Source: Kiritimatiellota bacterium (GTDB taxonomy: Bacteria > Verrucomicrobiota > Lentisphaeria > Oligosphaerales > JAADHN01). Taken from it: 64,000 bases of DNA. Shown in pieces: positions 1 through 64,000 of the stretch. The first letter of the stretch is position 1. Every line of letters begins with the position of its first letter. The stretch covers positions 1 through 64,000 of the forward strand of contig JAADHN010000145.1 in the NCBI GenBank assembly GCA_013151865.1. The letters run 5' to 3'. The notes beneath the pieces are model-generated. The model saw only the letters and a list, made by a program, of their open reading frames with translations. It was not told the DNA's origin and made no database searches. Made by a program: the position numbers and the translations under genes.

Positions 1-2069
1 CCGCCGAGCAAAAGGATCGGACGGCGACGCGTCAGCGCCCGCCCGCCCCACGCCGCGGCCAGGACGCCGGCCAGGATCCCGGCCGCCGCACCGCCGGCCA
101 GCGTAACGGGGACCGCATGCAATTGGAGTGCGGGCAACTCCCCCACAATGCTCCGCCAGCGGGTATTCACACCCCAGATCAGCATCCGGGCGTACCCGAC
201 CCCCGCAGGCAGGCCGAGAATGCCGGAGACGAGCGCCAACGTCGCGGCTTCGATCAACAGCAGTCGTCGGACGGTTTTGGCTTGCCACCCCACGGCAAGG
301 AGGAGGCCCGTCTCTCGCGCACGGCGAGTGGCATTGAGGCGAACGGCCAATCCGGCAAACAGGGCGGCGGCGCCGATCAGGAACATGCTCATCCCCAGGA
401 ACAGTCCGCCGAAATCCGAAGATCCGTGCGCCGCGGCCAGGGCCTCGCGCCGGACCGGTCGGAACTGGAGTTGCAAGGCTGACCTGTTGAGTTCGTCCAG
501 GAAAGCGCCGACAAAGCGCTCGCGGGCGGTCACGGCGTTCGGCGCATTGCCGAAGTCCAGTACTGCCGTGGTGATCCAATCGGCAGCGGGACCGCCCGGA
601 CGCTCCCGTGTTCCGGGAGACCGCGGCTGCCAGAGGTTGCGCATGAAGGCCGCGGAGACAAAGGCCTTCGGGGTCGTCCGATACCGGCGCCAGTACGCCT
701 CGTCCGCGGGCCGAATTCGCCGGAGGTCCACCGGGAACGGCGGGTCCCAATCCGCCAAGGTCTCGGCGTCCGTGATGCCCCGGTACTGCGGAACCAGCGC
801 GGACGTTTGGAGAGGAGACGTCATGGGGAGGACGGCGCGCAAACGCAACACAGCGGTGCCGGCGTCCAGTCCGCCGTCATCGCGCATCGCAAAGTAACGC
901 AATCGGATACGATCTCCCGGTCCGGCCCGGAGTTCCCGGGCTGTCCATGCATTCAAAACGATTTCGTCCGGTTCGAGCGGGGCGTTCCAACGGCTGCCGT
1001 CCTCGAACGCGACCGGATCGAGGGGAGGGAACGAAGCCAGGGCGCCCAAGACCGAATACGGCACGGTGCGCCCCGATGCGTCTGCCCCCGCTTTGTCGCC
1101 GACTTTTTCGATGCTGTTGGCCAGGAAGAAAGAAGTCAGCATGACGCGGGCGTTGCTGCGCGACGCGGCCCGGTCCACCAGCCGTACGGCGGGTCCGGGC
1201 AGCACCAGTCGGCGGTTGTCGAGCCTGCAGCGTGCGCCGGGGTCCGGCGCCGAGAGGCGAAAGCCGTAGTCGGCCAGTGTTGCGGACTCCGCGAATGCGG
1301 CAGCCAGTGCCGAATCGGTCGCCGGGGCGTCGGCCTCGGCGCCGGGCGCCTGGGCCGCCAGGAGAATGTTCGCTTTACCCTCGGCCCGCACCTGCCGCCC
1401 AAGCCAAGCGCGGTCCACGAACAGGTTGGGTGGACCGTACTGGTCGTGTCGCAGGCTGAAGAAAGCGGGCCCGCCGGTGAGCACCGCACGGATAACGACC
1501 CGGAAAGAAATCTGGGTTGTATCCTGTTTACGGTGGGCGAAGAGACTCAGCGCCGGGGCCGCGGCCTCTTTGCCGACCGTGACGACGACGGCATCGCCGA
1601 CGCCTGCCCCGAGGGCGTCGGCAAGGGTTTTGCTCACTGCAGCCGACCGACCATCCAGCGCCGGACCGACGGCGGTGCCGAACCCCGAGCCGAAGATCTT
1701 CCAGAATTCCGGGCCGATCCCCAGAACCACGGCGCGGGCGGGGACGCCGAGTTCGCCCCCGGCCGCACGACGCGCGGTCCCGGCGGTGCGCAGGATCGCC
1801 GCGGGCGGGCCCACTGCCGAAACCGGCCACCGCTTCGAGGCCCCGAGGGCTTTCGCCAGCTCCTGACGGAACAGGTCTCGGTCTTCGAGTACAAACGCGA
1901 TGCGCCCGAGACGGCGGACGGCCAAGTCCCGCAACGTCCCCCGCAAGGAGTCTCCGACGCAGAGGGCCCCCGTGATGACCGCGGCGCCGAGGAACATACC
2001 CGCCGCCGCGGCCAGGTTGAGTCGGCGGTAATACCACAGGCTCCGGAGAACGAGTTGGAAACGAGTCAT
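1..2069 (-). CDS. FtsX-like ABC transporter permease (3' end outside window)
   Basis: The ORF track misses this gene because the frame has no stop before base 1. Translating the minus strand from ATG at 2069 gives MTRFQLVLRSLWYYRRLNLA, then one hydrophobic segment (GMFLGAAVITGALCVG), a periplasmic-type region of about 500 residues, and further membrane segments near the window edge (GLFLGMSMFLIGAAALFAGL and following). The RARETGLLLAVGW stretch next to a membrane segment is typical of the FtsX/MacB permease domain. About 690 codons are visible and the C-terminal membrane segments are missing. Such permeases normally pair with a LolD/MacB-type ATPase, which is not in the window, and act in lipoprotein or substrate export. 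The next gene upstream (FAD oxidoreductase) is 116 bp away in the same direction. The family is confident; the substrate is unknown. Confidence 0.85.
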   Translation of the reverse strand, partial: MTRFQLVLRSLWYYRRLNLAAAAGMFLGAAVITGALCVGDSLRGTLRDLAVRRLGRIAFVLEDRDLFRQELAKALGASKRWPVSAVGPPAAILRTAGTARRAAGGELGVPARAVVLGIGPEFWKIFGSGFGTAVGPALDGRSAAVSKTLADALGAGVGDAVVVTVGKEAAAPALSLFAHRKQDTTQISFRVVIRAVLTGGPAFFSLRHDQYGPPNLFVDRAWLGRQVRAEGKANILLAAQAPGAEADAPATDSALAAAFAESATLADYGFRLSAPDPGARCRLDNRRLVLPGPAVRLVDRAASRSNARVMLTSFFLANSIEKVGDKAGADASGRTVPYSVLGALASFPPLDPVAFEDGSRWNAPLEPDEIVLNAWTARELRAGPGDRIRLRYFAMRDDGGLDAGTAVLRLRAVLPMTSPLQTSALVPQYRGITDAETLADWDPPFPVDLRRIRPADEAYWRRYRTTPKAFVSAAFMRNLWQPRSPGTRERPGGPAADWITTAVLDFGNAPNAVTARERFVGAFLDELNRSALQLQFRPVRREALAAAHGSSDFGGLFLGMSMFLIGAAALFAGLAVRLNATRRARETGLLLAVGWQAKTVRRLLLIEAATLALVSGILGLPAGVGYARMLIWGVNTRWRSIVGELPALQLHAVPVTLAGGAAAGILAGVLAAAWGGRALTRRRPILLLG

Positions 2070-2185
2070 GGTTCCCGTCCTTGCCTGCCGCCTCGAGGCG
2101 CCGCGGCTTTATCCCGTCCCCCCCACCGATACCATACGTCCCACCGCGCCGGGCGCCACTGCACCGAACCACTCCGGCCGGAAGA

Positions 2186-3598
2186 TCAGGCCCGCTGCAG
2201 GATCCGATAGTTGGCCATCGAGACTCCGCTCAAGAGCGATCCCACAATCCCGAGGAACCCTTGGTCGGTACCGCAAACGAACAGGCCCTCGACCGGCGTC
2301 GAACCGTCCCGGATTTTGCGCGGCGAGCCGTACAGTGCACCGTTCACATGACCGGTGAAGCGATGAATGGTGCGAGGCGTCATGAGGTCCGTGAACACCG
2401 TGTGTGCACGCAGGCCGGGGACGAACCGTTCGAGAACGGTCATCTGTTCTTCGAGGGTTTCGCCCTTGGCCTCCCGGTAGGCCTCCGGCGCAAGTCCGAG
2501 CCAATACTCGGGATTGGCCAAGCTGGAGAGCCGGACAGTGGGCGTCGTGTCCGGCGACGCATGGCTTCCGGCGAAGTTCTCCGCAGCGCAGACCACCCCG
2601 CCCCCGCGGTCTACCGGCCCGCTCGGGCAGGCATAATGAAGCGCGGAGTTATCGCTCCAGAACAACGTCGACGGCGTGAATCCCAGCTCCGAAGCCGGAC
2701 GGTCCAGCCCAACGATCAGTTCGACCAGCGAGAGCCTGCCCCGGGGCCAAGTTCGGGCCTCGGGAGGCGCCGGCGCACACAGGGCCAGCGTCTCGACGTA
2801 TCCGGCGCAGGAAAGGACCGTTTCTGTCTCGATCCTGGCGCCGCTGTCCAAAGCCGCGGCGGCGATGCGTCCGTCCCTGACCTCGAGGCTGCGGACTCCG
2901 CAGCCGGTAATCAGTTCGCCGCCGCACTCCCGGAAGCGTGCGGCGAGCTGTTCGAGCACGGGGCGCATCCCGCCCGCCGGTCGTGAGAGGCCTTCGAGAA
3001 AGACACTGCGAAACAACACGCAGAACAGGGCGAAATCCATATCGTGTTCATCGGCGTTTCCGTAGAACATGATTGGGCAGAGAATCATGTCGATCAGACG
3101 CGGATCGCCGACGTGAGCGGCGCAAACGGCCCGCGTCGAGAGTCGCTCGGGAAACAGCGAGTAGGCGTCGAACCGAAGGATGGCGTCCACCAGTCGGCGG
3201 AATTCGGCGTGGCGTTTCGGAAACGCCTCGGCCACGGCCGCCTCGAAGACTTCGAACTCGTTGGTAAACTTCAATTCGACGTCCGGGAAGCGGATGGTCG
3301 AATACCGTTGCGGGCGCAGTTCGAGAAAATCGTAGGGCAATCGGAGCTGCCGGAGCAGTCGATTGAGCGGGGCGCGTTTTTCGCCCGGCGACGCGAAGTT
3401 GGTCATGGCGTGCAGGCCCGTATCCAGCAGATGGGGCCCCCGGCGAAAGAAAGAGTTCAAACCGCCGATCCGGGAATGCCGCTCGAGAATGCAGACATGT
3501 CGGTCGAAATGGGCGAGGCGAATCCCCGCCGCCAGGCCCGACAAGCCCGCACCGATGATGATCACGTCGTATTGTTCGTTGCGGGGGCCGGAGTTCAC
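2186..3598 (-). CDS. FAD-dependent oxidoreductase, phytoene desaturase/CrtISO-like
   Basis: This is a 470-residue flavoprotein. The N-terminus carries a dinucleotide-binding motif (DVIIIGAGLSGLAAGIRLA) followed by an ERHSRIGGLNS segment, as in the phytoene desaturase, carotenoid isomerase and retinol saturase family. The C-terminus has the second FAD contact (EGLFVCGTDQGFLGIVGSLL). The ORF track extends the frame to 4897, but that part is a shadow of the upstream genes. The chosen start is GTG 3598, whose GTGA overlaps the stop of the DUF4129-like gene, implying translational coupling. The substrate is not evident: no crtB or other carotenoid gene is nearby, so a general polyene or lipid desaturase or isomerase role is only inferred. 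Confidence 0.82.
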   Translation of the reverse strand: MNSGPRNEQYDVIIIGAGLSGLAAGIRLAHFDRHVCILERHSRIGGLNSFFRRGPHLLDTGLHAMTNFASPGEKRAPLNRLLRQLRLPYDFLELRPQRYSTIRFPDVELKFTNEFEVFEAAVAEAFPKRHAEFRRLVDAILRFDAYSLFPERLSTRAVCAAHVGDPRLIDMILCPIMFYGNADEHDMDFALFCVLFRSVFLEGLSRPAGGMRPVLEQLAARFRECGGELITGCGVRSLEVRDGRIAAAALDSGARIETETVLSCAGYVETLALCAPAPPEARTWPRGRLSLVELIVGLDRPASELGFTPSTLFWSDNSALHYACPSGPVDRGGGVVCAAENFAGSHASPDTTPTVRLSSLANPEYWLGLAPEAYREAKGETLEEQMTVLERFVPGLRAHTVFTDLMTPRTIHRFTGHVNGALYGSPRKIRDGSTPVEGLFVCGTDQGFLGIVGSLLSGVSMANYRILQRA

Positions 3599-4767
3599 TG
3601 CTTTCCTTCCTTCCCTGTTTCGGGGTCCCCCGGCAGGTCCGGCCCGCTGTTCGCGGCGCCCCCGAATTGCCGGGTGGTGTAATACGTTGCAACAGCCCGG
3701 CGCAACGTACGGAGTTCGCGACGCGTCTGCACCACGATTTCTTTTGGAGTGGGTTCCCCGCCGTATCGGATTCGGTCGAACACGGCGGCAACCCGGCGGA
3801 AAGAGCCGCCGAGGCCGCCGACACGGCAGGCGACGGATTCGAGGTACAGGTCGGCGGGCGTGCCCGGTCGACGCGGGAACCCATGCCAAGCCAGGAACTC
3901 GAAGAAATCGAGGAAGGCTGCCAAGAGCTGACCGCACGCGCCTTTCGCACCCGATGCGTGCGCCATGGCGGTCCGTTTGACCAAGTCTTCCGTTTCGCCG
4001 AGAACGGTTTCGGCGTCCAGGCCGGGCACGCGGGGCTGCCGGCGATCGAGAAGGGCGGCCAGCCTGCGCCAGAACACCAGGAAAACGACTGCACCGGCCA
4101 CCAGAAGGAAGAAGTCCCGGGGAGAGGCCGGGCCCGTTTGCGGCACTGTGCCGCTCGGGAAGCGCTCGCCGAAACCGCGTTCCGGATGCAAGAGCATGGT
4201 CAATAGGTACGCCACGAGCGCCACGGGCGGCAGGAGACCGGTCCCCCACGCCAAAACGGCGCCCAACCCGGCCAAGTCCGTGGGGTCGTCGCGGGTCCCG
4301 AGCCATTGATGCATCTGCAGGAACCCCAGCAAACCGGCGGTGTAGAGGGTCCCCCAGGCGCACCGGACCCACAGGGCCCCGCCGAGGCGATCGAGAAGCA
4401 ACGCGTTGGCGACCAGGGACAGCACGACGGCAACGGCCGTGAGGACGGGCGTCAGCGGAAAGGTCCCCAAAACGAACCCGAACAGCAGCACCCCCCAAAC
4501 TCCGCCCTTGAGGCAAAAAACCAGAAGCACGGCCAAAGCCAGGATTGCGGCAAGGATGCGTGCCGAGGGGAACTCGTCGAGTTCCGGCAGTTGCACTTCC
4601 CAACCGGTCGCTTTCACCGCCGCCCACAGCGCCGCCCCGGCCGCCAGGCTCCAGGCGGGCCCGGACCGACCGGCCGTGAGCGAGATCGCCAGGGGAACCA
4701 GCAACCAGAGCCCGGCATAAAGGGCTGCCTGCACCGCACGCAACACGGGGAAATGCCACGTATTCAT
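3595..4767 (-). CDS. Membrane protein with C-terminal DUF4129-like domain
   Basis: This 390-residue protein has an N-terminal half made of about six hydrophobic segments (for example AALYAGLWLLVPLAISLTA and ILAAILALAVLLVFCLKGGV), then one further segment (DFFLLVAGAVVFLVFW) before a soluble tail. The tail (TPADLYLESVA...FDRIRYGGEPTPKEIV) matches the pattern of DUF4129, found beside DUF58 and transglutaminase-like proteins. It overlaps the upstream DUF58 gene by 4 nt (ATGA) and the downstream oxidoreductase by 4 nt (GTGA), so the three are probably co-translated. In typical MoxR-DUF58-transglutaminase clusters the transglutaminase carries this tail; here no transglutaminase Cys-His-Asp core is seen. 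The function is unknown but probably lies at the cell envelope. Confidence 0.7.
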   Translation of the reverse strand: MNTWHFPVLRAVQAALYAGLWLLVPLAISLTAGRSGPAWSLAAGAALWAAVKATGWEVQLPELDEFPSARILAAILALAVLLVFCLKGGVWGVLLFGFVLGTFPLTPVLTAVAVVLSLVANALLLDRLGGALWVRCAWGTLYTAGLLGFLQMHQWLGTRDDPTDLAGLGAVLAWGTGLLPPVALVAYLLTMLLHPERGFGERFPSGTVPQTGPASPRDFFLLVAGAVVFLVFWRRLAALLDRRQPRVPGLDAETVLGETEDLVKRTAMAHASGAKGACGQLLAAFLDFFEFLAWHGFPRRPGTPADLYLESVACRVGGLGGSFRRVAAVFDRIRYGGEPTPKEIVVQTRRELRTLRRAVATYYTTRQFGGAANSGPDLPGDPETGKEGKQ

Positions 4768-6035
4768 GCGCTCCCCCCTTCCCGCCGGTCTCCGACAACG
4801 TCCGTCTCGACCACCTGGAACCCACAGCGGCGGTAAGCGGCCGCGATTTCATCGAACGGCGGCGCGTGGGAGTCCTGCTCCATGTGGCGCACGTCACGCC
4901 GCAGAAACTTCCGGTCGTCGAACAGCAGAGCGACGGGCGTAAGCGACCGCATCCGGCAGTCTCGGGCGAGGCGGCTCATGGCCTCCACCGAGACCGCGAG
5001 ACCGCCCAGGACGAACACGGCAGTGGACCCGAACGGCAACAAAGCGACCTGTCGGGAAGCGATGCCGGTGAAATCCGATTGACTCCAGAGCGGACGCAGG
5101 TTCACCATTTCGGTGAGGACCAATTGGAGATAGCGCGTTCCCGCCCCTTCGAGCGGATAGGAGCAGGACCCGCCGATGAAAACGGTCCGCATGACGTGTC
5201 CGCGCTCGACGGCCTCGGCCAGGATCGAGGCGGCCAAGCCCAACGCGGTCTCGTGGGTGGTGTGCGTGCCCAGCCCCCGGAGGGATACCCGTCGGAAATC
5301 CACCAACAGCGCTACGACGGTCGCCGCGTTGCCGTCGAACTCCTTCACGGTCAGCTCACCGTACCGCGCCGTGGCCTTCCAATGAATCGAGGACAACAAG
5401 TCCCCTGGGCAGTAGGCCCGCGGCCCGCGGAAATCGCCTGCGTACCCGGACAGGGAGATGACTTCCTCGCCGACGCGTCGCCAGAGCGGATGATGGAGGA
5501 ATGGGATGCGACGCTGCAGGCGCCCCGGAGTCGGATACACGCGCAGACGGGTCAGGACGGGCAGTTTTTTCCGGCGCACAAAGACCCCGAGCGGATCCTG
5601 TAGAGTCAAGGTCGCCGGGCCGATTTCATACTCGCCCCGGGGTTTGTTGATGCGGCAGACATACTCGAAACGGAACACTTTACGCGGCGGCACTACGCCG
5701 CCCAGCCGCATGGTTTCCTCGACCACCCCGCTGGGATAGACCGCGTCGCTCACCCAGGCATCGAGCAGGGGCGCCAGGGAATGGTTTCCCAACGCGACAT
5801 GAATCCGCAAGTCCTCGCCGCGCACGGCATGCGGCGAATGCCGGCGCCGGAGGCGAACCCCGGCGGCCGCGTGGAACAAGAGGAGCCCTTGAACCAACAG
5901 AAAAATCAACAGCACGCAACCCACGAAAAAAGCCGCGGGCGCCCCCTGCCAAAGCCCGTAGGTCATGAGACAACTGCCGGTGAAGGGGAGCACGTACCGG
6001 AGTTGGCAGTGGGCATTGTCTGCTGTGGATTGCAC
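4764..6035 (-). CDS. DUF58 domain-containing protein
   Basis: This 423-residue protein has two closely spaced N-terminal membrane segments (YVLPFTGSCLMTYGLW and AAFFVGCVLLIFLLVQGLLLF), then a region with the DUF58 signature (FRGPRAYCPGDLLSSIHWKA, VKEFDG). The C-terminal part resembles the degenerate von Willebrand A-like fold of this family (VALLVDFRR). DUF58 proteins usually work with MoxR AAA+ ATPases in envelope or chaperone functions. No MoxR gene is in the window. The start is GTG 6035, 19 bp after the uracil-DNA glycosylase stop; the ribosome site is weak. Its 3' end overlaps the DUF4129-like gene by 4 nt, so they form one operon. Confidence 0.85.
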   Translation of the reverse strand: MQSTADNAHCQLRYVLPFTGSCLMTYGLWQGAPAAFFVGCVLLIFLLVQGLLLFHAAAGVRLRRRHSPHAVRGEDLRIHVALGNHSLAPLLDAWVSDAVYPSGVVEETMRLGGVVPPRKVFRFEYVCRINKPRGEYEIGPATLTLQDPLGVFVRRKKLPVLTRLRVYPTPGRLQRRIPFLHHPLWRRVGEEVISLSGYAGDFRGPRAYCPGDLLSSIHWKATARYGELTVKEFDGNAATVVALLVDFRRVSLRGLGTHTTHETALGLAASILAEAVERGHVMRTVFIGGSCSYPLEGAGTRYLQLVLTEMVNLRPLWSQSDFTGIASRQVALLPFGSTAVFVLGGLAVSVEAMSRLARDCRMRSLTPVALLFDDRKFLRRDVRHMEQDSHAPPFDEIAAAYRRCGFQVVETDVVGDRREGGSA

Positions 6036-6054
6036 GACACGGGTCCCCCGCCGG

Positions 6055-6966
6055 TCACTGACCTTTCCGTTCCCGGGCGGCCCGACGGCTTGCCGCCGGG
6101 GCTTTGCCGAACTTGAGCATCACGGCTTGCAGGTCTTCCCAGGCGCCGCGTTTAAAGTGCGGACTTCGCAGCAGGAAGGCCGGGTGAAACGTGGGCATCA
6201 CGGGGATGCCACGGAACTCGCGCCACTGCCCGTGGCAATGCGTGATCCCCTTGGCGCCGAGCAGGAAATGCAGTGGAACGGCCCCGAGCAACACGATTAC
6301 TTTCGGTTGGACCAACGCGATTTGCCGGTACAGATAGGGCAGACAGGCCTCGGCTTCGGCCGGGTGCGGGTTCCGGTTGCCCGGCGGATGGCATTTGACG
6401 ATATTGGCGATGTACACGTCCTCGCGGCGGAACTGCATGGCCTCGATCATCCGGGTCAGCAACTGCCCGGCGGCCCCCACGAACGGTCGGCCTTGTCGGT
6501 CTTCGTCCACGCCCGGACCTTCGCCGATGAACATCAGGTCGGCGTCGCAGTCGCCTTCACCGAAGACCGTTCGGGTTCGCGCCCGGGCCAGCAGGCACTT
6601 CCGGCAGGCCGCGACGGCCGCTTCGAGCTGCTCCCAGGTCGCTTCCGAGACGGGGCCCCCGGCGAGCGTCGAGGCGGCCGGAGCGGCGTCCTCCCGTCGG
6701 GGTTGCGTCGCCGGGCCGCTCGATTCGGGTCGAAAACGACGCTCAGTCGGGCGCGGAGCGGGCCGCGGCGCGGGAGGTCGAGTCGGGGGCGCGTCGAAGA
6801 GCAGGGCAAGCGTGCGCTCGTCCAGGTCCAACGTACGCCGGCCCCGGTCGCGCTCGCCGCGCAACAGGTCGATCACGTCCGCCAATAACTGGGCATCCGG
6901 TTTTCGGGCCCGGTACGCCTCCCAGAGAGCGACCTTGTCGTCGTCGCCGGGCGTTTTTTTCAGCAT
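6055..6966 (-). CDS. Family 4 uracil-DNA glycosylase ([4Fe-4S] type)
   Basis: This 303-residue enzyme removes uracil from DNA to start base excision repair. The four iron-sulfur cysteines of family 4 enzymes are present: ACRKC (C121, C124), VKCHPPGNR (C192) and EACLPYL (C208). Motif A is [20 protein letters not shown] and the second catalytic motif is [10 protein letters not shown]. An N-terminal extension of about 105 residues includes a Pro/Arg-rich linker (residues 60-95), longer than in thermophile homologues. The ORF track starts at 7185, but ATG 6966 is preferred because AAAGGA sits 7-8 nt upstream and the family N-terminus fits. It leads the operon with DUF58, whose start lies 19 bp downstream. 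Confidence 0.92.
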
Positions 6967-7293
6967 GACTCGGTCCTTTATGGGAGGGACGGCGGAGGGA
7001 ACATGCCGGCCAACTCCTCGAATGCGGTGGAGCCACGGGCGGGAAAAAGCCTGCGTGCGCTCGGCCTTGAAACGAACGTGTGCGGTGTCGGCGCAGGAAT
7101 ACACTACCCGCTGGTACGCCGGTTGGCGAGCAGTGGCCGAAACGATCCAGCGGCGGCTTTGGCGGTCTTTTGCGAAGCAGCACACAACGCGCGGGCGGAC
7201 GCGTTCCGTTCTCCCTCCCCTCCCTCACTCACGGGCGACGATGGTATGTCGCTTTCTGCTCTACGCGCGGGAAGAAGAGGAGGATTGACGCCG
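6967..7293. other. Intergenic region, no gene seen
   Basis: These 327 bp separate the glycosylase start from the stop of the upstream glycoside hydrolase. Several ORFs cross the stretch but none shows family motifs or a ribosome site. It probably holds the promoter of the glycosylase-DUF58 operon; I could not pick a convincing -35/-10 pair. Confidence 0.5.
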
Positions 7294-9576
7294 TCACCGT
7301 CCCGGCGCTGCCACTGCCAGGAGTTTGACGGCCGCGTCCCGTGAGATCTGCGGGGTCCGCAGTTCGAGACGTCCGGCGGCCGCGGTCGCGGTCCCTCCTC
7401 TGCGGACTGCGCCGGTGTAGGTGTCCCACCATTCGAGACGGTAGCGGCCGTCCGGGATGTCTCGAAGGACGACTCGGGTAGGCGGGACCGGCGGGGGCGT
7501 CTCGCCCTGGTTGTGCCGGAACCATGTATTGGCCCGGTTTTGCAGCCACAGGAACACTGTCGGGCCGTCCGGGACGGGAGCTTCGGCGGCCAACCCATAC
7601 ACTCGCAGGGCGGGCCGGTCCGGGACGAAGAAATTCCGCAGACGGAACTCGACGAACACCCAGTCTCTGCCCTCGTCGCTCACCGTAATGCGGTGTTTGC
7701 CGGCCGGGACGGGCACGGCGTAAAAGCCATCGTATTTGTGGAGTGTCTTGCCCCCGTCTTCATCATCGGGGAAGTCCCGGGTCAGGGCGACTTTTCCGTC
7801 CACTTCAACTCGGAGGTTCGCTCCACCGTAACCGGAGACGCCGGTGACGCGAACGACGAATTCACCCGGGATCGGGTAGTCCACGTCGAAGGTGACGGGG
7901 TTGTGGAGGTCGGCATGATTCTTCGTGCCGTGGAGCAGACGGGTCAGCCGCTCCCCATCCCGAACGCGCCCGTTGCGCGGGACGGTGAAACGACTGGGTT
8001 TGTTCCAAGGGGCGGCCGTCCATGTGGCGTGTTTCCCTGTCAGAAAGAGGGTGCCGGGTCGTTGTTTCGGCGGGGGCGCATCCCAGTCCACCCGAGCCTC
8101 TTTCAGGGGCCGGTACTCCACCCGGTTGAATGGAATGCCCTTTACGAAGTCGGCCACGGGGCGGAAATGATAGTACAGGTTCTGGGGGTCGACGTAATTG
8201 TCCCACCACCACAGCATGGATGTTCCCGCGGCCCCGGAAGCCACCGCGCTCCACAACCCGTTGTGGAGGTGGATGCCGTCGGTGTCGGCCCGGGTATTCT
8301 TTGCCTGCCAATCGGTGCCGAATTCACCGAAGTAATGGGGTTTTTCATACTTACGGGATTTTTCGATACAGACGTTGTGGACGTTTTCCGCCACGTCGAC
8401 GGCCCCGTACCGATGGCTCTGCACGTAATCCATTTCCGGCAGGCCGTCCACAGCAGGATCGCCGGGCGTACGCGCGAAACTGGTGGTGATCAGGTGATCC
8501 CACGGATCGATGTTCCGCAGATACCGCGCCATGTCCCGGTGCCAGACGGCCACCTCCCGGCTGCGGTACGTCTCGACGATGTCGACTTCGTTCCAGAACT
8601 CCCAGGCGAGGACGGCGGGGGTCCAGGCCCAGCGGGCCACGATGTAGCGAAGGCGACGCATGAAAAGCTTACGGGCCGCGGGATCGGTGAAGAAGTCTTC
8701 CGGTTTTTTCAACGGTCCGCCGTTGGCGGCGTTGTAGGGGCTCTCTTTCCAGCGGGCGTACATGGGCCGGATCCGGAGAGAATTGAACGACTCGATGCAG
8801 AACATGATCCGGATGCCCTCAGTGGCCGCCCGTTGCAGCACGGTATCCAGCCGCCAGGCTGCAGCCAGGTCGATCCGCCCCAAGCCGGCAGGGTCGTTCG
8901 TACCGCGCGCGGTGCGCTCGAGCGTGAAGCAATCGAACGGTCCGACCCAAATGCGGGCATAGTTCGCGCCGTTCGCGGCCAGTTTTTTCCAGTACCGGTC
9001 GTAATCGTACGTGCCGCCCTTTCCGGGCCAGCAAACGTTTTCACCCACGGCAAAGTACGGTTTTCCCGAATCGAACTCGAAATAGCGGGGGTTCGTTTTG
9101 GCGACCCGGACGAAACCGTCGGCGGCGGCCGGGAGCGCCCGGAACTCGACCTGCGGCGCCTGCACTTCGGTCTCGCCGTCCTGAAGGCGGATTCGGCAGC
9201 GATATTCTCCCGGGGTTCGCGGCAGGTAACGGATTCGCCAGTCGGCCGTTTGGGCCGGCGTGAGGACTTCCGTGCCGTCTTTGCGGCGGGAACGCACGAA
9301 GCCGCGGTAGAAGAAGCCGGGAACGCGTTCGCGACGACCGGACGGCGTGATGAACTCTGCTTCGAGCGCCACGTCGTCGGGATCGAACGGGTTCGTGTAA
9401 CGGGCGGACAGTTCCACTTCGATTTCCAGGAGCGACCAAGCCGGTACGGTCCGCTTGGGGATCCGCACGGAACGAATAGAAGGCGGGGCGTCGGTCCCGC
9501 GCAGGAGAGCGGCGCCGTGGGCGGGAGCCGCGGCGAGCAACGCCAAAACGACGGGGGACGTCAGGTCGCAAATCAT
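7294..9576 (-). CDS. Exported DUF5060 glycoside hydrolase (GH5-like TIM barrel)
   Basis: This is a 760-residue secreted enzyme. A signal peptide (SPVVLALLAAAPAHGA) precedes an immunoglobulin-like DUF5060 domain (about residues 35-150). A TIM-barrel glycosidase follows: NGANYARIWV, the acid/base motif AWEFWNEVD (Glu near 330) and a probable nucleophile motif HYFGEFGTD (Glu near 418). These fit clan GH-A. The C-terminal 230 residues look like a beta-sandwich carbohydrate-binding region plus an Ig-like tail (RVTGVSGYGGANLRVEVDG). Substrate is not readable from sequence; a beta-mannan, glucan or galactan is plausible. It stands apart from the polysaccharide cluster at 35-51 kb but may act with it. 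Confidence 0.85.
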   Translation of the reverse strand: MICDLTSPVVLALLAAAPAHGAALLRGTDAPPSIRSVRIPKRTVPAWSLLEIEVELSARYTNPFDPDDVALEAEFITPSGRRERVPGFFYRGFVRSRRKDGTEVLTPAQTADWRIRYLPRTPGEYRCRIRLQDGETEVQAPQVEFRALPAAADGFVRVAKTNPRYFEFDSGKPYFAVGENVCWPGKGGTYDYDRYWKKLAANGANYARIWVGPFDCFTLERTARGTNDPAGLGRIDLAAAWRLDTVLQRAATEGIRIMFCIESFNSLRIRPMYARWKESPYNAANGGPLKKPEDFFTDPAARKLFMRRLRYIVARWAWTPAVLAWEFWNEVDIVETYRSREVAVWHRDMARYLRNIDPWDHLITTSFARTPGDPAVDGLPEMDYVQSHRYGAVDVAENVHNVCIEKSRKYEKPHYFGEFGTDWQAKNTRADTDGIHLHNGLWSAVASGAAGTSMLWWWDNYVDPQNLYYHFRPVADFVKGIPFNRVEYRPLKEARVDWDAPPPKQRPGTLFLTGKHATWTAAPWNKPSRFTVPRNGRVRDGERLTRLLHGTKNHADLHNPVTFDVDYPIPGEFVVRVTGVSGYGGANLRVEVDGKVALTRDFPDDEDGGKTLHKYDGFYAVPVPAGKHRITVSDEGRDWVFVEFRLRNFFVPDRPALRVYGLAAEAPVPDGPTVFLWLQNRANTWFRHNQGETPPPVPPTRVVLRDIPDGRYRLEWWDTYTGAVRRGGTATAAAGRLELRTPQISRDAAVKLLAVAAPGR

Positions 9577-9876
9577 GGCGCGGGTCTCTCCCTCGGCCCG
9601 GCGGCTCGCCCGAGGCAGACGCTCCCTGTCGGGATCCGACGGGCAGAAAGGCGGATCGGGTCATCTGCGGGTGGGACACGAAACTGAATCATACACGATT
9701 CATCTGCCGCGACGACACGCCTCCGGGACGTTGCGGCCGCCCACCGGGCGGTGTCTCGAGGCAGCCTTGTCCCGACGTTCGGCACAATGCCCCGAACCCG
9801 ATGAGCCGCACCCTCTCGCGACGAAGTTCATGGATTCATCGGGCTCAGGGACCGGGGCCGGCGTCCGGGGTGGGCG
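9577..9876. other. Intergenic region with a palindromic site
   Basis: This 300 bp spacer between the glycoside hydrolase start and the NifU-like gene contains no convincing ORF. It holds the palindrome listed separately at 9685-9702 and otherwise nothing I recognise. Confidence 0.5.
9685..9702 (-). promoter_or_regulatory. Palindrome overlapping a possible -10 box
   Basis: TGAATC-N6-GATTCA is a perfect inverted repeat about 110 bp upstream of the glycoside hydrolase start. On the minus strand it overlaps TATGAT (9688-9693), a good -10 match, but no good -35 lies 17 nt upstream. This could be a repressor operator over the promoter. Sequence evidence only. Confidence 0.35.
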
Positions 9877-10095
9877 TTACGCGGCCTCGACCACAATGTC
9901 CTCGCTCACTTTTTCACGGAGGATCCGCTCGATTCCGGCTTTAAGTGTCATGCGCGCATGGGGGCAGTGTCCGCAGGCGCCCGTGAGTCGGACGAGCACG
10001 TCCGTCCCTTGGATCGACACAACCTCGAGGTCGCCGCCGTCGGCTTGCAAGGCCCCGCGCAACTCTTCCAGGACTTCCCGGATTTTTTCTTCCAT
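9877..10095 (-). CDS. NifU C-terminal-domain Fe-S cluster scaffold protein
   Basis: This 72-residue protein is a stand-alone NifU C-terminal domain, a carrier for assembling and passing iron-sulfur clusters. It starts MEEKIREVLEELRGALQADG, with the conserved GGDLEVV segment, and carries the CGHCPHA motif with C41 and C44 as cluster ligands, followed by LKAGIERILRE. The ORF track begins at 10179, but ATG 10095 has GTGAGGAA directly upstream and gives the usual family length. An alternative ATG at 10113 would add six residues. It lies 117 bp downstream of valS and may share its transcript. The window's Fe-S proteins (hydrogenase, glycosylase) are possible clients, which is inference. Confidence 0.88.
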   Translation of the reverse strand: MEEKIREVLEELRGALQADGGDLEVVSIQGTDVLVRLTGACGHCPHARMTLKAGIERILREKVSEDIVVEAA

Positions 10096-10212
10096 TTTCC
10101 TCACCGTCCTCATTGGCCGGCCGGACAAGAGAGCGTCCGGCCGGTGGATCCTGCCGGCCCTTGGCCTTGGGACCGGCATTTTTTGCCGGGCAAAGATCGT
10201 CGAGCCGGGGTC

Positions 10213-12909
10213 TCAGGCCTCGTCGAGAGCCCCGAGTTGTTCCCGCAGCCGGGTCAGGCGATCTTCCAATTCGACAGCGCGCTGTCGCTCGCGTTCCACG
10301 ACTTCGCTGGGTGCCCGGGTCACGAAATTCTCATTGGCGAGTTTCTTTCGGGCCCGGGTGAGAAACCCGAGAGTTTCTTCCGCTTGCTTGCGCAGTCGGG
10401 CCTTTTCCGCTGCCAGGTCGACCACTTCGGCAAGCGGGACGTATGCCGTGGCAATGGTGCTGACGGCCGTAGCCGCGGGCCCCGCGTCCTCCGGTGCGGC
10501 GGCCGCGAACTCGACCTCGGAGGCGTACAGCAGAGCCTCGAGTGCGGAGGCGTCCTCCCGCAGAAACGCCTCGTTCTCCGGCGCGGTCGGGACAATGATG
10601 ACCCGAACGCGTCGATTGGGAGCGATGACATACTGGGCTCGAATGTTTCGGACGTTCCGGACAAGGTCGAACTTGGCCTGGACCCGCTGGACGACTTCCG
10701 GCCCGGCCGCGAGCTGTGCCAGAGTTTTATCGGAGAACGGCTGCGGCCAGGGCGCGAGCATAATGGAATCGTCCTCGCCCGCATAGCCGAGCTGGTGGTA
10801 GAGTTCCTCGGTGACGAAAGGCATGACGGGATGGAGGAGGCGCAACAAGACGCTCATGGTGTAATCGAAGACACGGAGGACCGTTCGCCGCCTCGCCGGG
10901 TCGCCGTTTCTGAGGGCCGCCTTGGCGGATTCGAGGTACCAATCGCAGAATTCGTTCCAGGCGAACTCGTACAGCAGGCGTGCGACCTCGTGGAACCGAA
11001 AGCGTTCGAGGGCGGACTGCACTGCCGCGGCAGTCTCGGAGATCCGCGCCAGGACCCAGCGGTCGTCGGCCCGGAGTTCGGCGGCGTGCAGATCGTCCAC
11101 CTGTTGCCAATTGCTCGAACAAGGCCCTTGACGCGTGCGAAAACGGACGGCGTTCCAGACTTTGTTGGCGAAATTCCGACCGATCTCGCATTTTTCGTTA
11201 CTGTAGCGGATGTCCTGCCCCATGGGCGCGATATAGACCATGGTGAACCGAAGTGCGTCGGCCCCATAGGTGGCAATGACTTCGAGCGGATCGGGCGAAT
11301 TGCCGAGACTCTTGGACAATTTTCGGCCCTGGTCGTCCCGGATGATCGATGTGAAGTAGACCTCGCGAAAGGGGATATCCCCCATGAATTCCAGGCCGGC
11401 CATGATCATGCGGGCAACCCAGAAAAAAATGATGTCGGGTCCGGTGACAAGGGCGTCGGTGGGATAAAAGCACGCGAGTTCGTCGGTTTTCTCGGGCCAG
11501 CCGAACACGGAGAAAGGCCAAAGCCAGGAGCTGAACCACGTATCGAGGACGTCCTCGTCTCGGCGCATTTCCCGAGTTTGACACTTCGGACAAGCTTCCG
11601 GACGGGTGCGACCGACCATGATGTGGTCGCAGCCGGCGCAATACCAAGCCGGGATCCGATGTCCCCACCAGAGCTGCCGACTGATGCACCAGTCCCGGAT
11701 GTTCTCCATCCAATGCCGGTACGTCTTCACCCATTTCTCGGGATAAAAGCGGATGCGTCCGTCGAGCACGGCGGCGAGGGCCGGCTCGGCCAGAGGCTTG
11801 ACTCTCACAAACCATTGCTCGGAGAGCCGCGGCTCCACCGGGACATTCCCGCGCTCGGAATATCCGACTTGGTGGACGTGGTCCTCGATTTTTTCGAGCA
11901 GACCCAACTCTTCCATACGGGCGACGACCCGGCGGCGACACTCGAAACGATCCAGGCCGGCGAACTCCGGACCGGCCTCGGCGTTCATGGCGCCTTCGTC
12001 GGTCATGACGTTCACGGCGGGTAGGTGGTGCCGCTGTCCGATCTCATAATCGTTCGGATCATGGGCGGGGGTCACTTTGACGGCGCCGGTACCGAATTCC
12101 GGATCCACAAAATCATCGGCCACAACCGGAATTTCGCGATTCACCAAGGGCAATGTTACAGTTCGGCCGATCAGATCGCGATAGCGGGGGTCCGTGGGAT
12201 GGACGGCCACGGCGGTGTCGCCGAGCATGGTTTCCGGACGTGTGGTCGCCACGATCACAAAACCGCCCCCTTCCCGAAGCGGGTACCGAAAGTACCAGAG
12301 TTTTCCCCGTTCCTCCCGATAAATCACCTCTTCGTCCGAAAGTGCGGTGCGCGATTTGGGACACCAATTGATGATTCGGTGTCCCTTATAGATCAGTCCC
12401 TTCTCGTAAAGTCGAATGAACACGTCTTCAACGGCCGCGGAAAGGCCCGCGTCCAAGGTAAACCGCTCGCGTTCCCAGTCGCACGCCGTACCCAGCCGAC
12501 GGAGCTGACGGATGATGGTGCCGCCGTACTTCTCTTTCCATTCCCACACCCGCCGCAGGAACGCCTCCCGCCCCAAATCGTACCGAGTAACTCTTTCGGT
12601 ATCCTGAAGGAACACCTCGACCTTGGATTGGGTGGCAATGCCGGCATGGTCGGTGCCGGGGACCCAGCAGATGTTCCGGCCCCGCATTTTCTGCCAGCGA
12701 ATCAGGATATCTTGCAACGTATTGTTCAGGACGTGCCCCAAGGTCAACATCCCGGTGACGTTGGGCGGCGGGATCACGATGGTGTAGGCCGGCGCATCGG
12801 CGTGCGGGTCGCCCCGAAAGTAACCGCGCCGCTCCCATTCCGGATACCATTTGGCCTCGACATCGGCGGGGCTGTACGCCTTGGCCATAGTCTCTTTTTC
12901 AACGGTCAT
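10213..12909 (-). CDS. valS: Valyl-tRNA synthetase
   Basis: This 898-residue class I aminoacyl-tRNA synthetase charges tRNA-Val. The ATP-binding HIGH-type motif appears as TLGHVLNNTLQD near residue 58, preceded by the family signature IPPPNVTG. The KMSKS motif is GRKLSKSLGNS. The connective editing domain follows the first half, and the C-terminus has the long coiled coil characteristic of ValS (AAEKARLRKQAEETLGFLTR), which contacts the tRNA. The ORF track start (13158) is too far upstream. GTTGAGGAGAGC lies just before ATG 12909 (MTVEKETMAKAYS), so that start is used; ATG 12888 is the alternative. The length is normal for bacterial ValS. Confidence 0.97.
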   Translation of the reverse strand: MTVEKETMAKAYSPADVEAKWYPEWERRGYFRGDPHADAPAYTIVIPPPNVTGMLTLGHVLNNTLQDILIRWQKMRGRNICWVPGTDHAGIATQSKVEVFLQDTERVTRYDLGREAFLRRVWEWKEKYGGTIIRQLRRLGTACDWERERFTLDAGLSAAVEDVFIRLYEKGLIYKGHRIINWCPKSRTALSDEEVIYREERGKLWYFRYPLREGGGFVIVATTRPETMLGDTAVAVHPTDPRYRDLIGRTVTLPLVNREIPVVADDFVDPEFGTGAVKVTPAHDPNDYEIGQRHHLPAVNVMTDEGAMNAEAGPEFAGLDRFECRRRVVARMEELGLLEKIEDHVHQVGYSERGNVPVEPRLSEQWFVRVKPLAEPALAAVLDGRIRFYPEKWVKTYRHWMENIRDWCISRQLWWGHRIPAWYCAGCDHIMVGRTRPEACPKCQTREMRRDEDVLDTWFSSWLWPFSVFGWPEKTDELACFYPTDALVTGPDIIFFWVARMIMAGLEFMGDIPFREVYFTSIIRDDQGRKLSKSLGNSPDPLEVIATYGADALRFTMVYIAPMGQDIRYSNEKCEIGRNFANKVWNAVRFRTRQGPCSSNWQQVDDLHAAELRADDRWVLARISETAAAVQSALERFRFHEVARLLYEFAWNEFCDWYLESAKAALRNGDPARRRTVLRVFDYTMSVLLRLLHPVMPFVTEELYHQLGYAGEDDSIMLAPWPQPFSDKTLAQLAAGPEVVQRVQAKFDLVRNVRNIRAQYVIAPNRRVRVIIVPTAPENEAFLREDASALEALLYASEVEFAAAAPEDAGPAATAVSTIATAYVPLAEVVDLAAEKARLRKQAEETLGFLTRARKKLANENFVTRAPSEVVERERQRAVELEDRLTRLREQLGALDEA

Positions 12910-13145
12910 GCACACGCTCTCCTCAACGGCGAAACGTCCACCCCCGCAGGACAAGCTCGGGTCAGGTTCTCTGCGGCGCACGCTGGAAACGTGCCGCTCT
13001 CCCTTGCGGACCTCGCCCCTCCGGCTGAGGCGTCCGGGGGACGCGTCCCCAAAAAGAGCCTGCAAATGTACAGCGTAAAGCGCTGAATGCCACGCGCGAC
13101 GGCAGTCTGCCCCCGACGCGGCGACACGAACGCGACCCGCACGCA

Positions 13146-14324
13146 TCATCCGAAACAAATCCTGGAAATCGAATCCCGGAAGCTCCCTTCGCCGCTGAGG
13201 ATGTCAATCTGCACGCGCAGGAAATAGACCGGCAAGTCCCGCCGGTCGAGCTTGGGAAAGCGAACGGCGTCTTTTTCGGTGGTGACGGTCAGTGCCGCGT
13301 TGTGCGACAGCGCCGCGTTGACGAAGTCGATCACCTCTTGCTGTCGGTAACGGTGATGATCGGCGAACCGCTCGGTGTGGACGAGGTTTGCACCCAGGGT
13401 TTCGAGAAAGGCCTCGAAACTCCAGGGCGCGGCAATTCCGCTGATGGCGGCGACAGGCTGACCTTTGAGGATATTCAGGGGGTGGCGCCGGCCGGTATAG
13501 ACATCCTCGAGGTATTGAGGACGGTGGGTGCATTCGATGATTTCGGCACGGGGGTTGTGATGGGAGAGGAACCGCCGCAAATGCCGAAGGCGGGGACTGC
13601 CGTCGGATTTCGTCAGAAAGATGTAGTCGGCCCGACGGATGTTGCGGATCGGCTCCCGGAGGAGCCCGCGCGGCAGCAGGTGATGATTGTGAAACGGGTT
13701 GGTGGCGTCCACCAGGAGGATATTGAGGCGCGGGCGCAGACGCAGATATTGGAAACCGTCGTCGAGGATGAGCGTATCGGCCCCGAATTGTCGGATTGCG
13801 TAACGTCCGGCCTTGACGCGATCCTTGTCCACGATGACCATGACGTCGGGCAGGTTGGTGGCGAGCATGTAAGGCTCATCCCCGGCGCGGGCCGCATCGA
13901 GCCGGAGCCGGCGTCCGTCCGAGACCACCCGCGGCGGGGGCGAACGGCGGCGGCCGAACAGGATCGAAACCAACTCCCGCAGTCGCTCGCGCCAGGGGCG
14001 ACTCTTGCTGCGGTAGCCCCGACTGAGCACGGCCACACGGCGGCCGTTGGCGGCCAGCGTTCGGGCGAAGACCTCGACCACGGGTGTTTTGCCCGTGCCC
14101 CCCACGCTGAGGTTGCCGATACTCACCACGAGGCAGCCCAGGGTGCGCTGGCGCAGGATGCGTTCGCCATAGAGACGGAGGCGCGCCTGGACCGCCCCTG
14201 CGTAAACTTGAGACAAGACAAACAGGAACGCCCGGACGGTCCGGTCGGCCCGCCCGACACATTGGCCGTCCAGGATGCGGACCACATACTGCTCCGCGTT
14301 TTCCGCGAATTCCCGGATCGTCAT
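13146..14324 (-). CDS. lpxK: Tetraacyldisaccharide 4'-kinase (lipid A synthesis)
   Basis: This 392-residue inner-membrane enzyme phosphorylates the 4' position of the lipid A disaccharide. It has a Walker A motif ([15 protein letters not shown]), the SRGY segment ([10 protein letters not shown]), the DILD-type segment ([12 protein letters not shown]) and a hydrophobic N-terminus ([19 protein letters not shown]). ATG 14324 (MTIREFAEN) is chosen over the upstream track start because AGGGAAG lies 8 nt upstream and the N-terminus matches the family. No other lpx gene is nearby. Its presence shows that the organism makes lipid A, and thus a Gram-negative outer membrane. The gene is followed by valS after about 240 bp. 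Confidence 0.95.
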
Positions 14325-14688
14325 AAAAGCACTTCCCTGTTGATCGGTCGCCGCCCCCGGTTGCCGACTCGACGGCATCGAGGGGAGAAAGTATGGTAGG
14401 GACGATTCGGAGTTGCAAGGGTCCGGTCGGCCAACCCCATGCCGACCGGCGCCAACGTTCTCCTGCAACCGACCCCGAAGAGGTTGTGCGGGAATATAGC
14501 GAAATCCGGAAAAAACACCATGTCGGCACTGCGACACGGAACGCGCAGGGGCTCCCCGTGAGCCTCACCGGCGCCGCCGAATGTGGGATTCAGCAAGGCG
14601 CCGCCCTGGGGGGGGGAGTCGACCTCTTGCTCTGTGCTTCGGAAACGTCGTGGCGCGGCGCCTTCGCGTGCAAAAGGGGAGCAACCAC
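14325..14688. other. Divergent intergenic region
   Basis: These 364 bp separate the diverging lpxK and YhcH-family genes and should contain both promoters. No clear -35/-10 pair or operator stood out. The ORFs crossing it show no family motif. Confidence 0.45.
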
Positions 14689-15138
14689 ATGATTCTCGAC
14701 CACCTCGATCAGGCCTGTCGTTACCGGGCGCTGCATCCGGCCTTCGACCGGGCATTCGCTTTTCTCGAAGAGGCCGATTCGGGCGCATTGTCGGAAGGGC
14801 GCCACGAACTCGGCGGCCCAAACGGCGTATACGCGCTGGTGGCCGACGGCGCCGGACGCGGACGCGAGGTGGCCAGGCTCGAAGCCCACCGCGGGGTCAT
14901 CGACATCCAGATGGTCGTTGCCGGGACCGATCTCATGGGATGGCGTCCGGTCTCCGACTGCAAATCGGCCGGAGGGTACGATCCGGACAACGACATCGAG
15001 TTTTTTCATGACCCGCCAATCGCTTGGCTGACCGTGCCCCGGGGGTGCTTTGCCGTTTTCTTCCCCGAAGACGCGCACGCGCCGCTGGCGGGGCAGGACC
15101 CTGTACGCAAGATCGTTGTCAAAGTGCCTCTCGGTTGA
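14689..15138 (+). CDS. YhcH/YjgK/YiaL family protein (DUF386)
   Basis: This 149-residue cupin-like protein belongs to the DUF386 family (YhcH, EbgC). The conserved pattern is visible: GRHEL near the N-terminus, EAHRGVIDIQMVVAG in the middle, and a metal-binding HAPL region near the end (FFPEDAHAPLAGQDPVRKIV). Family members act in sugar catabolism, for example as the beta subunit of evolved beta-galactosidase or in sialic acid use, possibly as anomerases or isomerases. ATG 14689 (MILDHLDQA) has AAAGGGGAGC upstream and replaces the longer track start at 14581. It stands alone on the plus strand. The specific sugar is not known. Confidence 0.88.
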   Translation: MILDHLDQACRYRALHPAFDRAFAFLEEADSGALSEGRHELGGPNGVYALVADGAGRGREVARLEAHRGVIDIQMVVAGTDLMGWRPVSDCKSAGGYDPDNDIEFFHDPPIAWLTVPRGCFAVFFPEDAHAPLAGQDPVRKIVVKVPLG

Positions 15139-15396
15139 CGGCGGACGACTCCGGCAAGCACTCGCGAGAGGGGGCCGCGCCGAAAAGACGGGGACGGCGC
15201 AGGAAATAGGCGTTCGACATCGCCGCCCTTGGAGCTGAAGCCGACAGATCCAGATGGGCGAGAACATCGGCCCGGCGAAAGGGCACGTCAACGCTGGCGA
15301 CACGGCTTGAGAGGCGGGGGTGTTCGGATAGGTCCGAACCCGAACCAAGACGGGCGGAAACACAACGCGGAGTTCGGATCTTCGATCGGGGAAGAG

Positions 15397-16035
15397 TTAC
15401 TTGCCGATGATCCACTCGGATTCGTACCAAAAGATACGGTATTCGGAGCGGATTTCCTGGCCGCTGGCAGCGTAAAAAGATTCCAGTTCTTTGAAGGCCC
15501 ACAGCAAGTTCATGTAGTCTTCGTCTTCCGCCAACTCGATTTCCCCGCCCTTTTTCTCGACGCGGCTGATCTTGCGGGCGTTGGCCACCTCTCGGAGGAG
15601 CAGGAGAAAAAGCATCATGCGGGGCGGCAGTTTCCCCAGTTCGGCGAGGTAGGCCCGTCGCCGGTAGCCGGTGAAGTCCTCCCGTCCCTCCGGCGTCCGC
15701 AGCAGTTCCTTGGCTTGACTGCAGGCCTGCCGAAATCGGAAGACCCCCACCGGGTTGACAAAGATCACGTTCTCTTCGGCCGAGAATCGGGCCGCCCAGG
15801 CAGGGAACTCATCCCCCTCTTCCAAGGTAAAGAAGCGCACAGTGGCCTCTTCCATTCCCGGGTGAGGATGCACGAACAACGTGGCAAGGGCCTCGACGAT
15901 CCGGGATCGGTTGACGCGGCGCCCCAAAGAATTCAGTGCGTCGATCTCCTTCTTCCGGGGGGCGTCCGCACGCTCGTATCCTCGGAAGACTTTTTCATAC
16001 TGCTTCCAAGTGGAAGCCAAGGTTCTGGGAGCCAT
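15397..16035 (-). CDS. Conserved-looking hypothetical protein
   Basis: I do not recognise this 212-residue protein. The codon pattern is consistent with a real gene and the composition is that of a soluble, charged, mostly helical protein. Features: a basic N-terminus (MAPRTLASTWKQYEKVFRGY), a central segment ending FSAEENVIFVNPVGVFRF, a hydrophobic helix (LPPRMMLFLLLLREVA) that could pack in a core, and an aromatic C-terminus (YRIFWYESEWIIGK). No signal peptide and no known catalytic motif is visible. It is convergent with the YhcH gene and about 900 bp from the hydrogenase cluster, in the opposite direction, so it is probably not part of that operon. Confidence 0.6.
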   Translation of the reverse strand: MAPRTLASTWKQYEKVFRGYERADAPRKKEIDALNSLGRRVNRSRIVEALATLFVHPHPGMEEATVRFFTLEEGDEFPAWAARFSAEENVIFVNPVGVFRFRQACSQAKELLRTPEGREDFTGYRRRAYLAELGKLPPRMMLFLLLLREVANARKISRVEKKGGEIELAEDEDYMNLLWAFKELESFYAASGQEIRSEYRIFWYESEWIIGK

Positions 16036-16927
16036 GGTTTGACCTCGAAATTGGGTCTGTTACTTTAGAGCCTGCAACAGATTTTACCAGTCGTCTGCAG
16101 CGGTTTTCGCGAACTTCAGGGGGGATCGAGCACGTCCCGCCGTGTCGGCCCACTCGCGTGTGACCGGAAGGGCGCGCACTGCCGGCCCGCGAAATCGAGG
16201 CAGCCGCCTTGTCCGGGCGACGTCGTGCTCTCGCGGCCCCGGCAGGCCGCCCTGCGCTCCCGATCCCGCTGAGCGGGAGAGATGGGCCACCCGAAAGTGT
16301 AGCTGCGATTCGCCGCCGGCGAAGAGCGACAACTCCCGCGGCTCACGCCCCTTTGTGGACGGGCTCAAGCTCGGCCGGGCGCACACTTGGGTGGAACCTG
16401 CGCATCGGCAACTTGCGATCGGCGTTTCCATCCGCGCCGGGAGGCACGGTCCTCCCTTGAGGCGGCGGCAACGGACGGCATGGGCGCCGCGCCCACGCCC
16501 CATCAAAGCCTTGTCGGTCGCAACCCGGTCGGACGCCGGACATTCGAACTCGCGCCCCGATGTTACAAAGCAAAACGAGACCTCTCCGTGTCCCGTGCAG
16601 GAGGTTACGAACGGAAAAAGAATCCGTTTCGCATTGATTCCCCCTGCCAAGCATTGTATTATGCACTATTCGTGCATTGTTCCCTCGGTTCTCTGCCGGG
16701 AAAGCTGTTTGTCCGTCTGCCCCCGGATTCATGTCGGAAGGATCGATGGCGATAGCCGTTCCTCGAACCGGCGCGAGCGACGCGTCGGCTCGTCGTGTGC
16801 GTTCGCGCCTTGCTGACAAACAAGAAAAACGCCTCCTTCATTTGGCCTTTGTTTCCGACGTGAGTCCGGGGCGGGACACCACTCTGATCCCGTATTGATT
16901 CGAAGGGAAAACGGAAGGGGATGGGCA
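16036..16927. other. Gene-free region upstream of the hydrogenase cluster
   Basis: These 892 bp contain no ORF with family motifs; the track entries here have repeat-like Arg/Pro-rich translations. A small hairpin (TCCCGC-TGA-GCGGGA, 16264-16278) and a copy of CCTTTGTGGACGG (from about 16349) are present. The region ends with the promoter candidate at 16634-16677. It looks like decayed sequence plus a long 5' leader for the hydrogenase operon. Confidence 0.5.
16634..16677 (+). promoter_or_regulatory. Sigma-70-type promoter with palindrome at the start site
   Basis: TTGATT and TATTAT are separated by exactly 17 nt, a strong housekeeping-type promoter in otherwise GC-rich DNA. Overlapping the end of the -10 is ATGCAC-N5-GTGCAT (16661-16677), a perfect inverted repeat that could be an operator. 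It lies about 250 bp upstream of the hydrogenase small subunit gene. I saw no sigma-54 site (GG-N10-GC) in a sensible position. Sequence inference only. Confidence 0.5.
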
Positions 16928-17866
16928 ATGTCTACGACCCTTTATTGGCTGCAATGCGGCGGTTGCGGGGGAGACAGCATGTCTCTCCTGGGCTCGGAAT
17001 CCCCTGACTTGGTGGAACTCGTCGAACTGCTCAACTTGGATGTGCTATGGCATCCCTCCCTTTCCAACGGCACTCCGGCAGAGCATCGTCGACTCGTCGA
17101 GGCCATCCTGAACGGGGGGCAGGAACTCGATGTGCTGTGTGTCGAGGGGGCCGTCATCCGGGGACCGGGGGGGACCGGGATGTACGACCTTTGGGATGGC
17201 CGCCCCAAGAAGAACCTGACCGCCAGGCTGGCCGCTCGGGCCCGGTTCGTTGTGGCGGTCGGTACGTGCGCCAGTTTCGGCGGGATTCCCGGCATCGGCG
17301 AAGGTGAAGCCACCGGGCTCCAGTTCCATCGAGAAACGCCTGGCGGGTTCCTGGGCCGGGAATTCAGGTCGAGGGCTCAGTTGCCGGTCGTCAATCTGCC
17401 GGGCTGCCCCTGCCATTGCAGCGTCCTCGCGGGAAGCTTGTCGGCCCTCGTGCGAGGACGTCGCCTTGTTTTGAACCAGTACAATGCACCCGTTGAATGG
17501 TATGGCCTTTTTGTGCACCAGGGATGCGTTCGGAACGAATACCACGAGTATCGGGTCGAGGAACACGAGTTTGGGGAAAAGGGGTGCCTTTTCTTCCACT
17601 TGGGGTGTCGCGGTCCTCTGGCCCACGGCCCCTGCAACAAACTGCTGTGGAACCGGCGCAGTTCCAAGACGCGAGTGGGGGTTCCCTGCGCCGGGTGCAC
17701 CATGCCGGACTTCCCCCATGAATACCCCTTCTTCGTTACACCCAATATCGCCGACATTCCGCTCGATCTGCCCGAAGGGGTCGACCGTGCCCATTACCTG
17801 GCCTACAAGGGCATGGCGGCCGCGGCCGCACCCGAAAGGCTCAGGCAACGGAAGACCTTTGTGTAG
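16928..17866 (+). CDS. [NiFe] hydrogenase small subunit, cytoplasmic (HupU/HoxB-like)
   Basis: This 312-residue iron-sulfur subunit passes electrons to or from the [NiFe] site. There is no twin-arginine signal peptide: the mature motif begins at once (YWLQCGGCGG, C10 and C13). Proximal cluster ligands continue with GTCASFGG (C114) and LPGCPCHC (C159). The distal and medial cluster ligands are all present: H197, C200, C220, C227, C236, C254 and C257. A missing signal peptide and this compact length fit group 2 enzymes, including the H2-sensing HupU/HoxB proteins. ATG 16928 is preceded by GGAAGGGG; the track start at 16895 adds 11 unlikely residues. The large subunit starts 18 bp downstream. 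The link to kinases suggests sensing rather than energy metabolism. Confidence 0.92.
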   Translation: MSTTLYWLQCGGCGGDSMSLLGSESPDLVELVELLNLDVLWHPSLSNGTPAEHRRLVEAILNGGQELDVLCVEGAVIRGPGGTGMYDLWDGRPKKNLTARLAARARFVVAVGTCASFGGIPGIGEGEATGLQFHRETPGGFLGREFRSRAQLPVVNLPGCPCHCSVLAGSLSALVRGRRLVLNQYNAPVEWYGLFVHQGCVRNEYHEYRVEEHEFGEKGCLFFHLGCRGPLAHGPCNKLLWNRRSSKTRVGVPCAGCTMPDFPHEYPFFVTPNIADIPLDLPEGVDRAHYLAYKGMAAAAAPERLRQRKTFV

Positions 17867-17884
17867 TTCGGAGGTACGCCCCTT

Positions 17885-19423
17885 ATGGCTCCCCCCAAGA
17901 AACTCAACGTCCCCCTGAACCGGGTTGAAGGCGATCTGGAAATCCGGGTCGAGATCGAGGACGGCATGGTCACGGATGCTTGGTGTTCGGGCACGATGTT
18001 CCGTGGCTTCGAAAGAATCCTGGTCGGGCGCGGGGCCCTTGACGGACTGGTGATCACCCCACGGATTTGCGGTATTTGCGGCACTTGCCATCTCACCGCC
18101 GCCAGCCGGGCACTCGACATGATTGCCGACGTGACTCCACCCCCAAATGCCACGCGGGTCCGCAATGTGGCCCTGATGTCCGAACACATCCAAAGCGATG
18201 TGCGACAAACTTTCCTCATGTTCGCACCGGACCTTGCGAACCCGGCGTACGAGGGTTGCGACCTTTACCCTGAAATCCGAAGACGGTATGAGCCTTTCAA
18301 GGGCGAGACGGTACTTGAAGTCATCAGAGAGACAAAGAAAGTCCCGGAGGTCATCGCGATCCTCGGCGGGCAGTGGCCGCACTCGTCTTACATGGTCCCG
18401 GGAGGTGTCGTGTCGTTGCCGACAAACGGCGACATCACGTCATGTCAATTCATCATCGAACGTTACCGACGATGGTACGAGAAACGGATCTTGGGCTGTT
18501 CCCTGGACCGCTGGCGTCGGATCCGCACCGCGGCAGACCTGGATGCGTGGCTCGAAGAGCGGGACGAACACCGCCAAAGCGATTTGGGGCTCCTGATCCG
18601 ATTCAGTCGGACTGTCGGGCTGACGAAGATCGGGCGTGGACATGCCAACTTCGTCAGCTACGGGGCCCTGGACACCCCGGACGAACGGCAGCCGGCCAAG
18701 CCGGGAAGCGATGGTTTTTTCATCCCCGCCGGGTTCGTCCGGGGTGGAGTGCCCCATCCGTTCGACCAACAACGGATTGCCGAACACGTGGCCCACTCCT
18801 GGTTCGAAGATTACGATGGCGGGCGGCACCCCGCTGCAGGCGAAACAACGCCTTACGCGACCGGCGACGAAGGGCGGAAATACTCCTGGGCCAAGGCACC
18901 CCGCTTTGACGGACTGCCGGCCGAAACCGGGCCGTTGGCCGAGAAAATCGTGGAGGGCGACCCGCTCTTTACGGACCTGCTCGAGCAGGCCGGCCCCAAC
19001 GCCTTCCTGCGCCAATTGGCCCGTGCGGTGCGACCGGTCAGTCTCATTCCACAAATCATCACCTGGCTTTCCGAAATCGACGTGAACGAACCTTTCTACG
19101 CGACGCCCGGAGAAATCGCCGCTGGGGAGGGTTATGGCCTGACGCAGGCCGCCCGGGGGGCCCTGGGGCATTGGGTCCGGATCGTTGACGGCAGAATCGC
19201 CCATTACCAAATCATCACCCCCACGGCATGGCATGCCTCCCCCCGCGATTCCGCCGGCATCAGGGGACCGATAGAAGAAGCTTTGATCGGGACCCCCGTC
19301 CGGGACGCGGACAATCCGATAGAACTTGGACACGTAATCCGGTCGTTCGACCCGTGTCTGGTGTGCACCGTTCACACGGTCGGGCGCGGACAGCTTTTCG
19401 GACGATCGACACTGGATGTCTGA
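17885..19423 (+). CDS. [NiFe] hydrogenase large subunit (HupV/HoxC-like, group 2)
   Basis: This 512-residue catalytic subunit binds the NiFe(CN)2CO centre. The N-terminal motif is RICGICGTCH (C62, C65) and the C-terminal motif is DPCLVCTVH (C491, C494, H497), giving all four nickel ligands. After H497 there is a 15-residue tail (TVGRGQLFGRSTLDV) that a maturation protease would remove; the next gene encodes such a protease. The overall sequence (NRVEGDLEIRVEIEDG, FRGFERILVGR) resembles HupV/HoxC and related group 2 enzymes. Textbook regulatory hydrogenases end at the His, so the tail is notable. It is spaced for co-expression with the small subunit and the protease. HypA-F maturation genes are not in the window. 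Confidence 0.93.
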   Translation: MAPPKKLNVPLNRVEGDLEIRVEIEDGMVTDAWCSGTMFRGFERILVGRGALDGLVITPRICGICGTCHLTAASRALDMIADVTPPPNATRVRNVALMSEHIQSDVRQTFLMFAPDLANPAYEGCDLYPEIRRRYEPFKGETVLEVIRETKKVPEVIAILGGQWPHSSYMVPGGVVSLPTNGDITSCQFIIERYRRWYEKRILGCSLDRWRRIRTAADLDAWLEERDEHRQSDLGLLIRFSRTVGLTKIGRGHANFVSYGALDTPDERQPAKPGSDGFFIPAGFVRGGVPHPFDQQRIAEHVAHSWFEDYDGGRHPAAGETTPYATGDEGRKYSWAKAPRFDGLPAETGPLAEKIVEGDPLFTDLLEQAGPNAFLRQLARAVRPVSLIPQIITWLSEIDVNEPFYATPGEIAAGEGYGLTQAARGALGHWVRIVDGRIAHYQIITPTAWHASPRDSAGIRGPIEEALIGTPVRDADNPIELGHVIRSFDPCLVCTVHTVGRGQLFGRSTLDV

Positions 19424-19425
19424 CA

Positions 19426-19878
19426 GTGAGACGGATCATCGGAATCGGCAGTCGGTTCGTCCCCCGGGATGCGGCAGGCCCCAAGGTATGCGAACAGTTG
19501 CTCGCAGGGACGCTCCCGGACGAAATCGAGGTGATCGACGGCGGCCTGGGAGGAATCGACCTGCTCCGATTCATGGAAAACACCGAACGAGTCGTTTTCG
19601 TGGACAGTGTCGAGGGTTTCGCGCCGCCGGGACAACTCGTAATTCTCACGGCCGGGGAAATTGCGACGGCAGCGTCGGGGTACGGCCATGAGGCAGGCTT
19701 GCCGTATCTGGTGCGCGTCCTGCCCGAGGTCTGCCCGCCGCCTTGTCCCGAAGTGCTTCTGGTAGGGGTGGAAGGCCCACCGAGCGACCGACTCATCCAC
19801 TCGGCGGCACGCCTGGCGTTGAGAGTGGCTCTCGACGACAAACCGTATGGGCAGAAGACGCGGGGATGTCCCGCCTGA
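19426..19878 (+). CDS. Hydrogenase maturation endopeptidase (M52/HycI family)
   Basis: This 150-residue protein is a nickel-dependent-processing protease that trims the large subunit C-terminus after metal insertion. It starts GTG 19426 (VRRIIGIGSRFVPRDAAG), two bases after the large subunit stop, so translation is probably coupled. Family features: the N-terminal GIGS-RD-G motif, the VFVDSVEGFAPPG segment with the central Asp, and a GHEAGLPYL segment with the His expected to contact nickel. The track entry starting at 19228 is an upstream extension in the large subunit's shadow frame. The match between this gene and the tail on the large subunit supports the idea that this hydrogenase is cleaved. 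Confidence 0.88.
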   Translation: MRRIIGIGSRFVPRDAAGPKVCEQLLAGTLPDEIEVIDGGLGGIDLLRFMENTERVVFVDSVEGFAPPGQLVILTAGEIATAASGYGHEAGLPYLVRVLPEVCPPPCPEVLLVGVEGPPSDRLIHSAARLALRVALDDKPYGQKTRGCPA

Positions 19879-19890
19879 GGAGAAACAACG

Positions 19891-21717
19891 GTGTCAAGAG
19901 GTGGTGAGAAACGGTCCGTCGAAGAACTGGCAGCGGAGAACGCGCTGCTGAACCGGGAGGTGCGTGTCGCCCGCGAGGCTTCGGAAATAACTGCCGCCCT
20001 TGTCGTCGAACAGTTCCAGAAAATGGAGGAAATCCTGCGCAGACTGGAAGATACCGTTGCGGCCGAGCGTGAGCTGCAGAAAAAACTGAGCGACCAACTC
20101 CGCCAAGCCGAGATTCGGGAACGGAAGCTCAGCGAGGCGCGAATGGCCGCAGACGTGGCGAATCGCGCCAAGAGCAGTTTCCTCGCCAACATGAGCCACG
20201 AACTGCGCACGCCGCTGAACGCCATCATCGGCTACAGCGAAATGCTCCAGGAAGACGCCGAGGACTTGGGACAGAAAAGTTTCATCCCCGACTTGAAGAA
20301 AATCCATGCTGCCGGAAAACACCTTCTGGATTTGATCAGCGAGGTGTTGGATTTGTCCAAAATCGAGGCCGGGAAAATCGAATTGGTGCTCGAACAGGCC
20401 GAGATCAGGTCGGTGATCGACGGGATCGTGGCAACCATCCAACCCCTCATCGCCAAGAACGATAACCGGCTCCAAGTGGATGTTGCCGATGACCTCGGCA
20501 GCATGAAAACCGACATAACCCGATTGCGTCAATGCGTTTTCAACCTCTTGAGCAATGCCGGCAAATTCACCAGGCACGGCGTGATCGCTCTGCAGGCGCG
20601 TCGAGAGAACATTGACGGAGTGGAATGGCTCAAGGTCGCCGTCTCCGATACGGGCATCGGTATGACGGAGGAGCAGTTGGGGAAAATATTCGAGGCATTC
20701 TCGCAGGCGGACGCCACCACGAGCCGGGACTATGGAGGTACCGGGCTGGGACTGACGATCACGCGGCGCTTATGCCAAATGATGGGCGGAGATGTAACAG
20801 TCGAAAGCACGCCGGGCAAGGGATCGACTTTCACAATCCTGCTGCCCGTGTCCCCGTCTGCCCCTCCGGGCTCCGGCGCCGTCATCGACGCCGGTCCCGG
20901 CAAGACCGCGGAGGGCGCGCTTGATGCCGCCCCGGTCCCCCTGAACGCCGTTCTGGTCATTGACGATGAAGACTCGGCACGAGAACTGATTACCCGGCAG
21001 TTGACCAAGACAGGCCTGCATGTCGTCGCGGCCGCGGGCGGCGAGGAAGGATTACGTCTCGCCAGAGAGCTGCATCCGGTCGCCATCACACTGGATATCG
21101 CCATGCCGCACATGGATGGCTGGGCCGTGCTCACTGCCCTCAAGGCCGATCCGCAGACGGCCGACATTCCCGTCATCATCTGCTCGGTCGAAAAAAAGGA
21201 GAACATGGGCTTTGCATTGGGGGCGGTCGAATACCTGACGAAACCCATTGACCGGGAACGACTGACGAAGACCCTCGACGCGCTCAAGCCACGTGCCAAC
21301 GACAATCAGGTATTGATCGTCGAAGACGACCCGTCCACAAGGCAGTTGCTCGTCCATCTGTTGCGCAAAGAAGGCTGGACTGTCAGTGAAGCGGAGAATG
21401 GCCGAGTCGCCCTCGACCGAATCGCCGAGAGCATTCCCGGACTGATCCTCTTGGACCTGATGATGCCCGAAATGGACGGATTCGAGTTTGTGGCACAACT
21501 GCAGAAGCGCGAGCAGTGGCGCCGCATTCCTGTGATCGTGATCACCGCCGTAGACCTGACCGCCGCCGATAAAGAGCGACTGAACGGACATGTCAGCAGG
21601 ATACTCCGGAAAGGGAGCTTCAAACTGGAAGATGTACTGCGTGAAGTCCGTGACTTGCTGGACCGAATCGTCCCGAAGCCGCCCACGGCCGGGGTCGGAC
21701 CGGCCGCCACAGGCTGA
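19891..21717 (+). CDS. Soluble hybrid histidine kinase with two receiver domains
   Basis: This 608-residue cytoplasmic kinase starts at GTG 19891, 12 bp after the protease stop, with TGAGGAGA upstream. It lacks membrane segments and PAS or GAF domains. Layout: N-terminal coiled coil (about 8-95), HisKA domain with H103 in [20 protein letters not shown], HATPase with N box, DTGIGM and GGTGLGLTI (about 210-325), receiver 1 (about 350-470; [12 protein letters not shown]) and receiver 2 (about 472-590; [13 protein letters not shown]). With no sensory domain of its own, its input may come by contact with another protein through the coiled coil; the hydrogenase encoded just upstream is the obvious candidate, as for HoxJ/HupT with HoxBC/HupUV. 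That pairing is inferred from gene order. Confidence 0.93.
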
Positions 21718-21742
21718 TGGGACCGAGTGTGGGAGGAGATCA

Positions 21743-22105
21743 ATGGCGAAAATCTTGCTCGTCGAAGACAATGAGATGAACCGGGACATGCTCTCCAGAA
21801 GACTCAAGCGACGGGGGTACGATGTCCTCATGGCGTTTGACGGCCGGGAAGGCGTCCGGATGGCGCGCAGCGAAGCGCCGGACCTGATCCTGATGGACAT
21901 GAGCCTTCCGATCCTGGACGGCTGGGAGGCCACGCGCCAAATCAAGGCGGACCCTGCGATCAGTTCCATCCCCGTCATAGCCCTGACCGCCCATGCCATG
22001 CCGGGCGACCGCGAGAAGGCCGTCGAGGCCGGATGCGACGACTACGACACCAAGCCGATCGAACTGGTTCGCCTGCTCGAGAAAATTCAGGCGTTGCTGG
22101 TTTGA
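21743..22105 (+). CDS. Single-domain response regulator
   Basis: This 120-residue protein is a lone receiver domain (MAKILLVEDNEMNRD; phosphoacceptor in LILMDMSLPILDGWE; conserved Thr/Ala in VIALTAHAM; Lys in DYDTKPIE). The sequence resembles DivK and the receivers of hybrid kinases. It carries no output domain, so it should act as a phosphate shuttle or by protein contact. ATG 21743 follows GGGAGGAGATCA, a strong ribosome site, 25 bp after the first kinase. The track entry from 21590 is an upstream extension. Its place between two kinases suggests a step in a relay joining them. Confidence 0.93.
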   Translation: MAKILLVEDNEMNRDMLSRRLKRRGYDVLMAFDGREGVRMARSEAPDLILMDMSLPILDGWEATRQIKADPAISSIPVIALTAHAMPGDREKAVEAGCDDYDTKPIELVRLLEKIQALLV

Positions 22106-22272
22106 ACGGTCCTCCGAAGGTCTGCCGTAAACCTCGCACGCCTTCTCGGTCCGTTGCCGCCATCCAAAACCAGTCTCGACGCGCGGACCCCCGCTGGGCC
22201 CCGGTCGGTCCGTTCGTTGCGGCGGGTTCGCAACACACAGCCATCCCCCTGGAGTCGACCCGAGGAAACACG

Positions 22273-24531
22273 ATGAAGAGCGACGACCTAGTCCCCCATG
22301 CAGCAGAAAAGCGTTCGTCCGGGGACGCTTCGGCCCGCAACCCCCGAGAATTGGACGCCAAGCGGGCCGTTATTGCTCACATCCGGCACGAACTGCGCAC
22401 TCCCATCAACGGCATCATCGGGTACAGCGAGATGCTGTTGGAGGATGCAGCCGCAGAAGGCTGGGACACGATCACCGAAGATCTCACCAGGGTCCTCAGC
22501 GCCGGGCAGGAGCTTCTTTCTCTCGTCAATGAACTACTCGGGGCCCGGGAGCTGGCAGAGCAGACCGACCTCGATGTGGCCGAACTCGGCCGGAGCATAC
22601 GGCACGCCCTGATTACACCCATCAGCGCCGTCACGGGGTATAGCGAACTGCTCATGGAGGACGCGGAAGACACCGCATTCGCCGGGATTATTCCGGACCT
22701 CCGAAGGATCCATTCTGCCGGCAAGAAACTTGCCGCCCTGATCGACGATATCGTCAGTTTCTCGATGACTGCCGAAATCGCACCGGATTCCGGTGTGTCC
22801 GCCGGAGTGAGCGTTGTCCTTGACACGGTGAGTATGATCCGGGCACTGGCCGAAAACCGAACGGGGGCCGACCGGGTCGAATGCGGGTCGCTTCTCATCG
22901 TGGACGACAACGAAACCAACCGGGACCTCCTGGCGCGCCGACTGGAACGGTGCGGGCACCAAGTGGCCGCGGCATCCAACGGCCGCCGGGCGCTTGAAAT
23001 GTTGCGAGAACAGCCGTTCGACCTCCTGCTGCTCGACGTGATGATGCCCGAAATGAACGGGTTCGAAGTCCTCCAGCACCTTAAGCACGATCCCGAGCTG
23101 CGTCACATCCCGGTCATCATGATTTCGGCCCTGGACGAAATGGACAGCGTTGTCCGATGCATCGAAGCCGGGGCCGAAGATTACCTGCCGAAACCTTTCA
23201 ATCCAGTACTCTTGCACGCCCGAATCGGCGCAGGCTTGGCAAAAAAACGGTTGCACGATATCGAACGGGAGTACGCGAAACGACTCCAGACGCAATGGGA
23301 GAGCGCCAAACGGCTCGAGGACAACTTGCGGAAAGTGGTCCGCTACAGCCTTCAGAAACCCCCGGAGGAAATGCTGGCCGAATCACTCCGCATCCTCATT
23401 GCCTTGTCCGAAGCGCAAATGGGCGCAATCCTCGAAGAGGACGGCCCCAACCTCCGGTTCCTCTGCGCCAGCGTCCCGGACTTGATCGGTGCCGTGGTCC
23501 CATGGGAAAGCGTTGCAGGAGAGACGTTCACCCGGAATGTCATAACCTATGCCCCCGCCCGCGACGAACTCCGCCACTACGGACCGGCCGGCGAGTCACA
23601 CACCAATCAAGTCAAGTGCCTCCTCAGCGTGCCCATCCCACGCGTCATTTCCGCGCGCCGGACGCAGGCCTCGGCTGGGAGTGCAGGCGTATTGCAGCTC
23701 TTGTTCGCTCGAAACGCCCTGGCCCAGTTCGATCTCGCCCAAGGACCGCTGCGGCTCGGGATGGACCTCTCCGGCAGGCATGACTCCGAGGACCGCCTGT
23801 TGCAGGAACTCTTCATGGTGCTGCCCATGATCTCCCTGGGCATGGAAATCCAGAAGCTGCGTCAAACCTCGTATCAGGCCATCCATGAGCTGAAGAACAA
23901 GCTGATCGCGGCACAGTCGTGGACGAATTGCCTGAAAGAAGACTTGGAGGCGGTCGCGGCCGAGGCGCTCGGGGACGAGGACGTCATGGAAGACATCAAA
24001 CTCGTGGAGGAGGCAGTCACCTCTGGATACAACCTGGCCGTGGGCTACTTGCAGTTCACGAAAATCTACAATCCGCATTTCGAGGTGTGCCGAATCAACA
24101 CAGTACTGAAGGAAGTGGCCACGGACATCAAAGCTTTTGCCGACAACGTGGGTGGGCCCGGTTCCGTGTCCGTCGTGGTGGATCCCGGGCAGGCTCTCCC
24201 CAAGCGACAACTTGACCCGGCGCAATTGAAAATGGCCTTCTTCAACATCGGTAAGAACGCGGTGGAAGCCCTCATCGAGCACGGCACGGAGAGTCCGACC
24301 ATCACCCTCCTGTCGCAACTCCGTGACGACCGAATCGTCGTGACGATTGCCGACAACGGGAAGGGCATGCCGAAAGCAGTTGCAGAAAACCTGTTCGTCC
24401 CGTTCACCACCCAGAAAACCGGCGGGACCGGACTGGGCCTGACCATCACAAAGAAGATCGTCGATATGCACGGCGGCAAGATTTCGTGCGAAAGCGACTC
24501 AACCGGGACGCGCTTCCAGATTCTTCTGTGA
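22273..24531 (+). CDS. Hybrid histidine kinase with three H-box segments, REC, GAF-like and one HATPase
   Basis: This 752-residue soluble protein starts at ATG 22273 (CGAGGAAACACG upstream); the track entry from 22033 overlaps the response regulator gene and is rejected. Layout: HisKA-type segment with H39 (HIRHELRTPINGIIGYS); a second, similar segment with H111 (SIRHALITPISAVTGYS) in which the usual Glu after His is Ala; receiver domain (about 205-322, D255 in LLLLDVMMPEMNG); a helical linker; a GAF-like region (about 360-530); a third H-box-like segment with H538 (YQAIHELKNKLIAAQSW); and one HATPase ([27 protein letters not shown]). No DNA-binding output. Three possible phosphate-accepting helices with one ATPase is unusual. 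It probably ends the relay beginning at the hydrogenase. Confidence 0.88.
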   Translation: MKSDDLVPHAAEKRSSGDASARNPRELDAKRAVIAHIRHELRTPINGIIGYSEMLLEDAAAEGWDTITEDLTRVLSAGQELLSLVNELLGARELAEQTDLDVAELGRSIRHALITPISAVTGYSELLMEDAEDTAFAGIIPDLRRIHSAGKKLAALIDDIVSFSMTAEIAPDSGVSAGVSVVLDTVSMIRALAENRTGADRVECGSLLIVDDNETNRDLLARRLERCGHQVAAASNGRRALEMLREQPFDLLLLDVMMPEMNGFEVLQHLKHDPELRHIPVIMISALDEMDSVVRCIEAGAEDYLPKPFNPVLLHARIGAGLAKKRLHDIEREYAKRLQTQWESAKRLEDNLRKVVRYSLQKPPEEMLAESLRILIALSEAQMGAILEEDGPNLRFLCASVPDLIGAVVPWESVAGETFTRNVITYAPARDELRHYGPAGESHTNQVKCLLSVPIPRVISARRTQASAGSAGVLQLLFARNALAQFDLAQGPLRLGMDLSGRHDSEDRLLQELFMVLPMISLGMEIQKLRQTSYQAIHELKNKLIAAQSWTNCLKEDLEAVAAEALGDEDVMEDIKLVEEAVTSGYNLAVGYLQFTKIYNPHFEVCRINTVLKEVATDIKAFADNVGGPGSVSVVVDPGQALPKRQLDPAQLKMAFFNIGKNAVEALIEHGTESPTITLLSQLRDDRIVVTIADNGKGMPKAVAENLFVPFTTQKTGGTGLGLTITKKIVDMHGGKISCESDSTGTRFQILL

Positions 24532-24741
24532 AACATCGAGAGCCGATGAGGCCGTTCCCGCCCCTGGGACGCGTCGTGGGTCCACGCAGTTTGCGTCCGG
24601 GGTCCCCGCCTGGACAGCAGTTCGGCTGGCCGAAGCCCGCCCACGGCTCGCGCCGGGACCGTTCGCCCCCCGGGGTTGAATTCGCGACCTGTGCACCGGG
24701 AGGGCGAGCGGCCTCGCGAGCCGAACGAGACGACAGGCCCT
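24532..24741. other. Convergent spacer with a REP-like GC-rich repeat
   Basis: This 210 bp lies between the convergent kinase and ribokinase genes. It includes GGGAGGGCGAGCGGCCTCG (from about 24700), the style of interspersed repeat common in high-GC environmental genomes. No T-run terminator is visible. Confidence 0.35.
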
Positions 24742-25635
24742 TCAGCCGGCGAACACGGCGACTTCCGCCTCGGTGGGGATGGAGTCCATGGCGCCCATGC
24801 GAGTCACCGAGATCGCCGCCGCCCGGCAGCCCCAATCGAGCGCCTTGCCCATATTCATGCCCCGGGCCAGCGCCGCCAGCCAAAACCCGATGAAAGTGTC
24901 GCCGGCCCCGGTCGTGTCGCGGGCCCGGACCCGGTACGCGGCGACACGTAACGAGGGACCGCCCCGCGCGGCCCGGAACAGCACCCCGTCTTCGCCGAGA
25001 CTCAAGACGATTCCGGTGTTCGGACAGCGCCGAGCCAGCATGACAGCCAGGGCCTCCGCTTCGGCTTGTTCGCCTGCCAAAGCGGCGGCTTCGTGTTCGT
25101 TGACGACCAGGAACTCAACTCGTTGGAGCGGCAGATCGTCCGCATCAGCAGTCATTGGCGCCGCGTTGAACACCACCCGCAGGCCGGCCTCGTGCCCCAG
25201 CCGAATGAGGTCGGCAGTGACATTGGTTTCATTCTGAAGCAGGAGCCAGTCGCCCGGGGAAAACGCCGCAAGGGTCTCGGCCGCCTCCGCAGGGGTGATG
25301 TCTCGATTGGTGCCGCCGTAGACCACGATACTGTTTTGACCGGAATCCTCGACTTGGATCACGGCGTGACCGCCGGGCGCGTCCGCCACGCGAATCCACT
25401 CGGTGCGGACCCCGGCCTCGGCAAGCCGCTCCTTGAGCCAGCCCGTGTCCACACCCACTTTCCCGGCGTGCCAAACCGGCGCGCCGGCCCGAGCCAGAGC
25501 CATGGATTGATTGGCGCCTTTGCCCCCCGCAAAAACCCGGTATTCCGTGCACGGCATACTCTCCCCGGGCCGCGAAATGGTGGGCACCCGATAGACGTGG
25601 TCCACGTTCAGCGAACCAAAATTCAGAATGCGCAT
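24742..25635 (-). CDS. rbsK: Ribokinase (PfkB family)
   Basis: This 297-residue sugar kinase phosphorylates ribose or a related sugar with ATP. PfkB signature 1 is FAGGKGANQSMALARAG and signature 2 is DTTGAGDTFIGFWLAAL, with Asp of GAGD as the catalytic base. The N-terminal NFGSLNVDHVYRV segment is typical of ribokinases. The ATG at 25635 is chosen with GGAGACCGGGTG upstream; the track uses the GTG one codon earlier. No ribose transporter or regulator adjoins it. Length and motifs are normal. Specificity within the PfkB family (ribose, adenosine, fructose-like sugars) cannot be fixed by motifs alone. Confidence 0.9.
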   Translation of the reverse strand: MRILNFGSLNVDHVYRVPTISRPGESMPCTEYRVFAGGKGANQSMALARAGAPVWHAGKVGVDTGWLKERLAEAGVRTEWIRVADAPGGHAVIQVEDSGQNSIVVYGGTNRDITPAEAAETLAAFSPGDWLLLQNETNVTADLIRLGHEAGLRVVFNAAPMTADADDLPLQRVEFLVVNEHEAAALAGEQAEAEALAVMLARRCPNTGIVLSLGEDGVLFRAARGGPSLRVAAYRVRARDTTGAGDTFIGFWLAALARGMNMGKALDWGCRAAAISVTRMGAMDSIPTEAEVAVFAG

Positions 25636-25904
25636 CACCCGGTCTCCTTCGGCCGCCGAGGCTCCGCCGGTGCTGAATACCCGTCACGAACGCAGGCGGT
25701 CGCTCGGGCCGAGAGCCCGAGGGCGCAGGCGCGCGGCCCGCAACTTCCGAATAGGGCCGCCGGCCGTGTGACTGCACGGCGGCGTTCTGCGGGGGCTTTG
25801 CCAAAACATAGTCCGCGTGCGGGCAAACCCCAAGCCATGCACACACGAGACCCGACTCCGAAGAATCGCTGGATTCTTCGGGCTGATTCTCGTACATGTT
25901 CCCG

Positions 25905-26390
25905 CCGTGACCGAATTCATGTCGAAAGCGATGTTTTGGACCCGTAACCGTACCCCTTCCGTTCAGCGCAGTCCCCTGCCGTACCACAGGTTCCCAATCA
26001 GTTGCGGCACGCCGGAAAGCCGCGCAACGACCTTCGCCGCCTCATCCCGAATCAGCACCACCGGCGCGAGGAGAATCGATTCCTTCCAGGGACGTCGCGA
26101 GCACCTTGCGATAAGAAAACAATAGGGCGTTCATGGCTTGATCCTGCGTTGATGGCGCCGCATTCGTGTCCACCGCCAAATGTGTCCGGAACGCCTCAAA
26201 CCTTCTTCATGCGCCGTCCTGAAGTGCTTCCCGCCCTCTCATGCCGTGAGAATGTGCATGGCCCCGGCCCGGCCGCAATATGACCGCTCGGTGTGGATCC
26301 AGTGGTGCAGGCGCCGCATGGTGTCTCACACTTCGTCCAAGAGTTTTTCCCGCCGGAACTTGCCATGGCCCTCTTTCTCCTGTAGCATGA
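25905..26390 (-). pseudogene. Integron-type tyrosine recombinase (integrase), degraded
   Basis: No single ORF covers this, but reading the minus strand across frames recovers an integron-integrase-like protein. From upstream to downstream: KLLDEV-stop-DTMRRLHHWIHTERSY (SAM-like domain start, near 26345-26280), then FEAFRTHLAVDTNAAPSTQD and MNALLFSYRKVLATSLEGI (near 26195-26080), a frame change, PVVLIRDEAAKVVARLSGVP, LIGNLWYGRGLR-stop, another frame change, and VRLRVQNIAFDMNSV (near 25955-25910). These match the usual order of the N-terminal arm and first catalytic part of IntI-like proteins. The catalytic C-terminal half with the R-H-R-Y residues is not found. At least two stops and two frame changes make it dead. 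Confidence 0.7.
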
Positions 26391-26541
26391 TTTCGTTCCA
26401 CCCCCTGAATCGGAGTATTCACATCGGACAGATATGCCTGAAATTGCCTGTACTGTCATGGTATCAGGGCAATTCGGACAGATAGTAAGTTGTTCGAAAA
26501 CAGAAGAACCGACTCTCGCAAAGGCGCAACGATCACAAAGA
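26391..26541. other. Remnant DNA with a CGCAAAG-type leader
   Basis: This stretch separates the dead integrase from the GxxExxY gene. Its end (CTCGCAAAGGCGCAACG, near 26515) resembles the CGCAAAG repeats often seen directly before GxxExxY genes. No gene is seen in the remainder. Confidence 0.4.
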
Positions 26542-26850
26542 ATGAATGAGAACGACATCGGCAGGGGGAAGTTGTGGATGCGGCGATTGCCGTACATCAT
26601 GAACTTGGTCCAGGACTGGTGGAGACGGTTTGCGAAGTTGTCCTTCTGGATGAGCTTCGGAAACGAGGGCTCAGTGCAGAGCGACAAGTGCCGGTTGCCA
26701 TCGAGTGCCGGGGAGCCCGCTTCGACGAGGGGTTTCGCGCTGACATCATTGCTGAGAACAAGGTCATCATCGAACTGAAATCCGGCGAGACGATGAGCAA
26801 TGCGCGCAGGAAGCAAGTGCTGACGTATCTGAAGCTCGGTGGGAGGGGGA
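26542..26850 (+). pseudogene. GxxExxY-family protein (PDDEXK-like), frameshifted and truncated
   Basis: Reading from ATG 26542 gives MNENDIGRG. The frame then has to change at a run of five G (near 26560) to continue with VVDAAIAVHHELGPGLVE, the family core, then RADIIAENKVIIELKSGE and QVLTYLKLGG. The family normally continues with a hydrophobic GLLINF segment of about 25 residues; here the frame instead runs into GC-rich repeat-like sequence (RKIGRKCPRPLW). The track ORF 26574-27074 is the second frame with a non-native tail. GxxExxY proteins are small nuclease-fold proteins of unknown role that spread widely among environmental bacteria. The frame change could also be a sequencing error in the G run, but the missing C-terminus argues for decay. 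Confidence 0.72.
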
Positions 26851-29563
<2,713 letters not shown>

Positions 29564-30228
29564 CCTGGATATTCTCAATCGCTTTTGGCAGGATGGCGCA
29601 AAAGCAGACAGTTACCCTGAACTATGCACGCGTCGCCCGGGAAGTGAAGTGCATTGCCGCTCTTCCGGCCCAAGTGCCGGGAATCGAGCTCTGTCGCAGC
29701 ATCGTCCGCAAACGTTTTCCGTCCAGTGTGCATCGACACAATGCTGTCGGCTTTCATTCAGGAATGGTTCCTGATTAGAGCCTGTCCACAATGGATGCGT
29801 GGCCGCGCGTGAACCCGCACTCTTTATTAGTGGACGGGCTCTTTCCGGGCGGACTTCCGTGCATGGATGCGGCGACTGTCTTACAGTTGCCCGCGGATTC
29901 GAACTCGGACGCGTCCTTTTCTGCAAAGCAGTCGCTCACGCCGGCGGTGTCTGCGGCAAGAGAACGAGGGCGTTCTGTTTTGCAGATTGATAGAGTTCCG
30001 GGACAGGGAACCAGTCGACTTTGCTTTCCGGGCGATCCTCGCTACGGTAACGGAATCCGACTTGCCGAAAGGACGTGTGTGGACCGCGCCAAGCCCATGC
30101 GGCGAGCGGAGCCGCACCCCCGCAACCGTTCCGAGAGGCCGGCGGAATGGGATCGACCGGGTCCGGGACCGGCTGCGGCCGCTATTTCGGGATGCGTGTG
30201 CACAGACGCCGTTCAGAGAGGAAGAACC
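29564..30228. other. Intergenic region with an inverted repeat
   Basis: A 665 bp stretch between katG and the sugar kinase. Small ORFs cross it (for example 29867-30241) but lack family motifs and ribosome sites. It includes the 13-nt inverted repeat at 29777-29842. The 3' part should hold the promoter of the polyphosphate operon. Confidence 0.45.
29777..29842. repeat. Inverted repeat, 13-nt arms
   Basis: AGAGCCTGTCCAC (29777-29789) and GTGGACGGGCTCT (29830-29842) pair at 12 of 13 positions around a 40-nt loop. The right arm shares GTGGACGGGCTC with sequence near 16353 and a one-base variant near 26887. This could be a small interspersed element or the folded 3' end of the katG transcript. 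Confidence 0.5.
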
Positions 30229-31203
30229 ATGGACAGATTGACGGTCGGCATCGATCTTGGCGGGACGAAAATTCTGGCTTTGATCGTGGCGGAGTCCGGA
30301 GAGATTCTGGCCCGAGCCAAAAGCAAGACGAAGACGGGTCTCGGGGTCGAAGGCATCGGCGGACAGATGCACAAGACCGCCGAGAAGGCACTGAAGCGCG
30401 CCGGCGTTTCTTGGGAAGCGGTCGAGCGTGTGGGCATTGCGGTGCCCACTTCGGTGGATCCGGCAACCGGCGACGTCCTGCACGCCCCGGCCCTGGGATG
30501 GCGCAATCAACCGGCCCGGGCCGTGTTCGAAAGCATTTTCGAACACCGCGTCGTCTTGGAAAACGATGTGAATTGCGGCACACTCGCAGAATGCCGAGCC
30601 GGGGCCGCGAAAGGAGCGGCCACCGTGGTCGGGTATTTTGTGGGCACCGGCCTGGGCGGAGGGGTGGTCATTGACGGTGAAATCCGCCGCGGCCGCCGGG
30701 GTGTGGCCGGGGAACTCGGACACGAAATCATCCGTCATAACGGCAAACTCTGCGGGTGCGGTCACCGCGGCTGTGTGGAGGCGTACGCCAGCAAGACAGC
30801 CTTCTGTCGCGAATTCCGGCGCCTGATTCTGAAGAAGGGACGGAAAAGCGTCTTGTCGGATTTGACCTCGGACACGACCTTTAAATCGATCAAGAGCAGT
30901 GTGCTGGCCGAGGCCTATCGCCGGGAGGACCCGGTGGTGTGCAAAGTACTGCGCAAAGGCGCGTGGATGCTGGGGGTTGCCACAGCCAACCTGCACGCCA
31001 TCTTGGCGCCGGACTGCGTGGTCTACGGGGGCGGGGTCATGGAAGCGTTGGGCCCGGAACTGCTCCCGGAAATTCGGCGGGGACTCGAGGCACACCTGTT
31101 CGGGATCACCCCGGAAGACGTAAGCCTGCGGTTGTCCGCCCTGGGAGACGATGCCGTGCCCCTGGGCGCCGCGTGCCTGGCAGCCGATACGGCGAACGAG
31201 TGA
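30229..31203 (+). CDS. ROK-family sugar kinase (glucokinase-like)
   Basis: This 324-residue kinase has the ROK layout: N-terminal phosphate motif (TVGIDLGGTKILALIV), catalytic Asp in VLENDVNCGTLAE, the ROK signature (FVGTGLGGGVVIDGEI), the conserved ELGHEII and the zinc-binding CGCGHRGCVEAYAS. It most likely phosphorylates glucose or a similar hexose. ATG 30229 has AGAGAGGAAGAACC upstream; the track entry from 29791 is an extension. The Ppx/GppA gene starts 12 bp downstream and ppk overlaps that gene, so this kinase belongs to a polyphosphate operon. Some ROK kinases use polyphosphate instead of ATP; the context makes that worth testing, but the sequence does not prove it. Confidence 0.9.
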   Translation: MDRLTVGIDLGGTKILALIVAESGEILARAKSKTKTGLGVEGIGGQMHKTAEKALKRAGVSWEAVERVGIAVPTSVDPATGDVLHAPALGWRNQPARAVFESIFEHRVVLENDVNCGTLAECRAGAAKGAATVVGYFVGTGLGGGVVIDGEIRRGRRGVAGELGHEIIRHNGKLCGCGHRGCVEAYASKTAFCREFRRLILKKGRKSVLSDLTSDTTFKSIKSSVLAEAYRREDPVVCKVLRKGAWMLGVATANLHAILAPDCVVYGGGVMEALGPELLPEIRRGLEAHLFGITPEDVSLRLSALGDDAVPLGAACLAADTANE

Positions 31204-31214
31204 GGAACGACTCC

Positions 31215-32762
31215 GTGAGCACGCAACCCGCCAGCCCGGGCGGCCCCTACGCCGTCATCGACGTCGGTGCGCACTCGGTGCGTCTGCAGGTTTCTCAATT
31301 GAGGCCAGACGGGAGCATCGAGTTGCTCGACAGTGCCGAGCGCCCGGTTCCGCTGGGCGAGGACGTGTTCCGGCGGGGCGCGATTTCGATCCGGAACATG
31401 CGCCTTGTGAGCGGGATCCTCCGTGATTTCTCGCGGCTCATGACCGAAACACGGGTGCAACGAGTTCGGGCGTTCGCCACCAGCGCGGTCCGGGAAGCGG
31501 AGAATCGGGACTTCTTTTTGGATAACGTGGCCCATGAAAGTCACATCCGGCTCGAAGTGCTTTCGGCCGCCGAGGAAATCCGGCTCGTGTTCCTGGCGAT
31601 CGAGGAGGCCCTGGGAGGGCGGTTCGATTTCAAACAGAGGAACGCCGTCATTTGCCTGGTCGGTACGGGCGCGACACAGTTGTGTTTCACGGAAAACGGA
31701 TTGCTCACCCACGCGGAAACGGCGCGGCTGGGGACCATCCGCGTGGTCGAGCAATTGGCCGAACCGGTGAGCCCGGCTCGACTGCGCCAATTCATCGACC
31801 CGTTCATCGGCGCGGTGGTCAGCGGCGTCGCCCGCATTTCGGATCCCGGCCGGCCTCGGCTTTTCCTGGCCCTGGGCTCGGCGGTTCGGGCCCTGGTGTC
31901 CCTGAACCACATTCCGGAGGATGCGAATGCGGCGGTCCTGTCCCGCAGACGGTTCCGGCAAACGTTCGAAACCGTCGCGGGTGTGCCCCCGGCCCAGTTG
32001 GCCGTCCGCTTCCATTTGAGCGACACGATCGCCCAAAGTCTCGAACCGTGCTGCAACATGCTGGACCATGTGTTCGACATCACCGAAACCGACCGCATGA
32101 TCATTCCCCTGATCAGCACACGGGACGCGGTGGTCCGCGATCTTGTCCGGATCGAACAGGGCGCCCCCGACGCGTTCGAACCCCATATTCGCTCCGCAAC
32201 ACGACATCTGGCCCAAAAGTTCAGCGCTGATATGGCCCATGCCGAGACGGTGGCCGCGTTCGCGCTCCGTCTCTTCGACGTGCTCGGGTCCCTCCACGGT
32301 CTTTCCGCCCGGGACCGTCTCCTGCTCGAAGTTGCCGCCATTCTCCACGACGTGGGGCTGTTCATCAGCAACCGGACACATCACAAGCATTCCTTCTACC
32401 TCGTGCGTTCGAGCGAATTGCCGGGCATCAGCCCGGAGGAACAGGAACTGGTCGCCGTGGTCGTGCGGTATCACCGGCGCGCCATGCCCGCCGCGCGCCA
32501 TCCCGAGTACATGGCGTTCCCGCTGCAGGATCGGCTGCGCATCGCCCGTCTGGCCGCCATTCTCAGGGTGGCCGACGCCCTGGATCGACGGCACCAGCAA
32601 CGTTTCCCCCGAATCGAAGTGGAACTGCACGGGGAAGACGAACTGATCCTGGCGGTCCACGGTTCGCTCGATCTCACGCTGGAGAATTGGGGCCTGCGCC
32701 GAAAGGCCGACCTGTTCGAACAAGTTTTCGGTAGAAGAGTCAACCTGGTGACCAAACGGTGA
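31215..32762 (+). CDS. Ppx/GppA exopolyphosphatase with C-terminal HD-like domain
   Basis: This 515-residue protein hydrolyses polyphosphate from its ends or the pentaphosphate pppGpp. The N-terminal actin-like fold has YAVIDVGAHSVRLQV, the FATSAVREAENRDFF segment, the SAAEEIRLVF catalytic Glu region and a phosphate loop (CLVGTGATQL); here the second loop lacks the usual Asp-Gly-Gly-Ser spelling. The C-terminal part has an HD-type pattern (EVAAILHDVGLFI, HHKHSFYLV), as in full-length Ppx enzymes. GTG 31215 is chosen with TGAGGAACG upstream; the track start at 30939 lies inside the kinase gene. Its stop overlaps the ppk start by 4 nt (GTGA), so breakdown and synthesis enzymes are coupled. Confidence 0.88.
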   Translation: MSTQPASPGGPYAVIDVGAHSVRLQVSQLRPDGSIELLDSAERPVPLGEDVFRRGAISIRNMRLVSGILRDFSRLMTETRVQRVRAFATSAVREAENRDFFLDNVAHESHIRLEVLSAAEEIRLVFLAIEEALGGRFDFKQRNAVICLVGTGATQLCFTENGLLTHAETARLGTIRVVEQLAEPVSPARLRQFIDPFIGAVVSGVARISDPGRPRLFLALGSAVRALVSLNHIPEDANAAVLSRRRFRQTFETVAGVPPAQLAVRFHLSDTIAQSLEPCCNMLDHVFDITETDRMIIPLISTRDAVVRDLVRIEQGAPDAFEPHIRSATRHLAQKFSADMAHAETVAAFALRLFDVLGSLHGLSARDRLLLEVAAILHDVGLFISNRTHHKHSFYLVRSSELPGISPEEQELVAVVVRYHRRAMPAARHPEYMAFPLQDRLRIARLAAILRVADALDRRHQQRFPRIEVELHGEDELILAVHGSLDLTLENWGLRRKADLFEQVFGRRVNLVTKR

Positions 32763-34879
32763 AGCCACTCTCGCCCGAACATTTCATCAATCGCGAACTC
32801 AGTTGGCTGGACTTCAACAACCGGGTCCTCCAAGAGGCGGCGGACCCGGCCAACCCGCTGCTGGAACGCCTGAAATTCATCGCCATCACCGCCGCCAATC
32901 TCGATGAATTCTTCATGGTGCGCGTGGCCGGATTGCGGCAGCAGCTCGAGTCGGACAGCACGGGGACCGACCCGGCAGGCCTCTCGGTGCGGCAGCAACT
33001 CCGCCGGGTCCGGCGCCGGGTGATCAGTCTGGTGTCGCGACAGTACAAAGTCCTGCACGGCAGTCTGCTGCCCGGGCTTCGGGCCGAAGGGATTTCCCTG
33101 GTGCGTCCCCGGGACCTGGCCCCGAGGGACAGACAGCAGCTCGGGGCTTATTTCGAGCATGAAATCCTGCCGGTACTCACGCCGGTCGCCGTCGGCCCGA
33201 GCCATCCCTTTCCCATGGTCAACAACGGCGCCATCGAGATCGCCGTCCGTCTTCGAGACCCGGGGTCGCCCGGGGCGCGCTACGCTTTAGTCGAGGCCCC
33301 CGGCGTGCTCGACCGTTTCGTCCAAGTCCCCGCCGCCGCGGGGGAAGGGACCGCCTATGCCCTGATCGAGGAAATCATCCTGGACAATCTCGAAAAGCTT
33401 TTTATCGACAAAGAAATAACGGACTCCCTGCTGTTCCGGGTCACGCGCGACATGGATTTCGCCGTGGACGATGAAGATGCCGCAGACTTGCTTCAACACC
33501 TTGAGACCGCATTGCGACGCCGCAAGCGCCGGGCCCCCGTACGTCTCGAACTCCTGGAGCGAAGCAGCAGTCGGCTCGGCAACTGGCTGGCGTCGCAGCT
33601 TGGCTTGGAGCCCGATGCGGTCCACCGGGTGGCGGGGCCTTTGGACCTCTCTCGATTCAACACACTGGCGTTCGGGCTCGACCGAGACGACCTGCGCGAA
33701 CCGCCGTGGCCGCCCCTCGATGCGCCGCAGTTCCCCGTCGACCTGCCCATGTTCGAGGCGCTCCGACATGAAGGCGTCATCCCGCTTTTCCACCCTTTCC
33801 AATCGTTCGATCCCGTGGTGCGCCTCTTGCGAGAGGCCGCAGAAGATCCGGACGTGCTGGCCATCAAGCAGACGCTCTATCGGGTCAGCGGGGACTCTCC
33901 CGTGGTCCGGGCCCTGCAACGCGCCGCGGAACAGGGCAAACAGGTAACGGTGATCGTGGAAGTCAAGGCCCGCTTCGACGAAGCCCGCAACATCGCCTGG
34001 GCCCGCTCCCTCGAGGAATCCGGGGTCCACGTGATCTACGGGATCGCCGGCTACAAGGTCCACTGCAAGATGTTGCTCATCGTTCGGCGCGAACAGGGCC
34101 GAATCGTCCGGTACCTGCACCTGGCCACCGGCAACTACAACGACCGCACCGCCCGGCTCTACACGGACATCGGGATGTTTGTCACGGACCCGGACCTCTG
34201 CATGGACGCCGCGTCGCTTTTCAACGTGATGACCGGATACTCCGCGCCGCCTCCCTGGCGCAAGCTTCACGTGGCCCCTTTCGACCTGCGCGAGCATTTT
34301 TGCGCGCTCATCGAGCGAGAGGCCCGTCTCACCAATCCCCGGCAACCGGGACGCATCACGGCCAAGATGAATTCGCTCGTGGATCCGGGGATCATTCGGA
34401 AACTGTACGAAGCGGCGGAGAACGGCGTGCAAATCGACCTGATCGTGCGCGGCGCCTGCTGTCTCCGACCCGATATTCGACCCGGCCGAATCCGAGTTGT
34501 CAGTATCGTGGACCGTTTCCTCGAGCACAGTCGCATCTATCGGTTCGAGAACGGCGGCAGTCCCGAATACTTTCTCTCGAGTGCGGACTGGATGCCGCGA
34601 AACTTGGATCGCCGTTTCGAAGTCCTTTTCCCAGTGACCGCTCCAGAGGTATGCCGACTGCTGGACCGAATCCTGCTTTTCCAACTGGAGGACCGCTTCA
34701 AGGGGCGATTCCTGGGCCGGAATGGGCGCTACGTCCGCCCGCGTCGTCGGCCCGAAGCCACGCGCAGCCAGCGCCGGACCTACGAATTGTTTCGGGCCGA
34801 ACTCGAACAACTGGGACGCAGGACGCGAAGCGACGGGGTGGTTCGCGCTCTGCGCCGACCGGCAAAGCCCGGGCACTGA
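32759..34879 (+). CDS. ppk: Polyphosphate kinase 1
   Basis: This 706-residue enzyme makes polyphosphate from ATP. It has the N-terminal helical signature (INRELSWLDFNNRVLQEA), the LKFIAITAANLDEFFMVR segment, and the two catalytic histidines: H435 in YKVHCKMLLI and H454 in RYLHLATGNYNDRTARLYTD, the same 19-residue spacing as in E. coli Ppk. The C-terminal phospholipase D-like domains follow (KMNSLVDPGIIRKLYEAAENG). The GTG start overlaps the stop of the Ppx/GppA gene. The length is normal. It is membrane-associated in other bacteria. Phosphate-regulated control is common for this gene, but I did not see a Pho box. Confidence 0.97.
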   Translation: MKPLSPEHFINRELSWLDFNNRVLQEAADPANPLLERLKFIAITAANLDEFFMVRVAGLRQQLESDSTGTDPAGLSVRQQLRRVRRRVISLVSRQYKVLHGSLLPGLRAEGISLVRPRDLAPRDRQQLGAYFEHEILPVLTPVAVGPSHPFPMVNNGAIEIAVRLRDPGSPGARYALVEAPGVLDRFVQVPAAAGEGTAYALIEEIILDNLEKLFIDKEITDSLLFRVTRDMDFAVDDEDAADLLQHLETALRRRKRRAPVRLELLERSSSRLGNWLASQLGLEPDAVHRVAGPLDLSRFNTLAFGLDRDDLREPPWPPLDAPQFPVDLPMFEALRHEGVIPLFHPFQSFDPVVRLLREAAEDPDVLAIKQTLYRVSGDSPVVRALQRAAEQGKQVTVIVEVKARFDEARNIAWARSLEESGVHVIYGIAGYKVHCKMLLIVRREQGRIVRYLHLATGNYNDRTARLYTDIGMFVTDPDLCMDAASLFNVMTGYSAPPPWRKLHVAPFDLREHFCALIEREARLTNPRQPGRITAKMNSLVDPGIIRKLYEAAENGVQIDLIVRGACCLRPDIRPGRIRVVSIVDRFLEHSRIYRFENGGSPEYFLSSADWMPRNLDRRFEVLFPVTAPEVCRLLDRILLFQLEDRFKGRFLGRNGRYVRPRRRPEATRSQRRTYELFRAELEQLGRRTRSDGVVRALRRPAKPGH

Positions 34880-35020
34880 GCCGAACACGCGAAACTCGGG
34901 GGCCGACTTGCACAATCCCCGCTCGCGCATAAATTACAGGTCGTCTCGGGGGCGTCTGGAACCACCGGCTTGCCCAAACGATTCCAAGACGTACCGCGAG
35001 CGTATCTCACCGATTTCGGT

Positions 35021-35097
35021 GCGCCCGTAGCTCAGCTGGATAGAGCGTCTGCCTCCGGAGCAGAAGGCCGCGTGTTCGAATCACGCCGGGCGTACCA
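35021..35097 (+). tRNA. tRNA-Arg (anticodon CCG)
   Basis: A complete cloverleaf folds here: acceptor GCGCCCG pairs with CGGGCGT (first pair G-U), D arm GCTC...GAGC, anticodon stem TCTGC/GCAGA with loop CTCCGGA, giving anticodon CCG, T arm GCGTG-TTCGAAT-CACGC, and an encoded CCA end. It reads arginine codon CGG, which is frequent in this GC-rich DNA. It lies 141 bp downstream of ppk. Confidence 0.95.
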
Positions 35098-35136
35098 TTC
35101 TTTATTCCATGGGGCGTCCCAGATCTTTTCGAGGCG

Positions 35137-35158
35137 ATCCCCCCGAGTCCAGGGGGAT
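35137..35158. terminator. Possible hairpin between tRNA-Arg and the glycosidase gene
   Basis: ATCCCCC and GGGGGAT form a perfect 7-bp stem with an 8-nt loop, 40 bp after the tRNA and between converging transcripts. There is no T-run on either side, so an intrinsic terminator is uncertain. Confidence 0.3.
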
Positions 35159-35230
35159 GGGGTCGGCCGCGCTTGCGTTGAAACCATCCAGGGGCCATCC
35201 CCGGGATGTCCGAACCTTCGCCGCCCGGAA

Positions 35231-38200
35231 TCACTCTCCAGCCTGTTCGAGCCGCGCCGCCCATGGTCCCTCGAGCAAGTGCATCGCGCGCGCCAGGCGA
35301 CCGGCCGTCAGCGCCCGTTCCACGAGCGCTATTCGGCTGCGAGCCCGGACCGAGGCAGACTCGGGTCGGGCCGCAAGCGTCCGCCGCAGGCGGGGCGCCA
35401 GTTGTGCGGTCACGGCTTCGGTTCCCTGGGTCCGCCCCCCGGAGAGCCGGAGTGTGCCGGGCCGCCCCCATAAAGCGACCAACTGATACGGGGCCAATCT
35501 CAGGTCGACTCGGCCGTTCACCGGCCGCAGCTCGCGCCGGCCGGCCAGGTCCGTAGCCGGTCCGCCGCCGATGACGGACAGCGAAACCCTCAGCGGATAC
35601 GGCAACCGATTCTGGATGGAACACCAGTCGCCGTCGGCCCGACTGCACGTACGGACACGGACCGGATCGGCGAGACCGGGAACGTCCGCAAACGGGGCGG
35701 CCGGCAGTTGTCGGAAGGCGGTCGCCCATCGGCCCAGCGCCGCTTCCATGCCGGCGGTCCCCACGACAAACCCGCCCTTGGTCAATACGGTCACATCCGC
35801 CTCCCCCATTGCTTCCGCATAGTTCTCCAGGGCGTACGGCTCGGCCGGGACCGGCGTCGAGACGCGCCAACCCAATTCGCGCTGTCCCCATTTTTTCAGA
35901 CCTTCAAGGGGGGAGAGACGGCCGATGGGGTCCTCCCAATACTTGTCGTGAAGATTGACCCCGAACGGACGGCCAAGCTCGGCGAACGGCCGGTACGCAT
36001 TCGAGACAAAGTTCTCGGTTCGGAACACGCGCATCTCCGGCCGAAACGGGCCGCGGCGCGAGCGATGCCATCGGTACAGACCGGGAGAGAAGGTATTCAA
36101 GAACTGGATATTGGGTATGCGCGCGAGTAGACGTACGTCCGCGCCGAACTCCCGGGCCGCTCCGACGAAATCCGTCTGGTCCGCGGGCCTGTCCGCGTTG
36201 GTTTCATCCAGCACAGTGTAGAGATTGACGGCGAGTGTCAGGTCCGGGCGCCGTTCCCGCAGGATGCCGGCATACTCGGCCCACTGACCGGCAAGCCGGC
36301 CGCAGCGCCAGTCCAGCCACTGCTCCCAGTATTTCGACCGCAACGTGCGATAGGCCCGGTTGGCACGCACCGGCGAGGCATAATCGATGCCCAGGCGAAG
36401 CCCGGTGTCTTTCTCGAACCCGTGAAGGTTTTCGTCATTGTATCCGGTATCCGTGCTCCCGAACCACAGCAGCGAGTGCCGGGGCAGATGCAGGCAAATG
36501 CCGCCAAACGCCGGACTGTCGCCGTAGCGGTCGGCGATCTCCCGAACCAGGGCGCCTACGGCGGTGTGCACCTCGGGCGCCAATGGATTGAAATCGCCGG
36601 GGGTTCCGTGCCAGCCGGAAATCTTCAAGGAAGTATCCCATTGCACGGTGACCGGGGTGGAGGCGCCGGCCCGGACCCGGGCCGCATCCGTCACGCAATT
36701 CGCCAGGGACGGCAGATCATGGACATTGAAAGTCGTCACCAGGCGAAATCCGTGTTTCTCGAACCGCATCAGCAGGTAGCGGATGAAGTCGCGGGGATGC
36801 GGGCGTGACCCCAGTTGGCCGTCGCCCTGGCTCGGGGAGGGATAGAGCGGGCCGTGGTACCAAACCGCCGGGTAGTACAGGACGTTCAGACCGCAGGCGT
36901 CCATGTAGGCCGTCAATCGGTCCACAACCGCCTTGAACGACGGGAACTCCGGCGCGCCCCCGAAGTTGGCGGGCAGGACCGGATCTTCGTAATAGAGCCC
37001 CACCTGCCGCTCGGGCGCTCCCCGAAACTTTGCGGCAGGCACATCGAGCGCCGCCGGCGGACCGCTCATTTCATAGAGCCGCACGCGACCGGCGGCGGCC
37101 GGTCGGCCGGTTTCCGCGGTCATAAACACGAGCGCGTCGTCGGCACGGCGAGGCCAAAACCAGACCGTCCGGATCTGCATCCGGCCCGAGTTCGGGTACT
37201 CGTCTCCGGCCAGGATGCCGCCGGCCACATCGTACCGGCAGCCGTTGACGATGATGTCCATGGTCCGAGGACGGTCGTCGGGCCACGTCCATTCAAGCCG
37301 GTGCCATTGCCCGGGCTTCTCGACCCGCAGGCGCACAGCAAACCGAGAGCCCTTCTTCTCGCCGGCTTCGCGGAAGACCCCCGCGCCGCTGCGGACCACC
37401 CTGCTCGTGCCGTCGTCGCAAAACACGGACTCGGGCAATTTCCGGGTCAGGTCCGTTTCCTGTACCAGGCGGCTCGCCGGTTTCGAAGCGCGGGGCGGCT
37501 CAGAAAAGCAGATGCGCAGAAATGCCGCGCTCCCCGGCAGCACACTCGCCCCCGGCGGCACGGCCTCGAGGCGGTAGTCACCCGGGACCAACCCCTCGGC
37601 CTCCACGGTCAGACGCCGAAGCTGCCGCGGTGCGAACTCCGCACTCTTCAGCGTCCATCGACGGGAGGGCTGGGCGGCGTCGCCGGCAAACAGCCGAACC
37701 GTTAGCGGACCGGGGACCGAGACGTCCTGCAGATTACGCACTTCAAAATCGATGCGCACTCGGGCCTGCTGCGCCAGGTAAGGCCGCGGGACCCGGAGCG
37801 TCAACGGAACGCGCGAGGCGTAGAGGCGCCGTACTTGTTCGGCGGTCAGCATTCGGTCGTAGGTGGTGACTTCGTCGAATGCCGCCATGGCGGGATCGTG
37901 TCCCCCGCGGCTGCCGATCCAGAAGAATCGTTTCGGTCGCGGCGTCCAGGGCGGGTGCAGAAAGGCCTTGCCTCTGTCGCTCCCGCCGCGAAACGGGCGA
38001 CCGTCGATATACTGGGCGGAAACGCCGGTCGCGGCGTCCCATGTCTGGACCACGAAGTGCCAAGTCCCCGCGCGCCAACCGCTGATGTCCGCGTACACGT
38101 AAGAGTCCCGCGGATCTCGCAGGTCGAACCGAAGACGCGACTTGGAGGCATGGTACCAGATCCATCGGCAATCGTCTCCGGGTTGGTCCGGCGGGGCTTC

Positions 38201-38557
38201 CCGGAAGAAGACATGGGTGGCCTTCGCGGTCCGCACGGACCAATCCGGACGGACCCAAAAGGCCAGGGCGCCGCGCCGGTGCGGGACGTTGCCGCCGCCC
38301 GGGTATTCGAGCACGGCCCCGGCCCCGCAGTAAACGGCCTGACCGAACGGAGACGGAACGAATCGGACATTGGCGCTCCGCCGCGGCAGAATGCCTGCTT
38401 TTCCGCCAGGACCGTCCGCGGCCAACGAGCCGTCGAAGGCCGCACGGAACACGACTTGCGGCGGCCCGGTCGGGGGCGCCGGCGCGGCGGGCGGCGGCGC
38501 GGCACGCTCCGAAGCAATGGGCGCGAAATTCTCCCTTTGCCAGTGCCGTGACTTCAT
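35231..38557 (-). CDS. LamG-domain TIM-barrel glycosidase-like protein, 3' part of a frameshifted gene
   Basis: This 1108-residue frame begins without a signal peptide or ribosome site and probably continues the next listed frame. Layout: a proline-rich linker, a LamG/concanavalin-like domain (about 30-240; VVFRAAFDGSLAADGPGG, AFDEVTTYDRMLTAEQVRRL), an Ig-like region, a beta-rich middle, then a TIM-barrel-like catalytic region (YYEDPVLPANFGG, GLNVLYYPAVWYHGPLYPS, FGGICLHLPRHSLLWFGS) and a C-terminal beta domain. It looks like a large exported enzyme or binding protein acting on plant or algal polysaccharide. I cannot assign a GH family. It is last in the minus-strand carbohydrate run. Confidence 0.72.
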   Translation of the reverse strand: MKSRHWQRENFAPIASERAAPPPAAPAPPTGPPQVVFRAAFDGSLAADGPGGKAGILPRRSANVRFVPSPFGQAVYCGAGAVLEYPGGGNVPHRRGALAFWVRPDWSVRTAKATHVFFREAPPDQPGDDCRWIWYHASKSRLRFDLRDPRDSYVYADISGWRAGTWHFVVQTWDAATGVSAQYIDGRPFRGGSDRGKAFLHPPWTPRPKRFFWIGSRGGHDPAMAAFDEVTTYDRMLTAEQVRRLYASRVPLTLRVPRPYLAQQARVRIDFEVRNLQDVSVPGPLTVRLFAGDAAQPSRRWTLKSAEFAPRQLRRLTVEAEGLVPGDYRLEAVPPGASVLPGSAAFLRICFSEPPRASKPASRLVQETDLTRKLPESVFCDDGTSRVVRSGAGVFREAGEKKGSRFAVRLRVEKPGQWHRLEWTWPDDRPRTMDIIVNGCRYDVAGGILAGDEYPNSGRMQIRTVWFWPRRADDALVFMTAETGRPAAAGRVRLYEMSGPPAALDVPAAKFRGAPERQVGLYYEDPVLPANFGGAPEFPSFKAVVDRLTAYMDACGLNVLYYPAVWYHGPLYPSPSQGDGQLGSRPHPRDFIRYLLMRFEKHGFRLVTTFNVHDLPSLANCVTDAARVRAGASTPVTVQWDTSLKISGWHGTPGDFNPLAPEVHTAVGALVREIADRYGDSPAFGGICLHLPRHSLLWFGSTDTGYNDENLHGFEKDTGLRLGIDYASPVRANRAYRTLRSKYWEQWLDWRCGRLAGQWAEYAGILRERRPDLTLAVNLYTVLDETNADRPADQTDFVGAAREFGADVRLLARIPNIQFLNTFSPGLYRWHRSRRGPFRPEMRVFRTENFVSNAYRPFAELGRPFGVNLHDKYWEDPIGRLSPLEGLKKWGQRELGWRVSTPVPAEPYALENYAEAMGEADVTVLTKGGFVVGTAGMEAALGRWATAFRQLPAAPFADVPGLADPVRVRTCSRADGDWCSIQNRLPYPLRVSLSVIGGGPATDLAGRRELRPVNGRVDLRLAPYQLVALWGRPGTLRLSGGRTQGTEAVTAQLAPRLRRTLAARPESASVRARSRIALVERALTAGRLARAMHLLEGPWAARLEQAGE

Positions 38558-39230
38558 CGGCCGTCAGGGCGCGGTCGAGAATGACGAGATCCCGATAGTC
38601 CCCCAACCCCGGCTCCAGTCCGGCTTCGCCCCCGCCGAGCCGAAGAATGTCCCCCGGCGGCTTCGGCTCGTAGGTGTAGTCGCGCTTGCCGGCCGGTCGG
38701 CCGTCCACGAACAGGCGTATCCCCTCGCTCGAGTCCCACGTGGCCGTCAGGTGATGCCATTTGCCCGGAGGAATTCGCTCGAGCGGGACCGTAATGTAGC
38801 GGTCTTCCCGGGAACGCATGTCGAATCGGAGGTAACTCTTGTCCCAACGGACGATCCACAGACGCAAGGCATTGTCGCCCTTGACGCTGAAGTTCCGGCT
38901 GTCGGCGAAGAGCAGACGCTGAGCGTGGTCGTCGGCCGGCCAACCCGGCCTGAACCGGAAGGCCAGAGTCCCATGGGCTTTGTTCAGGTTCCCGGCAGCC
39001 AACCAGGCGAGGACATTGTCGCTCCCCTTGACACGCCAGAACCCGCCCACTTTGCTGTCGACACGGCACAGCGCCTCCCCGCAGCCGGCGCTCTGCTCGG
39101 CATCCGGCCCCCGCGTCAACGATGCTGCCAACCGCAATCGCACAACGGGCTGCGCCGCGGACGCCGCCAGGGCGCAACCGACAACGACTGTGGGAATTGC
39201 ACGTTTGAAGACCGAAAGGAACTCTTGCAT
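38530..39230 (-). pseudogene. 5' part of the LamG-glycosidase gene, before a frameshift
   Basis: ATG 39230 (CCGGAGCGG upstream) starts MQEFLSVFKRAIPTVVVGCA, a signal peptide cleaved after a SAAQ-type site. A LamG domain follows (LAFRFRPGWPADDHAQRL, KWHHLTATWDSSEGIRLFVD, VILDRALTADEVTALAKGE). Its similarity ends near 38530; the same frame continues as non-native sequence to 37743. At exactly that point the +1 frame (ORF 35231-38557) begins to look native (NFAPIASERAAPPPAAPAP). The simplest reading is one gene of about 1330 codons broken by one extra base near GGCAAAGGGAGAATTT. It may be a true mutation, an assembly error or, less likely, programmed shifting. Confidence 0.7.
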
Positions 39231-39542
39231 GGGACCGCTCCGGTTGCGGATCGTCTGGGATTTGTCCGGACAACTCCGTGGAGGCGGGGCGTTCGCTCAC
39301 ACGCCGGATGAATCCGAGTCCGATAGGTTTTCGGAGCGCCGCGCGAACGCACACCCGACGCAGATCCGCCTCCTGCGCCCTGGCCCCGGATGTTGTCGAT
39401 TTCAAGCCCTGTTTGCGTGGCGACGAATCAGCCTCGCGGTGCACGACGCCGCAACATTTCACCCGGACACGGCCGGCCGGGGCCGGTTTCTCGCAACCGG
39501 GTTTCCCCGCCCCGACGCCCGACGTCGAGGTCCCTGTCCCAT
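39231..39542. other. Intergenic region, no gene seen
   Basis: A 312 bp spacer between the sulfatase stop and the LamG gene start, both minus strand. It should carry the promoter of the LamG gene. ORFs here are shadows with Arg/Pro-rich translations; nothing else is recognised. Confidence 0.45.
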
Positions 39543-41003
39543 TCACGGTCCGGGCTTACCGGTGGCCAGGATGGTGCCGGCGGGCGGCAGGTCCCGAGCG
39601 TGCTCCGGCAGCGGGTCGCCGACGTCCTGCAACCAATGCATCAGCCGATCGCGCATGTCGCCCACAATCCTTGCGAACTCCGCGCGGTTTGCGAGGTTCG
39701 TCATCTCGTGTGGGTCGGCCTCGAGATCGTAAAGTTCGTCAACGGCCTGTGGGTTCCAGACGTATTTCCAGCGCTCGTCACGCACGGCCCGGACCGCGAA
39801 ACTCATGCCGTTGTAGAGGTCGTAAACGCCGTAGGCAGCCTGCGGCCAGTCCGGGGGATACTCCGACATGCCGACCAGCGGAAGCAGATCGTGCCCGTCC
39901 CGTTCCGCACCGGCGCCGCCGACAGCACCGGTCAGCTTGAACAACGTCTCGCCCACGTCGAGAATCGATACGAAGGCGTCTTGAACCGCGGACTTGGCAC
40001 CGGGGCGGCGGATGATCAGCGGAATGCGCCACACCTCGTCGTAGAAGTACGGCCCCTTGTCGAACCGGTTGTGTGCGCCTGCCATATCGCCGTGGTCAGC
40101 GGCAAACACGACTGTCGTGTCGTGGGCGAGCCCAAGGCGCTCCAGGGCATCGAGCACGCGCCCGATCATTTTGTCGACCATCATGATATGGGCGTGGGTG
40201 TAGGCGATCACGGTCCGCCACTCGTCGCGGTCGAGCCCCGACGTGTCCATGCACGGCCACCATGGCCGGTTGTGGAACCAAGGCTTCCCGGCGAATGTAT
40301 CCTCCAAGCTCTCCGGCAGTCGCACGGACAAATGGTCCGCGATCTCCGCATATTCTCGGGGCAAATGATGGGGGAAGTGCGGAGGATTGGAGGACACGGT
40401 CAGAAAGAAGGGGTTGGCCCGCTCGCCGGCCGCCCACTCTTCGAGGAACCGGACCCCGTTGCGCATGACACCGGCGGGGGCGGCCTCCTCCTCGGCCTGC
40501 CGCGTTTCGCCCCAGAACGGCCCGCAGCCCCGGACAAGCAGGGCTGCGGCCCGTTCGTATTCGGCCTTGCACCGCCTGTAGGTGTAGGTGCTCGTCTCGG
40601 GGTCGTAAGGCGTGCGTCCGGTCTCGACGCTCGGGTCGAACCGATGTGCGCCCCGTGCCTCGGGATTGACCGGGCCGAGGTGCCACTTGCCGAAGTAACC
40701 GACATGAAACCCCCGGCCGGCGGCATGATCGATCCACGTGGCATGGTCGAGCGCCAGCGAGTCCTGCCGAGAGTAACCGGTGGCGTAGTTGTCGAACACG
40801 CCGGTCCGAGGCGGCCAACGCGCGGTCAGCAACGCACCGCGCGCCGGAGTGCACAACGGGCACGAGGTGAATGCATTGGTAAACACCGTGCCCTGGGCCG
40901 CGAGCCGGTCCAGGTTCGGTGTTGCGAAATCCGCCCCCCGATGGCCGAATGCCTCGGCCGGCCACTGGTCGACCAGGATGAAAAGGATGTTGTCCTGAAC
41001 CAT
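39543..41003 (-). CDS. Sulfatase (formylglycine-dependent, S1 family)
   Basis: This 486-residue enzyme removes sulfate esters. The maturation signature is CTPAR with C51 as the residue converted to formylglycine, within SCPLCTPARGALLTARW. Metal and active-site segments include ILFILVDQWPAEAFG at the N-terminus, GKWHLGPVNP, and VVFAADHGDMAGAHNRFDKG. There is no signal peptide: the catalytic domain begins at residue 4. It may therefore act in the cytoplasm on an imported sulfated oligosaccharide or monosaccharide, unlike most polysaccharide sulfatases. It lies 140 bp after the aldehyde dehydrogenase. The substrate is unknown. A formylglycine-activating anSME or FGE gene is not in the window. 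Confidence 0.92.
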   Translation of the reverse strand: MVQDNILFILVDQWPAEAFGHRGADFATPNLDRLAAQGTVFTNAFTSCPLCTPARGALLTARWPPRTGVFDNYATGYSRQDSLALDHATWIDHAAGRGFHVGYFGKWHLGPVNPEARGAHRFDPSVETGRTPYDPETSTYTYRRCKAEYERAAALLVRGCGPFWGETRQAEEEAAPAGVMRNGVRFLEEWAAGERANPFFLTVSSNPPHFPHHLPREYAEIADHLSVRLPESLEDTFAGKPWFHNRPWWPCMDTSGLDRDEWRTVIAYTHAHIMMVDKMIGRVLDALERLGLAHDTTVVFAADHGDMAGAHNRFDKGPYFYDEVWRIPLIIRRPGAKSAVQDAFVSILDVGETLFKLTGAVGGAGAERDGHDLLPLVGMSEYPPDWPQAAYGVYDLYNGMSFAVRAVRDERWKYVWNPQAVDELYDLEADPHEMTNLANRAEFARIVGDMRDRLMHWLQDVGDPLPEHARDLPPAGTILATGKPGP

Positions 41004-41143
41004 TGGGCAAATCCTGTCCGTTCCTTCCGGCTCACCGGTGTGGCCGGTCTACCGCACGCGTTCTGAGGAAACCGGCCCCCCTGCCGGCGCCTCTCCCGGG
41101 CCTGGGGCGGGCGAAGGCGGGTCTCCACAGGCCCACGAACCTG

Positions 41144-42589
41144 TCAATCCCGGACCGCCCGCCTCGTCGTCACGCGTTTGACGCTGAAGTACTCCTCGAG
41201 GCTGAGATGCGAGCAGTCCTTTCCGATGCCGCTCTGCTTGAGGCCGCCGTGGGGCAGTTCCACGGAATAGAACGGCTCGTTAATGCAGATGGATCCGTAC
41301 TCCAGCAGGTCCGCGCACGCGTGGGCCTTTTCCAAGTCGTTGGTGAAGACGTAGGAGGCAAGACCGCAGTCGCTATCGTTGGCCCATGCGATGATGTCAT
41401 CCCCGTCGTCGAATGGAATCACCGGCAGGATCGGTCCAAAGATCTCGTTTCGGCACAGCTCGAGCGAACGGTCGCAGAGCAGCAGTGTAGGCTCCATGTA
41501 GTGCCCCGTGGGACACACGGTTCGCGGCACGCGCTTGCCGCCGCAGACGATCCGGGCCCCGGCCTGTTCCGCCGCGTGCACTTTCTCCAGCAATTCCTCG
41601 AGGTGTGTCTGGATCATGATGGGGCCCATGCGGGGTCCCGGTCCCGGCCCGGCTCCGAAGTGGTAGGCGCCCATCGTCGCGACGGCCGATTCGACGAACA
41701 CGTCGAAGACGTTGCGGTGCACGAAGCAACGGTTCGGGGATACGCAAACCTGTCCGCTGTTGGCAAGCTTGAGACCGACGATGCGTTCGGCGGCCAGGGC
41801 CGGATCGAAATCGGGATAGACGATCACGGGGGCGTTACCGCCCAGCTCCAGGGAATAACGTTTGATACTGGTGGCCGAAGTCCGGATCAGCCCGCATCCG
41901 GCCTCGGTGGACCCGATCATGGTGATCATGGCCGGAATCTCGCTGGTCAGCAGACCGGAGGCCACCTCGCGGTCTGCCCCGAGCACAATGTTGACCACCC
42001 CTTTGGGAAAGTCGATGTCGTGCAGGATCTCGCCGACCAGGGCCGTGGCCAACGGCGTGGTGCGCGAGGGTTTGATAATGCACGTGCAGCCCGACGCGAG
42101 GACCGGACCGAGCTTGTAACCGGCGTTCAGCAACGGGAAGTTCCAAGCCAAGAACCCCACCACGACACCGACCGGGTGACGGATCAACTGATGAACGTAC
42201 CGGCCGCTCCGGTCCGGCACAACTTCGCCGCGCAGCCGCTGGATTTCCTCAGCGAAAAAGCGCAGGCATTGAGGCAGCATGTCGTAGTCGTACTCGGCGT
42301 TGTCCAGGGGTTTGCCTGTCTCCTGGATGAGCAGGTCGATGATCGCCTCGCGCCGGGCCTCCAGCGCGTCACCGAGGCGGGTCATCCACTCGATGCGCTC
42401 GGCCAGGGGCGTCCGCGACCAGACAGCAAAAGCGGCCTTGGCCTCGGCAAGGGCCCTGTCGATAATGTCCGGTGTGTAAGCGGTGTAGCGGCCGCAGGTC
42501 GCTTCCGTGGCCGGGTTCTCGACGTCGAAAACGATGTCGCTGCCGATCAATTCGCCGCCGACATAGTTGCGAAACAGTTTTTCGGACAT
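41144..42589 (-). CDS. NAD(P)-dependent aldehyde dehydrogenase
   Basis: This 481-residue enzyme oxidises an aldehyde to an acid. The catalytic Cys is in NSGQVCVSPNRCFV, the general base Glu in SLELGGNAPVIVYPD, and the cofactor region includes VVGFLAWNFPLLNAGYKLGP and GSTEAGCGLI. The C-terminal EIFGPILPVIPFDDGDD motif is normal. ATG 42589 has AAGGAGCG upstream, and the enolase-superfamily gene ends 19 bp before. Next to a sugar-acid dehydratase-like gene, lactaldehyde or glycolaldehyde (from fucose or rhamnose breakdown) or a semialdehyde is a plausible substrate, by context only. Confidence 0.92.
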   Translation of the reverse strand: MSEKLFRNYVGGELIGSDIVFDVENPATEATCGRYTAYTPDIIDRALAEAKAAFAVWSRTPLAERIEWMTRLGDALEARREAIIDLLIQETGKPLDNAEYDYDMLPQCLRFFAEEIQRLRGEVVPDRSGRYVHQLIRHPVGVVVGFLAWNFPLLNAGYKLGPVLASGCTCIIKPSRTTPLATALVGEILHDIDFPKGVVNIVLGADREVASGLLTSEIPAMITMIGSTEAGCGLIRTSATSIKRYSLELGGNAPVIVYPDFDPALAAERIVGLKLANSGQVCVSPNRCFVHRNVFDVFVESAVATMGAYHFGAGPGPGPRMGPIMIQTHLEELLEKVHAAEQAGARIVCGGKRVPRTVCPTGHYMEPTLLLCDRSLELCRNEIFGPILPVIPFDDGDDIIAWANDSDCGLASYVFTNDLEKAHACADLLEYGSICINEPFYSVELPHGGLKQSGIGKDCSHLSLEEYFSVKRVTTRRAVRD

Positions 42590-42608
42590 GGTCTGCGCTC
42601 CTTGCTCG

Positions 42609-43811
42609 TCACAATCCCGCTTTGCGTGTCGAACTCTGTTCGGCGACGCAGTACCGGTTCAGGGCCTCGCGGTCGATCGCAATGCCCAGCCCGGGCGTCT
42701 GCGGAATCCGCAGGGTATCGCCTTCCAACGCGAAAGGGACACCGGCCAGTTCGTCCCGCAGTGGGTTCGGGTTGCAGTCGTACTCGAAGAGGACGTCGTT
42801 TTCAGGCGCCTGAGGAAAGGCGGTGTGCGGCACGGGTTCGAGCACGGCCGCGAACTGGAGCGCCGCCGCAAACGCGACCGCACTGCCCCAAACATGGGGC
42901 AACAGCGGGGTGCAGAACGCCGCGGTCAGAGCGTGAATCTTGAGGCCCTCGCTAAATCCCCCGCACGCGGAGATATCGGCCTGGACGATGTCCGCCGCGT
43001 CCGCCTGCAGAAGCCGGCGGTAGCCGTAGCGCGTGTACTCGCACTCGCCGGTCGCGATGGCGATGGAGAGTTCGCGGCGCAGCGCGGCGCACCCCTCCAG
43101 GTCCTCCGGGACAAGCGGCTCCTCGAACCAATAATAGTCCAAGGCCTCAAGTGCCTGGCCCATGCGGCGGGCGGTGTGCCGGTTGTAGGCGTGGTTCGCG
43201 TCGGTCATCAGGAGGAACCGGTCACCCACGGCCTCGCGGACCGCTTCCATGCGTTTGATGTCCTGGGGCAGTGGCAGCAACCCGACCTTCCCCTTGAGAG
43301 CCGTGAAGCCCCGCGCCACGTAGCCGAGCGCCTCGTCGCGAACCTGCCCGACCGCGCTTGCCAAGTCCCGCACGTCTTCGCCACGGTAGTAAAGACCGGT
43401 CGCATAACACCGCACACGGTCGCGGTGAGCGCCGCCGGCGAGAGCGTGAATCGGCAGCCCCGCCGCCTGTCCGCGGATGTCCCAGAGCGCCACATCGATA
43501 CCGCTGAGCGCATCCACCGGTGTCCCGCTGCGGCCGAAATCGCGGGAGGAGCTGTACAGCTCGAACCAGATCGCCTCGGTATTCGCCGGGTCCCGACCGA
43601 GGAGCCGCAGGGCAGCCACGTCGTGGATGTAAGCGGCTACGTGCTCGACCGGCATGGAAACCCCGCTTTCGCCCCAGCCGACGTGCCCATCGTCCGTGGT
43701 GATGCGGACCAAGAGGCTCGTGCGTTCGTGGAAGGAGCCCTGGGAGGAGTAGAAACGCTCGGTCCCGAGAGGGGCCTTCAGCACGAAGGTCTCGATACGG
43801 TCGATTCTCAT
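42609..43811 (-). CDS. Enolase-superfamily sugar acid dehydratase-like (MR/MLE family)
   Basis: This 400-residue protein follows the mandelate racemase group layout. The base motif KxK is in ALKGKVGLLPL, metal ligands are in LLMTDANHAYN (Asp), YYWFEEPLVPED (Glu) and ATGECEYTRYG (Glu), and the catalytic His is in LLPHVWGSAVAFAAAL. This set fits sugar acid dehydratases such as those for fuconate, galactonate, rhamnonate or mannonate. ATG 43811 is chosen over the GTG at 43829 used in the track. The aldehyde dehydrogenase follows after 19 bp and the two are probably co-transcribed. The exact sugar acid cannot be read from the motifs. Confidence 0.9.
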   Translation of the reverse strand: MRIDRIETFVLKAPLGTERFYSSQGSFHERTSLLVRITTDDGHVGWGESGVSMPVEHVAAYIHDVAALRLLGRDPANTEAIWFELYSSSRDFGRSGTPVDALSGIDVALWDIRGQAAGLPIHALAGGAHRDRVRCYATGLYYRGEDVRDLASAVGQVRDEALGYVARGFTALKGKVGLLPLPQDIKRMEAVREAVGDRFLLMTDANHAYNRHTARRMGQALEALDYYWFEEPLVPEDLEGCAALRRELSIAIATGECEYTRYGYRRLLQADAADIVQADISACGGFSEGLKIHALTAAFCTPLLPHVWGSAVAFAAALQFAAVLEPVPHTAFPQAPENDVLFEYDCNPNPLRDELAGVPFALEGDTLRIPQTPGLGIAIDREALNRYCVAEQSSTRKAGL

Positions 43812-43999
43812 GTCAGCACAATCTCCCACGCAAGTTGCGGCCCGCCGGCGGGAACGGTTTTCGACGCTGAAAATGCTCCCGATACGAACAATCCAAGAGG
43901 CATGACTCCGTCGTATTCGCGCACGAACCCGCAGGGCGGTCCGCCAGCGACATCAGCGTTTTGCAAACCGCAATCTCCGGCGGACACATGCGGCCCGGC

Positions 44000-46777
44000 T
44001 CACAGCGGGTCCGGCAACCATTCCACGGTCGAGCGGGCCCGGCTGCAGACGCGTCCTTTAGCCGCCCGGACCGTGACCTCGAGACTGTACGGGCCCGGCC
44101 GGACCCGGGCCGTGTCCAGCACGAACAGCCCCCCGGCAGTCAGGTCGCGGGTCTGTGTGAGCACCGGTCTCTTGTTCGCATCGAACAGGAGTGCGGTGAG
44201 CCGATGGGTCCCCGGGCGCACCGTACGTGTCCCCATCAGGTCCACCCGGACGGGCAGCAGGGAACACGGGGCGAGCACGAATGCCGGGACTGCAAGGTCA
44301 CGGACGACCGGCGAGTTGAAGCGGACGAGTTTTGCAGCGGCGATATCGAATATGAGTCGGGTGCCGTCCGCGTAGTTCCTCTCGGCGATGAAGAACTGCA
44401 CTCTTCGAATCGAACGCCACGGCGCCCGCCCACGCCCGACTTGAGCGATCATATCCCGCACCGGAAACAGCACCGGGACCCAGACTCGCTGCCGGCCCCC
44501 CAGGTCGCGGGCGACTTCGAAGAACTTGTTGGACTGGATCGTAAACCCGACCGGGGTCGTGTCGTCGGCGACCTCGTCCCGGTCGGAATCCACGCGGATC
44601 AGAAAAAGCAGGTAATCGTAGCGGGTCATGTCCAATTCGTCTTCGGCAAAAGCGCGGAAGATGCGAGGCCAGCCGACGGGGTACTTGCCGCCTTCGCCGC
44701 GGTCCGTCTTCTGATCTACGACCACCTCCCAGCGCAGTCCCGGTTTGCCGTCCTTCCCGGCGTCCGGAGTGATGGAGAGTTTGCCCTCGCCGGTGACGTT
44801 GATCCATTTCGACCAATCCCCGCCCAAGTCTTTTTCCTCGAGCAGCCCGTCTTTCGCAGCGCGGGCGATGAATGCGGCGGAATCCATGGCGGCATCGGCG
44901 CCGTCCGGCGTGGTGTTTGCCACGAGGACCGACGGAGCATCTCCTTGGCGGCGCGACGGGTATTTGTGCAGTTCGCGGATCGCCAAGGCAAGTTTCCAGC
45001 GGCGAGCGTTGAACTCTTCCGAAGGCCACATCCCGGTCGCCAGGTATTTCGGCTGCACACGGATATCGTCCCACATGCGCTGCAGGAGCGCCTTGGCATC
45101 GGCCACGGCCCGGCGGCAGGCCGGATCGCCCGAGCCGTCCCGTTCCCAAGCAGCCTGTTGGAGCGTATAGATGTATCGAGCATCGTCGCGCCCTTCGCGG
45201 AAACATTCCCAATAGACGGCGGGAATGACCTCACCCTTGTCGTCGATGCGCTGTCCGCAGCCCGAACGTCGTCCCCGCAAATAATCGAACTGGTCCGGCC
45301 CCGGGGTCCAGCTCCAGTTCCACGGGATGAGCATGGTGTAGCCGCTGCGCCAGAAACCGAACCCGTACGTCATGCGCCCGCCCTTGCACATCACCCGCCG
45401 GTCCTTGATTTCCCCGGCGTTGTGGTTGGGATAACACCAATACTCGTACCGCTTCTGAGATACGATTTTCTCGTACGGCATCGAATACGGCTGGGAGCAC
45501 CATACGTCCACCACATCCCGGTAATCGACCGCGTCGGCGGCGACCGGATCTTTGGTGATGTACGTGCGGACCCCGCCGTCCCGGACCGCCTTGTACACCC
45601 GTTGTCCGTACTTTCGACTCGAAGCCGCCACTTCGTCCAGCGGGCAGAAAACGAATTCCGGCCACCCCTTTTTCGCGGCGTCGTCCTTGAATTGCCGGAA
45701 CATTTCCGTGATCCTCGAATAGAACTCCGGCGGCGGAAGCTTGCTGAGGCGCCAGTGCGAGCCGACCTTGGCGCCCGGGGTCGTGAGTCGGTACAAATGC
45801 CCGATGGGGTTGCCGGCCGCCACCGGAATCGGACCGCGAAACCCGAGTTTCAACAGCAATGGAATGTCCTCCGGATGCGCCAATTCGAGACGCTTTCCAT
45901 CGCCCCAGGCGAGGTATTGCGTGGGGAACACATCAAGGCCGAAATCCCTCATGGCCCGGTATTCGTTTTCCGCGGTGCGTTGTATCCAGGCCTCGGGCTT
46001 GCCCCGGTATTGCGAGCGATTGCGGGCGTAGTAATAGGCGGAGTAATGTTTGCGCGGGTCGGCTTTGAGTGTGAAATCGAGAACGCGCAGTCCGACGGGT
46101 ATCCGGACGGCCCGGTCGAACCCGTCGTCCCATAGGGTCACCGCGCCGGTGTACACACCCGGCACGGCTTTTTCCGGCACGTGAATCGTAATCCACCAGC
46201 GCAGGCATTCGCCGGCCGGCGAACTGTGGACCGTGACCCGTTCGAGCAGTTCCGGGACGCGCCGGTACGTGTTCCGCGACGTGTACCGGGGGAAGCCGAT
46301 GTTCCAGTACGTGCCCAGGCGCACCTCGAGGGCGGACGCCGGGATCACCGCACCGCCGGGACCGCGGAGAGCGCCGGCCCGGACCCGGAAGTTCTTCAGA
46401 GGGCGAACGGGATAGACGGCGAACGTGACCGGTTCGAATTCGCCCGGGGTCGCGAATGCCCTCAGCGCCTCCAATCGCTCGTGTGCCAACGGGCGCGTGT
46501 TCGGGTAGACCGGCTCCATGATGGGACGCTCGAACAAGAGGTAGCCGCGCGCTTTCTCGGCGGCTGTGAGCACGGGAGCGGGCGCCGTCTCGACAAATGG
46601 GACTTCTTTGTAGTTCGACGGGACCGTCGGTTGCTTCCGGGAACGACGCTCCGGCGCCGAATCCGCAGGCTTGGCGACGAGAGCAATGGCCGGTAAGGGA
46701 CCGGAACGCGCCGCCCCCCCCGGGACGAGCAACAGTGAAAAAGCGCCAAGCGCCACCGGCAGTACCGTTTTCTGCAT
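44000..46777 (-). CDS. Exported DUF4091 protein (GH123-like)
   Basis: This 925-residue protein starts at ATG 46777 with GGAGAA upstream and a signal peptide (VLPVALGAFSLLLVPGGAA). An N-terminal beta domain of the kind preceding DUF4091 appears first (FATPGEFEPVTFAVYPVRPL, IPVGLRVLDFTL). The DUF4091 TIM-barrel core follows (EFVFCPLDEVA, VDVWCSQPYSMP, YGFGFWRSGYTMLIPWNW), with an acidic DE pair that could be catalytic as in GH123 hexosaminidases. The last third is beta-rich (GDWSKWINVTGEG, RYDYLLFLIRVDSD) and may bind carbohydrate. It is in the middle of the minus-strand carbohydrate run. Activity on N-acetylgalactosaminides is one option, not proven. Confidence 0.8.
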   Translation of the reverse strand: MQKTVLPVALGAFSLLLVPGGAARSGPLPAIALVAKPADSAPERRSRKQPTVPSNYKEVPFVETAPAPVLTAAEKARGYLLFERPIMEPVYPNTRPLAHERLEALRAFATPGEFEPVTFAVYPVRPLKNFRVRAGALRGPGGAVIPASALEVRLGTYWNIGFPRYTSRNTYRRVPELLERVTVHSSPAGECLRWWITIHVPEKAVPGVYTGAVTLWDDGFDRAVRIPVGLRVLDFTLKADPRKHYSAYYYARNRSQYRGKPEAWIQRTAENEYRAMRDFGLDVFPTQYLAWGDGKRLELAHPEDIPLLLKLGFRGPIPVAAGNPIGHLYRLTTPGAKVGSHWRLSKLPPPEFYSRITEMFRQFKDDAAKKGWPEFVFCPLDEVAASSRKYGQRVYKAVRDGGVRTYITKDPVAADAVDYRDVVDVWCSQPYSMPYEKIVSQKRYEYWCYPNHNAGEIKDRRVMCKGGRMTYGFGFWRSGYTMLIPWNWSWTPGPDQFDYLRGRRSGCGQRIDDKGEVIPAVYWECFREGRDDARYIYTLQQAAWERDGSGDPACRRAVADAKALLQRMWDDIRVQPKYLATGMWPSEEFNARRWKLALAIRELHKYPSRRQGDAPSVLVANTTPDGADAAMDSAAFIARAAKDGLLEEKDLGGDWSKWINVTGEGKLSITPDAGKDGKPGLRWEVVVDQKTDRGEGGKYPVGWPRIFRAFAEDELDMTRYDYLLFLIRVDSDRDEVADDTTPVGFTIQSNKFFEVARDLGGRQRVWVPVLFPVRDMIAQVGRGRAPWRSIRRVQFFIAERNYADGTRLIFDIAAAKLVRFNSPVVRDLAVPAFVLAPCSLLPVRVDLMGTRTVRPGTHRLTALLFDANKRPVLTQTRDLTAGGLFVLDTARVRPGPYSLEVTVRAAKGRVCSRARSTVEWLPDPL

Positions 46778-47025
46778 GAAATGTTTTCTCCTGTTGATGC
46801 CCTTGCCGCAGCCGTCCGGTCCCGGCACAGCCGGGGTTGGTTGCCGTCCTCGCCTGATCGAGGAATTCGCCCACGGACAGATCGTCGGGACCCCGTCACG
46901 CGATGCGCTCGAATCGATCCTCCTTCCGGGCGTTGTCCAGGTGGCGCCCGGCGCTGCCCGGACCGGTTGTCGTCGCAGAAAGCATCGACGGCGACGGCAA
47001 ATGGGGCCGAGACATGGAATCCGGT
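46778..47025. other. Intergenic spacer, no gene seen
   Basis: This 248 bp spacer separates the SGNH/esterase fusion and DUF4091 genes. It contains no recognisable ORF or site, but it is long enough for a separate promoter of the DUF4091 gene. Confidence 0.4.
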
Positions 47026-48519
47026 TCAGTCCCCACGCTTGACTCGAGCGCCGGATCGCCCGGTTGCCTCGAGCACGAATTCCACAATCGGCGTCGGATC
47101 TTCGAGGCTGTGAGGGTGATGTTTCATGTCGGGCTTGCGGAAAACGGAAACCGGACCGCCCAGTTCCCGGTAGCGTTTGACGGCGATCTCGCCGTTTTCC
47201 GCGGGCGGGACCACTGTATCGGCCATGCCCATCAGGTAGAGGATGGGGATGCGCGCCCGGGCCAGGGTCGCCAAGTTGTCGAGCGGATTGCCGCGCCAGG
47301 CCCGGGCCGCATTTTCATCGGCGAAACCATACGCCTTCAAACAGGCTTCCCAACCCGTTTCACTGCCCTGCCCCCGCCCCAGGCCGCCGGGCCAACTCTT
47401 GATGTCGAGCACTGCGTTGTCGGCATAGATCCCGGAGACCTTGCCGGGGTTCGCGACAGCCCAGTTGTGAACGATCAATCCACCGCGGCTCATGCCCTCG
47501 AGGAACGGTTTGGCATTGAAGCCACGGTCTCGCATGAAGGCATAGAACCGATCCCAACGTCTGACGGCGGCAGGTGCGCCGTAGAGGTCGACAACGTCGC
47601 AATAGGCCACGTGAAAACCGCGCTCGAGCAAGGCAAGATCTGCTTGAGGCTCATGCCCCCAGAACCGAGCGCGCCAGATCCACGGGGCGCCCGCCGCGGT
47701 GCGGGGCGGAAAGGCGAGCTTGCAAGCTACGCCGGCCAAGCGGAAATCGACGCCGCGAAAGCCGTGGAACGAGAAAGGCCGGGGGGCCGGCGCCTGGGGC
47801 AAACGAACTTGGAACGCATCGTCCCATCGAGTCTGAATGGCTTCCCGGGCACGTGCGGCAATGGCCGCCGCGCCCGCCGGCGTGGGATGAACCCCGTCAA
47901 CCACCCGTCCCTCGCTCCAACTGGTGTAGCGCATGTCAACGAATTCCACGCCCGCCTCGACGGCGACTTCCCGGGTCCAACGCCGCAGGGCTTCGAGACG
48001 GGGTGCTCGCGCTTCGAGGTCGGCTTTCCGCTCCGGAGTCAGGTGTTTCAGATTCGGACGCATGGACGGCGGGGCGCAAAGCAGAATCCGCACGCCCGAA
48101 TTGACCTTCCGCAATCGATCGATCAAGGCACGATAATCCGGTTTGAACTCTTTCCGGTGCGCCCAATTGCCGCGCGCGCCGGCGCAGGTGTCGTTCGTGC
48201 CGAGCATCACGAGGGCAACGTCCGGTCGGAACCCGAGGGCATCCCGGAAAGCCTGTTGCCGGACGTACGGCCGGTCGCTGCGGCGAAGCAAGGCGGCGCC
48301 GCCGACGCCGAAATTGCGGACTTCGAACCCCGGCCCGAGCAATCTCCCGAGCACGGACGGATAGCAGGTGCGGAGCCGGTCGGGCAACCGGGCGCCGGCT
48401 GTGATGGAATCCCCGAGACAGGCCACGCGCACGGAAGCGGGGTCTCCGCGGACCGCAGCCAACGCACACGCGCTGCCGCACAGAAACATGAGCGAACCAG
48501 TCGTAGCGGCTGGAAACAT
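47026..48519 (-). CDS. SGNH/GDSL hydrolase fused to an alpha/beta hydrolase
   Basis: This 497-residue exported protein joins two esterase folds. Residues 1-25 are a signal peptide (GSLMFLCGSACALAAV). The SGNH domain follows: Ser in ACLGDSITAG (S38), Gly block GVGG, Asn in MLGTNDTC, and the Asp-His pair in DGVHPTPAG. The second half, from about residue 250, is an alpha/beta hydrolase: nucleophile Ser in EGMSRGGLIVH, Asp in YLMGMADTVVPP and His in DMKHHPHSLE. Both triads look complete. Such a pair could remove different acyl groups (acetyl, feruloyl or methyl) from a polysaccharide. ATG 48519 with GGGAGGAACGT upstream is chosen over the track start. It lies 83 bp after the GH2 gene. Confidence 0.87.
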   Translation of the reverse strand: MFPAATTGSLMFLCGSACALAAVRGDPASVRVACLGDSITAGARLPDRLRTCYPSVLGRLLGPGFEVRNFGVGGAALLRRSDRPYVRQQAFRDALGFRPDVALVMLGTNDTCAGARGNWAHRKEFKPDYRALIDRLRKVNSGVRILLCAPPSMRPNLKHLTPERKADLEARAPRLEALRRWTREVAVEAGVEFVDMRYTSWSEGRVVDGVHPTPAGAAAIAARAREAIQTRWDDAFQVRLPQAPAPRPFSFHGFRGVDFRLAGVACKLAFPPRTAAGAPWIWRARFWGHEPQADLALLERGFHVAYCDVVDLYGAPAAVRRWDRFYAFMRDRGFNAKPFLEGMSRGGLIVHNWAVANPGKVSGIYADNAVLDIKSWPGGLGRGQGSETGWEACLKAYGFADENAARAWRGNPLDNLATLARARIPILYLMGMADTVVPPAENGEIAVKRYRELGGPVSVFRKPDMKHHPHSLEDPTPIVEFVLEATGRSGARVKRGD

Positions 48520-48602
48520 ACGTTCCTCCCGAGGGACGCCTTCTGTTCTTTGGGGCCCGGGCCGGAGCGCCGCGAAAGTTGAAGTTGGACCGAGCCGCGC
48601 GG

Positions 48603-50945
48603 TCAATCCCGGGTCCCGACCTCGACGCGGAGTCGGACTTCGGTCCCGACCACGCCGTCGGCCTGGGCCTGCAGCACGATGACGCCGGGCGCCCCGGTCG
48701 GCTGGACGATTACGAGCCCGCGCCCGCGCCAGACTCTATGGCAATTCCCACGGTAGGGCTCGGTATTCCTCGGGTCCGCGTTGGCCACCGCGGCAATCCG
48801 CCCCGGTCCTCGGAGCGTGAAATAAACCATGCGATCCTCGGTCGGGACCCGGCGACGGGCGGCGTCGAGGACTTCAACGGTAATATAAGCCAAGTCGTTG
48901 GGGCCGGCACGCAGACATTCACGGTCCGCCTGAAGCCCGATGCGTTCCGCCGTTCCCGCCGTGGTCAGTGCGGACTCCGCAACCGGACGGCCGGCTGCGT
49001 ACTCCACGACCCGCAGCTCGCCGGGCTCGTATGCAACCGCGAACGAGGCGATGAACCGGACTGCGACTCCCGAGGGGCGGCGGCCGAGCGACCGACTATT
49101 GAGGAACAGTTCCACCTCGTCTCCGCCGGCGTAGATGTCCACCTGCAGCTCGCGGCCCTCGAGCCCGGGCCAGGTCCAGCTCGGCTGCAGGTCATGCCAC
49201 CCCCAGGGAGAAACCAACACCTTTCGCCCGTCCGAATGCGGCGGATGGACCCCGATCCAGGGACCTTTGGCCACCCCCCAAAGTACGTCTCGGTAATGCG
49301 ACTGGGGTCGCTTGAACCCGCACAAGTCGATATCGCCGCAATTCGCCTGGTTCCAAGGGTAGCCCGGCAGATGTCCCTCTTGTTCGCCTTCGAGATAGGT
49401 GCGGCCGATCCCCGCCTCGCCGAGGTAATCCAAGGCGGTCCAGACGAAATCGCCGGCCAGGAAGTCGAATTTCTCGACCGCCTGCCAGTACTCGAAGGCC
49501 AGCGGCGGGAACGATTCGGTGGCGACGACCACGCGACTCGGGCGCCGCTCATGGTCCGATTCGTACACGTCGAGTCGGTAATTGTAGCCGCAGACATCCA
49601 GGGCGTCGAGCAGGGCGTCGGTATCGCGCCACTCGCCCTGTCCGTCCCAGACATTGCAGATGCCGGCCGTCACGGGACGAGTGGGATCGATTTCCCGGAC
49701 ACGCGCCGCGAGTTTTCGAGCGATCTCCGCACCTTCGGGCAGAGCGCGCTCGACCAGTTCGTTGCCGATGCTCCAAAGAATGATCGAGGGACGGTTGCGG
49801 TCGCGCAGAAGCATGCTGTCCAGGTCGCGCCGCCACCAATCGTCGAAATGGCGATGATAATCGTAGGGCAGTTTGGGGGCGCGCCACACGTCGAAGGCCT
49901 CGTCGACGACCAACATACCGAGTCGGTCGCAGGCAGCCAAAAAGGCGCGAGAGGGCGGGTTGTGCGCACAGCGCACGGCGTTGTAGCCGGCGGCCTTGAG
50001 GAGTTCGACCTTGCGTTCCTCGGCCCGGTCGAACGAGGCCGCCCCAAGAGGACCGCAATCGTGATGGACGCAGCCGCCGCGCAGCGACAGTCGCCGGCCG
50101 TTCAAGACAAACCCTTCCGCGGGCGTGAAGCGAAAGCTCCGGATCCCGAACGTGTCCTCGCTGCGGTCCGCGACGGCGTCGCCGAGGCGAAGCTCAGTGC
50201 GGATCCGATACAGGGACGGGGTCTCCGGAGACCAAAGGCGAGGGGCAGCGACCGCGAGCGAAGCGGCGGCCTGGACGCACCCCTCGGCGGGAACGGTCAC
50301 GGAAGCAGTGCCGGCAGCGGTTTCTTCTCCATCCGGACCCAGGACTTGCCAGCCAACTGTTGCCCGGACGTCGGCGTCGGTTTCGTTCCGGATCGGAGTC
50401 GACAACCGGACAACCGCGGCGTTCGCCGAGACCTCCGGGGTCGCGGCCCACGTCCCCCAATGGCCGATGTGCACCGGCCCACCGACGAGCAGGCGGACGT
50501 GACGATAGATCCCGGACCCCGAATACCACCGGGTGTGCTGATGCGTCGAATTGTCCACGCGCACCGCCAAGACATTTTTTTGGCCCGGACGAAGGGAGCG
50601 GGAGAGATCGACGTGGAAGGTGGTGTATCCGTACGGATGCCGGAGCAGGTAATGACCGTTGCACCAAACCTCGGCGTCGCGATAGACGCCTTCGAATTCG
50701 ATCTCCACGTGGCGGCCGCGCCAGTCCGTCGGGAGATCGAGATGTTTGCGGTACCAGCCCACGCCGTCGAGGAAGAACCCCCCCCGGCCGCCCGAGGGCG
50801 CATCGGACCGGCGGTCGAGTTCGATGCTCCAATCGTGCGGCAAATCCAGTCTGCGCCAGCCGGAATCGTCAAAGTGCGGCGAGGACGCCGCCTCGGGGGC
50901 GTCGAGCAGAAATCCCCAGTCCGAGTCGATGAGAACGCCGTGCAT
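48603..50945 (-). CDS. Glycoside hydrolase family 2 (beta-galactosidase-like)
   Basis: This 780-residue enzyme has the GH2 layout: sugar-binding jelly roll (LPHDWSIELD, YRKHLDLPTDWRGRHVEIEF), Ig-like domain, TIM barrel with GYNAVRCAHNPPS, acid/base Glu in ILWSIGNELVE (about 396) and a likely nucleophile Glu in VVATESFPPLAFEYW (about 477), then a DUF4982-like region (YAGGDEVELFLNSRSLG) and a C-terminal Ig-like domain. No signal peptide is seen, so it probably works on imported oligosaccharides. ATG 50945 is used; a TTG three codons upstream is the track start. It is the first gene of the 15.7 kb minus-strand carbohydrate run. Galactosidase, glucuronidase or mannosidase activity cannot be separated by motif. 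Confidence 0.9.
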   Translation of the reverse strand: MHGVLIDSDWGFLLDAPEAASSPHFDDSGWRRLDLPHDWSIELDRRSDAPSGGRGGFFLDGVGWYRKHLDLPTDWRGRHVEIEFEGVYRDAEVWCNGHYLLRHPYGYTTFHVDLSRSLRPGQKNVLAVRVDNSTHQHTRWYSGSGIYRHVRLLVGGPVHIGHWGTWAATPEVSANAAVVRLSTPIRNETDADVRATVGWQVLGPDGEETAAGTASVTVPAEGCVQAAASLAVAAPRLWSPETPSLYRIRTELRLGDAVADRSEDTFGIRSFRFTPAEGFVLNGRRLSLRGGCVHHDCGPLGAASFDRAEERKVELLKAAGYNAVRCAHNPPSRAFLAACDRLGMLVVDEAFDVWRAPKLPYDYHRHFDDWWRRDLDSMLLRDRNRPSIILWSIGNELVERALPEGAEIARKLAARVREIDPTRPVTAGICNVWDGQGEWRDTDALLDALDVCGYNYRLDVYESDHERRPSRVVVATESFPPLAFEYWQAVEKFDFLAGDFVWTALDYLGEAGIGRTYLEGEQEGHLPGYPWNQANCGDIDLCGFKRPQSHYRDVLWGVAKGPWIGVHPPHSDGRKVLVSPWGWHDLQPSWTWPGLEGRELQVDIYAGGDEVELFLNSRSLGRRPSGVAVRFIASFAVAYEPGELRVVEYAAGRPVAESALTTAGTAERIGLQADRECLRAGPNDLAYITVEVLDAARRRVPTEDRMVYFTLRGPGRIAAVANADPRNTEPYRGNCHRVWRGRGLVIVQPTGAPGVIVLQAQADGVVGTEVRLRVEVGTRD

Positions 50946-51349
50946 GGCCGCCAACCTTTCCGTTCGCCCGCCAATGAGGGACTACCGACAACGATTCCCA
51001 TGCCGGTAATATGCGTAGCTTCCCGGCGCAATGCGAACTCCGCCGGCCGAATGGATGTGCGGAGCCGAGCGCCAAGAATTCGCAGCCGGCCGGTTACGGA
51101 GTGGCGACGGCTCGAAATCGAGACCGAATCGACATCGGGGCCGGCCGTAATTGCGGTCGCAACAGCGATTCCGATTCCGTTCCCGCAAAACTGAGACATT
51201 GCGGGAATCCGCTTGGGGCACTTGGGACCGGGCGAGAGTCGGGCTACCTTACTACACCCCCGCACTCGCACTGGGGCAGCCGAAACCGGAGCACACGGCG
51301 CCCGGCGAATTCGTGCCGGGCCGACATCACTCGAGCGGGAACGATCTTC
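50946..51349. other. Divergent intergenic region
   Basis: These 404 bp between the GH2 gene (minus) and the TPM gene (plus) must hold both promoters. A weak candidate for the plus strand is TTGGGA-N17-TACCTT near 51222-51250, about 100 bp upstream of the TPM start. No operator was evident. Confidence 0.4.
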
Positions 51350-52192
51350 ATGCACGGAACCGAGAAAATGCTTGCACGCGCTTTTTGGCCGCGAGGCCTA
51401 TGGGTCCTGGCGTGCGTTTGGGCGATCGGGGTCGCGGCTCAACAGGTGCCCGGGGTGAGCTACCCGCCGAAACCCGGCGACCGCGAATTCATCAGCGACC
51501 AAGCCGAATTGCTGACCCCGGAGGCGCGGAAGGCCCTGAAAAAGCGCCTGGACAAGCTTCTCACCGACAAGGCGATCCCCATCATCGTGGTGACCATTCC
51601 TTCCCTGGCCCAATACGGGGCGCAGGGTATGCGCATCGAGTTGTACGCCCGACTGCTGTTCGACCATTGGGGGATCGGCCACCCGAAGATTCAAGTCGGA
51701 GGGCGCGGCAGGGGGCGCAGGGCGACGGTCGAGTGGAACAAAGGCATTCTTCTGCTGATCTCTGTGGGGGACCGCAAGGCGCGGATCGAACTGGGCGCCG
51801 GCTTCGGTCGGGAAAAGGACAAATTGTGCGGCGACATCATGCGAACCCACATCATCCCGTTTTTCAAACGAGGCGATTTCGCCGGAGGCATCGAGGCGGG
51901 CGTGAAAGCCCTCGAACAGATGGCCCGGGAAGAGGTCATCGAGCCGCCGCCTCGCCCCTGGTGGCATTACGCCGTCTTTCTGGGTGCGATCGCGCTGACG
52001 GTGTTCACCATTTCCTCCCTGATACGCCACGGGACCCGGGGATGGGCCTGGCTTTTCTGGGGCGCGGCGCTGGGCCTGCTCTGGTTCCTGGTCTATAACA
52101 TTCTGATGTCGTCGGGGCGTTCCGGCGGGTTCGGCGGCGGTTCGTTCGGCGGCGGTTTCTCGGGCGGTGGGGGTGCGACCGGATCGTGGTGA
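51350..52192 (+). CDS. TPM-domain (YgcG family) envelope protein
   Basis: This 280-residue protein has a signal peptide (GLWVLACVWAIGVAAQ), a TPM domain (DREFISDQAELLTPEARK, LLLISVGDRKARIELGAGF, FFKRGDFAGGIEAGVKAL), one or two hydrophobic segments (YAVFLGAIALTVFTISSL, WLFWGAALGLLWFLVYNI) and a glycine-rich tail (GGFGGGSFGGGFSGGGGA). The family is tied to photosystem II repair in plants; in bacteria it is of unknown envelope function, often beside lemA. No LemA is present here. ATG 51350 is used; ATG 51368 is possible. The second TPM gene follows about 100 bp downstream. Confidence 0.88.
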   Translation: MHGTEKMLARAFWPRGLWVLACVWAIGVAAQQVPGVSYPPKPGDREFISDQAELLTPEARKALKKRLDKLLTDKAIPIIVVTIPSLAQYGAQGMRIELYARLLFDHWGIGHPKIQVGGRGRGRRATVEWNKGILLLISVGDRKARIELGAGFGREKDKLCGDIMRTHIIPFFKRGDFAGGIEAGVKALEQMAREEVIEPPPRPWWHYAVFLGAIALTVFTISSLIRHGTRGWAWLFWGAALGLLWFLVYNILMSSGRSGGFGGGSFGGGFSGGGGATGSW

Positions 52193-52293
52193 CCGGCCCC
52201 GCCGCAGGCGGCCGAGCGGCGGAGCAGGACATGAGATCGCCGTTGCGATCATGACGGCTTTCCACAGGCCGAAGAGTGACGAGGATGGGGCGC

Positions 52294-52980
52294 ATGAATA
52301 TCCGAGACTTCTTTTCGGAAGAAGAAAAAAAACAAATCGATACGGCCGTGGGTGAGGCCGAACGCCGAACGTCGGCGGAAATCGTACCGGTCCTGACGGG
52401 CGCCAGCGGCGATTACGACCGGGCCGAGGACATGTTCGGCCTCTTCCTGGCCGTGGCGGCGGTCTGCGCCTGCTGGGTCCTGTTCCAGGGGCCCAAAGCG
52501 GGCGTTTGGGAAACCGGGCAAGACGTGGCCCTGCGCTACGGGCTGCCGTGGATCGTCGCAACCATCCTGGTCGCCTTTGCGGTTGGGGCCGTGACAGCCA
52601 CCAAGGCCTGGTTCATTCGCCACCTGTTCACGCCGCGCTCCGTCATGCTGGCCGCGGTGCGACGGGGGGCCGAACGGGCTTTTTATGAGCACAGTCTGTC
52701 CCGAACGACAGGAGGAACGGGAGTGTTGATCTACGTGTCGGTTTTCGAGCGCATGGTCTACGTCTTGGGCGATTCGACCATCAGCGAGAAACTGACGGAT
52801 GCGGACTTCGCAGAAGTCAAAGACGCCGTCGTTGCGGGGTTCGCAAGCGGTCGACGCGCCGAGGGCATGTGCAACGGGATTCGCCTGTGCGGCGAGAAAC
52901 TGGCGGCGCATTTTCCGATTCAGGAGGGGGACGTCAACGAACTGCCGAACCAACTGCGCATCTACGAACAACGACTCTGA
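52294..52980 (+). CDS. TPM-domain membrane protein, second copy
   Basis: This 228-residue protein has a charged N-terminus without signal peptide (MNIRDFFSEEEKKQIDTAVG), the TPM first strand (AERRTSAEIVPVLTG), two membrane segments (MFGLFLAVAAVCACWVLF and LPWIVATILVAFAVGAVT) and a C-terminal TPM half (GVLIYVSVFERMVYVLGD, FAEVKDAVVAGFASGRRAEG). Thus the TPM domain is split by the membrane hairpin, the second architecture common in these operons. The track start is GTG 52276; ATG 52294 is preferred because ACGAGGATGGGGCGC provides a ribosome site. It is convergent with the DAHP synthase gene, 43 bp away. Confidence 0.85.
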   Translation: MNIRDFFSEEEKKQIDTAVGEAERRTSAEIVPVLTGASGDYDRAEDMFGLFLAVAAVCACWVLFQGPKAGVWETGQDVALRYGLPWIVATILVAFAVGAVTATKAWFIRHLFTPRSVMLAAVRRGAERAFYEHSLSRTTGGTGVLIYVSVFERMVYVLGDSTISEKLTDADFAEVKDAVVAGFASGRRAEGMCNGIRLCGEKLAAHFPIQEGDVNELPNQLRIYEQRL

Positions 52981-53023
52981 TCCGGACCGTTGACCGGGAA
53001 CGCTTGGGCACGCCGGTCTCCGG

Positions 53024-54068
<1,045 letters not shown>

Positions 54069-54088
<20 letters not shown>

Positions 54089-55871
54089 TTCTTCCCAGCG
54101 TTTCCATTACTTTCGAACTGGCAATCTCCACCTTCCGGCGGACGGCGATCTCCTCGCCGGCGGCTTCGAGAAAGCCCCGAATCTGCTCGCCGAACTTCTC
54201 CCAGATCTTGTGACGCCGCACCTTCATCGTCACCGTGAGCAGGCCGTCCTCGACCGTGAACTCGGGCAGAATCAGGACGTCTTTCGGACGTTGGAAAGGG
54301 GCGAGGTGCCGAGTTTTTTCCGCGACTTCACGCCGGACCCGCTGCAGGAGTTCTTTCTCCGCAAGACCGGCAACGGCTTCGTCATCCACGTTGACGCAGG
54401 CGTAGATGCTCTTGCATTTGTCGCCGATCACCATGGCTTCGGTGATAATCTCGCTGCTCTTGATGGCGTCCTCCACATGCTCGGGGTGGACTTTTTCGCC
54501 GCCCACCAGCACCAGCATGTTGCCCTGGCGCCCGTCGAGAAAAAGGAAGCCTTCCGAGTCGACGTAGCCCATGTCGCCGGTGTGGAGCCAACCTTCCGAG
54601 AGGGTTTTGGCGCTGGCGTCCCGATGCCGCCAGTATCCTTTCATAACGCACTTGCCCCGCACGAGCAGCTCTCCGTGCAAATCTTTTCCCCGGTTGCCGT
54701 TTTCGTCCAAGAAAGTGTAGTCGCCGCCGTTCTCCGGACTGAGCCAGGAAAGCATTTTGCCGCAACTGCCCAACTTGTGGACGTCGGGAATGTTGGCGCT
54801 GATGATCGGAGTGGCCTCGGTCAGCCCGTATCCCTGGTACATGGGGGCCCCGATGTACTTGAAGAAAATCTGGTGTTCGAGATCCAGCGGAGCACCGCCC
54901 GAAATGAAAAAGCGCAGACGCCCGCCAAAAGCCTGCCGAACTTTGCGAAAAACCATCGGATCATAAAAGGAATGGTGGGCCAGTAGACGCAGGACCCCGC
55001 CGTCCAGCCGCGGTCCCGCGGTAAAAATACGGGAGGCATTGTGCACGGCCCGTTCGAACAGGGCCCGAACTCGCGGCGGGGACTCGGCAATTCGCTTGAG
55101 AATGCCGCTGCGCAGCGCGTCGGCAATGCGCGGCACCACCAACATGATGGTGGGTTGGTACCGCTTGATGTTCTTGCGGAAATCGCGCTTGTCCCTCGGG
55201 ATGATGAGCCGACAGCCGTTCGACAGGGCCGCAATCACCTCGACCACCAAGGCGAAACTGTGCCAGTAAGGAAGGAGTGACATGATCGCGTCGGACGGAG
55301 TGATGGGGACCATCTCGAGCGCCGACTTGGCGTTGATGAAAAAATTGCGATGAGTGAGCATGACGCCCTTCGGCATTCCGGTGGAACCGCTGGTGTAGAT
55401 CAGCGCGGCGACATCGTCGGGATCGACATCGAAGTATTCGCTCGGATCCGCCGGGACGCCCGGCAGCGGCAGGTCCGCGAAACTCAGCAAGGGAATGTCG
55501 CCCGCATTCTGCCGGACTTTGTTCTCAACCGACGAATCCACCAGGATGAGAGACGGTTCGGCGTCACGGATGATGAAACCCATCTCGAGGTCGGCCAATG
55601 CTTCGCAGATCGGCACGGCAATGGCGCCCACCCACCAGCAGGCATAGAACGCCGGGAACTGCGTCGGCGCCTTCGGGGTGATGATGCCGACACGGTCCCC
55701 GGATTTGATGCCTTCCCGAATGAGGCGCGCCGCCCAGTTCCGGACTTGTCCGAGGAGGTCGGAGAAAGTCACGTCCACGATGGTCTCGCCCGCGGTCGGA
55801 TACGAGAGGACGACGTGCTGGGCGTGGCGCTCGGCCGAAGTCAGAAAGAGATGGGATAAGTGCTCTTTCAT
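54069..55871 (-). CDS. Long-chain acyl-CoA synthetase / AMP-binding enzyme
   Basis: This 600-residue adenylate-forming enzyme activates a carboxylic acid, most likely a fatty acid. The P-loop-like motif is LIYTSGSTGMPKGVMLTH, then YQGYGLTEATPIIS, WLHTGDMGYVDSEGFLFLDG (A7-like) and the C-terminal hinge (VGGEKVHPEHVEDAI). ATG 55871 (MKEHLSHLFL) with GGAGGGG upstream is used rather than the track start at 56285. The 3' end overlaps the DAHP synthase start by 20 nt. There is no signal peptide. The final Lys-containing motif of the family is less typical here (TMKVRRHKIWEKF). Beta-oxidation or membrane lipid partners are not in the window. Confidence 0.92.
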
Positions 55872-56008
55872 GGGTGAATACCCCTCCGTTCTTCCACGTG
55901 TGCAGTTCCGGACGGCCCCGTGCTTCCCGGTGGACCGACGGGTTGCCCTGATGAATTCATGAACTTCGTCGCGAAAGGGCGCAGCGGATGGCTCATGCAT
56001 GACTCGGG

Positions 56009-56707
56009 TCAGAACGAGACGGAAATATCGCCTTTCATCTTGACCGGCCCCGGCACGAGCTTGAGGCCGGGTGTCTCGCCCCAATCTCGGTCCCAGGTCT
56101 TGAAAAGGAGCGGATCGGTCGGGCTGCCCCAGGGGTTGAGGTCCACCAGCATCCACCGGTCGCTCGAAGTGAGGTAGGCGTCCGCCACCACGCTCGAGAC
56201 CGGGAGTCGCTTGGCCACCACGGCCCCAAAGGTCTTGGCGGACCGCCACACCTCCACTTGGCGACCGACAATTTTCGGGAAACACCCGTCCAGGTGATAC
56301 TGGGACATGGCCGTAAGGTGTCTCTCATGAAAAAACATTCTGAATTCGCGGGACCGGTCCATCCGGCGGAAGGGACGGACGGTCAGGGAACAGGTCTGAC
56401 CGGACAGAAAAGCGGCCCGGACTTTCTCGCTGGACGCCAACAATTTCCAGGCGCTACGCCCGAACGAAACCCAGCGTCCGGCCCGGAAATGCGGGCTGTC
56501 CGTGGGGGCGCATACGTCCGCACCGACGAAACAGGCGCCGGTGAGATTGCGAATCGCACGCTGGAGACGGGCGGCGACCCGCTTCGGGGCCGGACCGGTC
56601 AGCTCGCCCGCGGTAAGGGCGTCTCGCTCTTCCGGATCCAGGGCGAGAAAAACCGTCGGAAACGAATACTCGCCCAACGTCGTGTACCATGTCGATATGC
56701 CGATCAC
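56009..56707 (-). CDS. D123 (cell division cycle 123)-like ATP-grasp protein
   Basis: This 232-residue protein starts best at GTG 56707, because AAAAGGAG lies 5-6 nt upstream; the track start at 56788 adds an unsupported N-terminus. Features of the D123 family are visible: a CAPTDSPHF segment, EFRMFFHERHLTAMSQYHLD (matching the FR-F-V...GISQR pattern) and VDLNPWGSPTDPLLF near the C-terminus, the family's most conserved motif. In eukaryotes Cdc123 helps assemble eIF2; bacterial homologues are uncharacterised ATP-grasp enzymes. No client is obvious here. It is 137 bp upstream of the acyl-CoA synthetase and may share its transcript. Confidence 0.72.
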   Translation of the reverse strand: MIGISTWYTTLGEYSFPTVFLALDPEERDALTAGELTGPAPKRVAARLQRAIRNLTGACFVGADVCAPTDSPHFRAGRWVSFGRSAWKLLASSEKVRAAFLSGQTCSLTVRPFRRMDRSREFRMFFHERHLTAMSQYHLDGCFPKIVGRQVEVWRSAKTFGAVVAKRLPVSSVVADAYLTSSDRWMLVDLNPWGSPTDPLLFKTWDRDWGETPGLKLVPGPVKMKGDISVSF

Positions 56708-57057
56708 GGTGGACTCCTTTTCTTGCCCGACAAAAGGCGGAGAGATCCCGCGAGTCCCCGCAGTGCGGAAAACCATCGGAGCGCCCACCCTCCGGGAGCG
56801 CCGCCACCGAGCTTGGCGAGAAGTGGTTCGCTCCCCGCGTGAGGGCGACGCCGATCAGCCTTCCGCCGGAGTCCTTTTTCTCGAAAAAACGACCCCGAAC
56901 ACCACTGCGACCCCCTGTGGGCAGGGTCAATATAAAGCGACACGCGCAATTCCGCCAGGCCGGTCCCGCGGCATATTGTTCATCGCGGGACCCGCCGGGC
57001 TACAAGCCAAAACCCCGAACGTCCGGCCGATTCCGCGCTGCTCTCCGTATGGCCCGG
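56708..57057. other. Intergenic region, no gene seen
   Basis: These 350 bp separate the CoA-disulfide reductase fusion and the D123-like gene. An imperfect GACCCTG/CAGGGGGTC hairpin lies about 120 nt past the reductase stop (near 56925), without a T-run. No other feature is evident; shadows of the flanking genes account for the ORFs. Confidence 0.4.
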
Positions 57058-58758
57058 TCAATTCCCGAGCGTCTCGTACGGCCACATGACGATGCCGCCG
57101 TCCAAGACTTTGACGCTCCGGAAACCCGCCGCGTTCAAGATCAGGGCCGCCTCGTAACCGCGCAGCGAAATCTTGCAAAAAGTGATGATCTCTTTGTCGC
57201 GGGGGACTTCGGCGGTGCGGCCGCGGAGCGCCCCGAGAGGGATGTTCACGGCGCCGGGCAAGGCGATCCCGGCCACTTCCTGCGGAGTTCGCACATCGAG
57301 CAGAAAGAACTCGTCGCCGGCATCCATCTTCCGCTTGAGCTGTTCCGGCGTCACACCTTCGAAGAACCCATCGAGCTTGTTCCGCATGACGTTCGCTGCC
57401 GTAATGATATTGTCCATGGCGGCCGAGTACGGAGGGGCGTAGCAAAGGTCGGCCCCGGCCACATCGTCCACCGTCAAACCCGCGGTAACGGCCATGGCCG
57501 CCACATCCACACGTTTGGCGGCGTCGCCGGGACCGACGGCTTGGACCCCGAGAAGACGACGGGAGCTGCGGTCCGCGATGAGCTTGAGCATCAGCAATTT
57601 AGCGGTGGGCATGAAGTGGGCGCGATCCGGAGCGGGCGCCAACACCGTAACGGGGTCGAACCGCGCCTCGACCGCCTGCTCGAACGACAGCCCGGTGCGG
57701 GCCGCAGTGAAATCGAACACCTTGCACACGCTGCTGCCCAGCACGCCGGGAAAGACACTGTCGACGCCGCACACATTCATGGCCGCCACGCGCCCCTGCT
57801 TGTTTGCCGTCGAACCGAGCGGCACATACACCGGTTTCCCGGTGACAAGATCGCGGCACTCGGCACAGTCGCCTACGGCAAAAACGGCCGGATCGGAAGT
57901 CCGCATGTGCTCGTCGACCCGGATTGCGCCCGTTTCGCCGATCTCGATCCCGGCGGCTTTGGCCAGTGCCGCATTCGGCCGGACACCCACGGCCATAATC
58001 GCCATGTCGGCGGAAAAGTCGCCCCGAGTGGTGCATACCCGCCCGACGCGCCCGCCGCCGTCGGTCCCGGCCTTTATGGCGGTAACTTGGGCATGGGTCA
58101 GCACCCGAACCCCGTGGGATTCCATGTGTTTCCGGACCTGGTGGGCCATTTCCCAATCGAGCATGGGCAGGATTTGCGGCAACATTTCGACCACGGTCAC
58201 CCGACAGCCACGCTCGACCAGGGCCTCGGTAACTTCAACCCCGATCAAGCCGCCGCCAATGACGACCACGTCCAAGGCGCGCCTACGAGCCAGGGCCGCG
58301 CGAATGCCCTCGGCGTCCTCGACGCCGTGAAGCGAATAGACCCCGTCAAGGTCCGCGCCGGGGATGGGGGGGCGAACCGGCGTCGCCCCGGTCGCCAGGA
58401 CCAGTCGGTCGTAGGGGAGCCGGCTTTCTTTCCCGGTCGCCAATTCCCGAACCCGAACCCGCTTTGCCGCACGGTCGATTTCCAACGCCTCAGTCCGGTT
58501 GAGGACCGTCACATTCTTGACCTTTTGAAAATAGGCCGGATCGCGAACGACACCGATCGGACTGCACATCAATTCCTTCTGTTCCTTCACCACGCCGGAG
58601 ATGTAATAGGGCAGGCCGCACCCCGCATACGAAAGGAACTCGCCTTTCTCCACGACCGTCACTTCGGCCCGGGGACAGAGCCGAACGATCTTCGAGGCTG
58701 TTTTGGGGCCTGCCGCAACCCCGCCGATGATGACCACACGCAGTTTCGAGGCTGTCAT
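57058..58758 (-). CDS. CoA-disulfide reductase-like flavoprotein with rhodanese domain
   Basis: This 566-residue protein fuses a pyridine nucleotide-disulfide oxidoreductase to a rhodanese. FAD motif: RVVIIGGVAAGPKTASKI; redox Cys in FLSYAGCGLPYYISGV; NAD motif VVVIGGGLIGVEVTEALVE; second FAD motif TSDPAVFAVGDCAE. The C-terminal 110 residues are a rhodanese (FFLLDVRTPQEVAGIALPGA, active loop FCKISLRGYEA with the persulfide Cys). Homologues reduce CoA-disulfide, CoA-persulfide or polysulfide with NADH. ATG 58758 with GGAGGAACAAG upstream is chosen. It follows the HPr-like gene by 133 bp. A sulfur-handling or redox defence role is likely. Confidence 0.9.
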   Translation of the reverse strand: MTASKLRVVIIGGVAAGPKTASKIVRLCPRAEVTVVEKGEFLSYAGCGLPYYISGVVKEQKELMCSPIGVVRDPAYFQKVKNVTVLNRTEALEIDRAAKRVRVRELATGKESRLPYDRLVLATGATPVRPPIPGADLDGVYSLHGVEDAEGIRAALARRRALDVVVIGGGLIGVEVTEALVERGCRVTVVEMLPQILPMLDWEMAHQVRKHMESHGVRVLTHAQVTAIKAGTDGGGRVGRVCTTRGDFSADMAIMAVGVRPNAALAKAAGIEIGETGAIRVDEHMRTSDPAVFAVGDCAECRDLVTGKPVYVPLGSTANKQGRVAAMNVCGVDSVFPGVLGSSVCKVFDFTAARTGLSFEQAVEARFDPVTVLAPAPDRAHFMPTAKLLMLKLIADRSSRRLLGVQAVGPGDAAKRVDVAAMAVTAGLTVDDVAGADLCYAPPYSAAMDNIITAANVMRNKLDGFFEGVTPEQLKRKMDAGDEFFLLDVRTPQEVAGIALPGAVNIPLGALRGRTAEVPRDKEIITFCKISLRGYEAALILNAAGFRSVKVLDGGIVMWPYETLGN

Positions 58759-58891
58759 GCTCTTGTTCCTCCGCTTCAATAAAAGGTACTTTGACACAAG
58801 CATCGCAGCCGCGCGGGCGGACGGTCCGGCCGAAACCGCGCCGGGGGGAGCGTCCGGGAGCGACCAAACCGGGAACTGGCGCGACAGGCGA

Positions 58892-59164
58892 TCAACGGGC
58901 GAAATCGAAGTCTTTTTCGAACAGCTCCACCATCTTGGCGCAAGTCTGCTCCTCGTCCGGCCCCTCCACCTCGACCGTCACGGTCTCGCCGCACCGGATC
59001 GCCATCGAAATCAATCCCAGCAGGTTCGCCGCGTTTTCAGTCCGGCCGGACGGCCCCGTCACACGAATCTCGCCGGGGTACTGGCGAGCCGCTTGGACGA
59101 TGAGGGCGGACGGACGGCAGTGAATCCCGTATCGGTTTCGGACGGTCGCCGTTCGAGAGAACAT
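58892..59164 (-). CDS. ptsH: HPr-family phosphocarrier protein
   Basis: This 90-residue protein has the HPr fold pattern. The phosphorylated His is H15 in NRYGIHCRPSALIVQAA (usual GLHARPA). The region aligned to the regulatory serine (Ser46 in firmicute HPr, usually AKS-[IL]) reads NAANLLGLISMA, so the Ser is replaced by Asn. The C-terminal helix (TCAKMVELFEKDFDFA) is normal. ATG 59164 gives the correct length; the ribosome site is weak. No EI, EII or HprK gene is in the window. It may act in a nitrogen-type or carbon PTS relay. Translation from the upstream track start (59458) is not supported. Confidence 0.9.
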   Translation of the reverse strand: MFSRTATVRNRYGIHCRPSALIVQAARQYPGEIRVTGPSGRTENAANLLGLISMAIRCGETVTVEVEGPDEEQTCAKMVELFEKDFDFAR

Positions 59165-59364
59165 AGGGTGAAAACTTTCGTTGAACCCGGGACGGTCCGC
59201 AGGAGGACGCGGCCACGGTTCCGGGCGAGAGTCGAATTCGAGGAAAGGCGCCCCTTTTGTGCCGTCGCCCGAGGGACCGGGACGTACCTTGGCAAAGCCG
59301 AAACGAAAGACCACAAAGGCCTGGATCGGCGTCCTCGGGACCAAGGCGCCCGGGGACCGCACCG

Positions 59365-61329
59365 TTACGGGAGCGTCGCGCGCCGGGTCAAAGTCAGGGC
59401 CTTGAAGGTCTTTCTCTTTTCCCGGCGCCGCCTGGGATCCACATCGAGGTATTTCCAACGGTCATAGGCAAAGTGGTGGGGAATATACCCGCTAACCCAT
59501 GGCTGCACCAGACGGAACGCCACAGGGTAACTCTCGAATATCCAAGCGCAATCGTCCACGAGCAGGCGCTGCATCTGCCGATACAGCCGGGTCCGGGCCG
59601 GACCGTCGGGCATCGGCTCGGCTTTTTCGTACAGGGCGTCGAACTTCGGGTTCCGGTATCGAGCCCGATTGCACGTGAAGGAATTGGGGCCGTAGAAGAG
59701 CTGCAGGAAGTTCTGCCCGTCCGGGTAGTCGCCTACCCATGCCACGCGAAAGAGCTGCACCTCGCCGCGGCGCAGTTTGTCGAGGAAACGCGGCCAACTG
59801 TTCAAGTGCGGAACGATGCGCAGGCCGATCTTCTTCATGTCGGCTACCATCATTTCCGCCTGGCGGCGCCGGATCAGGTCCGTTCCCCCGAGGTCGAATT
59901 GCAGTTCCAACGGCCTCCCGGTGCGGGGATCGATGCCGCCGGGGAAGCCGGCCTCGATCAACAAGTTCCTGGCCCGGGCCACGTCGTGGACCGCCCAGGG
60001 ATTGACCAGATCCGGGTCGTACCCGCCCACGCCGGGCGGAATGGGGCCCTTGGCCGGCAGCAATTGGTTGTTGGACATGGCGATTCGGGCCTGGACATCG
60101 TACGCCAAGCTGATGGCCCGGCGCAGGGCCAAGTTCCGCCCGAGCAACGGATCCTCGTGATAAAAGGCCACGTAGTTGATCTGGAATTGCGGAGTTCGCA
60201 ACAGTCGCACACCGCGTCGCTCCAATTCCGGGGTGAGGGACACACCGCGTTCGATCACCGCCTCGAAATTGTCGCTGGTCAATCCGGTAACGTCCAAGTT
60301 CCCCTGGAGAAAGAGCAGCCAAGCCGTGAGCGGTTCCCGAACGACGCTGGCCACGATGCGATCCACGCGGGGCAGGCGCTTCGTACTGTCCGGATAGTAT
60401 TCGACCCGGAACCCGGCGTTGCGGGCGTAAACGATCCGATAGTCCCTCCGCCAGGATTCGAGTCGAAAGGGACCGCAGCCAACCGGATGCCGGTCGATGC
60501 GCGCCCCGTAGAACCGAAGCGCCTCCTCCGGCAATACACTGCAATACGACATGGCCAGCACATGAAGCAGACGCGGATACGGTCGCGTCAGTTCGAAGAC
60601 CACCACGTCCTCTCCATCGGCATGGAGCCCCGAAATGCCGCTCTCGTAAGGGCTGAAATCGCCGGGAGGCCGTTTGGAACAGGCGGCGCGGAAATCGTCC
60701 AGGCCTTTGAGGTAGCCACGGAAGATCCAGAACCCGGGAGAATGGACCCGTGGGTCGGCGAGCCGCAGGAGGCTGAATACCACATCGCGAGAGCGGACCC
60801 GGCGCCGGGGCCCGTCCGGTCCGTCCCGCACGCCTGGCGCGCCCGGAGTGCGCCGGAAACAGGGGTCCGGGGTGAAATAGAGGTCGTCGCGCAGGCGAAA
60901 AACGTATCGGGTCCCATCGGAACTGACTTCCGGCATTTCGCGGGCCATGGCAGGGATCAGCCGGTAGGGACGGGCCGTGTAGTGATATTGGAGGAGGCGG
61001 TCGTACAAATGACCGACCGCCAGGGCGCTCGAGACGTCTGCGGCCAAGGCGGGATCCAGGGTCCTGATCCGGCTCGTTGTCGTCCGAAACACCCGGCCCG
61101 ACATCTCCGCCGGCGGCGCCCCGCACCCGACCAAGAAGACGAGGACCGCGGCAGCCACAAAGACCGGGCGGGGGGAGCCCGCGCCCGGCCGGTCGCCGGG
61201 AAGACGGCAAGGCGCGACAACGTTCAAAAAAGACAATACGTGAACGAAACGGCCTACACGAAGAGGGATGCAGACGACGCACCGGAACCACACGAGCGGC
61301 AAGGACGGCAATGAGAGACGGCGGTTCAT
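59365..61329 (-). CDS. Peptide/nickel-type ABC transporter substrate-binding lipoprotein
   Basis: This 654-residue protein belongs to solute-binding family 5 (OppA/DppA type). The body shows FRTTTSRIRTLDPALAADV, REMPEVSSDGTRYVFRLRDD, the RVRSRDVVFSLLRLADP segment, PVGCGPFRLESWRRDYRIVY and LRRAISLAYDVQARI. A lipobox (VLVFLVGCG) sits unusually far in, about 70 residues from the ATG at 61329, whose ATGA overlaps the secG stop. A later start closer to the lipobox is likely in reality. No permease or ATPase genes of an Opp system adjoin it. It may bind peptides or another small solute. Confidence 0.85.
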   Translation of the reverse strand: MNRRLSLPSLPLVWFRCVVCIPLRVGRFVHVLSFLNVVAPCRLPGDRPGAGSPRPVFVAAAVLVFLVGCGAPPAEMSGRVFRTTTSRIRTLDPALAADVSSALAVGHLYDRLLQYHYTARPYRLIPAMAREMPEVSSDGTRYVFRLRDDLYFTPDPCFRRTPGAPGVRDGPDGPRRRVRSRDVVFSLLRLADPRVHSPGFWIFRGYLKGLDDFRAACSKRPPGDFSPYESGISGLHADGEDVVVFELTRPYPRLLHVLAMSYCSVLPEEALRFYGARIDRHPVGCGPFRLESWRRDYRIVYARNAGFRVEYYPDSTKRLPRVDRIVASVVREPLTAWLLFLQGNLDVTGLTSDNFEAVIERGVSLTPELERRGVRLLRTPQFQINYVAFYHEDPLLGRNLALRRAISLAYDVQARIAMSNNQLLPAKGPIPPGVGGYDPDLVNPWAVHDVARARNLLIEAGFPGGIDPRTGRPLELQFDLGGTDLIRRRQAEMMVADMKKIGLRIVPHLNSWPRFLDKLRRGEVQLFRVAWVGDYPDGQNFLQLFYGPNSFTCNRARYRNPKFDALYEKAEPMPDGPARTRLYRQMQRLLVDDCAWIFESYPVAFRLVQPWVSGYIPHHFAYDRWKYLDVDPRRRREKRKTFKALTLTRRATLP

Positions 61330-61820
61330 TTCGCCGGCGCAGGCGTCTCCGGTTTTGCCGCGGCCCCGGCCGGCTTGGGCGCTTCGACCGCCTTGGCCGG
61401 TTTGGGCGGCTCGGGCGAAACCGTCGGAACGCCCTGGGCTGCCGGGGCTGGGGCCGGGGCTTCCCGAGCTGTCTTGTCCGGCCCGGTTGTGCTCTTCGAG
61501 GCGGGCCCGGGCTTCAGGGGGGTGGCTTCCGCCGGCTGGGGTTGAGCAAGTCGGGTTTCGACCACGCTCTCGCCGGGACGTCGATGGCCGGTGAGGATGG
61601 CCAGCAACAGCGTGGTGGTCAGGAAAATTACGGTCAGGATAACCGTCCCCTTGGTCAGGACGTTTCCGGCGCTCGCCCCGAAAACGGTCTCCGTTATACC
61701 GCCTCCCATGGCGCCCAGGCCCCCGCCGGACTTGCTCTGCTGAATCAGGATGATCCCGATCAGAAGAAGGGCGGCAATGACTTCGACGACGGTCAGAAAG
61801 GCGATGGCAATAGTCAACAT
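61326..61820 (-). CDS. secG: Preprotein translocase subunit SecG
   Basis: This 164-residue protein has the SecG pattern: first membrane helix (VVEVIAALLLIGIILIQQSK), the conserved glycine-rich GGGLGAMGGGITETVFG loop, and second helix (GTVILTVIFLTTTLLLAILT). A Pro/Ala/Lys-rich tail of about 80 residues follows (PAPAPAAQGVPTVSPEPPKP), common in SecG of some Gram-negative lineages. It stimulates SecYEG-dependent export. ATG 61820 fits the family N-terminus. The downstream lipoprotein gene overlaps it by 4 nt, so the two are co-translated. Confidence 0.93.
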   Translation of the reverse strand: MLTIAIAFLTVVEVIAALLLIGIILIQQSKSGGGLGAMGGGITETVFGASAGNVLTKGTVILTVIFLTTTLLLAILTGHRRPGESVVETRLAQPQPAEATPLKPGPASKSTTGPDKTAREAPAPAPAAQGVPTVSPEPPKPAKAVEAPKPAGAAAKPETPAPAK

Positions 61821-62010
61821 GCGGGCTCTCCGCCGGATTCACCGGGCTTGCAATGCCGGACCAAATCTCACCGCCTGCCGGGCGACAAACGCTCCGATTT
61901 CACGGGCAGGTGAAAAGCGACGGAAAAGATAAGCCACGGGCCGGAAAACGCAAGCCGTGAGTGGGGGGTCGCTTCCACCAACGTACAAACGAACCCGTCC
62001 GACAACACCT

Positions 62011-62230
62011 GCTCGATTCCTGCCGCCGGGCGGGAGTGGAGACACGACGGAGTTCGGCAAGCGGACGTCCGCCCGCTGCAACCTCCGGTCGTCAATCCGC
62101 CGCCATGGTCCCTGTGATCCCCCTGGTCTATTCCATCGAATGCCGCCGCACGCACGGCGAGATCGAATGGGTTCGAACTCGGGATGGCCCCGATACAGGG
62201 GTTGTCCGAGAATGGCGGGATGGAGGCGGA
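62011..62230. repeat. Direct repeat copy 1 (partner at 62481-62700)
   Basis: The first 65 bp match copy 2 at 57 of 65 positions by eye (for example TTCGGCAAGC, CGGGAG, TGCCGC). Later parts match with gaps, including GGGATGGCCCCGATACAG in both copies. No coding sense is evident in either strand, though both minus-strand translations share an LPN-VSPLPP-GRNRA pattern. Confidence 0.7.
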
Positions 62231-62480
62231 AGAGGTTGTGGTACGCCTCGGGGTTTGTCGAGCCGCTTCTACAGAGGCAGGGAGTTGGCTTGCGCGCTAC
62301 ATTAGTTCGAGACTTCAGGCATTCCATGGCCGGGCCGACAAGGCCTGCCGGAACGAGACGGGAATGCCGGAAGGCAACTTTTTCCACGGAGGCCCCGGCA
62401 ACCACCGAGGGAAGACAGAGAAACAGGAGGCGCCACGTCCCCGGTTTCCGTGTCGGGCAGCGCCCCACCCGACGCGGCAT

Positions 62481-62700
62481 GCTCGGTTCCTGCCGCGGGG
62501 CGGGAGCGGAGATACGGCGGCGTTCGGCAAGCCGACGTCGGCCCGTCGCAAACGCCAGGCGTCATTCCTCCTCTGCGGCGTGTTTCATCGAACGGCGCGG
62601 CGCCCACGGCGAAGATTTGCTGACACGGGTTCGGCAAAACCGAATGGCATCGAGCACGGGATGGCCCCGATACAGCCGTTTGCCGACAGTGATGGGATGG
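62481..62700. repeat. Direct repeat copy 2 (partner at 62011-62230)
   Basis: This is the second copy, 470 bp away. It ends about 30 bp before the next gene, so its end may carry that gene's promoter. Divergence of about 12 percent in the best part suggests an old duplication or two insertions of one element. Confidence 0.7.
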
Positions 62701-62730
62701 CAGTGTCTCGAGACGAGGAATGAGCATACA

Positions 62731-63390
62731 TTGAATCGGCGGGTTTGCATGGTTGCGGCATTGTTGACGGCGTCGCTCGGGCGGCTTGCGACAGGGGCCG
62801 ATGTTGCCGCGCCGACGGACGCCGTGCAGACCGGGCATGAGACGAGAATCATCAACGGCGGGTTCGAGGCCTGGCTGTCGGGGTCCGGACGCACAGGGGC
62901 GGTCCGCCCCACCGGCTGGGTCCCGGTCCGCGAAACGCTGGAAGGGGCGAGGCCTGGCGGCCATATCGAGCGCGATACCCGAATACGGCATTCGGGTCGG
63001 TGTTCGCTGCGCATTCGCAACGAGAACAACGGCAGCTTGACGTACGTGCGAACGCAAGAACCTGTACCGATCGAGCCCAATCGCCGATACGTCCTGCGTT
63101 GGTGGGTGCGCGGCGAGAGTGTCGGACCGGGCGGGGTGGGCCCCATCATGATGGGCTACTTCCTGGCGCGACGCGATGGCCGTCGAGACCGGATCAACTT
63201 GGTCCAACCCGGTGAAGACCGACCCCGGGGCACATTCGACTGGCAGCAGAAACAGTTTGCGTTCGTGACCTGTCCCGGCGCGACCACAGCGACTTTCACG
63301 TTTCAATTGCGGTATACGACCGGGACCGTGTGGACCGACGATATCGAACTGATTCCGTGCGAAATCGTCACTCCGGTCGACACGTATTGA
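62731..63390 (+). CDS. Exported protein with carbohydrate-binding-like beta-sandwich
   Basis: This 219-residue protein probably starts at TTG 62731 (LNRRVCMVAALLTASLG), giving a basic n-region and a signal peptide; ATG 62749 is the alternative. The mature part has the pattern of a galactose-binding-like or CBM domain: IINGGFEAWLSG near the start, GWVPVRETLEGARPGG, IRHSGRCSLRIRNENN, YVLRWWVRGESVG and TTGTVWTDDIELIPCE at the end. Such lone domains bind carbohydrate or sit in surface complexes. No catalytic residues are recognised. The next gene starts 180 bp downstream in the same direction. Confidence 0.65.
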   Translation: MNRRVCMVAALLTASLGRLATGADVAAPTDAVQTGHETRIINGGFEAWLSGSGRTGAVRPTGWVPVRETLEGARPGGHIERDTRIRHSGRCSLRIRNENNGSLTYVRTQEPVPIEPNRRYVLRWWVRGESVGPGGVGPIMMGYFLARRDGRRDRINLVQPGEDRPRGTFDWQQKQFAFVTCPGATTATFTFQLRYTTGTVWTDDIELIPCEIVTPVDTY

Positions 63391-63569
63391 TGTGGCACCG
63401 GATTGCGGGACGGGGGCCGCTGTGCCGCGAAACGTGCCGCGGGTACGGTCGAACCACGGCTTGTCCGCCCTTTTCCTATGCCGGAAAGCGCGAGATTCCA
63501 TCGCGAAAAGGTCCGGGTGCAAAGCGAGCCCGAGGATGATGCATCTCTTCGAACAAGGGAGTCCGCGCC

Positions 63570-64000
63570 ATGGCCTCCGGAAGGGCCGAAGCAAACGAGA
63601 CCGTCGCCACGGAAGCAAGTCCCGAGAGACAACCGGGGGCGGGGTTCCGGCTGACGTTCCGATGGTTCCGGCGGTTTGCGCTGGCCAGTGGAATCGTCCT
63701 CGGGGCGGGCGTGACGTGGTTCTATGTGGCGCGCCGCCCCTGGATTGAGCCGATGCCGGGAGTGCGCCTCGGGCCGACGCCTCGCCGCTTCCCGTCCGCC
63801 TCGAGTCCCGGACAGCAGGACGCGCGGAGAGCGGCCGTGATTCGGGCCTGCCGGCTCCCGGAAGCAATAGGTTGGCAATGGTCTGAGGTACGCTGGAAGA
63901 TCGCCGCCAAACTCGATCATCAGCCATGGCCGGCGAATGCTGAAAAACCGCTGGGGGCCCGAAAGCTCGCCTCGGAGACTCACATTGAGCTTCCAACGCA
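63570..64000 (+). CDS. Membrane-anchored protein, N-terminal fragment (3' end outside window)
   Basis: The frame is open from ATG 63570 to the window end, so the track omits it. It codes for MASGRAEANETVATEASPER, one membrane segment after basic residues (RFALASGIVLGAGVTWFYVA), then at least 85 extracytoplasmic residues (ARRPWIEPMPGVRLGPTPRR, AIGWQWSEVRWKIAAKLDH). I do not recognise the family. It follows the CBM-like protein and may be in the same transcript. Confidence 0.55.
   Translation, partial: MASGRAEANETVATEASPERQPGAGFRLTFRWFRRFALASGIVLGAGVTWFYVARRPWIEPMPGVRLGPTPRRFPSASSPGQQDARRAAVIRACRLPEAIGWQWSEVRWKIAAKLDHQPWPANAEKPLGARKLASETHIELPT

Follow-up and report, generated by a model that had tools for sequence, protein, structure and literature searches.

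Rec-controlled histidine kinases, or hybrid response regulators, have LvrB of Leptospira as their prototype (PMC13269768), and P0001, the protein described here, resembles it in that the receiver lies N-terminal to the DHp-CA kinase core and is joined to it by a helix. A likeness of another kind is to Spo0B, ChpT and PhyT: here too, DHp-type His hairpins lack a working kinase ATPase and may exchange phosphate with receivers. These proteins are dimers with a degenerate ATPase domain. ChpT is described as dimeric and kinase-like (PMC3433190).

P0001 is encoded in a window of 64,000 nucleotides, which is the whole stretch analysed. As with LvrB, an upstream hybrid kinase is its likely input. To the LvrB layout P0001 adds a GAF-like domain between the receiver and the DHp, plus two ATPase-less DHp hairpins before the receiver. 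Compared with Spo0B, ChpT and PhyT, its front module has no ATPase remnant, and the receiver stands directly after the DHp hairpins. Both hairpins belong to one polypeptide, in which a receiver and an output are fused to them. REC-output proteins (cyclase, SpoIIE) occur in the same three-gene neighbourhood as P0001, with receivers up to 67% similar; they have no DHp hairpins, whereas the output of P0001 is itself a kinase. Stand-alone GAF-like/HELKNK kinases of about 410 aa share the C-terminal half of P0001 but are themselves without the DHp-DHp-REC front. Nor does P0001 have the classical hybrid kinase layout, as its receiver (residues 205-322) precedes the kinase core (507-752).

The open-access literature yielded no description of tandem HisKA/DHp domains or of HATPase-less HisKA-REC outputs. 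All parts of P0001 are known; within the open literature covered, their assembly is new. The preliminary description of this locus knew of no protein with this order; the DHp-DHp-REC-to-kinase arrangement is indeed rare, being found in two genomes, but it is a shuffle of known modules.

Domain order and the C-terminal kinase half

The open frame at 22273-24531 on the forward strand encodes 752 aa (coding part 22273-24528, with the stop codon ending at 24531), and its ATG is directly preceded by a GAGGA-type ribosome site. An upstream ATG at 22033 (832 aa) was rejected as the start because the longer frame would overlap the single-domain receiver gene and orthologues begin at about the 22273 position. 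The layout is DHp1 - DHp2 - REC - coiled coil - GAF-like - DHp3 - CA, and Pfam recognises two HisKA stretches, the receiver at 208-318 and the HATPase domain at 648-751. In a genome-wide HisKA (PF00512) search with segments scored separately, DHp1 reached 50.6 bits and DHp2 27.8 bits; both exceed the curated cut-off of 26.9 bits and are therefore more than chance matches. The features of P0001 are:

22273..24531, + strand: whole protein P0001 (open frame, Pfam, HisKA search, orthologue in genome G001 at L104:4886-7162)
22342..22557, + strand: DHp1 hairpin, residues 24-95 (Pfam HisKA 50.6 bits; helices H24-62 and H65-95)
22387..22389, + strand: codon of H39, phospho-acceptor in RHELRTP of DHp1 (His retained in nearly all relatives)
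22576..22779, + strand: DHp2 hairpin, residues 102-169, degenerate in the family (Pfam HisKA 27.8 bits; helices H102-132 and H137-169)
22603..22605, + strand: codon of H111 in RHALITP of DHp2, Gln in the orthologue (alignment with relatives)
22885..23238, + strand: receiver with phospho-acceptor D255 (Pfam Response_reg 1.9e-31; invariant alignment columns)
23239..23355, + strand: coiled-coil signalling helix 3' of the receiver, about residues 323-361 (helix H2-40 in the model of the C-terminal half)
23359..23760, + strand: GAF-like alpha/beta domain, about residues 363-496 (secondary structure of the predicted model alone)
23791..24063, + strand: DHp3 of the kinase core, phospho-acceptor H538 in HELKNK (invariant in stand-alone relatives; model helices 186-240 and 248-276)
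24205..24528, + strand: HATPase (CA) domain with N, G1 and G2 boxes intact (Pfam 7.7e-21; VIA-align Z about 20 to HK853 and DivL)

The receiver is complete, with the DD, S/T and K switch residues all present. The alpha/beta domain between the receiver and DHp3 looks GAF-like in the predicted model; it gave no match in the Pfam search or the PDB sequence search. The preliminary description had listed three histidine boxes, one receiver between the second and third, and a single terminal HATPase. H39 in RHELRTP, H111 in RHALITP and H538 in HELKN lie exactly where it had placed them, and Pfam agrees on the receiver and the HATPase. It had overlooked the coiled coil and the GAF-like domain before H538, and the boxes are not equal kinase boxes: the first two belong to an ATPase-less receiver module and the third to a complete kinase.

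A search of 59 related genomes found one full-length orthologue (60% identity, genome G001, L104:4886-7162), which comes from another family of the same order and rules out misassembly or accidental fusion of P0001. In the same search, residues ~340-752 matched stand-alone proteins of ~410 aa, which are present in eight genomes of the same order besides G001 and P0001's own genome, with further relatives from Lentisphaerae, Verrucomicrobia and Deltaproteobacteria records. The paralogue of the C-terminal half in P0001's own genome is 49% identical. Stand-alone GAF-like/HELKNK kinases of the same order (L002, L014-L022, L024-L027) are 39-57% identical to the C-terminal 400 residues of P0001, and alignment of this family shows H538, the N box FFN..KN and the G boxes DNG.G.P and GG.GLGL to be invariant.

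The model of the C-terminal half consists of a DHp hairpin and an ATPase domain and matches the kinase cores of HK853 and DivL (VIA-align Z about 20); LvrB (8vc9) is among its Foldseek matches. The segment around H538 has no Pfam HisKA match, though its fold, a two-helix hairpin in the model, and the adjoining ATPase agree. With H538 and the N and G boxes invariant and a model like HK853 and DivL, the C-terminal half represents a complete kinase that was once independent.

The front module, its relatives and their residue signature

The N-terminal half of P0001 is, judged by sequence comparison, a portable ATPase-less module made of DHp1, a degenerate DHp2 and a receiver. A first profile, built from three front modules, retrieved more such proteins in Verrucomicrobiota, and a second profile retrieved further members in Desulfobacterota, Methylomirabilota and Verrucomicrobiota, so that the approximately 30 relatives are sampled mainly from these groups. 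Most have tandem DHp (about 25 members) and some a single DHp. The outputs fused to the module are a guanylate/adenylate cyclase, a SpoIIE phosphatase, a Ser/Thr kinase, an HD_5 domain or nothing recognised, and an HATPase in the same chain occurs only in P0001 and its orthologue. As the relatives carry the module without a histidine-kinase ATPase, the counterpart of H39 works without an HATPase in its own chain.

The gene directly before the P0001 orthologue in the G001 operon (L104:2934-4844) encodes a HisKA-degenerate HisKA-REC-Ser/Thr kinase; this operon holds two copies of the front module, differently outfitted. One Desulfobacterota member with an HD_5 output (L202:5007-6599) has the reversed order, with hairpin 1 degenerate and RHDLRNP in hairpin 2. 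A REC-Ser/Thr kinase relative (L214:4357-6213) has apparently lost the DHp1 His, or its start is misplaced. Most DHp1 group apart from kinase DHp in a domain tree, which has few columns and long DHp2 branches and resolves no single origin; on the same grounds, an origin of DHp1 as a copy of the neighbouring kinase's DHp was not retained.

An alignment of 30 modules shows the DHp1 His throughout, with L214 as the one apparent exception. Among the roughly 25 tandem members, just three (P0001, G748 and the Ser/Thr-kinase protein of G001) carry a His in DHp2; the position reads RQALSP in P0001's orthologue and RRAM, RDNL, RGAL etc. elsewhere. With His in so few members and Gln in the orthologue, H111 does not qualify as a conserved phospho-site.

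ATPase-less DHp segments with an H motif were compared with ATPase-linked HisKA domains from the same loci. Arg at H-1 is found in 34/34 of the former and 0/105 of the latter, the acid at H+1 in 22/34 and 105/105, and T/N at H+4 is kept in 33/34 ATPase-less segments, in a sample in which the RH-LRTP motif of the search profiles favours His-keeping members and the relatives are akin, so that the counts are not independent. Clustering at 65% identity (22 versus 41 sequences) leaves Arg at 22/22 versus 0/41 and the acid at 17/22 versus 41/41. DHp1 of P0001 itself retains the acid E40 and the whole H-E-x-x-T.

Mutagenesis of CrdS, two relatives and HK853 has shown that only kinase activity depends on the acid and only phosphatase activity on T/N (PMC3510030). 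Read against those mutants, the ATPase-less DHp sequences fit a relaxed kinase function with a kept phosphatase residue (K-minus P-plus), and the residue pattern fits kinase-less DHp domains that may still do chemistry with receivers. Impairment of the second segment had been proposed from its Ala at H+1. Impairment as such fits the comparative data, but the decisive loss is that of the His itself across the family. Loss at H+1 does not mark out the second box, since segment 1 of relatives often shows it too (HALRTP, HTLRTP, HKLRTP, HQLRTP), and the suggested loss of phosphatase function does not follow from it, as the H+1 acid is required for the kinase and H+4 T/N for the phosphatase (PMC3510030), and the T is kept.

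Residues 1-200 were modelled with AlphaFold from one sequence without an alignment (pTM 0.67), which gave two confident hairpins, H24-62/H65-95 and H102-132/H137-169, with pLDDT mostly > 90. The Pfam scores and this model bear out the earlier view of the first two segments as HisKA-like helical hairpins, and the suggested role in phosphotransfer or dimerisation is consistent with the comparative data. The nearest PDB shapes over residues 28-168 are single-chain four-helix bundles, namely the designed bundle 8a3k (Z 13.2, 127 residues, 2.6 A) and 1yo7, in which the dimeric ROP protein has been engineered into a single chain (Z 13.5, 115 residues, 2.0 A), a Z of 13 being in the grey zone for helical bundles, which are easy to predict. 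No DHp or HPt chain was among the matches listed by VIA-align and Foldseek for residues 1-200, which says little for a helical bundle. The model suggests that DHp1 and DHp2 pack against each other within the chain, forming a pseudo-dimer that has a single conserved His.

Gene neighbourhood

P0001 is the third gene of a cassette, after a hybrid kinase and a single receiver, with hydrogenase genes directly upstream of the cassette:

16895-17866, + strand: [NiFe] hydrogenase small subunit, upstream of the cassette in the same direction
17885-19423, + strand: [NiFe] hydrogenase large subunit, upstream of the cassette in the same direction
19420-19878, + strand: HycI-type protease, 3' of the large subunit
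19891..21717, + strand: cassette gene 1, hybrid kinase HisKA-HATPase-REC-REC (Pfam; same gene type beside relatives)
21740..22105, + strand: cassette gene 2, single-domain receiver (Pfam)

Among 28 module genes with sufficient flanking sequence, 24 are accompanied by a HisKA-HATPase-REC-REC kinase no more than 3 kb away on the same strand, usually with a single receiver between. In other phyla the same cassette occurs with a REC-cyclase or REC-SpoIIE protein and no DHp, which suggests that the DHp pair was added to a cassette that already existed. Pfam recognised no sensor or membrane domain in the hybrid kinase of the window (19891-21717), whose N terminus (19891-20170) is coiled coil only; the kinase of the orthologous G001 cassette has a HAMP domain (L104:187-2505). 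A genome-wide Pfam search for HPt domains (PF01627) gave four matches, none of them on this contig.

The hydrogenase genes (16895..19878) and the kinase cassette possibly form one operon. Neither subunit (16895-19423) has an obvious signal peptide. For both, the best match among solved chains is by far to the 'Hydrogenase-2' entries 7utd/7uus (2e-134 for the large subunit, versus about 6e-72 for other solved chains), which we take to be Mycobacterium smegmatis Huc. The large subunit ends in DPCLVCTVH plus 15 residues and is followed by the HycI-type protease gene; group 2b H2 sensors are not known to undergo such processing. With a processed-type C terminus and this protease gene, it is doubtful that the adjacent hydrogenase is a classical group 2b H2 sensor. 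The same genome has a second nickel hydrogenase large-subunit gene (G000:C42:8606-9757). Within the window, 27311-29563 reads as a catalase-peroxidase (KatG) by translation alone.

Proposed mechanism and alternative readings

We consider it somewhat probable that P0001 works as a Rec-controlled histidine kinase in which a kinase-less DHp pair, of phosphatase and/or phosphotransfer type, serves the receiver. It would have arisen when a portable ATPase-less front (DHp1, pseudo-DHp2, receiver) was joined to a GAF-like/kinase protein of the stand-alone kind that the same bacteria commonly have. D255 of the receiver would obtain its phosphoryl group from the neighbouring hybrid kinase (19891-21717). 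DHp1, in a module without an ATPase domain, would not autophosphorylate; it would act through H39 and T43 on the phosphoryl group of the receiver, and perhaps also on the receivers of its partners, as a phosphatase and/or a reversible phosphotransfer site. DHp2 would have lost its catalytic role in the family and would supply the second hairpin. Going by the model, DHp1 and DHp2 probably form one intramolecular four-helix bundle, and one chain would thus make what kinases form as a dimer. Control would run from the state of the receiver through the coiled coil and the GAF-like domain to the DHp3-CA core, which would autophosphorylate on H538.

This account draws on the separate existence of both halves, the C-terminal one as a kinase with invariant H538 and ATPase motifs and the front module on other outputs without a histidine-kinase ATPase, and on the HisKA-HATPase-REC-REC kinase near 24/28 module genes. 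It draws further on the His kept in DHp1 and mostly not in DHp2, the H-1/H+1/H+4 pattern, the resemblance of the model of residues 1-200 to single-chain four-helix bundles, and the position of REC upstream of DHp-CA, which is the Rec-controlled layout of LvrB (PMC13269768). Several points pull the other way. With its intact H-E-x-x-T, DHp1 of P0001 could take phosphate in trans from an ATPase domain. P0001 does carry a His at 111, which may have a use in this protein alone; the bundle was modelled from a single sequence with Z in the grey zone; the L214 Ser/Thr-kinase member seems to lack the DHp1 His; and plain REC-output proteins without DHp fill the same cassette in many phyla, so that the DHp is not essential to phosphoryl flow.

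The two activities assigned to DHp1 may also be separated. That it is a relay element only, standing in for the missing HPt in a His-Asp-His-Asp chain from the hybrid kinase through one of its receivers to H39 and D255, as in Spo0B, ChpT and PhyT, seems somewhat unlikely. The window has no HPt (the four in the genome lie on other contigs), the partner kinase has two receivers, H39 is retained while the kinase acid varies freely, and P2CS files HisKA proteins without an HATPase or receiver as phosphotransfer proteins (PMC2716373). Yet cassettes with DHp-less REC-output proteins need no relay step through a DHp, and conservation of T/N at H+4 is unexpected for transfer alone (PMC3510030). That same conservation (33/34), with the kinase acid lost in 12/34, is the K-minus P-plus pattern (PMC3510030) expected if DHp1 is a phosphatase or timer only, dephosphorylating the attached receiver with its His kept for phosphatase chemistry, and its place beside the receiver suits action in cis. 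The near-invariant His fits less well with EnvZ and NtrB, in which the His is largely dispensable for phosphatase activity, and we regard this reading as unlikely. Confidence in these two readings overlaps with that in the main account, which includes both activities.

The remaining readings are further from the data. Trans-phosphorylation, in which DHp1 would pair with the DHp of the neighbouring kinase and have H39 labelled by its ATPase, giving a mixed dimer as input to P0001, gains from the full H-E-x-x-T of DHp1 and its identity of about 40% with the neighbour's HisKA; it is improbable, however, as the autophosphorylation acid is lost in a third of the family, Arg at H-1 occurs in 0/105 ATPase-linked HisKA and the AlphaFold model pairs DHp1 with DHp2. 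We think it equally doubtful that both hairpins are purely structural, that is, dimerisation or spacer helices whose motifs are leftovers: DHp2 is degenerate and fast evolving (long tree branches) and DHp-less relatives work without it, but in DHp1 the H, T/N and P are conserved across several phyla although the positions around them vary. Least credible of all is the original proposal that three His boxes in one chain are all served by the single C-terminal ATPase. P0001 does have a His in each box; the relatives that share its front module are without any HATPase, though, the stand-alone kinase half has H538 only, and H111 is Gln in the orthologue.

The find is at the level of a family that combines an Arg-marked, ATPase-less, often tandem DHp with a receiver and interchangeable outputs, P0001 being a rare member with a kinase as output. 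More tentatively, two tandem hairpins, one with and one without His and with Arg at H-1, may constitute a widespread undescribed class of DHp, an intramolecular pseudo-dimer that works with a single His as a phosphotransfer/phosphatase unit and gates exchangeable outputs, a further histidine kinase among them.

If this is right, it would be a common way to equip a response regulator with its own kinase-less histidine domain, and the Arg before the His would be a one-residue mark that tells such domains from kinase DHp. Database pipelines may call such proteins incomplete kinases or plain regulators, so that many genomes may contain an unnoticed phosphorelay or shut-off step. As a natural single-chain DHp, the tandem of one His hairpin and one blank would further lend itself to studying the role of the second subunit in DHp chemistry.
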